A stretch of DNA of 49,613 nucleotides, taken from positions 1 through 49,613 of the forward strand of contig CAIYTF010000185.1 in NCBI GenBank assembly GCA_903929035.1, given 5' to 3'. This DNA is from an uncultured Ignavibacteriales bacterium (lineage in GTDB: Bacteria > Bacteroidota > Ignavibacteria > Ignavibacteriales > Ignavibacteriaceae). Of the stretch, positions 1 through 49,613 are shown one piece after another. Both the position numbers and the translations under genes were made by a program. Numbering within the stretch: the first letter of the stretch is position 1; the number at the start of each line of letters is the position of its first letter. The notes beneath the pieces were generated by a model that was given only the letters and a program-made list of their open reading frames with translations, ran no database searches and was not told the DNA's origin.

Positions 1-38
1 AGCTAACTCAAGTCTCTCTTTTTCAACTTCATCAATCA
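1..38 (-). repeat. Repeat shared with 46889-46926 (truncated by window edge)
   Basis: The first 38 bases are identical to positions 46889-46926, in the same orientation. On the minus strand both copies read in one frame as IDEVEKERLELA. The residues before this also align loosely (HRTADIFVKIL here, KRTTHWLKQFIIM in the other copy), so these look like remnants of paralogous coding sequences rather than a purely non-coding repeat. The repeat runs off the left edge of the window. In this copy the minus-strand frame is open from about 88 down to position 1. The parent gene is not recognised. Confidence 0.7.
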
Positions 39-133
39 GTATTTTGACAAAAATATCCGCTGTTCTATGGAAAAGGGGGGAGCTTCAAATTATGGAACTT
101 TTTAAACTCGACTTTTCGTGCAGGCACTAATTA

Positions 134-386
134 GGGTTTCCTGAAAAAGTCAAAAGGTTTATTCGCCGTTTTTAAATGGCACCCACTTACCTGCCAACTG
201 CTCATCGGCGCAGACAAATAGGTGCAAAAAGTATTGATTCGGATTCCCTTGGATTTAATTGCTTTTTAGCAAGGGCACGGAAAATGCGGATTATGCTCAA
301 AAAGCGTGTACCTATAAATTATCTAGATCCATTTTATCCCCGTTTTTATTGTACAATATCGCTCTTTTTACTTTTTCAGGATACCT
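134..386. mobile_element. MITE-like element, copy A
   Basis: This is a 253-base segment without a convincing gene. It begins GGGTTTCCTGAAAAAGTC and ends with an imperfect inverted copy of that sequence (ACTTTTTCAGGATACC). Over the 24 outer bases about 20 match. A related segment lies at 13859-14153 and shares blocks along its whole length, such as the AAATGGCACCC block near the start and TATTGTACAATATCGCTCTTTT near the end. Terminal inverted repeats, no transposase and multiple copies fit a miniature inverted-repeat element or a decayed IS end pair. The rest of the 1-429 interval shows only this element and the short repeat at position 1. A short ORF across it (176-463) looks spurious. Confidence 0.55.
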
Positions 387-429
387 TATATAAATTTACA
401 AAGGGCTATTATGGAATTATCAGGTATGC

Positions 430-1755
430 TTATTTTACGGGAATTCTGCCGATAGAGAAATAAGTAAAATTTTCCTCTTTCATTTTTTTCGCGGCAAAAA
501 TATTCCTGCCATCGAAAATAAGTTTTTCTTTCAGTGAACTTTTTAGCTTGCTGAAATCAGGATTCCTAAATTCGTTCCATTCTGTCAGCAAAAGCAGAGC
601 ATCTGCACCTTCAAGAGCCGCGTATTCATTTTGGGAATATGTAATTCTATCACCAAAGTAGTAACTGGAAGTTTCGTGTGCCGCGGGGTCATAAGCAGCT
701 ACAGTTGCCCCAAGTTCAAGGAGGCTGTTGATTATTGTAATTGACGGTGCTTCGCGCATATCATCTGTATTTGGCTTAAATGCAAGTCCCCAGATAGCAA
801 AATGCCGACCTTTAATATCGCCATTATAGTAATTCAAGACTTTCTTAACCAAAACGGATTTTTGTTCTTTATTAACTTTATCGACAGTAGTAAGAATTTT
901 GAATTCCGAATTATTATCAATGCCGGTTTTCATTAGCGCGTTAACATCCTTCGGGAAACAAGAACCGCCATAACCAATTCCCGGGAAAAGGAATCTTTTA
1001 CCGATTCTTGAATCACTACCCATACCCTGGCGAATCATATCAACATCTGCGCCCACAGCTTCGCAGAAATTTGCAAGCTCATTCATAAACGTGATGCGCA
1101 TAGCAAGATACGAGTTCGCGGCATATTTAGTAACTTCCGAGCTTTCATTTTCCATCACGAGAATCGGATTGCCCTGACGCACGAAAGGTTCATAAAGACT
1201 TTTCATTATTGCCGTGGCTTTTTCTGTTCTCGTGCCAATAACAATGCGGTCAGGTTTCATAAAATCTTCAACTGCAAATCCCTCGCGTAAAAATTCGGGG
1301 TTAGATACAACTTCAAAATTGCTAATTCCGTACTTTTTTAGAACAGCTTCAACCTTGCGGGACGTTCCGACAGGTACTGTGCTTTTGTTGACTATAACCT
1401 TGAAGTCTTTATCGCCAGACTCCTTTAGAATTTCTCCTATTTTATCCGCGACCATCATAACATACTGCAAATCAGCTGAACCATCCTCGCCCTGCGGGGT
1501 AGGAAGGCATAAAAAAACAACTTCAGATGATAATACCGCTGCTTTCAAATCATCAGTGAAAGCAAGACGTTTTTTTGCAATATTTCTATGAAATAATATT
1601 TCCAACCCCGGTTCATAAATCGGGACATCCGCGTTTCTTAATTTGACTAATTTCTCTTGAGAATTATCAACACAGATAACATTTGATCCCATTTCTGCAA
1701 AACAGGTGCCGGAGACTAAGCCAACGTATCCGGTTCCAACTATTGCTATATCCAT
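430..1755 (-). CDS. ugd: UDP-glucose 6-dehydrogenase
   Basis: This enzyme oxidises UDP-glucose twice with NAD+ to give UDP-glucuronate, a precursor for surface polysaccharides; it is cytosolic. The 441-residue length is normal for the family. The N-terminus carries the Rossmann motif GTGYVGL (residues 7-13). The middle has the family helix EVTKYAANSYLAMRI. The catalytic cysteine is C266 in GYGGSCFPKDV. The C-terminal UDP-binding domain has WGLAFKPNTDDMREAPS. It is the last gene of a run of five minus-strand genes and starts 24 bases after the glycogen phosphorylase stop. It could equally be called tuaD or a UDP-ManNAc dehydrogenase relative, but the motifs favour UDP-glucose. Confidence 0.95.
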   Translation of the reverse strand: MDIAIVGTGYVGLVSGTCFAEMGSNVICVDNSQEKLVKLRNADVPIYEPGLEILFHRNIAKKRLAFTDDLKAAVLSSEVVFLCLPTPQGEDGSADLQYVMMVADKIGEILKESGDKDFKVIVNKSTVPVGTSRKVEAVLKKYGISNFEVVSNPEFLREGFAVEDFMKPDRIVIGTRTEKATAIMKSLYEPFVRQGNPILVMENESSEVTKYAANSYLAMRITFMNELANFCEAVGADVDMIRQGMGSDSRIGKRFLFPGIGYGGSCFPKDVNALMKTGIDNNSEFKILTTVDKVNKEQKSVLVKKVLNYYNGDIKGRHFAIWGLAFKPNTDDMREAPSITIINSLLELGATVAAYDPAAHETSSYYFGDRITYSQNEYAALEGADALLLLTEWNEFRNPDFSKLKSSLKEKLIFDGRNIFAAKKMKEENFTYFSIGRIPVK

Positions 1756-1779
1756 AAATTAAATCTTTCTTTTTAGTTT

Positions 1780-4272
1780 TTATTCTAAATCTATTTTTAC
1801 AGGTTTTACATTCCAAATAAGTTCGGCATATTGCTGAACTGACCGATCACTTGAAAATTTACTCATACGTGCCACATTCAGTATTGATTTTGTAGTCCAC
1901 TCTTCTTTATTAATGTAAAGCTGAGAGACTCTATTTTGGGTTGCAATATATGATTCATAATCGGCACAGAGACAATAGTAATCAACATTTACCAATAAAT
2001 CAACAAACAATTGGAAAATGCCGGGTTCAAATCGATTGAAATAACCGGCAGACAACATATCGAGTACAAGTTTTAGCTCGGGGATTCGCGCGATATATTC
2101 GCGCGGGTTATACCCGTTCTTTTTGAGTGCCATAACTTCATCGGCAAGCAAGCCAAAAATAAAGAAGTTTTCTTCTCCGACTTCTTCGCACATCTCGACA
2201 TTCGCGCCGTCCATAGTCCCTATTGTAAGGGCACCGTTCAAAGCAAACTTCATATTGCCGGTGCCGGAAGCCTCGAAACCTGCTGTTGAAATCTGCTCGG
2301 AGAGATCAGCGGCGGGAATGATTTTTTCCGCGAGGGTAACAGAATAGTTTTTCAAGAATATTACTTTGAGCTTGTCTTTTACTTCAGGGTCTTTATTGAT
2401 TATCTCTGCCACCGCGTTGATAAGTTTAATTGTCATCTTGGCTTGAACGTATGCCGGAGCAGCCTTGCCTGCAAATATGAATGTCCGAGGGACAACATCC
2501 AAACTTGGGTTGTCTTTTATCCGATTATATAGAGTAATTATATGAATTACATTGAGAAGCTGACGCTTATACTCGTGGAATCGTTTCACCTGAACATCAA
2601 AAATAGAATCAGGGTTAACAATAACATTATGTTCTTTACGGATATATTTTGCTAACTCGTTTTTGTTTGTCCATTTGTAAGCACGCCAAGCTTCGGTGAA
2701 TGATTCATCCTTAATAAATTTTTCAATCTTTTTTATTTGCGAAAGATCGCGAATCCATCCATCACCAATGGAATCGGTTATCAGGTTAGCAAGTGAAGGA
2801 TTTGCTGCCCGCAGCCATCTGCGCGGGGTAATGCCGTTTGTAACATTAAAGAATTTAGCGGGGAATATCTTATAGTATTGAGGGAAAATGTAGTTCTTCA
2901 GTATTTCAGTGTGTAATGCCGCGACACCATTAATGGCGTGAGACCCCACGATCGCGAGATGCGCCATTTTAATATGTTTATCTCTGCCTTCGCGAATAAT
3001 AGACAGGTTTTCGAGATCACGATCGCTGACATCGTATTTAAATTTAATCATATCAAGGAATCGTTGATTTATTTCGTAAATCAACTGTAAGTGGCGCGGA
3101 AGCAATTCTTCAAGAATGCTCACGCTCCATTCCTCAAGTGCTTCAGGAACAACTGTATGATTAGTATACGCGAACGTTTGATTAGTAATGCTCCAAGCCT
3201 CATCCCATCCCAATCCTTCATCGTCCATAAGAATTCGCATTAATTCAGGGATGGCTATAACAGGATGCGTGTCATTTAGTTGAATAGCTACTTTATCGGG
3301 AAAATCCTTAAATGACGGGTGATTAATCTTATATTTCCTGATTATATCCTGCAGAGATGCTGAAACAAAAAAGTATTGTTGTTTCAGACGAAGGAATTTA
3401 CCCTCCTTATAAGTATCATTCGGATACAATACTTTAGAAATATTCTCGCTCATATTCTTCTCTTCAACAGCAGCAATATAATTGCCGGAATTAAAATCTT
3501 TGAAACTAAATTCGCGGGTTGCTTTAGCCTGCCAAAGACGCAGGTTGTTTACCGTGCTGTTCTTATATCCGGGGACGGGTACGTCAAATGCTGTCGCGAG
3601 AATATCATCAGTATCTACCCATTCGAATTTTAATTTACCGTGTCCCTGGTTGACAACTTCCACTCTGCCATAAAATTTCACGCGAAAATTTAAATCGCGC
3701 CGGTGAATTTCCCAAGGATTGCCGTTGGCAAGCCAATTATCCGGCTGCTCAATTTGACCTCCGCTTTCGATTTCCTGCTTAAAAATACCGTATTCGTAAC
3801 GGATGCCATAACCAAACGCGGGGAGTTCCAGCGTAGCCATAGAATCAAGAAAACAAGATGCCAGCCTTCCGAGACCGCCATTACCAAGCCCCATATCAGG
3901 TTCAAGCTCGGCAAGGTCTTCAAGAATGTGTCCATCATTCTCGATTATTTTTTGGCACTCTTTATAGTAATCCATATTGATGAGAGCATTACCAAGCAGC
4001 CTGCCCATAAGGTATTCAAGGGAGAGATAATAAACACGTTTTACATCCTGCACCTTGTGCGCGTGCTGCGTACGAAGCCACTTTCGAATGAGTTTATCGC
4101 GTACTGACATCGATAAAGCGAAATAGAAGTCATCAGGTTTCGCGGTAAATTTATCGCGAACCAAAATAAATTCCAGATGTTCGGAAAATTGATTTGAAAG
4201 AGAGTAACTTTCAAAATTTTCCCTGTCTGTGAAAAACATTGAGGATGTTTTTTTTTGCATAGAATCACTCAT
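1780..4272 (-). CDS. glgP: Glycogen/starch/alpha-glucan phosphorylase
   Basis: The enzyme releases glucose-1-phosphate from alpha-1,4-glucan ends using phosphate and pyridoxal phosphate. The PLP-lysine motif EASGTGNMKFALNG is intact. Other family blocks are present, including GNGGLGRLASCFLDSMATL, QLNDTHPVIAIPELMRIL and VKRFHEYKRQLLN. The frame is open to 4581, but that would overlap the rfbC coding sequence by about 300 bases. The ATG at 4272 (MSDSMQKK) lies four bases after the rfbC stop and gives 830 residues, the usual size, so I choose it. An ATG at 4260 is also possible. The tight spacing suggests translational coupling with rfbC, so glycogen breakdown and dTDP-sugar synthesis, which uses glucose-1-phosphate, sit in one transcription unit. 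Confidence 0.95.
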   Translation of the reverse strand: MSDSMQKKTSSMFFTDRENFESYSLSNQFSEHLEFILVRDKFTAKPDDFYFALSMSVRDKLIRKWLRTQHAHKVQDVKRVYYLSLEYLMGRLLGNALINMDYYKECQKIIENDGHILEDLAELEPDMGLGNGGLGRLASCFLDSMATLELPAFGYGIRYEYGIFKQEIESGGQIEQPDNWLANGNPWEIHRRDLNFRVKFYGRVEVVNQGHGKLKFEWVDTDDILATAFDVPVPGYKNSTVNNLRLWQAKATREFSFKDFNSGNYIAAVEEKNMSENISKVLYPNDTYKEGKFLRLKQQYFFVSASLQDIIRKYKINHPSFKDFPDKVAIQLNDTHPVIAIPELMRILMDDEGLGWDEAWSITNQTFAYTNHTVVPEALEEWSVSILEELLPRHLQLIYEINQRFLDMIKFKYDVSDRDLENLSIIREGRDKHIKMAHLAIVGSHAINGVAALHTEILKNYIFPQYYKIFPAKFFNVTNGITPRRWLRAANPSLANLITDSIGDGWIRDLSQIKKIEKFIKDESFTEAWRAYKWTNKNELAKYIRKEHNVIVNPDSIFDVQVKRFHEYKRQLLNVIHIITLYNRIKDNPSLDVVPRTFIFAGKAAPAYVQAKMTIKLINAVAEIINKDPEVKDKLKVIFLKNYSVTLAEKIIPAADLSEQISTAGFEASGTGNMKFALNGALTIGTMDGANVEMCEEVGEENFFIFGLLADEVMALKKNGYNPREYIARIPELKLVLDMLSAGYFNRFEPGIFQLFVDLLVNVDYYCLCADYESYIATQNRVSQLYINKEEWTTKSILNVARMSKFSSDRSVQQYAELIWNVKPVKIDLE

Positions 4273-4276
4273 TATT

Positions 4277-4828
4277 TTAATAATAAAATATATTTGTTGA
4301 TTGAGAAAAAAGGCTGCCTTGCAAATCTTTTGGCGAAACAATGGGTGCATCATTTTGCCAGTCAATACCAAGTGCAGTATCATTATAGAGGACGGTTCCC
4401 TCGTGTTCTTTGCTGTAATATCCTGTACACTTATAGTGGAACAAAACTTCTTCAGAGAGAACTGAAAAACCGTGCGCGAATCCGGGCGGAATATAAATTT
4501 GAGTATGATTTGATTCAGAAAGTATAACGGAAAAATATTTTCCGAAAGTGGGGGAGCCGTTTCGAAGGTCAAGTGCAACATCTAAAACAGCACCTGCTAA
4601 AACTTGGCATAGTTTGCCTTGTGCTTTTTCACCTGTTTGAAAATGCAAACCGCGTAATGTATTTTTACAGGATTTAGAAATATTATCCTGTACGAAATTA
4701 ATTGGATTGTTCTGCTCGTTAAAATCGTCTGATCTGAAAGATTCATAGAAAAAACCTCTGCTATCCGTAAATACTTTCGGTTCGATAAGAAAAAGCCCCG
4801 GAAAATCTGTTTGGTTTATTTTGCTCAT
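4277..4828 (-). CDS. rfbC: dTDP-4-dehydrorhamnose 3,5-epimerase
   Basis: This cupin-fold epimerase is the third step of dTDP-L-rhamnose synthesis. At 183 residues it has the family size. RGLHFQ carries the catalytic-base histidine (H62). A lysine-containing strand, EKAQGKLCQVLAGAVLDVALDLR, follows, then the IPPGFAHGFSVLSEEVLFHYKCTGYY block. The start codon directly abuts the stop of rfbA. rfbB is more than 24 kb away in this window and rfbD is not present, so the rhamnose pathway genes are scattered. RmlC versus a related epimerase of another dTDP-sugar cannot be separated by eye. Confidence 0.92.
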   Translation of the reverse strand: MSKINQTDFPGLFLIEPKVFTDSRGFFYESFRSDDFNEQNNPINFVQDNISKSCKNTLRGLHFQTGEKAQGKLCQVLAGAVLDVALDLRNGSPTFGKYFSVILSESNHTQIYIPPGFAHGFSVLSEEVLFHYKCTGYYSKEHEGTVLYNDTALGIDWQNDAPIVSPKDLQGSLFSQSTNIFYY

Positions 4829-5707
4829 TTAATTCTCTTCCTGCTGCTCTTGGAGCACTTTTTCTAAATAGCTTCGATACATACTTTTAGGCATTGATTC
4901 AATTACCTCTTGGAATTGTTTTTCGGAAATAAATTTTTTAATAAAAGCAATTTCTTCTATGCAGGCAATTTTCATACCCTGCCGTTCTTCTATAACTCCA
5001 AAGAAGTTGGATGCCTGCAAGAGAGCTTCGGGAGTCCCTGTATCTAACCAAGCAACACCTCTGCCGATTTTTTTTACTTTTAACTGCTGCAGTTTAAGAT
5101 ACTCGACATTCACATCGGTAATTTCAAGTTCACCGCGCGGAGAAGGCTTCAAATTCTCGGAAATTTCAATTACTTGATTATCATATACATATAAGCCGGG
5201 AACAGCAAAATTCGACTTTGGCTTTTCCGGCTTTTCTTCAATCGAGAGGGCTTTCCCTTCACTATTGAAATGTACAATTCCATAACGTTCAGGGTCAGTT
5301 ACCCTGTAGCCGAATATAGTTGCACCCGGCGAAGTATCTGCTATTGCTCCATAAAAGAAGTCGAGATAACCGTAGAAAATATTATCACCTAAAACAAGCG
5401 TAACAGAATCATTGCCAATAAATTCTTTGCCCAGAATAAACGATTCAGCTATGCCATTAGGTGCAGTTTGAATTTTATAGGAAATTGATAAACCAAGTTT
5501 ATTCCCGTCACCAAAAAGCTTTTGGTAGAAAGGAATGGTATCTTCATTAGAGATAATAAGTATCTCCTTTATGCCGCCTAACATTAAAACAGCAAGCGGG
5601 TAATATATCAATGGTTTGTCATAAATTATTACTAACTGTTTGCTGTAAACTTTGGTTATAGGATATAATCGGGAGCCTGAACCTCCGGCTAATATTATTC
5701 CTTTCAT
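4829..5707 (-). CDS. rfbA: Glucose-1-phosphate thymidylyltransferase
   Basis: This enzyme couples dTTP and glucose-1-phosphate to form dTDP-glucose. At 292 residues it is the standard RmlA length. The nucleotide-binding signature near the start is LAGGSGSRLYPIT; the usual GGxGTRL here has S in place of T. YSKQLVIIYDKPLIYYPLAVLMLGGI, LVLGDNIFYG and the WLDTGTPEALLQASNF block are all present. A GGAG ribosome-binding site precedes the ATG by eight bases, and the gene begins 6 bases after the STAS gene. Its substrate is also the product of glycogen phosphorylase, two genes downstream. Confidence 0.95.
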   Translation of the reverse strand: MKGIILAGGSGSRLYPITKVYSKQLVIIYDKPLIYYPLAVLMLGGIKEILIISNEDTIPFYQKLFGDGNKLGLSISYKIQTAPNGIAESFILGKEFIGNDSVTLVLGDNIFYGYLDFFYGAIADTSPGATIFGYRVTDPERYGIVHFNSEGKALSIEEKPEKPKSNFAVPGLYVYDNQVIEISENLKPSPRGELEITDVNVEYLKLQQLKVKKIGRGVAWLDTGTPEALLQASNFFGVIEERQGMKIACIEEIAFIKKFISEKQFQEVIESMPKSMYRSYLEKVLQEQQEEN

Positions 5708-5713
5708 ATTTTG

Positions 5714-6079
5714 TTACTCTCCTTTAGGATTATCGGTTTTTGTGAAACTGTTTATAGCGTCATTCTTTGACGGGAAAATTTGAAAAACTTCATCTAAGTG
5801 CATCAATTTAAAAATAGGCATAAGTGAATTTTGAATTTCGGCAAGCCTAATATCGCCGTTTGTAAGACGGCTTTTTTTAAGCCCCGACACAAGGGCACCT
5901 AAAAAAAAGCTATCCATAAATTCTACTTTTTCTACGTCAATGACAATTTCCGGTATTTCGCGATTTTCAATTAAATCAAACAGAAAGTCTTTGAATTCTC
6001 GAGCGATTTCAGCGGTTGCCCTGCGTGGAATTAGTTTAATGCAGGTGACAGAATCAAGTTGCTCCACTTGGAAAATCAT
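5714..6079 (-). CDS. STAS-domain protein (anti-anti-sigma factor-like)
   Basis: A single STAS domain fills the 121 residues. The diagnostic segment DVEKVEFMDSFFLGALVSGLKK contains the D-S pair where anti-anti-sigma factors of the SpoIIAA/RsbV type are phosphorylated by a partner kinase. The basic N-terminal strand and the C-terminal helix after HLDEVFQIF match the fold. No anti-sigma kinase or sigma factor is adjacent. The gene heads the run rfbA-rfbC-glgP-ugd, which suggests a regulatory or scaffold role linked to polysaccharide supply, but that is inference. A promoter match lies 63-93 bases upstream of the ATG. Confidence 0.85.
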   Translation of the reverse strand: MIFQVEQLDSVTCIKLIPRRATAEIAREFKDFLFDLIENREIPEIVIDVEKVEFMDSFFLGALVSGLKKSRLTNGDIRLAEIQNSLMPIFKLMHLDEVFQIFPSKNDAINSFTKTDNPKGE

Positions 6080-6141
6080 TTTGATATCCTTAGTTTAAGT
6101 TAGATTTTGCATCTTCTGGAAGAAAAAATGCTTTGTTACTA

Positions 6142-6172
6142 TAAATTTACATATCTATTAGTATTTCTCAAA
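6142..6172 (-). promoter_or_regulatory. Bacteroidota-type promoter for the STAS-rfb-glg-ugd operon
   Basis: On the minus strand TTTG (6172-6169) is followed after exactly 19 bases by TAAATTTA (6149-6142). This matches the -33 TTTG / -7 TAnnTTTG consensus known for the primary sigma factor of Bacteroidota except for the last base. Predicted transcription would begin near 6135, leaving a leader of about 56 bases. Confidence 0.6.
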
Positions 6173-6246
6173 GTGTGAAAGCAATTTTATTTTGATTAAA
6201 ACAGGTAATTTCAAACAATATAAGAAAAAATTTATTTTATTTGCCG

Positions 6247-6277
6247 TTTGCAGCCTGATACTACTTTCGTAAATTTG
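6247..6277 (+). promoter_or_regulatory. Bacteroidota-type promoter for the EIIA-like gene
   Basis: TTTG at 6247-6250 is followed after exactly 19 bases by TAAATTTG at 6270-6277, a perfect match to the TTTG-N19-TAnnTTTG pattern. The start codon is about 28 bases further on, so the leader would be short (about 20 bases). It is divergent from the STAS promoter, about 75 bases away. Confidence 0.7.
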
Positions 6278-6304
6278 CACGTTATTAATTAAAATGAATT
6301 GAAA

Positions 6305-6775
6305 ATGAGACTGACTGACTTATTAAATGATAAAACAATAATTTCTGAATTAAAGAGTAAAGAAAAAATCGGGGTAATTAATGAACTAATCGATTTGTTC
6401 AAGGATGATGCAAGAGTAATAAATATTGAAAAAGTACGGCAGAAAGTTCTCGAGAGAGAAAAGATTATGTCAACAGGTGTTGGGAAAAACTTTGCAGTAC
6501 CACACGGGAAAACGGATGCTGTGAATGATATAGTTTGCGCGTTTGGTAAATCAACGGAACCTATCGATTATCAATCATTGGATCAACAACCCGTGCATTT
6601 AGTTTTTCTATTGATTGGACAGGATAATTCTGTCAGTTCCCACATTAAGCTTCTTAGCCGTATTTCAAGAATGATGACGAAGGATGAATTCCGGGGGAAA
6701 CTTATTAAGGCAACTACGGTTGAAGAAATTCATTCGGCTTTCAGGGATGAAGAAAAAGATTACATTGACTTATAG
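6305..6775 (+). CDS. PTS EIIA domain protein (PtsN/fructose-type)
   Basis: This is a stand-alone PTS_EIIA type-2 domain, normally phosphorylated on histidine by NPr or HPr. The active-site histidine lies in GVGKNFAVPHGKTDAV, and the family helix LLSRISRMMTKDEFRGKLIKA follows. I start at the ATG at 6305 (156 residues); a TTG at 6299 in the same frame is the alternative. No sugar permease EIIB/EIIC genes are near, so a regulatory role like PtsN (EIIA-Ntr) is more likely than sugar transport. That is inference from context. Confidence 0.85.
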   Translation: MRLTDLLNDKTIISELKSKEKIGVINELIDLFKDDARVINIEKVRQKVLEREKIMSTGVGKNFAVPHGKTDAVNDIVCAFGKSTEPIDYQSLDQQPVHLVFLLIGQDNSVSSHIKLLSRISRMMTKDEFRGKLIKATTVEEIHSAFRDEEKDYIDL

Positions 6776-6858
6776 GCAGAAGTTATAAATATATAACCGT
6801 CAGTTTTCAATGTTTGAAATAGCAGTCAACCTTTTCACATTCGAGGAGTCAAAATAGA

Positions 6859-7671
6859 GTGTATCCTGAGCTTTTTACAATTGGTCCTTTCACTGTTTAC
6901 AGCTATGGACTTATGCTTGGTTTGGCGTTTATTGCCGGGAGTTTTATTTTATCGGCTGAATTTAAACGCGTAAATCTCAAGGATACCTATGCATCCGAAA
7001 TAACACTAATATCTATAGTGCTTGGTGTGGCAGGCAGTAAACTGTTTCACTTAATTGAAAATTGGAGCCTGTTTCTTGATAACCCTGGAATGATATTTTC
7101 ACCGGGCGGATTAACCTATTATGGCGGTTTTATTTTAGTAACAACGGCTATCGCGTTTTATACTAAAAGAAAAAAACTTAATTTTCTGATGGTAACAGAT
7201 TTGCTCGTGCCTTCATTGGCAATTGCTTATGGCATTGGCAGAATCGGCTGCCATCTGGCGGGTGACGGTGATTATGGCATCCCGACAACATTGCCCTGGG
7301 GTATGAGTTACGCGAACGGCATAGTTAAACCATCAGAGATGTTTGCAGGAAGCAATTATGCTGCTCAATACCCGAATGCAATTTTCCCGAACACGACTCC
7401 TTTACATCCAACACCGCTCTATGAATTTTTTGCTGCTGTTATTATATTTATGATTCTTTGGCAATTTAGAAAAAAATTCAGTACCCCCGGAAAATTATTT
7501 ATGCTCTATTTAATACTTTCCGGAATTGCCAGATTAACGGTCGAGTTTTTACGGTTAAATCCCGAATTGCTGTTTGGATTGACGCAGGCGCAGTTGATAT
7601 CGGTAGTTTTAATTATAGTCGGTTCTATCGGGTTTTACCGTTTTAATAGACCCGCGAAAATCACGAAATAA
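6859..7671 (+). CDS. lgt: Prolipoprotein diacylglyceryl transferase
   Basis: This inner-membrane enzyme transfers diacylglycerol from phosphatidylglycerol to the lipobox cysteine of prolipoproteins. The 270 residues contain about seven hydrophobic segments. The family signature is GIGRIGCHLAGDGDYGIPTTLPWGMSY, including the essential arginine, and a second block TPLYEFFAAVIIF is present. The start is a GTG (GTG TAT CCT), preceded by GAGGAG about ten bases upstream. rlmB follows after 18 bases, so the two are probably co-transcribed. Confidence 0.95.
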   Translation: MYPELFTIGPFTVYSYGLMLGLAFIAGSFILSAEFKRVNLKDTYASEITLISIVLGVAGSKLFHLIENWSLFLDNPGMIFSPGGLTYYGGFILVTTAIAFYTKRKKLNFLMVTDLLVPSLAIAYGIGRIGCHLAGDGDYGIPTTLPWGMSYANGIVKPSEMFAGSNYAAQYPNAIFPNTTPLHPTPLYEFFAAVIIFMILWQFRKKFSTPGKLFMLYLILSGIARLTVEFLRLNPELLFGLTQAQLISVVLIIVGSIGFYRFNRPAKITK

Positions 7672-7689
7672 AGGACAAAAGGGGATTTT

Positions 7690-8421
7690 ATGGTAATTTT
7701 TGGAAGGAAACCTGTTCTCGAAGCTCTTAAAAGCGGGCAAAATTTACAAAAAATATATTTGCAGCTAAATCAGTCGGGGCATATTGTCGGTGAGATTTTA
7801 CGCGCCGCGCGGGAACATCGGGTTATTGTTTCTGAAGTTTCATTTGATAAATTATCATCAATTGCAAAATCAGATGATCATCAGGGAGTTGCAGCATTGC
7901 AGGCTGAAAGCACGGTAATTCAAATTGATGAATTGCTGGAAAATGCCAAGGAAACCGCGTACCCACTGTTGGTCATTCTTGAAAACATTCAGGATCCGCA
8001 TAATCTGGGTGCTATTATAAGGAGCGCGGAAGCAGCAGGCGCGAATGGAGTAATTATAACAAAACATAATTCCGCGCCGCTTAATGAATCAGCTGTTAAA
8101 TCATCCGCGGGAGCTGCCGCGCACATTCCCATAACTTTAGTTCACAATCTTGCCCAAACACTTCAAATCTTGAAAGATACCGGATATTGGATAGTCGGAA
8201 GCACATTAAATAATGCAGATGACTATCGCGAGCCGGATTATTTATGCCCAATCGCGTTAATAATTGGAAACGAAGAAAATGGTCTCCGTCAATTAACAAT
8301 GAAAAAATGTGATTTCTTGGTAAAAATACCAATGCTCGGAAAAATTAATTCTCTGAACGCCTCTGTTGCAGCAGGCGTGTTATTATTTGAAATAATTTCC
8401 AGCCGCGAACCGTTAAAGTAA
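7690..8421 (+). CDS. rlmB: 23S rRNA (guanosine-2'-O-)-methyltransferase, TrmH/RlmB family
   Basis: This SPOUT-fold methyltransferase has an N-terminal SpoU substrate-binding domain (VIFGRKPVLEALKSG). The three knot motifs are all visible: ILENIQDPHNLGAIIRSAEA, ALIIGNEENGL, and KIPMLGKINSLNASVAAGVLL. The length (243) is standard. In related bacteria it modifies the peptidyl-transferase-domain guanosine 2251, although family members act on other rRNA or tRNA sites. An AGGGG ribosome-binding site lies seven bases before the ATG. Confidence 0.9.
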   Translation: MVIFGRKPVLEALKSGQNLQKIYLQLNQSGHIVGEILRAAREHRVIVSEVSFDKLSSIAKSDDHQGVAALQAESTVIQIDELLENAKETAYPLLVILENIQDPHNLGAIIRSAEAAGANGVIITKHNSAPLNESAVKSSAGAAAHIPITLVHNLAQTLQILKDTGYWIVGSTLNNADDYREPDYLCPIALIIGNEENGLRQLTMKKCDFLVKIPMLGKINSLNASVAAGVLLFEIISSREPLK

Positions 8422-8557
8422 GGCCTCTTTGCCATTGAAAATACTGCCGGTTGGGTGTAAATTATAAGTTCGCTTTCTTTGTCGGGGAGGGTAATATACT
8501 TTTTTTTTCGTAATTTGAGTTTACAAATATTTTTTCCACTATACAATGGAGTCAGAA

Positions 8558-8734
8558 ATGGACGTTAAAATAGAAAACGGCAAACTTATCATCAGTATTG
8601 AACTGCAAACACCAACACCAAGTTCATCAGGAAAAACATTAGTGGTTGCATCCACTCACGGAAATACACCAACGCGATGTATAATTGATGGTAAACCCGT
8701 TATAATCGGACTGAATGCTTATATCAAAAAGTAG
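8558..8734 (+). CDS. Small conserved-looking hypothetical protein
   Basis: A 58-residue protein beginning MDVKIENGKLIISIELQ. I choose the ATG at 8558 because GGAG lies seven bases before it; an ATG at 8546 in the same frame would place that site inside the coding sequence. The composition is regular: a beta-rich N-terminus, a serine/proline linker, then VVASTHGNTPTRCIIDGKPVIIGLNAYIKK. It has no signal peptide or membrane segment. The pattern resembles short stand-alone proteins found in many bacteria without known function. It is not in an obvious operon, as the gap to rlmB is 136 bases. Confidence 0.55.
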   Translation: MDVKIENGKLIISIELQTPTPSSSGKTLVVASTHGNTPTRCIIDGKPVIIGLNAYIKK

Positions 8735-8824
8735 CTGCTATGGTTTTATAAAGCAATTATTGAAAAGTCTTTTAAAACCCTGCTATATTTGCTGTAATTT
8801 ATTAAAATACAAGCGGTTGAAAAG

Positions 8825-8897
8825 CTGCCCCGCCAGGGTTCGAACCTGGAGACTTTTGATTCAGAGTCAAACATGTTGCCAGTTACACCACGGGGCA
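8825..8897 (-). tRNA. tRNA-Gln (CTG anticodon)
   Basis: A full cloverleaf reads on the minus strand. The acceptor stem TGCCCCG/CGGGGCA has the weak U1-A72 pair typical of bacterial tRNA-Gln. The anticodon stem-loop is TTTGA-CTCTGAA-TCAAA with anticodon CTG, and the T arm is CCAGG-TTCGAAC-CCTGG. The discriminator base is G. The 3' CCA is not encoded. Confidence 0.92.
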
Positions 8898-9110
8898 ATT
8901 TTAGTGTGTTTTTTAACTAACGTTACGCTAATTCGGTTAAATCCGTAATAATAATTGCTTCTAACAATCACAGGTTTAAAAGGCAATGTTATTAAAGACT
9001 TATGAAAAATACCCCCCTGCCTTTTGGCTGGGGAAATCGCACGTAACGTAAGTTATTAAATACTCACTTCAAAAATAAGCATTCTGCCGGATATTCGCAA
9101 AAATAACATT

Positions 9111-9190
9111 AACAATTTCCCACGCGAAGACTGCAAAGGGTTATATGTTGGAAGATGAGAAGGTTATTTCTTGATAAGCCCTAAGCAATT
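9111..9190 (+). repeat. Interspersed 'CACGCGAAGA' repeat, copy 1
   Basis: This copy carries AACAATTTCYCACGCGAAGA, then GCAAAGG, a GAAGATG block, AAGGTTATTTCTT and a CCTAAG end. Related copies are at 20551-20630, 25790-25880 and, inverted, at 42292-42398. Copy 1 is the most diverged. The wider interval 8898-9296 has no gene that I can support. It also holds a small hairpin at about 9010-9031 (CCCCTGCC, loop, GGCTGGGG). Confidence 0.65.
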
Positions 9191-9296
9191 ATTAAAGTTG
9201 TGTGGTTTTGAACCTTAAATTAATCTTTTTTTTGTCCGGTTTTTGGGTATATCTCAGTGTTTTCGTTCAGAAATAACTTTGCAGGAAATTAAACTA

Positions 9297-9815
9297 TTAA
9301 GAAATTTTATCGCGTAACAAAGCATAGCCCGCGAAAAAAATAAGAAAAAGCATAAGTCCCCAAAATGAGGAAATTATTGATCGTATCCATAATAGGAAAT
9401 CAAACGGTCGAAAATTGCGGAATGCCAGCAAAAGAGCAACGCCTGCAGCAAAAAATATTATTGCATAAAGTACATTTAATATTCGTGAAGAATCCTCCAA
9501 TAAATGAATCACGAAAGCACCCCCTGTGATAAGTGAAAATGCCGACAAAAGAAAAGGAAGATTCAAAAACAGATGAAATTTTTCTATAAAAAGGAGAAGC
9601 AGCCCAATATTGAATATATACACGGAGATGAAAAGAGAAACTGTTTTGTTTCTGCCATAAACAGATAGGAAAGTTCCTATTCCATTCAACACGAGCGCGA
9701 ATCCGGCTATATACACTAAGGATATATTCAATACTCCAAAATAATAGAATGCATAACCAAGCAATAAAATGGATAGAGAATATAAAGGAATTTTCGCTGC
9801 AAATTTGGTACTCAT
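9297..9815 (-). CDS. Multi-pass membrane protein, unknown function
   Basis: The 172-residue protein is almost entirely hydrophobic, with about six predicted helices from residues 10 to 168 (for example LYSLSILLLGYAFYYFGV and FWGLMLFLIFFAGYALL). It ends in a short charged tail, RDKIS. There is no signal peptide other than the first helix, and no catalytic motif. It lies about 60 bases downstream of the adenylate kinase gene in the same direction and may be co-transcribed with it. The arrangement of short paired helices is reminiscent of DUF308/HdeD-like proteins, but I cannot claim that from sequence alone. Confidence 0.7.
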   Translation of the reverse strand: MSTKFAAKIPLYSLSILLLGYAFYYFGVLNISLVYIAGFALVLNGIGTFLSVYGRNKTVSLFISVYIFNIGLLLLFIEKFHLFLNLPFLLSAFSLITGGAFVIHLLEDSSRILNVLYAIIFFAAGVALLLAFRNFRPFDFLLWIRSIISSFWGLMLFLIFFAGYALLRDKIS

Positions 9816-9877
9816 TTATGGTAACTATTTAGCTTGATAAAATTCAGAATTGGCTAACAAAACACGTAAAATTTAGT

Positions 9878-11044
9878 TCAAAGACTCTTCATTCCTGTTT
9901 CAATTTCTTCGCAGACACGGGCAAATACCTCTTCAAAAGACCCAAGACCATCAATTGAGGTAACACCAATAGTTTGCCTGTATTTATTGATAACCGGTAC
10001 AGTTTTAATTTCGTGTTCTTTTAATCGGCGGACAATTTGCTGAATGCTGTTATCATACTTCAGCACTTCTCCTGATTTACCTCTTTCATCAAGACGCAGT
10101 ATTAAATCAAGGGGCGGAACGACAAGGTCAATAATCTTTGAAATATGTGTATCGTGCTTTTGCAGCATTCCATCAAGTATATATGATTGCACCAGCGTGC
10201 GCGGAAATCCCTTAAAAATGTAGCCTTTCACGTTTTGATTCATATCAAGCCGCTTTTCAATTATGTCAACCACTACTTCATCAGGCACGTGTTCACCGGC
10301 TTCATAAGCTGTTCTTATTGCTTTCCCGATGGCTGTATTAGTATTTATTTCCTGTTCAAGAATCTGTCCGGTAGCTATATATTCAAATCCGTATTTTTCT
10401 AACAGTGCCTTGCCGTGATAGCCTCGCCCCGACCCCGGATATCCGAACAGCAGTATGTTATACCTGCGTTTGCTCAAGATAACTTCAATTACTTTTTCAA
10501 TTTCTCCGGTTACAACCGCTACATCTTTAGTACCATCAACTTCAAAAAAAATGCCCTTTTCTTTGTAAAAATTCATTACAGGGATGGTCTTATCGTGATA
10601 CTCTTTTAACCGCTGCCTGATAACTTTTTCGTTATCATCCGCTCTGCCTGAGTTTTCACCGCGTTTTAACAAACGTTGAACTGAAATTTCTTCCGGCACG
10701 CCTATGCTTATAAGGCAGCTTAGCGAAGTATGCAGCTTAATCATCAGTCCTTGTAAAATATATGCCTGCACGTAAGTACGCGGGAAACCGTCAAATAGGA
10801 ATCCGTTTGCATCGGGATTTTCCTTGATGGTATTTTCGATAATCTGCACAATTATTTCATCTGAAACTAATTGACCGGCTACAATAAATACTTGAGCCTC
10901 TTTCCCAAGTTTAGTCTTGTTGGCGATCTCTTTACGAAGAAGCTCCCCTGTTGAGATGTAGAATAGTTTATATTTATTAATGAGGAATTCAGATTGGGTA
11001 CCTTTTCCTGCTCCCGGCGGTCCAAATAATGCAATGTTCAGCAC
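9878..11044 (-). CDS. adk: Tandem adenylate kinase: active domain fused to a pseudokinase domain
   Basis: Adenylate kinase interconverts ATP + AMP and 2 ADP. Residues 1-192 form a complete kinase of the short (no zinc LID) type: P-loop GPPGAGKGTQ (K14), AMP-binding STGELLRKEI (R37), FDGFPRT (R89) and GRADD...RQRLKEYH arginines. Residues 195-388 repeat the fold, but key residues are lost. The P-loop is GYPGSGRGYHG (K to R207), the AMP-site arginine is replaced in ATGQILEQEI, FDGFPRT becomes FKGFPRT, and the GRADD arginine is gone. A normal adk is 180-220 residues, so 388 is a duplication-fusion. The start is GTG, with no better ATG nearby. A TAAATTTG -7-like box lies about 105 bases upstream (11147-11154, minus) without a clear -33. 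Confidence 0.9.
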   Translation of the reverse strand: MLNIALFGPPGAGKGTQSEFLINKYKLFYISTGELLRKEIANKTKLGKEAQVFIVAGQLVSDEIIVQIIENTIKENPDANGFLFDGFPRTYVQAYILQGLMIKLHTSLSCLISIGVPEEISVQRLLKRGENSGRADDNEKVIRQRLKEYHDKTIPVMNFYKEKGIFFEVDGTKDVAVVTGEIEKVIEVILSKRRYNILLFGYPGSGRGYHGKALLEKYGFEYIATGQILEQEINTNTAIGKAIRTAYEAGEHVPDEVVVDIIEKRLDMNQNVKGYIFKGFPRTLVQSYILDGMLQKHDTHISKIIDLVVPPLDLILRLDERGKSGEVLKYDNSIQQIVRRLKEHEIKTVPVINKYRQTIGVTSIDGLGSFEEVFARVCEEIETGMKSL

Positions 11045-11212
11045 GATTATAGTCTCATATTAGTGATTTTTATTTGAGGCAACTCATTGTTTACCTAACA
11101 GATAAGTAATAAAAGCAATTTGCAACTTAAAATAGAATTAATTGATCAAATTTACATAAAATGATGATGAATCGGACACAATATTTGAATTTATTTTAGC
11201 AAAATAGATAAA

Positions 11213-11362
11213 GTGTTTATTAAAATAAGATGGAGAGTTACATCTAATTTCTATTCGCGTCCCGAAATCGCGGAAGCCAAACAATTGAAAGTCAATATTC
11301 TTTCAGCTTTGGTTGCAGTTGCTCAAGATTACCATTCTGAAGTAGTCACCGCCAACGAGTAG
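11213..11362 (+). other. Short open frame, possible remnant
   Basis: In the 468-base gap between adk and tkt, one frame reads for 49 residues from a GTG, with coding-like content (VTSNFYSRPEIAEAKQL, then NILSALVAVAQDYHSEVV) and stops at TAG. It has no good ribosome-binding site. Fifty bases later comes a copy of GGCTGAGTAGTTACGAA, the sequence found beside the transposase fragment at 14.2-14.5 kb. It may be the tail of a decayed mobile-element gene. I do not recognise the family. The rest of the gap shows nothing clear. Confidence 0.25.
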
Positions 11363-11415
11363 TTAATGCATATCTTACTATCATTTTTTCATAATGATAG
11401 CTCGTTTTGGCAGGT

Positions 11416-11432
11416 GGCTGAGTAGTTACGAA
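11416..11432 (+). repeat. GGCTGAGTAGTTACGA motif, copy 1
   Basis: The 17 bases GGCTGAGTAGTTACGAA are repeated exactly at 14655-14671 and, inverted with two changes, at 49458-49473. The copies lie next to transposase debris or a broken gene. This suggests an insertion-sequence terminal repeat left behind after decay. Confidence 0.5.
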
Positions 11433-11512
11433 TTTTAATATTATATTTTTTTCTGAAAACGGCTATTCATAGCGAGATAAATAGCCGTTAATAAATACAT
11501 ATTTCAATTCTA

Positions 11513-13507
11513 CTACTTGTTTAGCTGAGCTGCTGCTTTTGCAGCCATATTTTCAGCAGTTAATCCAAACTCTTTATAGAGAACAGATTCCGGGGCAGAA
11601 GCACCATAGTGTTCTAAACTGATAATTTCGCCGGTATTACCAACATATTCTCTCCATCCCAATTTCACACCCGCTTCAATTGCAACCCGCGCGGTAACTT
11701 CAGCAGGAAATACTGATGCTTTATATTCAAGAGATTGCTTTTCGAATAATTCCCAACTCGGAAAACTAACTACACGAGTCGGAATTCCTTCTGCTTCTAA
11801 TTTGAGAGCAGCCTTTAAAGCTATTTGCAGTTCACTTCCTGTTCCTATCAAAATAACTTTTGGAGCAGATGAAGCTTCTTTCAAAATATACGCGCCTTTT
11901 TCCAAATTTGCTGCACTATTATATTTTGCCTGATCCAATACAGGAACACCTTGACGAGTCAGTATCAAAGCAACCGGACCTCCTTGATGTTCCAATGCAT
12001 ATTTCCAAGCATAAGAAGTTTCGTTCGCATCTGCAGGACGAATAGAAATCAAACCAGGAATGGCGCGAAGAGCAGCAAAATGCTCAATCGGTTGATGAGT
12101 AGGCCCGTCTTCACCAATACCGATACTATCGTGCGTAAAAACATAAATAGGTTTAATTTTAGAGAGTGAAGCTATTCGAATAGCCGGACGTAAATAATCC
12201 GAAAACACGAAGAATGTTGCACCATAAGGAATCACACCGCCATACATTGCCATCCCGTTCATAATGCCTGCCATCCCGTGTTCACGTATGCCAAAATGAA
12301 AATTACGCCCTATATAATTATCTTTAGAAAAATCACTAAAAGCAGTCAGATACGTGTTTGTTGATGGTGCTAAATCTGCTGAACCGCCTATTAACATTGG
12401 TATTGAGGAAGCAATAGCATTTAGCACTTTACCGGAAGCTGCACGAGTTGCTACTTTCTTTCCGTCATCAGCAAAATCCGGCAATTTAGATATCCATTCG
12501 GTGCCATATTCACCGTTCATATAATCAAGATATTGTTTAGCTTTTGCAGGAAATTTCTTTTCATACTCTGCAAAAAGTTTGTTCCAATCTTCTTCATACT
12601 GTATATATGTAGATTGTAATCCGGCAAAAAATTCTTTTACTTCTGCCGGCACCGTAAATTTCTCAGGATATTCCCATTTAAGATTTTTTTTTGTCAGTAT
12701 TATTTCATCTTCACCTAATGCTGAACCGTGTACTTCAGCTGTATCCTGTTTGTTAGGGCTTCCGAATCCAATATGTGTATCAGTAATTATCAATGATGGG
12801 CGGTTATCTTTTTGTGCTTCCGCGACCGCGGCTTCAATTTGAGATAAATCATTAACATCACTTACTCTTCCAACGTGCCATCCATAGGATTCGAAACGTT
12901 TTTGAGTATCATCTGAAAAAGAGATTGAAGTTGAACCTTCTATAGTAATCTGATTATTATCATAAAATAAAATCAATTTACCTAACTGTAAATTCCCTGC
13001 AATTGAAGCTGCTTCGTGAGAAATACCCTCCATTAAGTCGCCATCACTGCAAATACCATAAATGTAATGATTAACAATTGCTAATTTTTCTTCATTGAAA
13101 TATGAAGCTAAATATGTTTCAGCAACGGCCATACCTACTGCATTAGCAAATCCTTGTCCAAGTGGTCCTGTTGTTGTTTCAACACCGGGAGTGTGCCCAA
13201 ACTCAGGATGTCCCGGAGTACGACTATTCCACTGACGGAAATTTTTAATATCATCAAGGGAAATATCATAGCCGCTCAAGTGTAAAATGCTATAAAGGAG
13301 CATTGAACCGTGTCCGGCAGAAAGCACGAATCTATCTCGATTCAGCCACTTTGGATTTCGCGGATTGTGTTTCATTATTTTTGAATATAATTCAAATGCT
13401 ATAGGCGCGCAACCCATAGGCATACCCGGATGTCCGCACGTTGCTTTTTGCACGCCGTCAATTGTTAAAGTTCTTATTGTATTTATTGAAAGTTGCTCAA
13501 TACTCAT
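11513..13507 (-). CDS. tkt: Transketolase
   Basis: This thiamine-diphosphate enzyme transfers two-carbon ketol units in the non-oxidative pentose phosphate pathway. It is full length (664 residues), with all three domains. The N-terminal part has [20 protein letters not shown] and the ThDP signature [20 protein letters not shown]...DNNQITIEG. The pyrimidine domain has [16 protein letters not shown] and [28 protein letters not shown]. The C-terminal domain begins after about residue 535. It is monocistronic here, flanked by debris on its upstream side. Confidence 0.97.
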
Positions 13508-13696
13508 TCTATTTTCTAATCCAAAATCCTAATTAGTTAACTACTGCTTCACGTATCATTCCGCTGCAAATAATTCACGAACCGGTACCGTATGCGAACC
13601 TCAACGTGAAGTAACATTGATACAAATATGAAAAATACTCAATATTTCTTTCAGAATTAAATTTTTTTTTAAATCACGGGTGCGCGACAAAAAAGT

Positions 13697-13795
13697 TTTT
13701 GTTAGAAAATCAGGATTTGGTCGAGTTTTCCCAAAAATCCTCCCATTGATTGCTAAAAATGCTACAGCGCAAAGCGATTAAGTCTTCGGCGGCTG
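13697..13795 (-). pseudogene. Transposase C-terminal scrap (ISKra4-type)
   Basis: About 100 bases are nearly identical to the reverse complement of positions 46717-46820, which encode the end of an ISKra4-type transposase (the DLIALRCC and NQWEDFWENSTKS segments). The scrap is flanked on both sides by TGCGCGACAAAAA (13681-13693, and 13794-13806 with CTGCGCGACAAAAA), so a direct repeat brackets it. Only the last ~25-30 codons remain, without any start. Confidence 0.6.
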
Positions 13796-13858
13796 CGCGA
13801 CAAAAATGTTTAGAAATAAATAAATTCCTTGGGAAAAGCAATTTCTTAGCGTTTATTT

Positions 13859-14153
13859 AGGGTTTCCTGAAAAAGTCAAAAGGTTTTTCGCCGTTCCTAA
13901 ATGGCACCCCCCTGCCTGCCATCTTTTCGTCGGTGCAGATAAACCGGTACAAAAGTATTGATTTGCTCCATAAAAATGCCGAAAAAAGCATCTTGATAGC
14001 TAAACAAGTTTAAACCTTCAATATCCGGTTAATTTAGGTCATTGATTCGCATTTCATTCGATTTAATTGCTTTTTTTGCAAGTACACCTATAAATTATAT
14101 AAATCCATTTGCACCGTGTTATTATTGTACAATATCGCTCTTTTGACTTTCAA
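13859..14153. mobile_element. MITE-like element, copy B
   Basis: This segment resembles 134-386 throughout: the same first 25 bases (AGGGTTTCCTGAAAAAGTCA and on), the AAATGGCACCC block, CCTATAAATTAT, and TATTGTACAATATCGCTCTTTT near its end. The right terminal repeat is degraded (TTTTGACTTTCAATA, two bases lost in the A/T run). It is about 40 bases longer than copy A through an internal stretch. It contains no gene. Confidence 0.55.
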
Positions 14154-14226
14154 TAAAAAAATAATTTTTGATGAACAAACGGTGGATACTAATACATTTT
14201 TTTTCAATAGCGTTATTCCAAAATGA

Positions 14227-14517
14227 CTACCTGACAATGCTTCCGGCAGTTTGGCACATACGTATTTCCATTCCGCTGTTTAGATAATATTTCATTCGGT
14301 ACTTGATGTTACAAGGCTCTATTACTATATTCTGAACTACATAATCCCGATATCCTTTGAATATCCAATTTTCTTCTACCCCTTCAGCTTCTATTATCTC
14401 TTCCTTGTGTATCCTTAAATTCTTTGTCTTCTCGGCTTTGGACGAACCGGCGCGTTTCTCCCCTGGATGGATTACCCTCACGGTTTTCCCTTTTTCCATT
14501 GGGCTTGGTTTGACCAA
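14227..14517 (-). pseudogene. Transposase N-terminal fragment (IS66-like DDE type)
   Basis: The frame reads HPGEKRAGSSKAEKTKNLRIH, then EEIIEA, FKGYRDYVVQNIVIEPCNI and KYRMKYYL. This matches the pre-catalytic region of a transposase family with the recurrent pattern PGxKRAGSxKxxKTxxLxIH and FKGYxxYVVQ. The reading breaks off after about 95 codons where the TPDG...HFG segment should follow, so the DDE catalytic core is missing. There is no ATG at the start (TTG or an internal ATG only). GGCTGAGTAGTTACGAA stands about 140 bases upstream and may be the element's end. Family assignment is from memory of the motif. Confidence 0.6.
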
Positions 14518-14654
14518 CGGTTTTGGACTATGTCTTTTTTATAAATATTTAATTTATTTACCAACTACTTTTTTTCATTCCCATCATTTTATTGAGAAGT
14601 TACTCAAATATTTAGTAACTCATTATTATACAATTGGTTATACTTTTTTAAAGC

Positions 14655-14671
14655 GGCTGAGTAGTTACGAA
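14655..14671 (+). repeat. GGCTGAGTAGTTACGA motif, copy 2
   Basis: An exact 17-base match to 11416-11432. It lies upstream (on the minus strand) of the transposase fragment, in the position expected of an IS end. Confidence 0.5.
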
Positions 14672-14787
14672 TAACTTATTCAATTTATGATGGAATAGTT
14701 AGATGAAAATAAAAATCGCGATGCGGTTATTAAAAATTTAACTATTTTAAAATATAATATAACCATTAATTACGCGAAGAATCGGAA

Positions 14788-15174
14788 ATGCCCGGATTTA
14801 ACATTCAAAAGCAAATAGACCATTGGAAAAAAGGAGCGGTGGAGACTATGGAAACTGCCGATATCTTGATTGAGAAAGGCAAAATTGAGTTTGGGCTCTT
14901 TTTCTGCCACTTGGCTATTGAAAAAATATTGAAAGCTCATTATATCCGCTATACGGAAAAGCTTGCTCCGAAGACGCACGATCTCTATTATTTATTGTCA
15001 AAGTGCGATTTCACTTTGTCGGATTCCCAATATTCATTTCTAAAAATATTAATGCGCTATCAAATGGAATGGAGATATCCTGAACAACAACCGCTATCGC
15101 CTTCCAAATCAGAGGCAATAGATTATCTTATCACCACAAAGGATATATTGGAATGGTTGCTGTTAAAACTTTAA
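14788..15174 (+). CDS. HEPN-domain protein (toxin of HEPN/MNT pair)
   Basis: This is an all-helical HEPN domain of 128 residues. Typical blocks are IDHWKKGAVETMETADILIEK, FGLFFCHLAIEKILKAHYI and KTHDLYYLLSKC. The usual catalytic RX4-6H is not evident; the corresponding region reads MRYQMEWRYPE, in which the RYP segment of the pfam05168 subgroup is kept. HEPN partners of minimal nucleotidyltransferases are RNases that the MNT partner silences by AMPylation in studied cases (HepT/MntA). The next gene overlaps it by 22 bases. It sits directly beside transposon debris, as often seen for mobile TA modules. Confidence 0.85.
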   Translation: MPGFNIQKQIDHWKKGAVETMETADILIEKGKIEFGLFFCHLAIEKILKAHYIRYTEKLAPKTHDLYYLLSKCDFTLSDSQYSFLKILMRYQMEWRYPEQQPLSPSKSEAIDYLITTKDILEWLLLKL

Positions 15175-15473
15175 ATATTGTTAAACAATATCTGAAAGAT
15201 ATCACTTCGAAAGGACTAACAATATCCCACGCTTTCATTTATGGAAGTCAGGCCAGAGGCACCGCCACCGATGAAAGCGATATAGATTTGTTAATTGTAT
15301 CACCTCTGTTTGACGATGAAATCAATAAATATTTAGGAATACTCTGGGAGGGACCTATTCGTTGCAAATACCGCATCGAACCCTACCCCGTTGGCGAACA
15401 AAGATTTTTAACCGATGAATCTTCGCCAATTATCGCGGTGGTGAAAGAAGAAGGCTATGAAGTTGAAACGTGA
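15153..15473 (+). CDS. Minimal nucleotidyltransferase (antitoxin of HEPN/MNT pair)
   Basis: The 106-residue protein has the polymerase-beta-like signature GSQARGTATDESDIDLLIV, an exact GSX10DXD. In MntA-type antitoxins this motif binds ATP and metal for AMPylation of the HEPN toxin. A C-terminal helix and strand follow, with RIEPYPVGEQRFL. The ATG lies inside the HEPN gene (22-base overlap), showing translational coupling. The order toxin then antitoxin agrees with other HEPN/MNT operons. Because the HEPN partner lacks a clear RX4-6H, whether this pair is an active toxin-antitoxin is open. Confidence 0.88.
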   Translation: MVAVKTLNIVKQYLKDITSKGLTISHAFIYGSQARGTATDESDIDLLIVSPLFDDEINKYLGILWEGPIRCKYRIEPYPVGEQRFLTDESSPIIAVVKEEGYEVET

Positions 15474-15651
15474 GAAGGGTCGCCTTAGATAAAGTTCCAA
15501 AGAAAGTTGTTTGAAATTCGCTAGCGGTGACGGAGATATATTCCGAGACAAACGAAAATATTTTTGTAATCCCGCAAATAATTTTTGGTTATTCAAAGCA
15601 AAACATTTTTTGCTGTCATAAATTCTTAAAGCTATCTTTTCACCGTTATTA

Positions 15652-16443
15652 TTACAGCACAACATCTCTCAATAAACACTTAACAGAATCGATTACATAA
15701 TCAGGCTTTATATGCCTGTGCAATGCTAAATCATTCTTTACTCCGCTTCTTACTAATGCCGATGAAATTCCTGCAAGATTTGCCATAAGAATATCTGTCT
15801 CGATTCTATCACCTATTAAAATAATTTTTTCTTTAGGCATATTAAGTTTGGAGAAAATTGTATTAATCATAATTTGTGATGGTTTGCCAAAGTGCATTTC
15901 TAATTTGCAGTGAGTTCTCTTTTCGAGAGCTGCGATAGTCAAACCTGCATCCCAAATTTCATCTCCTTCAACGGGACAGGTGTCATCGATATTCGCGGCA
16001 ATAAATCGCGCGCCGTTTTCGATAGCGCGCGAGGCGATTTCTAATTTCTTCAATGATAATTCCCTATCCAAGGAAACTATGACAACCTCAATTTCATTAG
16101 GTCTATCAGAAAACAGCAGTCCTGCCGATTCGATTTCACGAATGAATGGTTCTTCTGCAATAGCAAAGAATTGTTTCCCACTGAAGTGTTTTGCTGTATA
16201 TGATTTGATTACCTCGGCAGCCGAAATAAATTGGTTTGGCGAAATTTGTATGCCGTTTTTGCCAAGGAACTTAATATAGTCATCAAGCGTGTTGGTTGTT
16301 TTATTTGTTACAAAAAGCAATGATCGGCCGGCTTGGATGAGATAATTTACCACCGTGTCAGCACCGGGTATAAGTTCCTCACCTCGATATAGTGTGCCGT
16401 CTAAATCAAAAATAAAACCTTCGTAAATATCAGCTAAAATCAT
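15652..16443 (-). CDS. HAD-superfamily (subclass IIA) phosphatase, NagD-like
   Basis: The N-terminal HAD motif I is GFIFDLDGTLYRGEELIPGA and motif II is LLFVTNKTTN. A class-IIA cap follows (residues ~85-180). The C-terminal motifs are HFGKPSQIMIN and LIGDRIETDILMANLAGI. At 263 residues it fits the NagD/PNPase family (nucleotide, sugar-phosphate or phosphoglycolate phosphatases). The substrate cannot be read from sequence. It begins nine bases after the ruvA stop, so it is probably the last gene of a recJ-ruvC-ruvA run. Confidence 0.88.
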   Translation of the reverse strand: MILADIYEGFIFDLDGTLYRGEELIPGADTVVNYLIQAGRSLLFVTNKTTNTLDDYIKFLGKNGIQISPNQFISAAEVIKSYTAKHFSGKQFFAIAEEPFIREIESAGLLFSDRPNEIEVVIVSLDRELSLKKLEIASRAIENGARFIAANIDDTCPVEGDEIWDAGLTIAALEKRTHCKLEMHFGKPSQIMINTIFSKLNMPKEKIILIGDRIETDILMANLAGISSALVRSGVKNDLALHRHIKPDYVIDSVKCLLRDVVL

Positions 16444-16452
16444 AATTGTCTT

Positions 16453-17037
16453 TTATACCGATAATTTTCGTAGGCTTTGTTTAAGTAATTCTTCAATGCT
16501 TATATCGGGGTTTGTATCTAAGATATCGGACACCATTTTCTCCGCGGTTTTTTGGTTGTATCCCAAACCCACGAGGGCTGTGCCTGCTTCTGAACGGACC
16601 GAACGCTCTTTAATACCGAGAGTTGGAACCGATGCCCCTATATCCATTTTCCCTTTCAGTTCGAGTACAAGTCGTTCAGCAGTTTTTTTGCCGATTCCGG
16701 GAATACTGACAATAGTTTGTAAATCTCCGCGGGCAATTGCTTTTTGCAGTTCCGCGACTCTGATGCCTGAAAGAACATTCAGAGCAAGTTTTGGTCCTAT
16801 GCCGTTAACTGTTATTAGTAATTCAAACATAGCCTTCTCTGTTTCTTCGGAAAACCCAAAGAGGACAATTGCATCCTCTCGAACCGAAGTATAGATAAAC
16901 AATTCTGCTTCTTTATGTTTGCTGATTGCCTCAAAGGTCGCGAACGAAATATTAACAAGATAGCCGGCTCCGTTAACATCCAGAATAACCTGTCCGGGTT
17001 TAGGAGAGCGAATAACACCGCGTAAATAGCCAATCAT
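16453..17037 (-). CDS. ruvA: Holliday junction branch migration protein RuvA
   Basis: RuvA tetramers bind four-way DNA junctions and load the RuvB helicase. The 194 residues show the OB domain (MIGYLRGVIRSPKPGQVILDVNGAGYLV), two helix-hairpin-helix motifs (LLITVNGIGPKLALNVLSGI and TIVSIPGIGKKTAERLVLEL), and domain III at the C-terminus (ALVGLGYNQKTAEKMV). The start overlaps the ruvC stop by four bases (ATGA), typical of coupled translation. ruvB is not in this window. Confidence 0.97.
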   Translation of the reverse strand: MIGYLRGVIRSPKPGQVILDVNGAGYLVNISFATFEAISKHKEAELFIYTSVREDAIVLFGFSEETEKAMFELLITVNGIGPKLALNVLSGIRVAELQKAIARGDLQTIVSIPGIGKKTAERLVLELKGKMDIGASVPTLGIKERSVRSEAGTALVGLGYNQKTAEKMVSDILDTNPDISIEELLKQSLRKLSV

Positions 17038-17573
17038 TTTATAACTCTTTCAGGGAAATTATTGACATAATCAGACCAGTTGCTTGATTTTTTATCGGAT
17101 GATTTTGATCGAAAGGAATGACAAAGTGCTGCCGCGATTGCATCAGCTTCATCGGCAAGAAACTTTGTAGATTTGCAATTAAGAATAGTCTGCACCATAT
17201 ACTGCACTTGTTCCTTTGATGCCGAGCCGTTTCCGGTAACTGCCTTTTTAATTTCGCGCGGCGCGTACTCGGCAATATCCAGCCCGGACTGCTTTGCCGC
17301 GAGAATAGCCGCGCCGCGTGCTAATCCGATCTTTAAAGCGGATTGCACATTCTTGCCGTAAAAGGCAGTCTCAATCGAAAGCTGCCGCGGATGAAACTCG
17401 GTAATGATTCGCGAAAGCTCGGTGAATATTTTAAACAGTTTATCCGGAATATTGTCAAATAATCGAAGACTTATCGCGCCGGATACAAGCCGTTGAGCTG
17501 TTTTCCCCTGTGGAAACTCAAGAACAGCGTACCCGCAATTGATTGTACCCGGGTCAACGCCAAGTATTATCAT
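17034..17573 (-). CDS. ruvC: Crossover junction endodeoxyribonuclease RuvC
   Basis: RuvC resolves Holliday junctions by paired nicks. All four acidic positions are recognisable: D in ILGVDPGTINCGYAV, E in SIETAFYGKNVQSALKIG, and the pair in FLADEADAIAAALCH. I start at the ATG giving MIILGVDPG (179 residues); the frame stays open for six more codons to a TTG at 17591, which is less likely. A short palindromic AT-rich repeat (17588-17621) separates it from recJ. Confidence 0.95.
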   Translation of the reverse strand: MIILGVDPGTINCGYAVLEFPQGKTAQRLVSGAISLRLFDNIPDKLFKIFTELSRIITEFHPRQLSIETAFYGKNVQSALKIGLARGAAILAAKQSGLDIAEYAPREIKKAVTGNGSASKEQVQYMVQTILNCKSTKFLADEADAIAAALCHSFRSKSSDKKSSNWSDYVNNFPERVIK

Positions 17574-17587
17574 ATTGTGTAAACTTG

Positions 17588-17621
17588 ACAATTAATCATT
17601 AACCATTTACAATTATTTAAG
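17588..17621. repeat. AT-rich TTAAC/AATTG repeat between ruvC and recJ
   Basis: GACAATTAATCATTAACCATTTACAATT resembles the intergenic sequence after DUF1232 (20503-20530) and before lepB (32666-32762). All consist of permuted TTAAT, GTTAA and CAATTG words that are nearly self-complementary. Confidence 0.5.
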
Positions 17622-19328
17622 TTTCATATCTCGAATTCGGATTTGCGGATAAGACCTTCCTTCGCGGGTTTTTTGCTCAATGCCAAACACCATATCAAAA
17701 GTAGAGTTTCCGCTATTCAAGTCTTTCGCGAGCGGTCCAAAATCGAAAGCAACGGCATCCATAACCTTGTCATTTCCTATTTGATGCACGGTGAGCTGCA
17801 AGTGCTTTCCATTTTGACCAACCGCGCGGGCATTGCCGGAAATAGTTACATCCTCGGCTTTGAAAACAGGACGCATATTACAGGGACCAAACGGTGAAAA
17901 TTGGTCAAGTATTCTAATAAACTTGGGAGTGATCTCCGATAGTTTCAAAATTGCATCTACCTCGATTGTAGGTAAGGAAATTTTTTCATCCATTTGAGCG
18001 GTGACAACTGTATTTAATCTGTTACGAAATTCTTCAATATTATGCAGTTCAACAGCAAGCCCCGCGGCAGCCTGATGTCCGCCATAGTGAATAAGCAAAT
18101 CTTCGCACTGCCGCAGTGCTTCATAGATGTTAAAGCCCGCGATACTGCGCGCGGAACCTTTTGCAACACCGTCAATGGTAGTGAGCATAATAGTAGGTTT
18201 ATAATACTTTTCTACAATGCGTGAAGCAACAATTCCAATAACACCCGGGTGCCAATGATGGCTGTGGAGAACCATTACTTTATGATCTTTGAAAGCGGGG
18301 TGGTCTTCAACAAATTGGATAGCACCGTGTAAAGTATCCTCGTCAATTCTTTTCCTGTCAGTATTGTCAGTTTCCAGCATTTGGGCAAGTCGTGCAGCGT
18401 GTGTAAAATCAGTTGAGGAGAGCAATTCAACTGCAGTTTTTGCATCACCTAATCTGCCCACTGCATTAATGCGCGGGGCAATAGTGAAGACAATTTGTCC
18501 GGATGAAAGTGTACCGGGTTCAATTTTGCTCGTGAGCATTAGGGCTTTAATGCCCGGGCGCGGGTTTTTATTTATTAGGTCAAGTCCTTCTTTAACTAAT
18601 ATCCGGTTCTCATCAGTGAGTGAGACAATATCGGCGGCACTTGCCAACGCCACCAAGTCAAGATATTGGTATGGAAGGTCGTTCTTCCCAATTCTTTCTG
18701 AAATGCCTTGCGCGAGTTTGAAAGCAACTCCGGCACCGGAGAGATATTTGAACGGGTATTGACAGCCCGGGACTAAAGGATCAAGAATTGCAAACGCGTT
18801 TGGTAAAGTATCTTTCGGCTGATGATGGTCGCAAATAATAACATCAATTCCGTTTTCAGCGGCGTAACCTATTTCAGTTAAGGCGGTAATACCGCAATCA
18901 ACCGAAATCAGCAGCTGCGTGCCAATAGAAAGAGCAAAATCAATTCCGGCTTTTGAAATGCCGTAGCCTTCCTCAAGTCTTTTCGGTATATAGAAGTGAA
19001 CATCCGCGCCAAGTGATTGCAGAAACATATACATAAGAGCGGTTGAGCAGGTGCCGTCCACATCATAATCGCCATAGATTAAAATCTTATGTCCTTCGGT
19101 GCTTGCTTTAATAACCCGCTCGGTTGCCGTGGTCATACCGCTCATAAGAAATGGATCGTGCAAGTCGAGTATTGACGGACGGAAGAATTTTTTTGCTTGA
19201 GCAAACGTGGTAATATCCCGCAAAACAAGAATGCGGGCAATAGATTCGGAAATATTGAGTGACTCTGCCAAATTTAAGACAGCATCCTCATTTTGCAGCT
19301 GCCTGAGAACCCACAACTTTGGTATCAT
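17613..19328 (-). CDS. recJ: Single-stranded-DNA-specific exonuclease RecJ
   Basis: This 5'-3' ssDNA exonuclease acts in recombination and repair. At 571 residues it has the family length. The DHH motifs are visible in order: ILIYGDYDVDGTCSTALMY, LLISVDCGITALTEI, VIICDHHQPKDTLP, and DLVALASAADIVSL. The DHHA1 domain carries HHWHPGVIGIVASRIVEKYYKP and LIHYGGHQAAAGLAVE, followed by a C-terminal OB-type domain. It begins 22 bases after the RNase P RNA 3' end in the same direction, and is probably co-transcribed with ruvC, ruvA and the HAD gene. Confidence 0.96.
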   Translation of the reverse strand: MIPKLWVLRQLQNEDAVLNLAESLNISESIARILVLRDITTFAQAKKFFRPSILDLHDPFLMSGMTTATERVIKASTEGHKILIYGDYDVDGTCSTALMYMFLQSLGADVHFYIPKRLEEGYGISKAGIDFALSIGTQLLISVDCGITALTEIGYAAENGIDVIICDHHQPKDTLPNAFAILDPLVPGCQYPFKYLSGAGVAFKLAQGISERIGKNDLPYQYLDLVALASAADIVSLTDENRILVKEGLDLINKNPRPGIKALMLTSKIEPGTLSSGQIVFTIAPRINAVGRLGDAKTAVELLSSTDFTHAARLAQMLETDNTDRKRIDEDTLHGAIQFVEDHPAFKDHKVMVLHSHHWHPGVIGIVASRIVEKYYKPTIMLTTIDGVAKGSARSIAGFNIYEALRQCEDLLIHYGGHQAAAGLAVELHNIEEFRNRLNTVVTAQMDEKISLPTIEVDAILKLSEITPKFIRILDQFSPFGPCNMRPVFKAEDVTISGNARAVGQNGKHLQLTVHQIGNDKVMDAVAFDFGPLAKDLNSGNSTFDMVFGIEQKTREGRSYPQIRIRDMKLK

Positions 19329-19350
19329 ATAAAAAATGATTAATTACAAT

Positions 19351-19799
19351 AGCACCGGTTGAATCGCGCGTAAGCCGGATTCTGTTTCCGGTTGTTGGGA
19401 AATACGCATAAGGCATACGTATTGTATCACAACTATCCGGATGGCAGTCATTTATCTCGACCTGAAGTTACCTGCAGGTTCAAGCGATCTACCCGAAAAC
19501 TGAAGAGGCGAACAACCTCCACCTCCGCTCTACGCGGAAATAGTCTTCTGCTTGATCTTGCTCTGGATGGGGTTTACCAAACGTGTCGTTACCGGCATCG
19601 CCAGTCGGCTCTTACCCGGCTATTTCACCCTTACCAGCCTTTTTCGGGCTGGCGGTATCTTTCTGTTGCACTTTCCGTAAACGTTCTGTTGCCATAAACG
19701 CCTCCCGGGTGTTACCCGGCATCCTGTTCTGTGGAGTCCGGACTTTCCTCTATTCTTCTATGTTGAAGAATAGCGACTGCCCGACACGATTTCGGTGCT
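19351..19799 (-). ncRNA. rnpB: RNase P RNA (bacterial type A)
   Basis: The catalytic RNA of tRNA 5' maturation. On the minus strand it contains the universal core GAGGAAAGTCCGGACTCCACAGAACAGG and, near the 3' end, ACAGAATCCGGCTTA, which form P4. The outer helix P1 can be drawn: AGCACCG and ATCG at the 5' end pair with CGAT and CGGTGCT at the 3' end, fixing the ends at 19799 and 19351. Total length is about 449 nucleotides. It lies immediately upstream of recJ. Confidence 0.95.
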
Positions 19800-20146
19800 A
19801 TTAATATTAATCAGCCTTTCGTTATTCTTAATTATTATTTTCAATGAAATAATATACGAAAAAATAAGGCATAAATTTTCGAGAGAATTATTTCTTCGAA
19901 TCATACACCGAGTGACTTCATCGCTATTATTAGATTATATAAGAGGTTATGCAGGTAACAAAAACAATATTCAGCTGTTATGTGATAAAACCATCGCGTG
20001 CCCGCGATCTGGACAGGCTATTTAGACTCAAAAGGTTTATACCAAATACCTATGAATTAATCCGCCTAAATATTTAATACCCGCGGTCAAATTCGGAATA
20101 GTTTTTGTAAATTACCACTGTCAATATCATTCATTAAGAAGTTTCT
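19800..20146. other. Intergenic region between rnpB and DUF1232
   Basis: This region should hold the promoters of rnpB (minus) and the DUF1232 gene (plus), but I see no clean TTTG-N19-TAnnTTTG match for either. A TTTTTGTAAATTAC stretch at about 20103-20116 is the nearest for the plus gene. No coding potential is evident. Confidence 0.5.
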
Positions 20147-20500
20147 ATGAGCAGCGATCAAAACCAATGGCAAAATGAAAATTACAACAGTCCTGAAACT
20201 GAAGGAATGAACCTTGAGGAAAAACGGAACTATGTAAATAGTAATCTTTGGACAACCGTTGAAAAGGTTGGCAAGAAAATATCTTTCGCGCGCGATATTC
20301 GTGCCCTCTGGCGGTATATGAATGATACTGCTGTTCCCTGGTACCGGAAATCTATTGTTATCGGCGCGCTGATATACTTTATCTCTCCAATAGATGCAAT
20401 CCCTGATTTGTTCCCGCTTGTCGGTTACTTAGACGACCTGGGAGTTATAGCGGCAACACTCAAATTTTTGGGAAGTGAAATAAAAGAATATTATGATTAA
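20147..20500 (+). CDS. DUF1232 / YkvA-family membrane-associated protein
   Basis: The C-terminal half carries the DUF1232 signature: VPWYRKSIVIGALIYFISPIDAIPDLFPLVGYLDDLGVIAATL, in which the SPIDxIPDxxPxxGxxDD core is intact. The N-terminal 40 residues are polar and Asn/Gln-rich (MSSDQNQWQNENYN). Total length is 117. Function in the family is unknown; proteins of this type associate with membranes. It stands alone, followed by a repeat-rich spacer. Confidence 0.88.
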   Translation: MSSDQNQWQNENYNSPETEGMNLEEKRNYVNSNLWTTVEKVGKKISFARDIRALWRYMNDTAVPWYRKSIVIGALIYFISPIDAIPDLFPLVGYLDDLGVIAATLKFLGSEIKEYYD

Positions 20501-20550
20501 TTAATGGTTAGTTGTCAATTGTTAATTAAGGGTGCGTTAAGAAATAAAAT

Positions 20551-20672
20551 TAACAATTTCTCACGCGAAGACCGCAAAGGTTAGATTTAGAAGATGTAAT
20601 GGTTATTTCTTTACAAGGACTAAGAAATGGGATTATTTTCTTGGCGGTTTTTGCGTCTTCGCGTGAAAAAAT
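20551..20672 (+). repeat. Interspersed 'CACGCGAAGA' repeat, copy 2 with inverted arm
   Basis: 20551-20630 carries AACAATTTCTCACGCGAAGA, CGCAAAGG, TTTAGAAGATGTAATGGTTA and an ACAAGGACTAAG end. Forty bases on, CTTGGCGGTTTTTGCGTCTTCGCGTG (20640-20665) is an inverted partner of the first 25 bases, so the transcript could fold into a long hairpin. A further AGATGTAAAGGTTATTT fragment stands at 20694-20710. It separates DUF1232 from the Nudix gene. The AT-rich TTAATGGTTAGTTGTCAATTG repeat precedes it at 20503. Confidence 0.65.
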
Positions 20673-20746
20673 GATTCTATTGATATTGATAAAGATGTAA
20701 AGGTTATTTTGGACTATCTCTATGACAATTCTCCTGCAAAGAAGTT

Positions 20747-21280
20747 ATGAATTTTGAAATACTAAAAAGTGACATTGTTTTTCGCGGACGCGTTTTTGAT
20801 TTGCGCGTTGATGATATACGCTATGACAGCGGTAATACCGGCATTCGTGAAGTTGCACTGCACCACGGGGGTTCGGTTGTTGTTCCGGTAACGAGCGAGG
20901 GGAAAATTGTTATGGTCAATCAATACAGGTACCCGATAGACGGATTCTTGCTTGAACTGCCGGCAGGAAAATTGTTTGTAAATGAAGACCCTCTTGTTTG
21001 CGCCGTCCGCGAACTTCAAGAGGAAACCGGCTATCACGCGAATAAAATTACTAAACTTTCAGCCATTACCACCACTCCGGGGTTCTGCACCGAAATATTG
21101 CACATCTATCTTGCAGAAGAACTTACCGCGGGCAGCCACAGCCGTGAAGAAGGCGAATTTGGTATGGAGCAGTTTGAGTTCTTCCTTGATGAAATTGAAG
21201 AAAAAATTATTACCGGAAGAATTATTGACGCGAAAACTTTATCCGGTATTTTCCTTTACAAACTGCATCTTCAAAAATAG
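20747..21280 (+). CDS. Nudix hydrolase, ADP-ribose pyrophosphatase-like
   Basis: The Nudix box is complete within GKLFVNEDPLVCAVRELQEETGY, fitting GX5EX7REUXEEXGU. Upstream, REVALHHGGSVVVPVTSEGKIVMVNQYRYP is the typical NudF/ADP-ribose pyrophosphatase N-terminal sheet. After the box, TTTPGFCTEILHIYLAEEL places a proline about 15 residues on, as in ADP-ribose-specific members. The length of 177 fits. recN starts three bases after its stop, so they form an operon. Confidence 0.9.
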   Translation: MNFEILKSDIVFRGRVFDLRVDDIRYDSGNTGIREVALHHGGSVVVPVTSEGKIVMVNQYRYPIDGFLLELPAGKLFVNEDPLVCAVRELQEETGYHANKITKLSAITTTPGFCTEILHIYLAEELTAGSHSREEGEFGMEQFEFFLDEIEEKIITGRIIDAKTLSGIFLYKLHLQK

Positions 21281-21283
21281 TCT

Positions 21284-23026
21284 ATGCTGAAATCCCTTTA
21301 TATTAAAGATTTCGCGCTTATCGATTCCATCACTGTTGAGTTTGGTAAAGGGTTAAATATTATTACCGGCGAAACAGGCGCGGGTAAATCCATACTGCTT
21401 TCCGCGCTAGGCTTACTGCTTGGCGACAGAGCTTCCAGCGAGAGCATCCGTAATGGTGCCGCAAAAGCAATTGTCGAGGGAATATTTGAAGTTTCCGGCA
21501 ACAAAAAAATTAAGCAAATCTGCACGGATAATGAAATTGAAGTTGATAGCGAACTCATTGTACGTCGGGAGCTTTCGCTCAAAGGCTCCGGCAGATGTTT
21601 CCTCAATGACACGCCGGTTTCACTTACCGCGTTGAAAGATGCCGGCGATTCGTTAGTTGATTTACACGGGCAGCACGAACACCAGTCGCTGCTACGGAGT
21701 GAACTGCACATAGATATCCTTGACGATTTTTGCGGGCTTGATGAAAAACTTTCATCCTTTGAAGACTCATTCCGCGCGCTCCTTGCATTAAAGAAAAAAA
21801 TAAAAGATTTGCAGGATAATGAGCGGGAGATAAAACGCAACCGCGAGATATATGAGTATCAGCTCAAGGAAATTGATGCCGCGGCACCGCTTGAAGGCGA
21901 GGATAAAGAACTTGAAGACGAAACCCGTCTGCAGGAACACGCCGAAAAACTTCTTGACCTTGCAGGCGCGGCGTATGATCGTCTCTACGAAAATACAGGC
22001 TCAGTTCTGGACCAGATGGGAAAAGTAAAAGAAGATATTAAGGCACTTGCTGAAATTGACCAGTCTCTTGTTCCTGCTGCAGAGGAAATAGTTTCGGTGA
22101 TAGCAAACATCAAAGAAATTTCCTATCAACTGCGCGACTATAAGAACAAAATAGACTTGGACCCCGCTCGTCTGAATGAATTACGGTCGCGGCTTGGCGT
22201 GCTGCAGGCTTTAAAAAAGAAGTTTACGCTGCCGTTAGACGGTATTTTGCGGCTGCGGGAAAAACTCGCGGAAGAGCTTTCGCTTTCCGCGAATTTTGAA
22301 GATGCTATTGCAGATATGAAAGCAGATGTTAAAAACGCCCGGGTAAGTATTGGCGCGCAGGCATTACAGATGTCCGAAATACGTAAAAACGGGGCGAAAA
22401 TAATTGAAAAAGAAATTCTTGTAACGCTCAACGAATTGGGTATTGCAAATGCTGCTTTTGAAGTTCATTTTGATGCAGGTGAACTAACTAATCCGGATGA
22501 TGGTGTTGAAGTCAACGGGAAAAGTGTTGATTCAACAAAAAAAGGATTTGACCGCGTTGTGTTTCTAATCAGCACTAATGCAGGCGAACCGCTTAAACCC
22601 TTGGCAAAAGTGGCTTCAGGCGGCGAGGTTTCGCGCATTATGCTCGCGCTGAAAACCATACTTGCCAAGAACGACAAACTGCCGCTTTTAGTTTTCGATG
22701 AAATTGATACCGGCGTCAGTGGGCGCGTAGCACAGAAAGTTGGGGCTGCACTCTTGCAATTGGGAACGTTTCACCAGATTATTTCCATCACGCATCTGCC
22801 TCAAATTGCAGGAATGGCGGACACACATTTTGTTGTCGAGAAAGATTCAATAGAGGGACGATCTTACAGCCGCATCCGTAAGCTGACAGAGGAAGAACAC
22901 ATCCGTGAAGTGGCGAAGCTGCTTAGCGGTGAGTTAATTACAGAAAATAACCTCAATAGCGCGAAAGATTTGATTGATTCGAAAAGCGCGTTATTACAGG
23001 ATAGATCTGCAGCAAGACATTTATAA
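21284..23026 (+). CDS. recN: DNA repair protein RecN
   Basis: This SMC-like ATPase acts in double-strand break repair. The 580 residues show Walker A GETGAGKS (ITGETGAGKSILLSALGLLLGDRAS), two central coiled-coil arms (residues ~160-370), the signature motif LAKVASGGEVSRIMLALK and Walker B LLVFDEIDTGVSGRVAQKV. The D-loop and H-loop follow, with ISITHLPQIAGMADTHFVV. Length and domain order match the family. It overlaps nothing, and a tRNA-Met gene follows after about 110 bases. Confidence 0.96.
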   Translation: MLKSLYIKDFALIDSITVEFGKGLNIITGETGAGKSILLSALGLLLGDRASSESIRNGAAKAIVEGIFEVSGNKKIKQICTDNEIEVDSELIVRRELSLKGSGRCFLNDTPVSLTALKDAGDSLVDLHGQHEHQSLLRSELHIDILDDFCGLDEKLSSFEDSFRALLALKKKIKDLQDNEREIKRNREIYEYQLKEIDAAAPLEGEDKELEDETRLQEHAEKLLDLAGAAYDRLYENTGSVLDQMGKVKEDIKALAEIDQSLVPAAEEIVSVIANIKEISYQLRDYKNKIDLDPARLNELRSRLGVLQALKKKFTLPLDGILRLREKLAEELSLSANFEDAIADMKADVKNARVSIGAQALQMSEIRKNGAKIIEKEILVTLNELGIANAAFEVHFDAGELTNPDDGVEVNGKSVDSTKKGFDRVVFLISTNAGEPLKPLAKVASGGEVSRIMLALKTILAKNDKLPLLVFDEIDTGVSGRVAQKVGAALLQLGTFHQIISITHLPQIAGMADTHFVVEKDSIEGRSYSRIRKLTEEEHIREVAKLLSGELITENNLNSAKDLIDSKSALLQDRSAARHL

Positions 23027-23095
23027 GTCCGCTCAAAAAATATTTGTTAACAAGGTACAAGATTGATAAAGATTCCATACTTTTAAAATATTTCC

Positions 23096-23126
23096 TTTGA
23101 AAACTCTAAATAATTCAATAAATTTG
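23096..23126 (+). promoter_or_regulatory. Bacteroidota-type promoter for tRNA-Met/secG
   Basis: TTTG at 23096-23099 and TAAATTTG at 23119-23126 are separated by exactly 19 bases. The tRNA 5' end is 15 bases after the -7 box, consistent with initiation just before the mature end. This is one of three near-identical arrangements in the window. Confidence 0.72.
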
Positions 23127-23140
23127 TAATCGCTAATTTT

Positions 23141-23214
23141 GGCGGGGTAGCTCAGTAGGTTAGAGCAATGGAATCATAATCCATGTGTCGGGGGTTCGAA
23201 TCCCTCCCCCGCTA
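23141..23214 (+). tRNA. tRNA-Met (CAT anticodon, elongator type)
   Basis: A cloverleaf is complete: acceptor GGCGGGG/CCCCGCT (with a terminal G-U), D arm GCTC...GAGC, anticodon arm ATGGA-ATCATAA-TCCAT with anticodon CAT, and T arm with TTCGAAT. The discriminator is A and no CCA is encoded. A tRNA-Ile2 with lysidine-modified CAT cannot be fully excluded, but the body resembles elongator tRNA-Met of Bacteroidota. secG follows 20 bases later. Confidence 0.88.
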
Positions 23215-23234
23215 CTATTTTAATTGGAGTATTA

Positions 23235-23528
23235 ATGTTCACTTTATTATTATTTTTATCTGTTTTTGTTGCTATTTTGCTTGTAATCGTGGTACTTTTA
23301 CAGGCTAGCAAAGGCAGTGGTTTGGCAGGCACTTTTGGAGGTGCAGCGCAAGTGGGTGCTATGTTCGGAACAAGACGAACTACTGATTTTCTTAGTAAGT
23401 CAACTTGGTGGCTTGCCGGTGTACTTGTTGCTCTTGCGCTTATGATCAATTTGTTTTTCCTTCCCGGGAAAACAAAAACTGCTCCTAAGAAGCAGGCTAC
23501 TCAAAATGAAGCCCCCGCCGGAAACTGA
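23235..23528 (+). CDS. secG: Preprotein translocase subunit SecG
   Basis: A 97-residue inner-membrane protein with two helices: residues 1-24 (MFTLLLFLSVFVAILLVIVV) and about 57-77 (WWLAGVLVALALMINLFFL). Between them is the family loop LLQASKGSGLAGTFGGAAQVGAMFGTRRTTDFLSK. The tail is lysine-rich and polar. It assists SecYE in export. GGAG lies five bases before the ATG. It is transcribed downstream of tRNA-Met and ends 12 bases before the converging PBP4 gene. Confidence 0.95.
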   Translation: MFTLLLFLSVFVAILLVIVVLLQASKGSGLAGTFGGAAQVGAMFGTRRTTDFLSKSTWWLAGVLVALALMINLFFLPGKTKTAPKKQATQNEAPAGN

Positions 23529-23540
23529 TTCTTTCTTTTA

Positions 23541-24797
23541 CTACTGCTCCGGGTCGAATTTATACCCGGCAGCAGCTTCTATTATTTGATCCTGAATTGC
23601 CCTATAAAATCTTGGTCCTCTGCTCCCGAATTCAGTCATTATCCCAATAATTAACTCATCACCGTTTGCACACTTCAAGAACCCCGCGATAGTGGAAACT
23701 CCGTTCAATGTTCCCGTTTTGCCGAAAAAGTGTTCTGCTGCCAGGGAATTATACATACGTGCACGAAGTGTGCCATCCTCTCCGGAGATACTTAGCGACT
23801 TTACAAAGTCATCAAAATATGCAAGATTAGAATAAGCATACTCGAGTAAATTCACGATCCCGCGGACAGATGTCCTGTTAAAATGTGATAGCCCTGAACC
23901 ATCCACTATTTCGCCGCCATCAAGCACAATATCATTCCTGTTCAAAAATTCTTTCTCCCCCTGGCTCGCGTAAAACGCGCTGCCTTCAATCTTGCTGTTA
24001 AATGCCCCTATGGTTTTAAATAAGCATTCCGCGAGAAAATTATCACTCCGCTTATTAACAATCTTTATCAAATCTTTAAGCAGTACGCTCTTATCCGCTA
24101 GTTCCGTAACTGTCTTGGGAGTAATTCCGGCAACAGCATCACCTGAAACATATATTCCGGCACTCTTTAATTCCTCACGCAGCCTTTGTGCTACATAAAG
24201 AGATGGATTTACAACAGATGAACGCGAAGAAAATACCCTGCCTCTCCTGCCTTTTCTTGTTGTAACCCGCTGATTTCTATCTAATACCAATGCAGAAACA
24301 GGCGGGATTCCGGATGCGCCGGGTTCCTCATCAATCCAGTCGCGGCGCGAGTACTCATCATCAAAATATGAATCATCACCTATGATTGAGCCGGACACGT
24401 GCCGGATACCCTTCGCGTGAAGTTCGGCAGCCATACCGCGCAAGTCTTCGGTGGTAAACAACGAATTGCCAAAACCTTTAATATAAAGGTTGCCCTCAAT
24501 TGCGCCATTGACTGTGTTCTTATCTTCGCAAAATAATTTAACCGAAAGTGGATGATTAGGTCCCATTATCGAGAGAGCGGTAATAGTAGTATAAAGCTTA
24601 GTAACAGAGGCAGGGGTCATTAATTGGCTGATGTTATGCGAATATATAGTATCGCTGCTGAGGGGATTGATAATAAGGATTGAATACCGGACTTCGGAAG
24701 GCAATTTTGCCAGCACAGAAGCTATGCGGGCTTTTACCGTTTCACCGGCGGTTAAAGGGATTATTAAAAGTAAAAGAAAAATGATAATTTTTTTCAT
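23541..24797 (-). CDS. dacB: D-alanyl-D-alanine carboxypeptidase/endopeptidase (PBP4 family)
   Basis: This periplasmic S13-family serine peptidase trims or cross-cuts peptidoglycan. The ATG at 24797 gives a signal peptide (MKKIIIFLLLLIIPLTAGET). The frame is open 57 codons further, but that extension lacks signal character and overlaps the upstream divergent gene. Active-site motifs are SVTK (S64-K67), SDN in NKRSDNFLAE, and KTG in FFGKTGTLNGVST. The family insertion between SxxK and SxN (GSIIGDDSYFD...) is present. At 418 residues it is slightly shorter than E. coli PBP4. Confidence 0.93.
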   Translation of the reverse strand: MKKIIIFLLLLIIPLTAGETVKARIASVLAKLPSEVRYSILIINPLSSDTIYSHNISQLMTPASVTKLYTTITALSIMGPNHPLSVKLFCEDKNTVNGAIEGNLYIKGFGNSLFTTEDLRGMAAELHAKGIRHVSGSIIGDDSYFDDEYSRRDWIDEEPGASGIPPVSALVLDRNQRVTTRKGRRGRVFSSRSSVVNPSLYVAQRLREELKSAGIYVSGDAVAGITPKTVTELADKSVLLKDLIKIVNKRSDNFLAECLFKTIGAFNSKIEGSAFYASQGEKEFLNRNDIVLDGGEIVDGSGLSHFNRTSVRGIVNLLEYAYSNLAYFDDFVKSLSISGEDGTLRARMYNSLAAEHFFGKTGTLNGVSTIAGFLKCANGDELIIGIMTEFGSRGPRFYRAIQDQIIEAAAGYKFDPEQ

Positions 24798-24853
24798 TAG
24801 AACAATTATATTCAATGTTTGCAAAAATTTAATTTCTATGCACAATAACTTGG

Positions 24854-25699
24854 ATGCCGTGTATGAGCAAGAAAATACCAGAAACTGTGAAAGCATATAG
24901 GAATGAAGAATTCCTGGAATCGCCTGATTCCCGAATACTCCGGATTTTGTCGGAATATATGGAACCAAATGCGCGCTTTCAAAAATATAAAATTATGGAC
25001 ACGATTGTTTTCTTCGGTTCAGCACGCCTGATGTCGAAGAAAGACGCTGCCGCAGCTTATACTAAAGTTAAATCGGCTGATCCAAAATCTGCAGGGTTCG
25101 CGGAAAAACTTCGCGACGCGCAACGCGCGCTTGATATGTCCAAATATTATGAAGATGCTGTACAGCTCTCAAAAATGCTTACAAAATGGTCAATGGAATT
25201 ATGTTCCAATGAACATCGGTACATTATCTGCACCGGCGGCGGACCCGGTATTATGGAAGCCGCGAATCGCGGGGCAAAATTAGCCGGCGGTAATTCTATC
25301 GGGTTAAACATAAGCATCCCGTTTGAACAATTTGTTAACAAGTTTGTTACTCCCCAACTCAGATTCGAGTTTCACTATTTCTTTATGAGAAAATTTTGGT
25401 TCGCGTATCTATCTAAAGCATTAATAGTATTTCCGGGGGGATTTGGAACAATGGATGAGCTTTTTGAAATGCTCACTCTCATTCAAACAGGCAAAATAAA
25501 GAAACAAATGCCTATTGTTGTCTATGATGAGAAATTCTGGAAAGCTATTTTTAATTTTGAAAGACTTGTCGAAACAGGTGTCATCAGCAAGAGTGATATG
25601 AACCTCTTACAATTTGCCAACACCCCTGAGAAAGCTTTTCATATTATAACTTCTCACTTCGATAAAAATGTTCTTAAGAAGAATCAGGGGAAACAATAA
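24854..25699 (+). CDS. LOG-family (TIGR00730) protein, putative nucleotide phosphoribohydrolase
   Basis: The LOG signature PGGFGTMDELFEMLTLIQTGK is intact, as is the upstream ICTGGGPGIMEAANRGAKLAGG loop. Proteins with this pair of motifs hydrolyse nucleoside 5'-monophosphates (cytokinin-activating type or PpnN-like); older databases call them lysine decarboxylases. At 281 residues it is longer than the ~190-residue small LOGs, with an N-terminal extension of about 70 residues including FFGSARLMSKKDAAAAYTKV. Start at ATG 24854; an ATG at 24863 is a possible alternative. Confidence 0.88.
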   Translation: MPCMSKKIPETVKAYRNEEFLESPDSRILRILSEYMEPNARFQKYKIMDTIVFFGSARLMSKKDAAAAYTKVKSADPKSAGFAEKLRDAQRALDMSKYYEDAVQLSKMLTKWSMELCSNEHRYIICTGGGPGIMEAANRGAKLAGGNSIGLNISIPFEQFVNKFVTPQLRFEFHYFFMRKFWFAYLSKALIVFPGGFGTMDELFEMLTLIQTGKIKKQMPIVVYDEKFWKAIFNFERLVETGVISKSDMNLLQFANTPEKAFHIITSHFDKNVLKKNQGKQ

Positions 25700-25789
25700 T
25701 CTAAATAGGGATGTGATACTCTAAAGAAGCAATGCATCACATCTCTACACGGACAGTTTGTTAAATAGTATAATCAATTAAGGGTTCGT

Positions 25790-25880
25790 TCATAAATAAC
25801 CTAAACAATTTCTCACGCGAAGATCGCAAAGGTTATCTTTAGAAGATGTAAAGGTTATTTCTTAACAAGTCCTAAATAAC
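25790..25880 (+). repeat. Interspersed 'CACGCGAAGA' repeat, copy 3
   Basis: This is the cleanest copy: AAGGGTTCGTTCATAAATAA, AACAATTTCTCACGCGAAGA, TCGCAAAGG, TTTAGAAGATGTAAAGG, TTATTTCTTAACAAGTCCTA. It lies between the convergent LOG and rpsU genes, where it could terminate both transcripts. The left part (AAGGGTNCGTTNANAAATAA) is shared with copy 2 but not with copy 1. Confidence 0.65.
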
Positions 25881-25898
25881 TAATTAATTTGCTGAAAA

Positions 25899-26093
25899 TT
25901 ATTCGTTCATCATATCCAATCTATGTTGACGGCGGGCGGCTTTAAGCTTTTCCAGCCTGTTCTTCATAGATGGCTTTACAAAAAAAGATCTTTTCTTAAA
26001 TTCTTTTAAGATTCCGGAACGTTCGTATTTCTTTTTAAATCTGCGTAAAGCCCTGTCAATGGACTCATTTTCTTGGATGGTGATACCGATCAA
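25899..26093 (-). CDS. rpsU: 30S ribosomal protein S21
   Basis: The 64 residues follow the S21 pattern: an acidic N-terminus (IGITIQENESIDRALRRF), a basic middle (KKKYERSGILKEFKKRSFFVKPSMKNRLEKLKAARRQHRLDMMNE). No ATG is available. The start is a TTG, with GAGG nine bases upstream, and the first ATG in that leader (ATGAGGTATTAA) ends after three codons. It lies ten bases downstream of the zinc-ribbon gene. Confidence 0.92.
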   Translation of the reverse strand: MIGITIQENESIDRALRRFKKKYERSGILKEFKKRSFFVKPSMKNRLEKLKAARRQHRLDMMNE

Positions 26094-26103
26094 GTTTAAT
26101 ACC

Positions 26104-26487
26104 TCATTTATTTGATATAGTTTCTATAAGTTTCTTTTTGCCTGAGTTTTGGAATTCAACCAAAATCGAGCCTCTTCCCTGAGCAGTCAATTCTTTCGAA
26201 ATAACCACGCCAAAGTCGTTAAATTTCTGATGAAAAATAGACTCACCTACTGTATAAGAATTTTGCGGTGAATATGTAGCACTGCCCTCTGTCTTTAATA
26301 ACTGTATTGAAGGTTTTACTTCTTTTTTCAAGTCTTCAAGATCAACAACTAACTTTTGCTTACATTTTTTGCATTTTGCCCACTGTTTAGTAGAATCTTC
26401 CCCTTCCGAGGTGAACCCCGCTAGTTCCATCTTCGTAACAGAACTGCAAAAGTTACAAAATGCTTCAATGTTCTTAGTCTTGGCCAT
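26104..26487 (-). CDS. Zinc-ribbon protein with Tudor-like (UvrD/PcrA C-terminal-like) domain
   Basis: The 127 residues divide in two. Residues 10-45 hold two CxxC pairs (CNFC and CKKC), a zinc ribbon. Residues ~78-122 read VGESIFHQKFNDFGVVISKE...GSILVEFQNSGKKKLIE, which follows the Tudor-like fold at the C-terminus of PcrA/UvrD (GDKVxHxxFGxGxV...VxFxxxGxKxL), a domain that contacts RNA polymerase. The gene is paired with rpsU. I infer a transcription or translation-linked role. A CarD/CdnL-like reading is less supported. Confidence 0.7.
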   Translation of the reverse strand: MAKTKNIEAFCNFCSSVTKMELAGFTSEGEDSTKQWAKCKKCKQKLVVDLEDLKKEVKPSIQLLKTEGSATYSPQNSYTVGESIFHQKFNDFGVVISKELTAQGRGSILVEFQNSGKKKLIETISNK

Positions 26488-26642
26488 GCTTTAGTATATT
26501 TAAATTAATGTATCTTATTAAAATAGGGAAATTTGCCAAGAAAACAAAAGAATAAGGGCAAAATATTTTTTCTTCATTATTTAAAATATATTTACTAACT
26601 TAATATTTACCTTTTTTATTACCAATTTCTAAAGGCTTAACA

Positions 26643-27833
26643 ATGATATTAGATATTTTTAAAATACAGGAAATTATCCGTCAAAAACAAATTGACGGAT
26701 GGCTGCTGTTTGATTTCAAAGGATCAAATGAACTTGCTTTGGAAATATTAAATATTCCCTGTTCATCGCTTCTGACACGCGGATTCTATTATTATATCCC
26801 TGCACGCGGGAATGCAGTCAAAATAGTCAGTGCCATTGAAGCGGATAACCTTGCTCATCTTCCCGGTGAAGAACTAAAATATTCAAGTCACGAATCGTTA
26901 AAGAACCATCTCCGGCGCATCCTCACGAAAGGACACACGGTAGCTATGGAGTATTCTCCCTTTGGCGCAATACCCTATCTCTCTAAAGTGGATGCCGGTA
27001 CAATTGAATTTATTAAAGCATTCGGTGCGGATATAATTTGCAGCGGAGACTTGATAACATTGTTTAATGCATTGTGGAGTAAAGAGCAGTTTGAAGATAA
27101 TGAACCTGTCGCGAAAGCGCTAGTGACAATCGTCAAAAGCGCATTTAAATTTATTAAGGACGAGATCAACAGCGGTCGTGCTGTGAACGAGTATGACGTG
27201 CAATGTTTTATAATGAATGAATTTGAAAAGCGGGGCTGCATTACCGATCACCCGCCAATAGTAGGAGCTAATGAAAATGCTGCAAACCCCCATTACACGC
27301 CGTCTCCAAGTAAATACAAATCAATTAATTTGAATGATTTTGTTTTGATAGATCTTTGGGCAAAATCGAAACGCGCTGATGCAGTATGGGCAGATATCAC
27401 ATGGTGCGGATATGTAGGCAAAACAATTCCCGAAAAATATACTGTAATATTTGACATCGTAAAAGAAGCCCGCGATACTGCACTCAAATTAGTGACTGAT
27501 AGTTTTAATTCGGGCAAAAAACTGCTCGCCTACGAAGTTGACGATGCGGCTCGCGGTGTGATAGTTAAAGCCCGTTATGGTGAATATTTCATTCACCGCA
27601 CGGGACACAGCATTACCACCGAATTGCACGGAAGCGGTCCTCACTTGGATAATTTTGAAACACGAGATGAGCGTCAAATATTCCCGAATACGAGTTTCTC
27701 TATTGAGCCTGGAATATATTTAACCGGTGATTTTGGTGTCAGACTTGAAATTGATGTTTTCATTCATCCCGATGGGAGAGTTATTTATACAGGCGGAGAA
27801 AAGCAAGAAGAGTTGATAGCGATTCTCGCGTAA
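26643..27833 (+). CDS. M24-family metallopeptidase (Xaa-Pro aminopeptidase type)
   Basis: The pita-bread catalytic domain occupies residues ~160-396. Metal ligands are recognisable: aspartates in VLIDLWAKSKRADAVWADIT, histidine in HRTGHSITTELHGSGPHLDNF, and glutamates in SIEPGIYL and GVRLEIDV. The N-terminal ~150 residues form the creatinase-N-like domain. The first 40 residues (IIRQKQIDGWLLFDFKGSNELA) fit that family. It cleaves Xaa-Pro N-terminal bonds or related substrates. It is likely cytosolic as no signal peptide is present. Monocistronic. Confidence 0.9.
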   Translation: MILDIFKIQEIIRQKQIDGWLLFDFKGSNELALEILNIPCSSLLTRGFYYYIPARGNAVKIVSAIEADNLAHLPGEELKYSSHESLKNHLRRILTKGHTVAMEYSPFGAIPYLSKVDAGTIEFIKAFGADIICSGDLITLFNALWSKEQFEDNEPVAKALVTIVKSAFKFIKDEINSGRAVNEYDVQCFIMNEFEKRGCITDHPPIVGANENAANPHYTPSPSKYKSINLNDFVLIDLWAKSKRADAVWADITWCGYVGKTIPEKYTVIFDIVKEARDTALKLVTDSFNSGKKLLAYEVDDAARGVIVKARYGEYFIHRTGHSITTELHGSGPHLDNFETRDERQIFPNTSFSIEPGIYLTGDFGVRLEIDVFIHPDGRVIYTGGEKQEELIAILA

Positions 27834-28053
27834 TCATATTTTGTTTTGCCCTTATGAAATAAATGCCGGATTTTGGCAGGAACAAGGTTAATTTTGAAAA
27901 CAATGATTGTAGTTATCAATATGATTAGTATTAAACTGATAGATATATTTCGCGTACAATGAATATTCATATTTAATTGTTTTAATTATTGCCAAGATAG
28001 ATTTTTATTGTAAATTAGAGATTAAATATATTTCAAATATTTAGCGAATTCCA

Positions 28054-28782
28054 ATGATTAAGTTTTATGTAAGTATTATCCTATTGCTGTATTGTGAAAC
28101 TACATTTGCACAACAAAAAAAGTTTTTTGATTCGCCTTTTGGCGCAGGCGGCGGTTATGTACCCTCGATAATCGCGCCTAATTTTAGCGACATCAATGCC
28201 AAGCTCAAAGGATTTGGGATTGGTGATTTACCTAACGGCTTTTACGCAAGTGGAGGTGCCGGCTATGTATATCTTGGGTTTATTCCCGGACTACGAATTG
28301 GCGGAATTGGTATCGGCGGTAACACTAAACAGTCTGCCTTAGTAAAAGGGTTTAAAAATGAAATTCAATACAGTGCAAGTTTTGGCGGATTTTCCGTTGA
28401 ATACACGCTTCCCTATTTTCGTGATTTTGGTGTTTCTCTCGGCATAATCATTGGCGGCGGAATGACAAGCCTTGATATTAGCCGAAGCAAAGGCTCTATG
28501 GATTGGGACAGAGTATGGAATGAAGTTTCTGATACCGCGAGTAACGCCTCAAGTTTCAGCAGAAAGCTTCAAAATAATTATTTTTTGCTAACACCAACAC
28601 TTAATGTTGATATTCCTGTTCATCGCTTAATTGCACTTAGAGTTGGTACAGGATATGCCTTTGCTTTTGGTGAAACTTGGAAAATGGATAACGATCGTGA
28701 ACTACTGAATGTTCCGGGCAGCGTTAAAGGCGGCGGACTATTTATAACCACAGGAATCTTTTTCGGATTCTTTTCATATTAA
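28054..28782 (+). CDS. Exported glycine-rich beta protein, unknown function
   Basis: The N-terminus MIKFYVSIILLLYCETTFAQ is a signal peptide with cleavage at about residue 19. The mature part is rich in glycine and aromatic residues with alternating strands (GGAGYVYLGFIPGLRIGGIGIGG; FGVSLGIIIGGGMTSLDI; LIALRVGTGYAFAFGETW), and it ends in an aromatic residue (FFGFFSY), as outer-membrane barrels do. I do not recognise the family. It precedes rfbB by 12 bases with an AAGGAG site between them, so it may belong to a surface-polysaccharide or cell-envelope operon. Confidence 0.75.
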   Translation: MIKFYVSIILLLYCETTFAQQKKFFDSPFGAGGGYVPSIIAPNFSDINAKLKGFGIGDLPNGFYASGGAGYVYLGFIPGLRIGGIGIGGNTKQSALVKGFKNEIQYSASFGGFSVEYTLPYFRDFGVSLGIIIGGGMTSLDISRSKGSMDWDRVWNEVSDTASNASSFSRKLQNNYFLLTPTLNVDIPVHRLIALRVGTGYAFAFGETWKMDNDRELLNVPGSVKGGGLFITTGIFFGFFSY

Positions 28783-28794
28783 AAGGAGTAAACT

Positions 28795-29817
28795 ATGAAA
28801 AACATATTAGTAACCGGCGGTGCAGGATTTATAGGCAGCAATTATGTTAATCACATTTTAAAAGAACGCGATGATTACTTTATTGTTAATCTTGATAAGT
28901 TAACTTATGCCGGCAACCTTGCAAATCTATCGGATTTAAAAAACGACACCAAACATATTTTTGTCAAAGGTGATATCGGGAATCGTCAATTGGTAACTTA
29001 TTTGTTTGAAAAATATAACATTGAGTACGTGATAAACTTCGCGGCTGAGTCCCACGTTGACAGAAGCATTCTCGGTTCGTATGAGTTTTATCAAACAAAT
29101 GTTATTGGAACAAATATCTTGTTAGAAACTGCAAGACGATTTAGTGTCAAGAAATTTCTCCAAATTTCGACGGATGAAGTATATGGCAGCTTAGGCAGCT
29201 CCGGTTTGTTTACAGAATCAACACCCATATCGCCTAACAGCCCATACTCGTCATCAAAAGCCGGTTCTGATATGATGGTGCAGGCATTTTATCACACGTA
29301 TAATATGCCGGTAGTCATAACCCGCTGTTCTAATAACTATGGGCCATATCAGTTTCCTGAAAAACTTATTCCGCTTATGATAATCAATGCCCTGAATAAT
29401 AAACAACTCCCTGTTTACGGGGATGGTATGAACGTACGCGATTGGATTTATGTAATAGACCATAACAAAGCCATTAATCTCGTGTTTGAAAATGGGCGCG
29501 CAGGTGAAGTATATAATATCGGGGCAAGTAATGAAATGCCGAATATTGAAATTATTAAGCTTATATTAAAAAAACTTGATAAACCGGAGTCCTTGATAAA
29601 GTACGTAACAGATAGGCTTGGACACGACAGGCGATATGCAATCGATTCATCAAAAATTCAAAATGAATTAGGATGGAAACCTGAATTTCATTTTGAAGAA
29701 GCAATCAACAAAACAATTGATTGGTACCTTGCAAATAAGGATTGGTGGGAAAAAATTATCTCCGGTGAATACCAAACATACTACGACATTCAATATGGAA
29801 AGGCAAAGGTTCATTAA
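28795..29817 (+). CDS. rfbB: dTDP-glucose 4,6-dehydratase
   Basis: This extended short-chain dehydrogenase makes dTDP-4-keto-6-deoxyglucose, step two toward dTDP-rhamnose. At 340 residues it has the family length. The NAD motif GGAGFIGSNYVNHIL starts at residue 7. Further motifs are NFAAESHVDRSI, ISTDEVYGSLG (catalytic D-E), and YSSSKAGSDMMVQAFYHTY with the YxxxK pair. RCSNNYGPYQFPEKLIP and RDWIYVIDHNKAI complete the fold. The last base of its stop is the first base of the next ATG. The rfbA and rfbC partners lie 23 kb away on the other strand. Confidence 0.96.
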   Translation: MKNILVTGGAGFIGSNYVNHILKERDDYFIVNLDKLTYAGNLANLSDLKNDTKHIFVKGDIGNRQLVTYLFEKYNIEYVINFAAESHVDRSILGSYEFYQTNVIGTNILLETARRFSVKKFLQISTDEVYGSLGSSGLFTESTPISPNSPYSSSKAGSDMMVQAFYHTYNMPVVITRCSNNYGPYQFPEKLIPLMIINALNNKQLPVYGDGMNVRDWIYVIDHNKAINLVFENGRAGEVYNIGASNEMPNIEIIKLILKKLDKPESLIKYVTDRLGHDRRYAIDSSKIQNELGWKPEFHFEEAINKTIDWYLANKDWWEKIISGEYQTYYDIQYGKAKVH

Positions 29818-31187
29818 TGAGGTTTCCTCTTCTAAGAATTTTTGTTAATCCGATATTTGTGTTATTCATCTTAATAATTGGCGAAAGCGGTTTTTTATTT
29901 GGACAGCAAATCGCCGTTTCTATCGGCGGTGATGCACCTATTACAGGCACGTTTTCAGCTTCATCCTCTGAGCGTGTTGATCAGTTTATTTCGCGTATTT
30001 TCCAAACAACAACAATAAAATATTCTTTGCGCGACATCAAGCTAAAAAGAGTTACAGGAGATAATTTTAATATAGATCTCGCGATGTTTTACCAAACCGG
30101 TAATTTTGCATATAACCCGATGTTAAAGAATGAGGATGTAATAATATTTCCCGCATATAATATCGAGTATAATTTTGTTTCTATTTCCGGTGCAGTGAAG
30201 AAAAGCGGGAAATATTTTTTTGTTGAAGGTGATGACCTGTCAACTCTGTTAGTGTTGGCAAGCGGTATCAATCCGGTATATGAAAATGTGACCGAAGCTG
30301 AAATCTCCCGGCTTTCCTATAACGGAAAGAAAGAAGAGATTATTAGAGTAAAGATTGCCGACAATTTCAAGCTTAATTGCGGTGACAGAGTTAAAATATT
30401 GGCTGAAGAAAGTTACAGGCGTGATTATTCAGTCTATATTTTTGGAGAAGTAAAGAATCCGGGACTGTTTTCTGTCACGAAAGAAAAACACAAACTTTCA
30501 GAATTATTGGCGAAAGCAGGGGGTATATTGGATGAAACTGCAGGCACTCACGCGATAATATACCGCTCAAACGATCTCTCTGCAATGTTTTTAGATAAAC
30601 AATATAATTGGAATTATTTACAGCCCGGACAATTAGATAAAATGCACTCCGGTTTATTAGATACGCTCAATCGTGTCGAAAACAGCTTGTTTCTGCGGAC
30701 AAGCAATCTAACTGATGAAGATGTACCTAATTTTACAATTGAAACTTGGCTTAAAACTATTTTAGATCAAGACAAGGTTCCTCTCGATAACTATTTGGAT
30801 ACAAATTCTGAAGCCGGTCAATTTTTAATAAAATATGGTGACAATATATATATCCCGCCCGCGGAAAAATTTATCAAAGTTTTTGGGCAGGTAAGCGAAC
30901 CGGGGAGAGTCCGTTTTGTTCCCGGGAAAGATGTAAATTACTATATAGCAAAATGCCGCGGAGTATCCGATTTAGCCAGAGAAGATATTATGGTCATTAC
31001 CGGCGAGACAAAGGAATGGATTCCACTGAAAGACAAAAACATAACATTGCACGCGGGTGATTATATTTTCGTGCCTAAAAAACCTTTACACACATTCTCA
31101 TACTATGTTGATTTAGCCTCGAAATATTCCTCAATTATTGGTGGTATTGCAACAACATTCTTATTGATATTACAGTTTACTAAATAG
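29817..31187 (+). CDS. SLBB-domain polysaccharide export-type protein
   Basis: A signal peptide or N-terminal anchor spans about residues 8-28. Three SLBB-like beta-grasp units follow: VSISGAVKKSGKYFFVEGDDLSTLLVLASG (about 121-150), VYIFGEVKNPGLFSV...LSELLAKAGG (about 206-237), and VFGQVSEPGRVRFVPG...IAKCRG (about 350-380). A C-terminal hydrophobic segment (SIIGGIATTFLLILQF) ends the protein. The canonical Poly_export (Wza) GPGD motif is replaced by a diverged region (residues 55-115). It overlaps the rfbB stop by one base. Secretion of a surface polysaccharide is likely, but no Wzc or glycosyltransferase genes are near. Confidence 0.83.
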   Translation: MRFPLLRIFVNPIFVLFILIIGESGFLFGQQIAVSIGGDAPITGTFSASSSERVDQFISRIFQTTTIKYSLRDIKLKRVTGDNFNIDLAMFYQTGNFAYNPMLKNEDVIIFPAYNIEYNFVSISGAVKKSGKYFFVEGDDLSTLLVLASGINPVYENVTEAEISRLSYNGKKEEIIRVKIADNFKLNCGDRVKILAEESYRRDYSVYIFGEVKNPGLFSVTKEKHKLSELLAKAGGILDETAGTHAIIYRSNDLSAMFLDKQYNWNYLQPGQLDKMHSGLLDTLNRVENSLFLRTSNLTDEDVPNFTIETWLKTILDQDKVPLDNYLDTNSEAGQFLIKYGDNIYIPPAEKFIKVFGQVSEPGRVRFVPGKDVNYYIAKCRGVSDLAREDIMVITGETKEWIPLKDKNITLHAGDYIFVPKKPLHTFSYYVDLASKYSSIIGGIATTFLLILQFTK

Positions 31188-31231
31188 TAAAAACATAAAG
31201 ATGAATAAACACTCAAAGAATCGATAGATTA

Positions 31232-32665
31232 ATGACTGTCAAATATGAAGCAGTAATCGGGCTTGAAGTCCACGCCCAACTTCAAACCAATACAAAAATA
31301 TTTTGTAGTTGTTCAACAAAATTTGCTGCTGAACCAAACACCAATGTATGCCCTATTTGTCTTGGACACCCGGGCGTTTTACCTAAGTTGAATGAAAAAG
31401 TTGTTGAATTTGCCATAAAGATGGGTTTGGCAACAAATTGCTCAATCCGAGAATATTCTGTATCGGCACGAAAAAACTATTTTTATCCTGATATGCCTAA
31501 GGGATATCAGATTTCGCAATATGATAAACCAATTTGTGAAAATGGTTATTTAATTGTACATCCAAAGAATGGCAAAGAGAAAAAAATCCGCATCACGCGT
31601 ATCCACATTGAAGAAGATGCCGGTAAATCAATACACGACCAGGGAGACCACACGTTAATAGATATAAACCGCAGTGGTGTACCATTAATTGAGATTGTTA
31701 CTGAACCTGATATCGAAACCGCTGAAGAAGCCGGATTGTATCTTGCAAAAATCAAACAAATTGTTCAGTATCTTGAAATTTGCGATGGGAATATGGAAGA
31801 GGGTTCCCTCCGTTGCGATGCCAATATATCAATCCGCCCTGTTGGTGAACAAAAATTAGGAACCAGATCTGAAATAAAAAATATGAACTCGTTCCGGAAC
31901 GTGGAACGGGCAATCAATTACGAAATCAAGCGACAGCAAGAATTGCTTGAGGACGGCGGGAAAGTAGTACAGGAAACTCTCCTCTGGGATGCAGATGCAA
32001 ACCAAGCGCATCCGATGCGCGGAAAAGAAGAAGCACACGACTATAGATATTTTCCTGAACCTGATTTAGTGCCAATCGTGGTTTTAGATGAAATGATTTT
32101 AGAAATTAGGAAACAACTTCCTGAATTACCGGAAGCGATAAAAAACAGGTTTATTCTACAGTTTAATCTGCCCGAATATGATGCTGATACACTTACTCAA
32201 TCAAAAGATGTTGCACTATATTTTGAGTCTGTTGCAAAACTTGTACGAGATCCAAAACTTGCAAGCAATTGGGTAATGGTTGAAGTATTAAGGATATTAA
32301 ATGAAAAGAAGTGTAAACTTTTGGACTTTTCTGTAAAGCCCACAGATTTAGCTGAACTCATTGGTTTGATAGAACATAATATTATTAGCGGGAAGATTGC
32401 CAGAGAAGTTTTTGCTATAATGATAGAGGACAACAAAAAACCGGGACAAATTGTTCGTGAACAGAACTTGACCCAGATAACTGACGAAGGAATGCTAAAG
32501 GATTTGATTTCTTCTCTTATACAAAAGTTCCCCGGAGAAGTTCAACAATATCGAGATGGCAAAGATAAAGTATTCGGATTCTTCGTTGGACAAGTGATGA
32601 AAGAATCAAAAGGTAAAGCAAATCCGCGAGCAGTAAATAACTTGCTGAAAGATTTACTTAAATAG
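31232..32665 (+). CDS. gatB: Asp-tRNA(Asn)/Glu-tRNA(Gln) amidotransferase subunit B
   Basis: GatB transfers ammonia to mischarged Glu-tRNA(Gln) and/or Asp-tRNA(Asn). The 477-residue protein starts with the diagnostic VIGLEVHAQLQTNTKIFCSC, contains the zinc cysteines (CSCSTKF...NVCPICLGHPG) and the SARKNYFYPDMPKGYQISQYD core. The GatB/YqeY tail domain (about 320-477) ends in KANPRAVNNLLKDLL. GatA and GatC are not in this window. It lies 44 bases after the SLBB gene and may share its transcript. Confidence 0.97.
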   Translation: MTVKYEAVIGLEVHAQLQTNTKIFCSCSTKFAAEPNTNVCPICLGHPGVLPKLNEKVVEFAIKMGLATNCSIREYSVSARKNYFYPDMPKGYQISQYDKPICENGYLIVHPKNGKEKKIRITRIHIEEDAGKSIHDQGDHTLIDINRSGVPLIEIVTEPDIETAEEAGLYLAKIKQIVQYLEICDGNMEEGSLRCDANISIRPVGEQKLGTRSEIKNMNSFRNVERAINYEIKRQQELLEDGGKVVQETLLWDADANQAHPMRGKEEAHDYRYFPEPDLVPIVVLDEMILEIRKQLPELPEAIKNRFILQFNLPEYDADTLTQSKDVALYFESVAKLVRDPKLASNWVMVEVLRILNEKKCKLLDFSVKPTDLAELIGLIEHNIISGKIAREVFAIMIEDNKKPGQIVREQNLTQITDEGMLKDLISSLIQKFPGEVQQYRDGKDKVFGFFVGQVMKESKGKANPRAVNNLLKDLLK

Positions 32666-32762
32666 TTAGTTGCCAATTGTTAATGATAAATGGTTAATGG
32701 TAAAATTAACAATTAACAACTAAGTATAAACAATTAATCATTAACAATTGACAATTAATTTT
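32666..32762. repeat. AT-rich TTAAC/AATTG repeat block before lepB
   Basis: Between gatB and lepB, 97 bases consist of permuted words TTAATG, GTTAAC, CAATTAAC and CAATTGACAATTAA. The left part is roughly complementary to the right part, so one large hairpin is possible. Smaller related blocks lie at 17588-17621 and 20503-20530. Confidence 0.55.
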
Positions 32763-33713
32763 ATGGATATTAGCAAAGAAGCAATGAAACGCCGTTTATT
32801 AAAATTTTTAGGCGTTAAAACCGAAGAAGAAATTGTTAAGGAAAAAACACCCAAAGAAAAAGTAATTGAATTTGTCAAGTCTTTTGGCTCTGCTTTATTG
32901 GCAGCATTATTTATCATAACATTCATTATTCAAAATACACGTATCCCTACCCCCTCTATGACAGACACCATTCTGGTTGGTGATTTTGTTTTGGTAAATA
33001 AATTTATTTTCGGCTCATCCTCACCCCGATATATTCCGTTTACTGAAATTGCACTTCCTTTTTTCACGCTTCCTTCGGTACGCGAACCAAGGAGAGAAGA
33101 CATTGTTGTGTTTGAATTTCCCGGTAAGAAGGACGAACTCAAACCTGAAGAGTTGAATGTTAACTATGTGAAAAGGCTAAAGGGACTGCCGGGTGATACA
33201 TTGCAAGTAAAAAACAAAGTCGTTTTTATAAACGGCAAAGAATCGTGGATTCCGCCAAATGTTAAGTATGGCTATGACTGTACTCCTGAAGGAATCGCTG
33301 ATCCGTATATTTTCCCTTATGGTAAGCATTGGAATAAAGATAATTATGGACCTCTTGTAATTCCCCGCGAAGGTCAGGTTATCCCGCTCACGAAAGAAAA
33401 TGTAGAAGAATGGCGGACGATTATTGACAGAGAGTATGGCGAACGCGTAGTTGGTGAATCAAACGGAAAGATTACTATTAAGGATCAGCCTGTCGAAAGT
33501 TATACACTCAAAAAAGATTATTTCTTTATGATGGGTGACAATCGCGATGATAGTTTTGACAGCAGATTTTGGGGATTCGTGGCACGCGATCAAATAGTCG
33601 GTTCTGCTTTTATGGCACTTTTCTCTTGGGATAGAGACATCTCGTTCGCGCATCCAATTGACTTATTGCTCTCTGTCAGACCTGAAAGAATTTTAAAGCT
33701 TTTAAATAAATAA
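32763..33713 (+). CDS. lepB: Signal peptidase I
   Basis: This enzyme removes signal peptides at the outer face of the inner membrane. I start at the ATG (MDISKEAMKRRLLKFLG, 316 residues); a TTG 15 bases earlier is in frame but inside the repeat. One transmembrane helix (ALLAALFIITFIIQ) leads into the catalytic box TRIPTPSMTDTILVGD with the nucleophile serine. Lysine lies in NYVKRLKGLPGDTLQV, and the C-terminal box is FMMGDNRDDSFDSRFWG. About 60 residues between the lysine box and the end box (PNVKYGYDCTPEG...GERVVG) form the insertion common in Bacteroidota. Confidence 0.95.
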   Translation: MDISKEAMKRRLLKFLGVKTEEEIVKEKTPKEKVIEFVKSFGSALLAALFIITFIIQNTRIPTPSMTDTILVGDFVLVNKFIFGSSSPRYIPFTEIALPFFTLPSVREPRREDIVVFEFPGKKDELKPEELNVNYVKRLKGLPGDTLQVKNKVVFINGKESWIPPNVKYGYDCTPEGIADPYIFPYGKHWNKDNYGPLVIPREGQVIPLTKENVEEWRTIIDREYGERVVGESNGKITIKDQPVESYTLKKDYFFMMGDNRDDSFDSRFWGFVARDQIVGSAFMALFSWDRDISFAHPIDLLLSVRPERILKLLNK

Positions 33714-33778
33714 TTTTAATATGCATTCGCTCGCGGTAAAGGGTATTTTTTTGCCATTAATATTGCTATTTTAGCAAA

Positions 33779-34387
33779 ATGAATTTTTCAAAGAGTGCTT
33801 ACATTGTATTATTTTTCTGCTTTTGTATATTGACATCTATCAATTATGCAGAAAAGCCGCTTTCAGATAAAGCTCGGGGAATGTTTATATGTATAGCGGT
33901 TGGGCCTCGAACTCCAATTGGCTCTTTTGGCACAAACTCTATGACAGGTATTGGATTTAACGCTGAACTGGATTATACAGACAATGAATATCTGCCTATT
34001 TTCCTTTTTGCAAAAGTTGAATTCTTGCATTTCCCGGGTGCTCAAGAATTTTATCAATCCGGAGACTACTCACACTTATCAACAAATATTCTTCCATTAT
34101 CAATGGGCGGGCGGTATTATTTTGCCCCAATTCTTGAAAATGTTGGTTTGGTACTGCCTTATATCGAGATAGCCGGACATATAGCTGCCTATCAAAAACT
34201 TCACCAATTTAAAATTTCTACTTATTTACCAAGTTATATAGAATCCGGAACAAAGTTTGGTGTATCGGCCGGTGTTGGTTTTTCTATGTTTATTTTAGAA
34301 ATGCTTGCTTCATATACTTACTTTAAGAGTAATCAGTTTGTTGGAGTTGACCTAAAAGTCAGGCTTCCAATGTATGTATCGATTTAG
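33779..34387 (+). CDS. Exported beta-rich protein, unknown function
   Basis: MNFSKSAYIVLFFCFCILTSINYAEKPL carries a signal peptide with cleavage around residue 24-25. The mature sequence alternates aromatic and small residues (GIGFNAELDYTDNEYLPIFLFAKVEFLHF; LPLSMGGRYYFAP; KFGVSAGVGFSMFILEML). It ends in a strand, VGVDLKVRLPMYVSI. This is compatible with a small outer-membrane beta-barrel. It is similar in style to the 28054-28782 protein but not an obvious paralogue. The function is not recognised. Confidence 0.7.
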   Translation: MNFSKSAYIVLFFCFCILTSINYAEKPLSDKARGMFICIAVGPRTPIGSFGTNSMTGIGFNAELDYTDNEYLPIFLFAKVEFLHFPGAQEFYQSGDYSHLSTNILPLSMGGRYYFAPILENVGLVLPYIEIAGHIAAYQKLHQFKISTYLPSYIESGTKFGVSAGVGFSMFILEMLASYTYFKSNQFVGVDLKVRLPMYVSI

Positions 34388-34407
34388 GTTTAAGCACTAA
34401 TAAACTT

Positions 34408-35433
34408 ATGACTGACAATATGAATTTCCGCTTGATTACTTTTTTTTCAGGAGTTGCATTTGTGCTAATTATCTTGCTTGTAAGTATGAGAGAGAAAAAT
34501 CCGATATCACGCGAAGAAGCCAAGAGACAGAATCCAATAGAAATGAAGGCTGCGATAGACAGCATTCGCGGTTCATTGCGGAGTTATGGTATTGACGACA
34601 CGCTCTTCAAAGAAATGAACAAGCGTGAATTAAAAAAACTCAATGTTAAAAGCGGCTATACAATAGCTGTCCCTTACGATGTTTCTATTCCTGTTATCAT
34701 CAATGACATCGAGAATAGATTCGCGGTTCAAGCCGCGTATACTTCTTCCAAAGAAACCAAAATAGGCTTAGAGTTCGAATCTATTATAACTGATAATGCA
34801 AAATGGAAACTTTGTTTGCGGTTTTTGTACAAACCAGAATTAAAGCGGCAACGTTTTGAAATTGCGCCTGTCGTTGAAATAAAAGATATTTCTTCAGATA
34901 GTTTACCATTTCGCTTATTAGAGGAATTTGAAAATGGAACCTTTATTCTCCCGCTGACAAAAGCATCCGAGAAAGTTGCAGAGAAAATCAATGCTGCTCA
35001 TTGTAATTATATGATTGACATTTCAGAACAAAGCGATGCACAAGAATATAAATTAGATGAAACTTTTACAAAAAAAAGATTGAACGAATCAATAGAAGAA
35101 ATAATTAAGAGTTTCCCATATACCCGATATTTTTTCCTGCGGATAAACTCCCCAACTTATAACTCCGTGATATTTCCATATTTTAAAAGAGCTATGAATA
35201 AACGCGGGATTGGATTTGTAACAGGAAAAGATTTTAATATTGTCCTGCCCATTAACAATGAAAAAGCAGTAGATAGCGTATGTATTACTTGTGTAAACCA
35301 AACACGTCAATCAAAGTCATCAATACTGCTGACGGAATACGGACAATGGTCTATAATGAAAAAAATAATAGCACGCGCCGAAAGGCTTGGCGCATTAGTC
35401 ACACCAATCGATAGCGTTATGAGGAAACAATAA
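34408..35433 (+). CDS. Divergent polysaccharide deacetylase-like (DUF610/YibQ-type) protein with degenerate active site
   Basis: A single N-terminal membrane helix (residues 5-23, LITFFSGVAFVLIILLVSM) anchors a 341-residue protein. Residues ~45-140 resemble the extra domain that precedes divergent deacetylases in related genomes. From ~150 the order of elements fits YibQ/DUF610: a strand at FEIAPVVEIKD where the family has IDD, then LPLTKASEKVAEKINAAHCN, then FFLRINSPTYNSVIFPYFKR with KRGIGFVTGK where NHMGS...RGLxFVDS is expected, and finally ILLTEYGQWSIMKKIIAR...LGALVTPI. The metal-binding D-D and the N-H are absent, so catalysis is doubtful. The assignment is by fold order and is moderate. 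Confidence 0.5.
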   Translation: MTDNMNFRLITFFSGVAFVLIILLVSMREKNPISREEAKRQNPIEMKAAIDSIRGSLRSYGIDDTLFKEMNKRELKKLNVKSGYTIAVPYDVSIPVIINDIENRFAVQAAYTSSKETKIGLEFESIITDNAKWKLCLRFLYKPELKRQRFEIAPVVEIKDISSDSLPFRLLEEFENGTFILPLTKASEKVAEKINAAHCNYMIDISEQSDAQEYKLDETFTKKRLNESIEEIIKSFPYTRYFFLRINSPTYNSVIFPYFKRAMNKRGIGFVTGKDFNIVLPINNEKAVDSVCITCVNQTRQSKSSILLTEYGQWSIMKKIIARAERLGALVTPIDSVMRKQ

Positions 35434-35493
35434 AAGGTCTAAATATATTTAGGGCGTTGTTTATAAGGGATTGGATCTTCTGCACCTGCTTGT

Positions 35494-36126
35494 TCAAAAC
35501 CCCCGCAGCCTGAAAGCACAGCTATCACATACTCCACACGCCTCTTCAACTGACTGATAGCAGGACCACGTGAGATGGAGCGGGGCGGAAAGTTCTATCC
35601 CTGTTTTTACTATTTGTGACTTTGTCATATTGATGATTGGTGTTTCAATTGTAATATTTGAATCCGGCTTTGTACCTTCTTTTATCATTTTCTCGTATGC
35701 AGCATAAAACTCAGGACGGCAATCAGGATATCCTGAAGCATCCTCATATACAGCACCAAAGAATATTTTGTGAGAGTTCATCACTTCAGCCCAACTGACG
35801 CAGGCTGAGAGAATATTTGCATTTCGAAAAGGGACATAGGATGATGGTATTTCTTTGTTATTCAAATCTGCATAGGGAATTGACATTGAGGAATCTGTAA
35901 GTGATGACCCGCCTATTTTCGCGAAGTGTGAAAAATCAATTACTAAGCGATGTCTTACATCAAAATAATCAGCAATATCATTAAAAGATTTAAGTTCGCG
36001 CTTTTCCGTCCGCTGTCCATAATTGAAATGGGCAAATGCTAATTGATATTTTTTGCCGGCTATCGCGGCAGTAACGCAGCTGTCCATCCCGCCGCTAAGC
36101 GCAATTATTGCTATTTGTTTATCCAT
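35494..36126 (-). CDS. queC: 7-cyano-7-deazaguanine synthase
   Basis: QueC makes preQ0 from 7-carboxy-7-deazaguanine and ammonia using ATP, in the queuosine pathway. The PP-loop is IALSGGMDSCVTAAIA. The C-terminal zinc site is in WSCYQSVEEACGVCDSCAFRLRGF with four cysteines. FVPFRN is represented by SSYVPFRNANILSACVSWA. Length is 210. The gene is alone here, converging with the deacetylase-like gene. queD, queE and queF are not in this window. Confidence 0.95.
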   Translation of the reverse strand: MDKQIAIIALSGGMDSCVTAAIAGKKYQLAFAHFNYGQRTEKRELKSFNDIADYFDVRHRLVIDFSHFAKIGGSSLTDSSMSIPYADLNNKEIPSSYVPFRNANILSACVSWAEVMNSHKIFFGAVYEDASGYPDCRPEFYAAYEKMIKEGTKPDSNITIETPIINMTKSQIVKTGIELSAPLHLTWSCYQSVEEACGVCDSCAFRLRGF

Positions 36127-36190
36127 TATTTCTATGAAATATAAAATTAATTTTCCGGATATTTACAAAATATCATTATCTACAAGTATA

Positions 36191-37549
36191 TCAATTCTGA
36201 TACCTCAAGGTAAAAGTAATTTCTTTTTCACCTCCGGCGGGAATATCCGGAACAAAAAGAATATGCGATGCATCTTCCTTTTTATAATCTATTGAACTTT
36301 CTTTCATAGTCCAAAGCAGGCCTGCATCGTGGCGGACTTCTAAAGAGATGCTTTCGGATTTGTGGTTTTTAATAGTGACCTTATATGAAGTTTCAAAGAT
36401 TCTATCAGTAATTTTTTTGTAATCTGTTTGGATTGCTTTAGCCGTAACATCAAAAGCATTACCAATATGAAGATTCAGCTCTTCATTCTTTGCAGTATGG
36501 TCAATCTCATCCTCTCCAATAAATTCAAGCGATTTACCATCGGATTTAAATATACGTACTTTCCCCTTTGGCATAGGGACACCAAGATTATTATTTTCTT
36601 CATTCTTGAATGAAATCACAACCGAAACTTTTTCATTGTTGTTTAGATATTGCGAAGTTTCAAAAAGGTACTTTTTCTTTACTGAAATGCCTTCCTTTTC
36701 AAATAAAGAAACTTGTTTTGTTTCATTATTAGAAAGATTTGTTTGCCGCTGTAAATTATAAATGTGATATTCAAAAAAAGATTTTTCTTCAAACTGCGGC
36801 TGAGCCCCTTTCGACATATACACCATATCTGAAGTTTCTCTAAAGTTCGGCTGCTTTTGTTTCACGATATTAACATCGCCTGCAACGAGTTTCAATTCGG
36901 CATCCTGAAATGCTGTACCGCAATTATTAACAACACTAACCCAAGAATTTAAGTCCATTTTCTTATCGTTTTTATCAAGAACAGCTACATATTCGGCGTG
37001 CCACGTCATTCCTCCGGTTTGATAGGAAAGATCGATATCTTGCTGCCCTCCTTTTTCAGCATTAAGCATACATTGCAGAGTTGGCCTGGTTATTAAGCCT
37101 TTTGGAAGCTCACCTACTGCAAAGCGGTATGTAGAAATATTTGGAAGTAACGACAATCCACCCTCTTTCTTCTTAATAACAACTTGGCTTCCATAACAGG
37201 AAAGTAACGTACCTTCAATCAATTCACCTTTATCTCCAATCAGCTGAACTTCTTTATCAAGATATCTTAATAAAATTTTGTCCATTGAAACAAGATCGTA
37301 CTGATAGTTCTGTTCAATAACTTCTCCGCTAAAACTTATCTTTACAGTTGTAGGGTCAATTAATTGGGCAACATCAACAATGTTAGTCACCGAGGTCCCT
37401 TTGATAAGATTTAATGAACGAGTTTCTTTCACAATACCTATGTTCTGATTATATACTGTAATAGAAGTCTTTTTTAATTGAGAATCTTGCCCAAAAAGCA
37501 AACTGCCCAAAAACAAAAACGCGACAAAATTAACTATCATCTGTTTCAT
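36191..37549 (-). CDS. DUF4139-domain exported protein
   Basis: A signal peptide (MKQMIVNFVAFLFLGSLLFG) precedes a 430-residue mature protein. The start of the DUF4139 region reads KTSITVYNQNIGIVKETRSLNLIKG, followed by DVAQLIDPTTVKISF. The later LSYQTGGMTWHAEYVAVLDKNDKKMDLNSWVSVVNNCGTAF and the C-terminal beta block (YKVTIKNHKSESISLEVRHD) also fit. Function in the family is unknown. A -7-like box TATATTTG lies 26-33 bases upstream on the minus strand. Confidence 0.88.
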   Translation of the reverse strand: MKQMIVNFVAFLFLGSLLFGQDSQLKKTSITVYNQNIGIVKETRSLNLIKGTSVTNIVDVAQLIDPTTVKISFSGEVIEQNYQYDLVSMDKILLRYLDKEVQLIGDKGELIEGTLLSCYGSQVVIKKKEGGLSLLPNISTYRFAVGELPKGLITRPTLQCMLNAEKGGQQDIDLSYQTGGMTWHAEYVAVLDKNDKKMDLNSWVSVVNNCGTAFQDAELKLVAGDVNIVKQKQPNFRETSDMVYMSKGAQPQFEEKSFFEYHIYNLQRQTNLSNNETKQVSLFEKEGISVKKKYLFETSQYLNNNEKVSVVISFKNEENNNLGVPMPKGKVRIFKSDGKSLEFIGEDEIDHTAKNEELNLHIGNAFDVTAKAIQTDYKKITDRIFETSYKVTIKNHKSESISLEVRHDAGLLWTMKESSIDYKKEDASHILFVPDIPAGGEKEITFTLRYQN

Positions 37550-37574
37550 AAATTTCCTTTAAAGTTATTTGGTG

Positions 37575-37582
37575 CAAATATA
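37575..37582 (-). promoter_or_regulatory. Possible -7 box (TATATTTG) for the DUF4139 gene
   Basis: TATATTTG on the minus strand is an exact TAnnTTTG match. The upstream -33 position shows TTTT or GTTT rather than TTTG, so support is weaker than for the three full promoters. Initiation would be about 19 bases before the ATG. Confidence 0.4.
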
Positions 37583-37767
37583 AGCAATTTTTCTTTGAGA
37601 AAAACTAGTGAACGCTTTAGTAAGTTTTACCAATGGCTATTATGCAACGAACTTGAAAGCATCTACCCTGATAGTAGAACTAATACTGTATGTGTTCAGG
37701 AAAGAAAAGTGGATGTGAAAAAATAATGGTTAATGATCATTATAATAGCAAAAGCAAAATAATTTCA

Positions 37768-38613
37768 TTATGAATTATCTTGAAATTCAAGGTAGGTAAA
37801 ATGTTTCTCCCTGTATATATTCTCTGCCGCGGTAGCATTATCGACATCATCAAACAGCGCGAAAACAGTTGAACCGCTGCCGCTCATTAAAGAAAATACG
37901 GCACCTTTAGTCAAAAGTGTTTGCTTGATCGAGGCAATTTCAGGGAAAGCGGCAAATACAGGTGCTTCAAAATCATTTTTCAGTACCGGCAGCAAATCGG
38001 CAATGTTTTTCAATTTGCTTTTTACCCTGTCCGCGAGTGGATTTTCAGGGATCGCGGGCACTACGTTTTTATATGCCCAGGGGGTTGCCACGTGTATTCC
38101 GGGGTTAACGAGTAAAATAGAGTATGGCAATGAAAAGGAAAATCGTTCCAGCACTTCGCCGCGTGAAGTTGCAAAAGCCGGTTCGTGTTTGGTGAAAAAA
38201 GGAACATCGGAGCCAAGTGATGCTGCTAACTCTGAAATTACTTTTTCATCAATTCCAAGTTCATAGATTTCATTCAGCGCGATTAGCGTGATTGCAGCGT
38301 TTGAGCTGCCTCCACCCAAACCGGCACCCATAGGAATAATTTTTTCTAATTCAATTTTCGGTGTCAGTTTTCTCCCGCATTGTGCCTCAAGCGCGCGTAC
38401 AGCCTTTATAATTAAATTGTTTGCAAGGTCAGTTGTTAAACTATATTCATTCGAGTGAATGGAGAGAATATCTGCTTTTTCGAAAACAATATTATCACCC
38501 AGACCCAGCTGATACATTATGGTTTCAATATCGTGAAATCCATCATCGCGCTTTCTGATGACATTCAATCCAAGATTTATCTTCGCGGGTGATCTCATAA
38601 ACACGCGATGCAT
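37768..38613 (-). CDS. ispE: 4-(cytidine 5'-diphospho)-2-C-methyl-D-erythritol kinase
   Basis: This GHMP kinase is the fourth step of the MEP isoprenoid pathway. The N-terminus is SPAKINLGLNVIRKRDDGFHDIETIM. The GHMP ATP loop is IPMGAGLGGGSSNAAITLIALNEIY. SDVPFFTKHEPAFATSRGE is the substrate-binding block, and the C-terminus has FSLMSGSGSTVFALFDD. Length is 281. Together with ispG in the same window it shows that this organism uses the MEP route. Confidence 0.96.
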   Translation of the reverse strand: MHRVFMRSPAKINLGLNVIRKRDDGFHDIETIMYQLGLGDNIVFEKADILSIHSNEYSLTTDLANNLIIKAVRALEAQCGRKLTPKIELEKIIPMGAGLGGGSSNAAITLIALNEIYELGIDEKVISELAASLGSDVPFFTKHEPAFATSRGEVLERFSFSLPYSILLVNPGIHVATPWAYKNVVPAIPENPLADRVKSKLKNIADLLPVLKNDFEAPVFAAFPEIASIKQTLLTKGAVFSLMSGSGSTVFALFDDVDNATAAENIYREKHFTYLEFQDNS

Positions 38614-38658
38614 CTTAACAAGGCCTTTCTTTGATAGCTTTGATATTTACAGCGATTT

Positions 38659-39582
38659 TCAATACCGCCGGGTTTGTTTCGGGTTTCTTGAATTTACATA
38701 AACCGTGTCTTTCTCACTCCATAGAAACAAAACTGAATCAGTCGAAATGACTTCTCTTCCGTTATCATAGTAAACAAACTCGTAATAGTCAGGGAACTTG
38801 TCTTTATTTCCATCGGTAAAAATTCTTTTACGGTCAATTGCATCGTATGTTTCCAAACGGTGAGGCATAGAAGTAAGTCCGTTAATCAAGAAATAATTGT
38901 AATCATCGTGTCCGGAATACCGGGCATCGTGGAAGTTCACACGCACGTAAGGAATATTTTTTCCTTTCCACATTTCCATTGAAATACGGTTAAAGCCGCC
39001 GTGAATGGGAACTGTGTCTTCCCAAAGAACGCTGAATTCGCCTCCGGCGTATTTATATAATGACAAAAAGAAAAATGCAGTTCCCAGCCGCGTACTGTCA
39101 AAATCAATGTAACTCTGATCCCATCCTATAACATTTTTCTTTTCAATAAATCGCTCCTCACCGCCTTTTGATTTTGCAATAAGACCAAGTACATACATTC
39201 CATCAGACTGTTTTAGATATATTACCGCGGATTGCGGGATATTATAGGTATAAGTACGATCAAAATCGACAAGGTAAGTTCCTTTGGGATATTTATTCAA
39301 CACGTATTCCATCAAATCGATAGTATCACCGGCAAACCGTGAACGGGCACGCTCTTTTCGTACTTTTAGATTAAATTCTTGAATACTTTGGTCATTAGCT
39401 GCATCATAAGCAACTTCTCTTTGAGCGGAAGGATCGCCTGCAGATGCAGTTTTTTCGGGGGATTTACCCGCTACAAAATCAATGAAACTTTTTCCCGAGC
39501 AGGACTTAAAAATAAACCAGAAAATAACCAAGGCTATTATTATTCCGCCATATACCAAAACTCGTTTAATCGTTTGACTCAA
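38659..39582 (-). CDS. Membrane-anchored hypothetical protein
   Basis: A single N-terminal helix (residues 8-25, VLVYGGIIIALVIFWFIF) is followed by SCSGKS and a polar linker. The globular part (from ~60) is rich in tyrosine, aspartate and lysine with beta-type stretches (TYNIPQSAVIYLKQSDGMYVLGLIA, VRVNFHDARYSGHDDYNYFLINGL). I recognise no domain. There is no ATG; the start appears to be TTG (TTGAGTCAAACG) with GGAG further upstream. It precedes ispE by 45 bases in the same direction. It probably faces the periplasm. Confidence 0.7.
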   Translation of the reverse strand: MSQTIKRVLVYGGIIIALVIFWFIFKSCSGKSFIDFVAGKSPEKTASAGDPSAQREVAYDAANDQSIQEFNLKVRKERARSRFAGDTIDLMEYVLNKYPKGTYLVDFDRTYTYNIPQSAVIYLKQSDGMYVLGLIAKSKGGEERFIEKKNVIGWDQSYIDFDSTRLGTAFFFLSLYKYAGGEFSVLWEDTVPIHGGFNRISMEMWKGKNIPYVRVNFHDARYSGHDDYNYFLINGLTSMPHRLETYDAIDRKRIFTDGNKDKFPDYYEFVYYDNGREVISTDSVLFLWSEKDTVYVNSRNPKQTRRY

Positions 39583-39700
39583 TGCTGTACTTTACTCCAA
39601 TTACTGAATTTTGTTGATCGTTTAATAAATACACCTTTAAATTACATCAAAATTTGGTGAATTGAAACTTTTTTGCCAATAAATTTGAATATAGAAAAGC

Positions 39701-39736
39701 AAAAAAAAATGCCGCGGTATAAGGAAACCGCGGCAT
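39701..39736 (-). terminator. Strong intrinsic terminator with no annotated upstream gene
   Basis: On the minus strand a perfect ten-base-pair stem, ATGCCGCGGT (39736-39727) with ACCGCGGCAT (39718-39709), loops over eight bases and is followed by nine T residues. The stem is mostly G+C. It must end a minus-strand transcript coming from 39740-40320, a region in which no protein gene exists on that strand. It lies about 120 bases upstream of the start of the membrane-anchored gene. Confidence 0.85.
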
Positions 39737-39858
39737 ACATATCAGGGTTCAATAATGAACCACGTAAAGCCTATTTATTTGATTGATGTTAATCACTCCT
39801 TCCAATTTGTGAATGAAAGTATAACAGAGCTTTCTTTTCAGAACAAAGCCCAAAGCCT
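39710..39858 (-). ncRNA. Candidate small RNA (about 150 nt), unknown class
   Basis: The interval between the -7 box at 39865-39872 and the terminator at 39701-39736 has the layout of an independent small transcript on the minus strand. It contains GGTTCA-TTAT-TGAACC, a second perfect hairpin just before the terminator. An SD-like GGAAGGAGT with AGGCTTT 22 bases after it lies inside the interval. The same pair occurs once upstream: GGAAGGAGT overlaps the -7 box, and its AGGCTTT, 13 bases on, lies at the predicted 5' end. No ORF longer than about 12 codons is present. It does not match 6S RNA, tmRNA, SRP RNA or a riboswitch that I recognise. The boundaries are predicted only. Confidence 0.5.
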
Positions 39859-39864
39859 GTATAA

Positions 39865-39895
39865 CAAAAATACTCCTTCCTGATAAGTTAATAAA
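39865..39895 (-). promoter_or_regulatory. Possible promoter of the candidate small RNA
   Basis: On the minus strand TTTA (39895-39892) is followed after 19 bases by TATTTTTG (39872-39865), a TAnnTTTG match with a one-base change in the -33 element. Alternatively a sigma70-like TTGTTC-N17-TATACT lies further downstream (about 39848-39820). Confidence 0.45.
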
Positions 39896-40321
39896 AAATA
39901 CTTTTCTAAGAACAGAGACAACGAGGATTAACCTCGGATGATACTCGATAAAGTTTCACAACATTTAAGAGTACAGGCACAACTTAGCATTTACTTTTAT
40001 CAGATGCAAGTAATTATATCTAAGGTCATAAATTTTTACCCTATGGTAATTCTTTCGTGTCTTTTCAGCATCCGGTTGATAACCGAATCCGTGGTTGTTT
40101 AGCAAAGTCGAAACAACGCTGCCGCGTTTTGAATTCTCCACACGTTACCTAAATTTCAAAGAGGATTCTAATTTTGATGGAATCTGTAAGTTAGCCCTTG
40201 AATTCAATTATACTAAAAGCTGCTATTTGATTTTAAAAATTGTTATTGAGAAATCACACTATTTGTATTACTTTTCTATGCAGTAATTAATAAAAGAAAG
40301 TGAAAAAGTAACGGTAATTTG
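39896..40321. other. Intergenic region before CheR, no gene seen
   Basis: This region has a small hairpin CGAGG-TTAA-TCCTCG (about 39930-39947) and CGGTT-ATC-AACCG (about 40072-40084). A 63-codon frame at 40095-40286 begins TTG and has no ribosome-binding site; I do not regard it as a gene. The CheR promoter should lie at its right end but no clear box is visible. Confidence 0.5.
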
Positions 40322-41167
40322 ATGATTCAGAAAATCAAAAACATTTCGGATCTGGTTTTGCGGTTGCAGGGTATTGATATTTCCAAATACGAACAGTCTT
40401 TTCTAAAAAATTCTATTCAGAAAAGAATCAAAGATACTTCTTGTGACTCATTTAATGAGTATTTTATATTTATTGAGCAGAGCGATGAAGAAGCAAAATC
40501 ATTTGTAGATTCACTTCATAACAGTTATAGCGATTTTTTTCGTAATCCGCTTACATTTGCAGTATTAGAACGCATCATACTGCCGGCACTTGTTTTGAGA
40601 ATAGCAGGCTCCAAGCTAAAAAAAGAGATAAGAATTTGGTCGGCTGCAACTGCCGCTGGGCAGGAAGCTTACAGTCTTGCTATCTTGCTGGAAGAGCTAA
40701 AAAATGGTGAACCTAATAAATTCGCTTACCGTATTTTTGCCACCGATCAATGTGATGTCCAAGTGAATAAAGCTCGGATTGGTAATTATTCTCCTGATGA
40801 ATTAAGTAATCTGAATATGAAACGCTTAAATAAATGGTTTCTTAAAGAAGGGGAGATTTATACTGTGAAGCAGGAGTTAAAAGAAAATATTGATTTTTCT
40901 GTGTTTGATTTGTTTAGTGAACAATTAAGTTCTCCGCCTGCAAGTATTTTTGGTGGTTTTGATATCGTAATTTGTGCCAATCTTTTGTTTTATTACAAAA
41001 ACGATTACAGAGAAATGATAATTAAAAAAATTTACAGCTCTTTAGTAAAAGGAGGACTTTTAATTACCGGCGAATCAGAAAGAGAAATATTGATGAATCA
41101 TAACTGCGAAGAAATATTCCCGCGATCGGCGATATTTAGAGTATTGAACCGTACCCCAATCTTTTGA
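40322..41167 (+). CDS. CheR-type protein-glutamate O-methyltransferase
   Basis: The N-terminal domain has KIKNISDLVLRLQGIDISKYEQSFLKNSIQKRIKD, and SYSDFFRNPLTFAVLERIILP is the CheR family linker. The SAM-binding motif IRIWSAATAAGQEAYSLAILLEE corresponds to WSAACSTGEEPYSLAM, with Q in place of the first acidic residue. DIVICANLLFYYKNDYREMIIKKI is motif for the catalytic fold. CheR methylates receptors, but no MCP or CheA lies nearby. A CheB remnant lies at the right end of the window. The start is the ATG at 40322; a TTG at 40319 is in frame. Confidence 0.88.
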   Translation: MIQKIKNISDLVLRLQGIDISKYEQSFLKNSIQKRIKDTSCDSFNEYFIFIEQSDEEAKSFVDSLHNSYSDFFRNPLTFAVLERIILPALVLRIAGSKLKKEIRIWSAATAAGQEAYSLAILLEELKNGEPNKFAYRIFATDQCDVQVNKARIGNYSPDELSNLNMKRLNKWFLKEGEIYTVKQELKENIDFSVFDLFSEQLSSPPASIFGGFDIVICANLLFYYKNDYREMIIKKIYSSLVKGGLLITGESEREILMNHNCEEIFPRSAIFRVLNRTPIF

Positions 41168-41298
41168 CAAAAAAATAATATAATTTAAGCTATGATACAA
41201 ATTATATACGCCGCCTTTTAAGGATACCTTTTGCTATCCCGTTTTATTTTACGAAATTTAAACGTGTCCTCTTTAATAATAATAAGAAAGTGTTTTAT

Positions 41299-42186
41299 AT
41301 GTTTTCAAATCCGATAGTTCGAAAATTCATTCCGGTTGGTGTGCTGATTATTTTAATTTTTCTTTTCATTGTTTGTACAAAAAGAATCGACCCGGGTTAC
41401 GCGGGGATTGAGGTTGACCTCTATGGCGGCAATAAAGGCGTGCAGAGCTATGCTTTGCGGACAGGTATGGTATTTTTTAATCCTTTGATTACAAATATTG
41501 TTACCTATCCCGTGTTTGTGCAGACGGCAATCTGGACACGCAGCAGGGATGAAGGAAGAACTACAAATGAAGAAATTACTTTTAACTCCAAAGAAGGATT
41601 AGTAATTTCTGGTGATGTAAATCTTTCGTATCAATTGGATGAAAAATTAGTTCCTAACTTCTATGTAAAATTTCGTCAGGATAATCTTGACCATTTTACC
41701 CACGGTATAATGAGAAATCTAACGAGGGATGCATTTAATGAAGAAGCAGTTAATTACTCGGTTGAAGAACTATACGGCATTAAGAAAGAAGTTTTCTTGA
41801 CTAAAGTTAAAGAACGCGTAAATTCAAATATTCAGAATTATGGCATTAAGATTGAACAATTTGGTTTTGTAGGGGCACTGCGTATTCCCGAGAATGTAAT
41901 TAACGCGCTGAACGCGAAAATTGAAGCAACTCAAAATGCTATCAGGGCTGAGAATGTTTTACGTCAAACGGAAGCTGAAGCCCAGCAACAGATTTCACGC
42001 GCGAAAGGCGCGGCGGAAGCAAATAGATTACTAACGTCATCTATCTCTCAGCAGTTAATAGAGTGGCGAAGACTTGAAATTAACGAGAAAGCCCTGAACA
42101 AATGGAATGGCAGTGTGCCGACAGTGTTTAGTGGTGCATCCGGTAACAATATGATTCTGCAGCTGCCCGGATTGGCGGGGAAATAG
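41299..42186 (+). CDS. SPFH/band 7 (prohibitin-like) membrane protein
   Basis: An N-terminal helix (residues ~9-25, FIPVGVLIILIFLFIVC) anchors a band-7 domain. Typical stretches are RIDPGYAGIEVDLYGGNKG, SYALRTGMVFFNPLITNIVTYPVFVQTAIWTRS and EEITFNSKEGLVISGDVNLSYQLDE. The C-terminal coiled coil contains ENVLRQTEAEAQQQISRAKGAAEANRLL. It is a prohibitin/HflK-type scaffold. I start at ATG 41299 (295 residues); a GTG at 41290 adds three residues. Confidence 0.88.
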   Translation: MFSNPIVRKFIPVGVLIILIFLFIVCTKRIDPGYAGIEVDLYGGNKGVQSYALRTGMVFFNPLITNIVTYPVFVQTAIWTRSRDEGRTTNEEITFNSKEGLVISGDVNLSYQLDEKLVPNFYVKFRQDNLDHFTHGIMRNLTRDAFNEEAVNYSVEELYGIKKEVFLTKVKERVNSNIQNYGIKIEQFGFVGALRIPENVINALNAKIEATQNAIRAENVLRQTEAEAQQQISRAKGAAEANRLLTSSISQQLIEWRRLEINEKALNKWNGSVPTVFSGASGNNMILQLPGLAGK

Positions 42187-42291
42187 GGTGTAAATATCGA
42201 GAATCAGTAAACCTCCACAATTAAAATTTGATATGGAGAATTTATCTTGGTATTATAGAAATGAATGCTTCGCCAGTTGTGTTTCGATGGA

Positions 42292-42398
42292 ATAAGTCCT
42301 TGTAAAAAAATAACCTTTACATCTTCTAAATCTTACCTTTGCTCTCTTCGCGATGGTCTTATTTATAGATGTAAAGGTTATTCGCTAACATACCCTAA
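42292..42398. repeat. Palindromic 'CACGCGAAGA' repeat, copy 4, between convergent genes
   Basis: This copy is inverted (minus strand) and joined to a second, plus-strand half. AATAACCTTTACATCT (42309-42324) and AGATGTAAAGGTTATT (42367-42382) form a perfect 16-base inverted repeat around a 42-base loop that holds the CTCTTCGCG part. It sits between the SPFH gene (+) and ispG (-), so it can act as a bidirectional terminator. The right arm overlaps the ispG stop by a few bases. Confidence 0.65.
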
Positions 42399-44359
42399 CC
42401 TAACTCTACAGGTTCAATCCAGTTTCCATCATCGCGAATAATATTAATTAGTTCATCTACTGCTTTTCCCGATGCAATGGATCGCTTAACAACTTCTTTC
42501 CCGCGATACAGCGTAATCTTTCCAGTGCCGGAACCTACGTAACCATAATCCGCATCAGCCATCTCGCCGGGACCGTTAACAATACAACCCATTATTGCAA
42601 TCTTAACTCCCTTGAGGTGTCCTGTTCTTTTCCTGATTTTGTCTGTCGTTTCAACAAGATCGAATAGAGTTCTACCGCAGGAAGGACAGGCTATATACTC
42701 CGTTTTAGATATTCTAACACGTGCAGCTTGTAAAATGCCGAAAGAAATTCTGTTGATAATATTCGGTAAAACTCCGGGACTATTTTCAGCAGTTATCCAC
42801 ACTCCGTCACCAAAACCATCTATCAATAATGATGCAATATCAACTGCCGGATAAAGAATAAATTGCTCATAGCTAACCGAATTATATACTCTTCTTATTA
42901 TCACGGGATGCATAATGTTATTGTCAATCAATGTGATAAAGGCTCTCCTCAGTTCAGCTGCCGCGTGATTATTATCCGTTTCAAGAATCAATACACAAGG
43001 AACTGCTGTTTTCAGAAGCGCGAGGTTTGCATCCGTTAAGTCAGATAGTGAAAGCGAAATGAAATTAATTGTTACAGTCTCTCCGCGGTTTTGAATAAAA
43101 TCGGTAATTGAAAACACCGGATATGAATGATGCTTGTCAGATAGACTTTGCCATCTATCAAAACTGTAGAGTGCTTTTAGCCCGTGTGGAATATCGAATG
43201 GCAGGCTGCTGCCGCCTATATAAATAAAATCCGCGGCCATATCGTTCATATTCCATTTGTCTGTTGCTTCATCATAGAAGTAACCAATGGAATGTAAATC
43301 GGTATGGGAGCAAATGGGGTTTTGTGAATAATCTGCAATGACACACGGCACCGTGTTACCGCCCACGCCAATAATCTCGAAAGCTTTCCTCCGTGAATAG
43401 CTAAAGGGATTTATGGGATAATCAGCAATCGGCGGAATGGTATTATGCACGAAACGTTCTTTATATCTTCCGGTGAGCGCGATAGCCACGGGTGCTTCAA
43501 ATTCCGGAGCTTCAGTCAATGAAACGCGAATGGTATCCCCGATGCCGTCTTCAAGCAATGCGCCGATACCGGCAGCCGATTTCACCCTGCCGTCTTCGCC
43601 GTCACCAGCCTCAGTCACTCCAAGATGCAAAGGATAATTCATTCCCTCCTCATTCATTTTCGAGATGAGCAGCCGATAAGCCTGCACCATTATTCTCGGA
43701 TTGCTTGATTTCATCGAAAGTACAATATTATAATAATTCAAGTCTTCACAAATCCTTATAAACTCTAATGCTGATTCTACCATTCCCAATGGTGTATCTC
43801 CATAACGGCTCATAATGCGGTCAGAAAGCGACCCGTGATTTGTCCCAATACGCGTAGCTGTCCCATATTCTTTGCATATTTTAACTAATGGACTAAACTT
43901 AAATCTTATTCTTTCTATTTCAGATTCATATTCGGCATCAGAATATTCTATTGTATCAAACTTTTTTTTATCAACATAATTACCGGGATTGATACGTACT
44001 TTTTCAACTATTCTCGCGGCAAGTTCAGCTGCATTGGGAGTAAAATGAATATCTGCAATGAGAGGTACATTATAACCTTGCAGCCGTAATGAGTTTTTAA
44101 TTTCCTGTAAATTACGTGCCTCCCGCGGAGATGGAGCAGTGATTCGCACGTATTCACAGCCGGCGTTCACCATTCTAATTGTCTGTTCAACAGTGGCACG
44201 CGTATTCATAGTATCAGTTGTGGTCATAGACTGTACGCGAATGGGATTTGTACCTCCCATTGGCACATTACCAATACTAACTTCCCTTGTAAGCAAACGC
44301 GAGTACGAGGTTAAGCTATTGCAATAAAATTGCAAATTTTCCTTATTATTTTTTTTCAA
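42395..44359 (-). CDS. ispG: (E)-4-hydroxy-3-methylbut-2-enyl-diphosphate synthase, long (inserted) form
   Basis: This [4Fe-4S] enzyme performs the penultimate MEP step. The TIM barrel (NPIRVQSMTTTDTMNTRATVEQTIRM, ADIHFTPNAAELAARIVEKVRINPGN) and C-terminal Fe-S domain (YIACPSCGRTLFDLVE, KIAIMGCIVNGPGEMADADYGYVGSG) are both present. The length of 654 shows the long form with an inserted domain between them, as in Bacteroidota, Chlorobiota and plants. No in-frame ATG is near; the start would be TTG at 44359. An ATG seven bases earlier (ATG AGC CTT GAA) leads through an A8 tract out of frame and would be in frame if the tract were A7. Confidence 0.95.
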   Translation of the reverse strand: MKKNNKENLQFYCNSLTSYSRLLTREVSIGNVPMGGTNPIRVQSMTTTDTMNTRATVEQTIRMVNAGCEYVRITAPSPREARNLQEIKNSLRLQGYNVPLIADIHFTPNAAELAARIVEKVRINPGNYVDKKKFDTIEYSDAEYESEIERIRFKFSPLVKICKEYGTATRIGTNHGSLSDRIMSRYGDTPLGMVESALEFIRICEDLNYYNIVLSMKSSNPRIMVQAYRLLISKMNEEGMNYPLHLGVTEAGDGEDGRVKSAAGIGALLEDGIGDTIRVSLTEAPEFEAPVAIALTGRYKERFVHNTIPPIADYPINPFSYSRRKAFEIIGVGGNTVPCVIADYSQNPICSHTDLHSIGYFYDEATDKWNMNDMAADFIYIGGSSLPFDIPHGLKALYSFDRWQSLSDKHHSYPVFSITDFIQNRGETVTINFISLSLSDLTDANLALLKTAVPCVLILETDNNHAAAELRRAFITLIDNNIMHPVIIRRVYNSVSYEQFILYPAVDIASLLIDGFGDGVWITAENSPGVLPNIINRISFGILQAARVRISKTEYIACPSCGRTLFDLVETTDKIRKRTGHLKGVKIAIMGCIVNGPGEMADADYGYVGSGTGKITLYRGKEVVKRSIASGKAVDELINIIRDDGNWIEPVELG

Positions 44360-44423
44360 GGCTCATCGGGGACAATAGAGGCTTGGTCAACGTTGCTTGT
44401 TTAACAATAATCAATTGGATACT

Positions 44424-45797
44424 TTACAATATATACTTGCTCAAATCCCGATTCATTACAATCGAGTCAAGTTTTTTCTTTACCATCGCGGCATCAATCA
44501 CCATACTCGTAATAGACATTTGGTCAGGGACACCAAACAAAATATCATCTAACAATGTTGAAAGAATCGTGTGCAGTCTGCGTGCCCCGATATTTTCAAC
44601 CTGCTCATTAACTATCGATGCAATTTTTGCAATTTCGAGAATCGCGTCATCTGAGAATGTTATCTCCACCCCTTCTGTCTGTAAAAGAGCGGCATATTGT
44701 TTCAGCAAAGCATTTTGGGGGATCGTCAATATTTTTACAAAGTCCTCTTCAGTCAAACTTTTCAGTTCAACACGGATTGGGAAACGTCCCTGCAATTCAG
44801 GAATAAGGTCAGAAGGTTTTGCAACATGAAATGCACCGGAAGCAATAAAAAGAACGTGATCTGTTTTCACCGAACCATACTTTGTATTTATCGTGGAGCC
44901 TTCAACAATTGGAAGCAAATCGCGCTGCACCCCTTCGCGGGATACATCGGGACCTGATGACGACTTACTGCCGCTGCCCGCTATCTTATCAATCTCATCA
45001 ATAAAGATAATACCGGACTGCTCAACACGTTCGATAGCTTCTTTATGCACCAAGTCAGGGTCAATTAATTTCTGTGCCTCTTCCTGGGCAAGCAATTCTC
45101 GTGCTTCGGTCAATTTTGTTTTGCGTTTTTTCTTTTTCTTTGGAATCATTGAAGACATAAGGTCTTGTATGTTGAGGCCAAGTTCATCTCCGCCAAGAGG
45201 TCCTAATATCTGCATACCCACTTGAGGCTGGGTAATATCAAACTCGATCATACGGTCATCTAATTCACCATTTTTTAACCGTTCACGCATTATATCGCGG
45301 GAGTTTTTATTCTGCACATTCTTGTCATCAGCTGTCGGAGATTCTTCTTCTTCAGGTTCCGCGGTGCGTCTTGCAGGTAAGAGGATATCAAGAATTCTTT
45401 CATCAGCGAGTTTTTCAGCTTTCTTGCGGACTTCATTAGTCTTTTCTAATTTAACCATACTAACAGCAGTTTCAACTAAGTCACGCACCATTGATTCAAC
45501 ATCGCGTCCTACATAGCCGACTTCTGTAAACTTCGAAGCTTCAACTTTCACGAAAGGTGCATCTGCAAGTTTCGCCAGTCTACGGGCAATTTCTGTTTTG
45601 CCCACGCCGGTTGGTCCAATCAAGATAATGTTATTTGGCATAATTTCATCACGCAGTATTCCCGCGACCTGCTGCCTTCGCCAACGGTTACGCAATGCAA
45701 TACCAACAGCGCGTTTTGCTTCATCCTGACCAATAATATATTTATTTAACTCACTCACGATCTGTGAAGGAGTATATTCTCTCTCTAATAATTTCAT
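44424..45797 (-). CDS. hslU: HslU, ATPase subunit of the HslUV protease
   Basis: HslU is the AAA+ unfoldase that feeds HslV. The 457 residues show Walker A in [52 protein letters not shown]. Walker B lies in [15 protein letters not shown]. Sensor-type blocks are [25 protein letters not shown] and [19 protein letters not shown]. The I domain (about 110-240) includes a basic [10 protein letters not shown] stretch. It ends YIL rather than the more usual terminal FIL/LIL. It lies 12 bases after hslV. Confidence 0.97.
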
Positions 45798-45809
45798 AAA
45801 TAATTTCTT

Positions 45810-46349
45810 CTATTCTTCTATAGTTTCAATGTGAATTTTTTCATTGGTATAAATACAAATTTCAGATGCTATCTGCATCGAATGAGCAACAATGGATTTT
45901 GCATCAAGATTTGAGTATTGCCTAAGTGCTTTAGCCGCTGAAAGCGCGTACATACCGCCTGACCCGATAGCTACTATCTTATCATCCGGCTCAATAATAT
46001 CGCCGTTACCTGATATAATAAGCGCGCTGTCTGAAGTGACAAGCGCGAGCATCGCCTCGAGTTTGCGCAAATATTTATCGGTACGCCAGTCCTTTGCAAG
46101 TTCAACTGCAGCCCGCTGCACATTGCCGCGATACTGCTCTAATTTATCTTCAAATCGTTCCATCAAAGTAAACGCGTCAGCCGAGGCACCCGCGAATCCG
46201 CAAAGAGCTTTCCCGTTCATTACGCGCCTGATCTTCAATGCATTGTGTTTCATAACAGTGTTTCCAAGTGTAACCTGACCATCGCCGCCTAAAGCTGCCA
46301 CTCCGTCTTTAATAACGCCCAGTATTGTTGTTGCCCTAATTGTTTCCAT
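45810..46349 (-). CDS. hslV: HslV, peptidase subunit of the HslUV protease
   Basis: HslV is the Thr-protease chamber. Alignment to the family places the catalytic threonine at position 7 ([16 protein letters not shown]), so six residues must be removed, whereas in E. coli only Met is cut. Other conserved parts are [40 protein letters not shown], and [15 protein letters not shown]. Length is 179. It begins the hslV-hslU unit; an upstream promoter is not evident. Confidence 0.96.
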
Positions 46350-46508
46350 AATATAATTCTCCGGTAAAGTAATATGTTAAAATACGGTTCTTCCAATACT
46401 CTAACAATATAAAAGATTGGTTTGGGAGAATTATTAGTTGATTTTAGCGCACCCGTGAAAGCAAGCTAACCACGTAGCAATTAGATGCAGGGTATGTGAA
46501 ATCCGTTA

Positions 46509-46802
46509 TTGCCGCGATCGCGGCTTTATAATCAAAATCGAAAGAGCAGAAAAAAAGGGCAAAGCGAGATTGGTTATTTCACAAAGCACGAGCACCGAAC
46601 GCGCTACAAACTATTTCGCGATAATGGATTATTTGTCGGTTCAGGTGTCTTGGAAGCCGGCTGCAAAACGGTGATTGGACAGCGGTTAAAGCAATCAGGA
46701 ATGCGTTGGTCGATGACGGGAGCTGAAGACTTAATCGCTTTGCGCTGTTGCATTTTCAGCAATCAATGGGAAGATTTTTGGGAAAACTCGACCAAATCCT
46801 GA
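46509..46802 (+). pseudogene. ISKra4-family transposase, C-terminal remnant
   Basis: The last ~80 residues match the end of ISKra4-type transposases: EIGYFTKHEHRTRYKLFRDN, then GLFVGSGVLEAGCKTVIGQRLKQSGMRWSMTGAEDLIALRCC and NQWEDFWEN. The N-terminal and central DDE domains are missing; the start region (MPRSRLYNQNRKSRKKG) is not transposase-like. The final 100 bases recur, inverted, at 13697-13795. GCGCACCCGTGA at 46447-46458 also recurs inverted at about 13675-13686. Both point to a common ancestral element. Confidence 0.8.
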
Positions 46803-47116
46803 TTTTCTAACAAAAACTTTGTAGTAAAATTTTGATTAAGAAACAATCGCGGGATAGCTATATCCGAAATTAGTAAATCACACTTTTTAGCTAACTCAAG
46901 TCTCTCTTTTTCAACTTCATCAATCATTATAATGAATTGCTTTAGCCAATGGGTTGTACGCTTAAATGTGTAATTATTGTTGGGGCAGGTAGTCGTGCAG
47001 CTATAACACCTACCAAGAGTATACTGCTTAGTATCTTGAACCTTTATATATTTGTTTGTTGTCAGGCAAATCTCGGATATAGCAAAACTTTTTAAGATTT
47101 GCTCGTTTTGGGATAT
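46766..47116 (-). pseudogene. Open frame without start, 117 codons, probable gene fragment
   Basis: On the minus strand one frame is open for 117 codons between stops at 47117-47119 and 46763-46765. It reads CLTTNKYIKVQDTKQYTLGRCYSCTTTCPNNNYTFKR, TTHWLKQFII, IDEVEKERLELAKKC and on, and then enters the antisense of the transposase tail. The only ATG is at 46927. Cys-rich CYSCTTTCP hints at a zinc knuckle. The IDEVEKERLELA part is the same as at position 1 of the window. I think it is a truncated gene, cut by the ISKra4-type element. No family is recognised. Confidence 0.4.
46889..46926 (-). repeat. Repeat shared with positions 1-38
   Basis: Thirty-eight bases are identical to the first 38 of the window. 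They lie within the minus-strand open frame 46766-47116. The downstream context (AKKCDLLISDIAIPR) cannot be compared, because the first copy runs off the window edge. Confidence 0.7.
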
Positions 47117-47313
47117 TCACTAAAATTAGTAGCTCTGTTCATTGTTCTTTTTGTTTGTGATGATTACAAATTTAAATATGACGGGTGACTAAAATTATCG
47201 GTTTACCATCTCATCTTTTTATCGAACAATAATCAATCATAAAATACATTCTATGTCAGTTTTGTATATTGCACTAGAATATTTTGCAATAAATTATCCG
47301 CTATAGGAAATTC

Positions 47314-49014
47314 ATGAAATCATTTAGTCCCCAATCAAAAGCGTGTATCCGGAAGCAGGCAGAGCAGCTATTAGAAAGTCATCGTGAAGAAATAGTTAAT
47401 TCATTTACTTCTCTAGACAAGAACTCTCTCTTAGATGAATTAGTGATGAAAACACTTGAGCTGAGGCTTACACGTTCAGATGTTGAAAGCGTGATGGCGG
47501 AAACTGAAAAAATACACCAGATGCAAATCGATAGTGACCTCGCGCTTTTTGAAAGCGAAGCACGGTTCAGAGCCATTTTTGAAAATAATTCCGCGGCTAT
47601 CGGTGTTTATGAATTTGATACCACCATTACGATGGTTAACGATGCATACTGCCGGATACTCGGGTGTATCCGTGAGGAAGTTATCGGTAAAAGCTGGACT
47701 ACCCAGATACCTCCGGATGAATTGAAGAGACTTAAGGAGTATAACAATATCAGAGTGACCAACCCCACGGATGCACCAATTGAATATGAATTCAGCTTCT
47801 ATCACAAAAGTGGGGAAATTAAGCAAGCACTCGCTTCGATAGCAATGAATATGGACCTTAAAAAGATGATCATATCCTTTGTAGATATCAACGACCGGAA
47901 AAAAGCGGAAAAGGCACTTAAAGAATCTCAGCAGATGTTCGAGACCACTTTCCAATACAGCCCAATACCTATGGCACTCACTAAGCTTTCGGACGGTAAA
48001 TATATAAATGTTAACACTGTATTCATTCAAGAATCTGGTTATGCACGAGAAGAGATTCTCGGCAAAACTTCTCTGGAATTAGGGCTATTCACTAATACCG
48101 CGGACAGAAAGCATATAGCAGAAAAAGTCTTGGAGGTGGGAGAAATCAGCTCATTTGAATGTGATATAAGGATAAAATCGGGGGAAGTTTTACCTTATAT
48201 TATCTCGAGTGTCAGGGTATTAATTAATGGCGAAGCATATTTGCTGAGCTCTCTGATGGGTGTTAAGATACTGAAAGATGCGATGAAGCAGCTACAGCAA
48301 TATTCTGAAGAACTTCAGGAACTGAATGCGACCAAAGATAAATTTTTCTCGATAATTGCCCACGACTTAAAAAGCCCGTTCCAGGGCTTGATGGGCTATT
48401 CTAAAATGCTGGCGGAAGAATACTCTGACCTTGATGAGGATACTCGGAGAGTGTATATCGAATCAATTTTGAAAATCAGCGAGGAAGCGTATAAGCTATT
48501 GGAGAACCTTCTCCAGTGGTCGAGACTGCAATCCGGGGCAATGATATTTAATCCGGATGTTTTCAATATTTCTCAAAACCTTGCATCAACTCTATCCTTA
48601 CTTTCTGAAAACGCCTCCCGCAAAAGTATTAGTTTCACCAAAGAGATTGATAAAAATGCATTTGTTAATGCAGATATAAATATGTTCACAACTATTATCC
48701 GGAATCTATGTTCCAATGCCATAAAATTCACTCACAGCGGAGGGGAGGTAACTATAAATTGCTTTCCATTTGAAGAGATGCTTCATATTGAAGTGAGAGA
48801 CACTGGTATCGGTATGGATGCTGAACGGGTATCCAATTTGTTCAGGATCGATAAAGATGTATCAAGAAATGGAACAACAGGAGAACAGGGAACCGGGCTT
48901 GGGTTATTATTATGCAAGGAAATGATTGAAAGGCATAGCAGTAAATTAGAAGTAGAAAGCGAAGTGGGAAAAGGTACTACGTTCCGATTTTCAGTTCCCC
49001 TTTTCCGTGATTGA
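47314..49014 (+). CDS. PAS-domain sensor histidine kinase
   Basis: The 566-residue protein has a helical N-terminus (1-75), two PAS domains (about 80-197 with FRAIFENNSAAIGVYEFDTTITMVND, and 205-320 with FETTFQYSPIPMALTKLSDGKYINVN), a HisKA with H350 in FFSIIAHDLKSPFQGLMGYSKML, and a HATPase domain. In the latter the N box is NLCSNAIKFTHSGG, G1 is VRDTGIGM and G2 is GEQGTGLGL. No transmembrane helix is visible, so it is cytosolic. No response regulator gene is adjacent within the window. The N-terminal helical segment is similar to kinases encoded near CheB/CheR in Bacteroidota, which fits the CheB scrap that follows, but this is inference. Confidence 0.92.
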   Translation: MKSFSPQSKACIRKQAEQLLESHREEIVNSFTSLDKNSLLDELVMKTLELRLTRSDVESVMAETEKIHQMQIDSDLALFESEARFRAIFENNSAAIGVYEFDTTITMVNDAYCRILGCIREEVIGKSWTTQIPPDELKRLKEYNNIRVTNPTDAPIEYEFSFYHKSGEIKQALASIAMNMDLKKMIISFVDINDRKKAEKALKESQQMFETTFQYSPIPMALTKLSDGKYINVNTVFIQESGYAREEILGKTSLELGLFTNTADRKHIAEKVLEVGEISSFECDIRIKSGEVLPYIISSVRVLINGEAYLLSSLMGVKILKDAMKQLQQYSEELQELNATKDKFFSIIAHDLKSPFQGLMGYSKMLAEEYSDLDEDTRRVYIESILKISEEAYKLLENLLQWSRLQSGAMIFNPDVFNISQNLASTLSLLSENASRKSISFTKEIDKNAFVNADINMFTTIIRNLCSNAIKFTHSGGEVTINCFPFEEMLHIEVRDTGIGMDAERVSNLFRIDKDVSRNGTTGEQGTGLGLLLCKEMIERHSSKLEVESEVGKGTTFRFSVPLFRD

Positions 49015-49095
49015 TAAGGACTTAATTTCACTCAAATATTTTCAGATACACTAACCTTCCTACGTTTCACTACAAAATATCGGTACATTTGTGGT

Positions 49096-49278
49096 ATGAA
49101 TAAAACAGAATTTAATTGTGATATTGAAAAGACCACGATACTTTTCTTTAATAATTTATCTGAAAAAGATAAACGTCTATTTGCCGGTTTGCAATCAATG
49201 GGACTTGGATATTATGGTGTAACAGAAATTTCAAAAAAATTTAATCTGAGCAAACAGACCATTCGGATTGAACAATGA
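49096..49278 (+). pseudogene. ISAzo13-like transposase, N-terminal remnant
   Basis: MNKTEFNCDIEKTTILFFNN, then LSEKDKRLFAGLQSMGLGYYGVTEISKKFNLSKQTIR, matches the helix-turn-helix start of ISAzo13-type transposases (LSExxRRLFAGxEAxxLGxGGxxxIS...). It then stops after IEQ, without any catalytic part. The frame changes at about 49262-49265 into a CheB tail. TACATTTG at 49084-49091 is a possible -7 box just before the ATG. Confidence 0.65.
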
Positions 49279-49444
49279 CGGAGCCCAAGGGCTGAAAACA
49301 ATTAAAAATGCCGGTGGAACTACAATCGTTCAAAACCCCGATGAAGCCGAAAGCCGTGAAATGCCGGACGCAGCTATCGCGGCTTCAAAGGTTGATTATG
49401 TATTAACATTGGAAGAAATAGTGAAGCTGCTGGCGGGCAATTGA
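49265..49444 (+). pseudogene. CheB-type methylesterase, C-terminal remnant
   Basis: From GGA at 49265 a frame reads GLNNDGAQGLKTIKNAGGTT, then IVQNPDEAESREMPDAAIAA, then SKVDYVLTLEEIVKLLAGN and stops. This is the end of CheB methylesterase domains, where G-x-x-x-DGA-x-GLxxIKxAGGxTIVQxPxEAE and MPxxAIAxxxVDYVL are diagnostic. The ~59 codons have no start. The catalytic Ser and His regions are gone; only the C-terminal Asp segment (NDGAQG) remains. It follows the transposase head directly. An intact CheR is about 8 kb upstream. Confidence 0.8.
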
Positions 49445-49457
49445 TATATTAAAATAA

Positions 49458-49473
49458 TCGTAACTGCTCAGTC
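49458..49473 (-). repeat. GACTGAGCAGTTACGA motif, copy 3 (inverted, diverged)
   Basis: Reverse of TCGTAACTGCTCAGTC; differs at two of 16 positions from GGCTGAGTAGTTACGA at 11416 and 14655. It is located between the CheB scrap and the palindromic repeat. Confidence 0.4.
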
Positions 49474-49509
49474 TCCTGAAATCAAGAAAATATACGGTAC
49501 TGATATTAT

Positions 49510-49613
49510 GTCCCAAAGGGACTAAATTTGAATAACCGTGAGTGACAACTCACGGGAGAATGATAAAAAGCATCTATGTCCCCAAAGGGGGCAAATTCAC
49601 CCCGCGTAGTTAG
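49510..49613. repeat. Palindromic 'GTCCCAAAGGGAC / CCGTGAGT-ACTCACGG' intergenic repeat
   Basis: GTCCCAAAGGGAC (49510-49522) and CCGTGAGTGACAACTCACGG (49536-49555) are two hairpins. TATGTCCCCAAAGGGGGCAAATT follows from about 49576, starting a second unit that runs off the window. Elements of this style (a GTCCC hairpin, AATTTGAATA, then a CCGTG hairpin) occur in many Bacteroidota and relatives; their role is unknown. Confidence 0.6.

Follow-up and report, generated by a model that had tools for sequence, protein, structure and literature searches.

The question raised by this locus is which transcript, if any, comes from a 736-base ORF-poor gap whose minus strand carries a strong terminator with no protein gene ahead of it. 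The gap lies in contig C185 of a 3.36-Mb Ignavibacteriales genome, whose sister species within the genus is known from an uncultured Ignavibacteriales MAG; the window, i.e. the whole stretch of DNA that was analysed, comprises 49,613 nucleotides of this contig. The gap is flanked by a 307-aa gene (38659-39582, minus strand, start at 39582), which lies downstream of the candidate RNA on the same strand, and by a divergent, upstream gene for a CheR-type methyltransferase (40319-41167, plus strand, start at 40319; Pfam CheR and CheR_N), whose closest relatives show only about 30% identity. The 307-aa gene, with ispE behind it, belongs to no Pfam family and is conserved across the order, being present in 85 of the 97 genomes. 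As the initial annotation had noted, no minus-strand ORF precedes the terminator: none of at least 60 aa with an ATG, GTG or TTG start was found on that strand of the gap, where the longest stop-to-stop frame adjoining the terminator spans 68 aa (39749-39955). A second RNA that the plus strand of the gap might encode was no better structured than shuffles. Elsewhere in the window, a 388-aa ORF (9878-11044, minus strand) resembles, by eye only, tandem adenylate kinase domains, the second P-loop being altered (GYPGSGRG).

Since strong start and stop signals are found about 160 bases apart and no protein gene is present, the gap most likely gives rise to one small non-coding RNA, which is probably encoded by its own, independent intergenic gene on the minus strand. 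The stop signal is an intrinsic terminator (39701-39736, minus strand) made of a perfect 10-bp stem (39736-39709), whose arms ATGCCGCGGT/ACCGCGGCAT pair perfectly, and of nine T (39709-39701), just as first described. None of 3000 dinucleotide shuffles of the gap yielded a terminator of such quality. Genome scans for terminators and promoter sites covered 1.35 Mb of the organism's own genome on both strands, that is 2.7 Mb of strand. In these 1.35 Mb, 52 terminators of the same quality were found, most of them closely behind an ORF or a tRNA. Inspection of the remaining ones showed that one follows the 5S rRNA and another a small-protein gene, and several of the leftover orphan terminators had a promoter-RNA-terminator layout. 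Two of these units turned out to be conserved, covarying multi-copy RNA families, and a strong orphan terminator is therefore, in this genome, a good indicator of a genuine transcript.

Concerning the start signal, a TAnnTTTG-type promoter had been proposed about 160 bases before the terminator, and a box of this type, TATTTTTG, is indeed located at 39872-39865 on the minus strand, 128 bases upstream of the terminator stem. Because 0.7 bare TAnnTTTG motifs are expected by chance on the minus strand of the gap, the box alone is uninformative, and a promoter model was thus built independently of the candidate, using 22 first-in-operon tRNA upstream regions from the same genome. This model converged on T-T-(T/G), a fixed spacing and TA(A/T)(A/T)TTTG, which corresponds to a Bacteroidota-type promoter; the TAnnTTTG promoter has been described for Bacteroides (PMC7366714). 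The best site of the model in the gap consists of TATTTTTG as -7 element and of the -33-like element TTTTA (39892-39896, minus strand) at the preferred spacing, with a score of 11.1, within the range of the organism's own tRNA promoters. Shuffling reached this score in 22 of 1000 cases for the 736-nt strand and, with dinucleotide shuffles, in 9 of 2000 cases for the 224 nt that precede the terminator. Only 49 sites score at least as high in the 1.35 Mb, both strands included: 30 are within ORFs and presumably due to chance, and each of the 19 intergenic ones is closely followed, on the correct strand, by a gene, a tRNA or a terminator. Also, the tRNA upstream regions (L086-L115) of Ignavibacteriales display TAnnTTTG together with a TTG/TTT element at a fixed spacing, so this promoter type is not restricted to the Bacteroidetes proper.

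Promoter model, terminator and lack of an ORF together delimit a predicted small non-coding RNA of about 155-160 nt (39701-39860, minus strand), with a start at about 39858-39862. Its predicted 5' hairpin, GGGCUUU/AAAGCUC (39827-39851, minus strand), appears in both the RNAfold MFE and centroid structures, and the GGTTCA/TGAACC hairpin reported earlier (GGTTCA-TTAT-TGAACC) is perfect in both sequence and fold, at 39761-39746 on the minus strand. The folding z-score of the whole RNA is -3.6, a value due to the terminator; the body alone folds slightly better than shuffles (z = -1.3) and is not significantly structured. The proposal of an independent small RNA is supported as regards a promoter-to-terminator unit beyond chance, devoid of a recognisable ORF and of an antiterminator, and is not supported as regards a structured body.

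The initial annotation had also pointed to GGAAGGAGT/AGGCTTT pairs. Both GGAAGGAGT copies are where they had been described, one internal (39795-39803) and one before the transcript, within the promoter spacer (39872-39880), each followed by an AGGCTTT (39772-39766 and 39858-39852, respectively), all on the minus strand. They are the only two copies of GGAAGGAGT in the window, for 0.25 expected. The GGAAGGAGT...AGGCTTT arrangement, twice and in this order, was reproduced by 16 of 3000 shuffles, in a test that was picked after the repeat had been seen. The special role suggested for these pairs did not hold up: since the first GGAAGGAGT sits in the spacer and would not be transcribed from this promoter, and since the two pairs are spaced differently (13 vs. 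22 bases between their members), the repeat is unlikely to matter and is probably incidental. A CRP/FNR-like palindrome, TGATGTTAATCA, is also present within the transcript (39784-39795), such sites numbering four in the window vs. 1.4 expected.

Computation established the promoter match and the terminator, as well as the absence of both an ORF and relatives; that the RNA is transcribed is inferred. Transcription would be started at about 39860 by the housekeeping sigma factor, using TTTT(A)-N-TATTTTTG as promoter, and would be stopped at about 39701 by the terminator, acting constitutively. The resulting RNA, 155-160 nt long, would have its 3' end shielded by the terminator hairpin. The AU-rich unpaired stretches (about 39800-39815 and 39773-39782) would be the likely contacts with target mRNAs; a trans-acting RNA pairing with mRNAs through these stretches is the most likely mode of action. 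In a target scan by simple duplex energies, the candidate performed no better than 15 shuffled RNAs.

In line with the earlier statement that the candidate matches no known RNA class, no Rfam family reached its gathering score when searched at gathering and relaxed thresholds, and the weak matches rest on the terminator region. The best relaxed match is NsiR1 (RF02399), with 33.7 bits over the last 60 nt of the candidate for a gathering score of 39. NsiR1 is a cyanobacterial RNA, which the candidate matches only through its generic terminator hairpin region, and under threshold. The 6S RNA model (RF00013) does not match the candidate either; its sole match in the genome lies elsewhere, at C106:8851-9057 (plus strand; L068), under threshold (30.3 bits, E = 3e-4, gathering score 46.4), and may be a divergent Ignavibacteriales 6S RNA. 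The SRP RNA (RF00169) of this genome is also located elsewhere (C38:171-267).

A blastn search in 40 relatives yielded no homologue, the two best matches being chance ones in coding-looking sequence, and no match to the candidate was found in plasmids and phages. The covariance search that the initial annotation had proposed as a check was run with a single-sequence model of the body and gave nothing below an E-value of 1, either in 80 genomes of the family or, with laxer filters, in 30 relatives. Given no Rfam match at curated thresholds and no homologue in the 80 family genomes, the RNA appears lineage-specific. With no homologue at the sequence or covariance-model level, selection on its sequence or structure cannot be demonstrated.

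The initial annotation had held that loss of the RNA where the flanking genes are kept would speak against it. The RNA is absent from every relative searched, sister species included. In most relatives, the usual neighbour before the 307-aa gene is an M20-type dipeptidase gene, which has been lost here while cheR was gained; in the sister species, a RhuM-like gene and a partial xanthine-dehydrogenase-like gene, both named by sequence reading, lie upstream of the 307-aa gene. The neighbourhood of the gap has thus been rearranged in the candidate's lineage, so the sister is not a clean case of loss between two retained flanks, and the absence of the RNA there says little on its function. The RNA may well have arisen or been acquired in the candidate's lineage.

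Such a distribution is familiar from the Bacteroidota. The candidate lacks a recognisable coding frame and has an organism-type promoter and an intrinsic terminator of its own, as expected of an intergenic sRNA. In B. thetaiotaomicron, Northern blots confirmed the eight candidates with both features that were tested, and strain-specific RNAs make up 27 of the 49 high-confidence intergenic sRNAs (PMC7366714), so that finding a lineage-specific sRNA should come as no surprise. The candidate resembles these sRNAs (PMC7366714) in its TAnnTTTG promoter, length, terminator, intergenic position and lack of ORF; they belong, however, to another bacterial class, and the Ignavibacteriales candidate is predicted from its sequence. 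GibS, a trans-acting Bacteroides sRNA, has a similar layout, with its own promoter and terminator between genes, but its targets are known and it is found throughout as a conserved RNA within Bacteroides. As many bacterial small RNAs are confined to one lineage, the candidate is credible but ordinary.

Four other readings of the locus were weighed. In the first, the transcript would serve the 307-aa gene (and ispE) as a 5' leader, with attenuation at the terminator and regulated read-through into the gene 127 bases further on. The 307-aa gene is indeed close by on the same strand, and the genome has a leader-like RNA class with a terminator just ahead of start codons. Also, the stretch between terminator and gene has no strong tRNA-type promoter (best score 5.1), although protein genes of this genome commonly score near 5 (median 5.7 for 126 divergent gene upstream regions). 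The attenuation that the initial annotation had itself set against its reading is made less likely by the lack of a competing antiterminator: the best competing pairing reaches -9.6 kcal/mol vs. -19 kcal/mol for the stem, and the terminator pair probability is near 1. Furthermore, nothing of the leader is conserved, it is absent before the 307-aa orthologues, and most relatives have the M20-type dipeptidase gene in front of them. As a whole, a leader is unlikely.

Translation of the transcript into a very small protein, for instance from the 68-codon frame, would fit with the way this open minus-strand frame closes (stop 39749-39751) only 12 bases before the terminator, with GGAAGGAG as a possible Shine-Dalgarno sequence, and with the other strong terminator that sits behind a small-protein gene. 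However, no ORF of at least 40 aa starts with ATG, GTG or TTG, the promoter box leaves a large part of the frame upstream of it, a Pfam search of the frame gave no match, and the matches in relatives are weak, many of them crossing stops; an mRNA is considered very unlikely. Little credence is given to a leftover terminator, belonging to a gene lost in the rearrangement and ending no functional RNA. The changed upstream neighbour and the lack of conservation would agree with it, but the stem is still perfect, most of the relatives' dipeptidase/307-aa junctions lack a comparable terminator tract, and it would have to be a coincidence that a promoter of tRNA grade stands in the right orientation and at a sensible distance. 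The least probable reading makes the RNA the first member of a new regulatory RNA type confined to a young lineage, with, for example, the SD-like GGAAGGAGT titrating ribosomes, a regulator or another RNA. An independent small RNA thus remains the preferred explanation.

Three further kinds of units were encountered in the same scan of this genome (G000). On contig C10, a promoter (score 12.7)-to-terminator unit of about 80-100 nt (L125:6684-6787, plus strand) has no same-strand ORF and no Rfam match. An RNA family of about 100 nt has two hairpins with C-rich, anti-Shine-Dalgarno-like loops (UUUCUCCCC and UUCCCCCC). Its four copies in the genome are at C5:7068-7170 (plus; L120), C160:16100-16201 (minus; L070), C73:20689-20790 (minus) and C222:1987-2089 (minus). 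It was found in 25 of the 41 Ignavibacteriales genomes searched, with up to 11 copies and a tandem triplet in the sister species (L204). Covariation is strong, with 94.7% of cells paired and double changes in 20 of 25 pairs, while slid controls fail. No Rfam family matches it at gathering score, and as its resemblance to ar14 and anti-hemB stays under threshold, it appears to be an Ignavibacteriales equivalent of C-rich sRNAs covering Shine-Dalgarno sequences.

The third is a 147-nt structured RNA class with eight copies in this genome, at C17:5250-5397 (minus; L132/L223), C52:192-333 (plus; L166/L227), C110:4131-4272 (minus), C198:22284-22428 (minus), C101:20170-20311 (plus), C154:223-364 (minus), C214:1049-1184 (plus) and C36:2143-2275 (minus), and seven in three relatives (L224-L226, L228, L229, L231 and L233). 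It has no meaningful Rfam match and its covariation is strong (double changes in 25 of 37 pairs). The AGGA of the closing stem is also part of the 5' arm of the terminator that follows, which makes the two structures look mutually exclusive, and about half of the copies have an SD-ATG start within about 70 bases. The genes behind it code for surface/repeat proteins (beta-propeller, FG-GAP, fibronectin and CsgG-like), response regulators and a radical SAM protein. Anatomically, the class looks like a riboswitch or an attenuator.

A literature search on small RNAs of Ignavibacteria returned nothing specific. In the genome analysed here, TAnnTTTG-type promoters are found before the tRNAs of a member of the Ignavibacteriales, and pairing them with strong terminators locates RNA genes. 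The candidate is a single lineage-specific RNA; the same approach pointed to two conserved families without a curated Rfam match. These two multi-copy, covarying families are more interesting than the candidate itself, and the 147-nt riboswitch-like class merits separate study.
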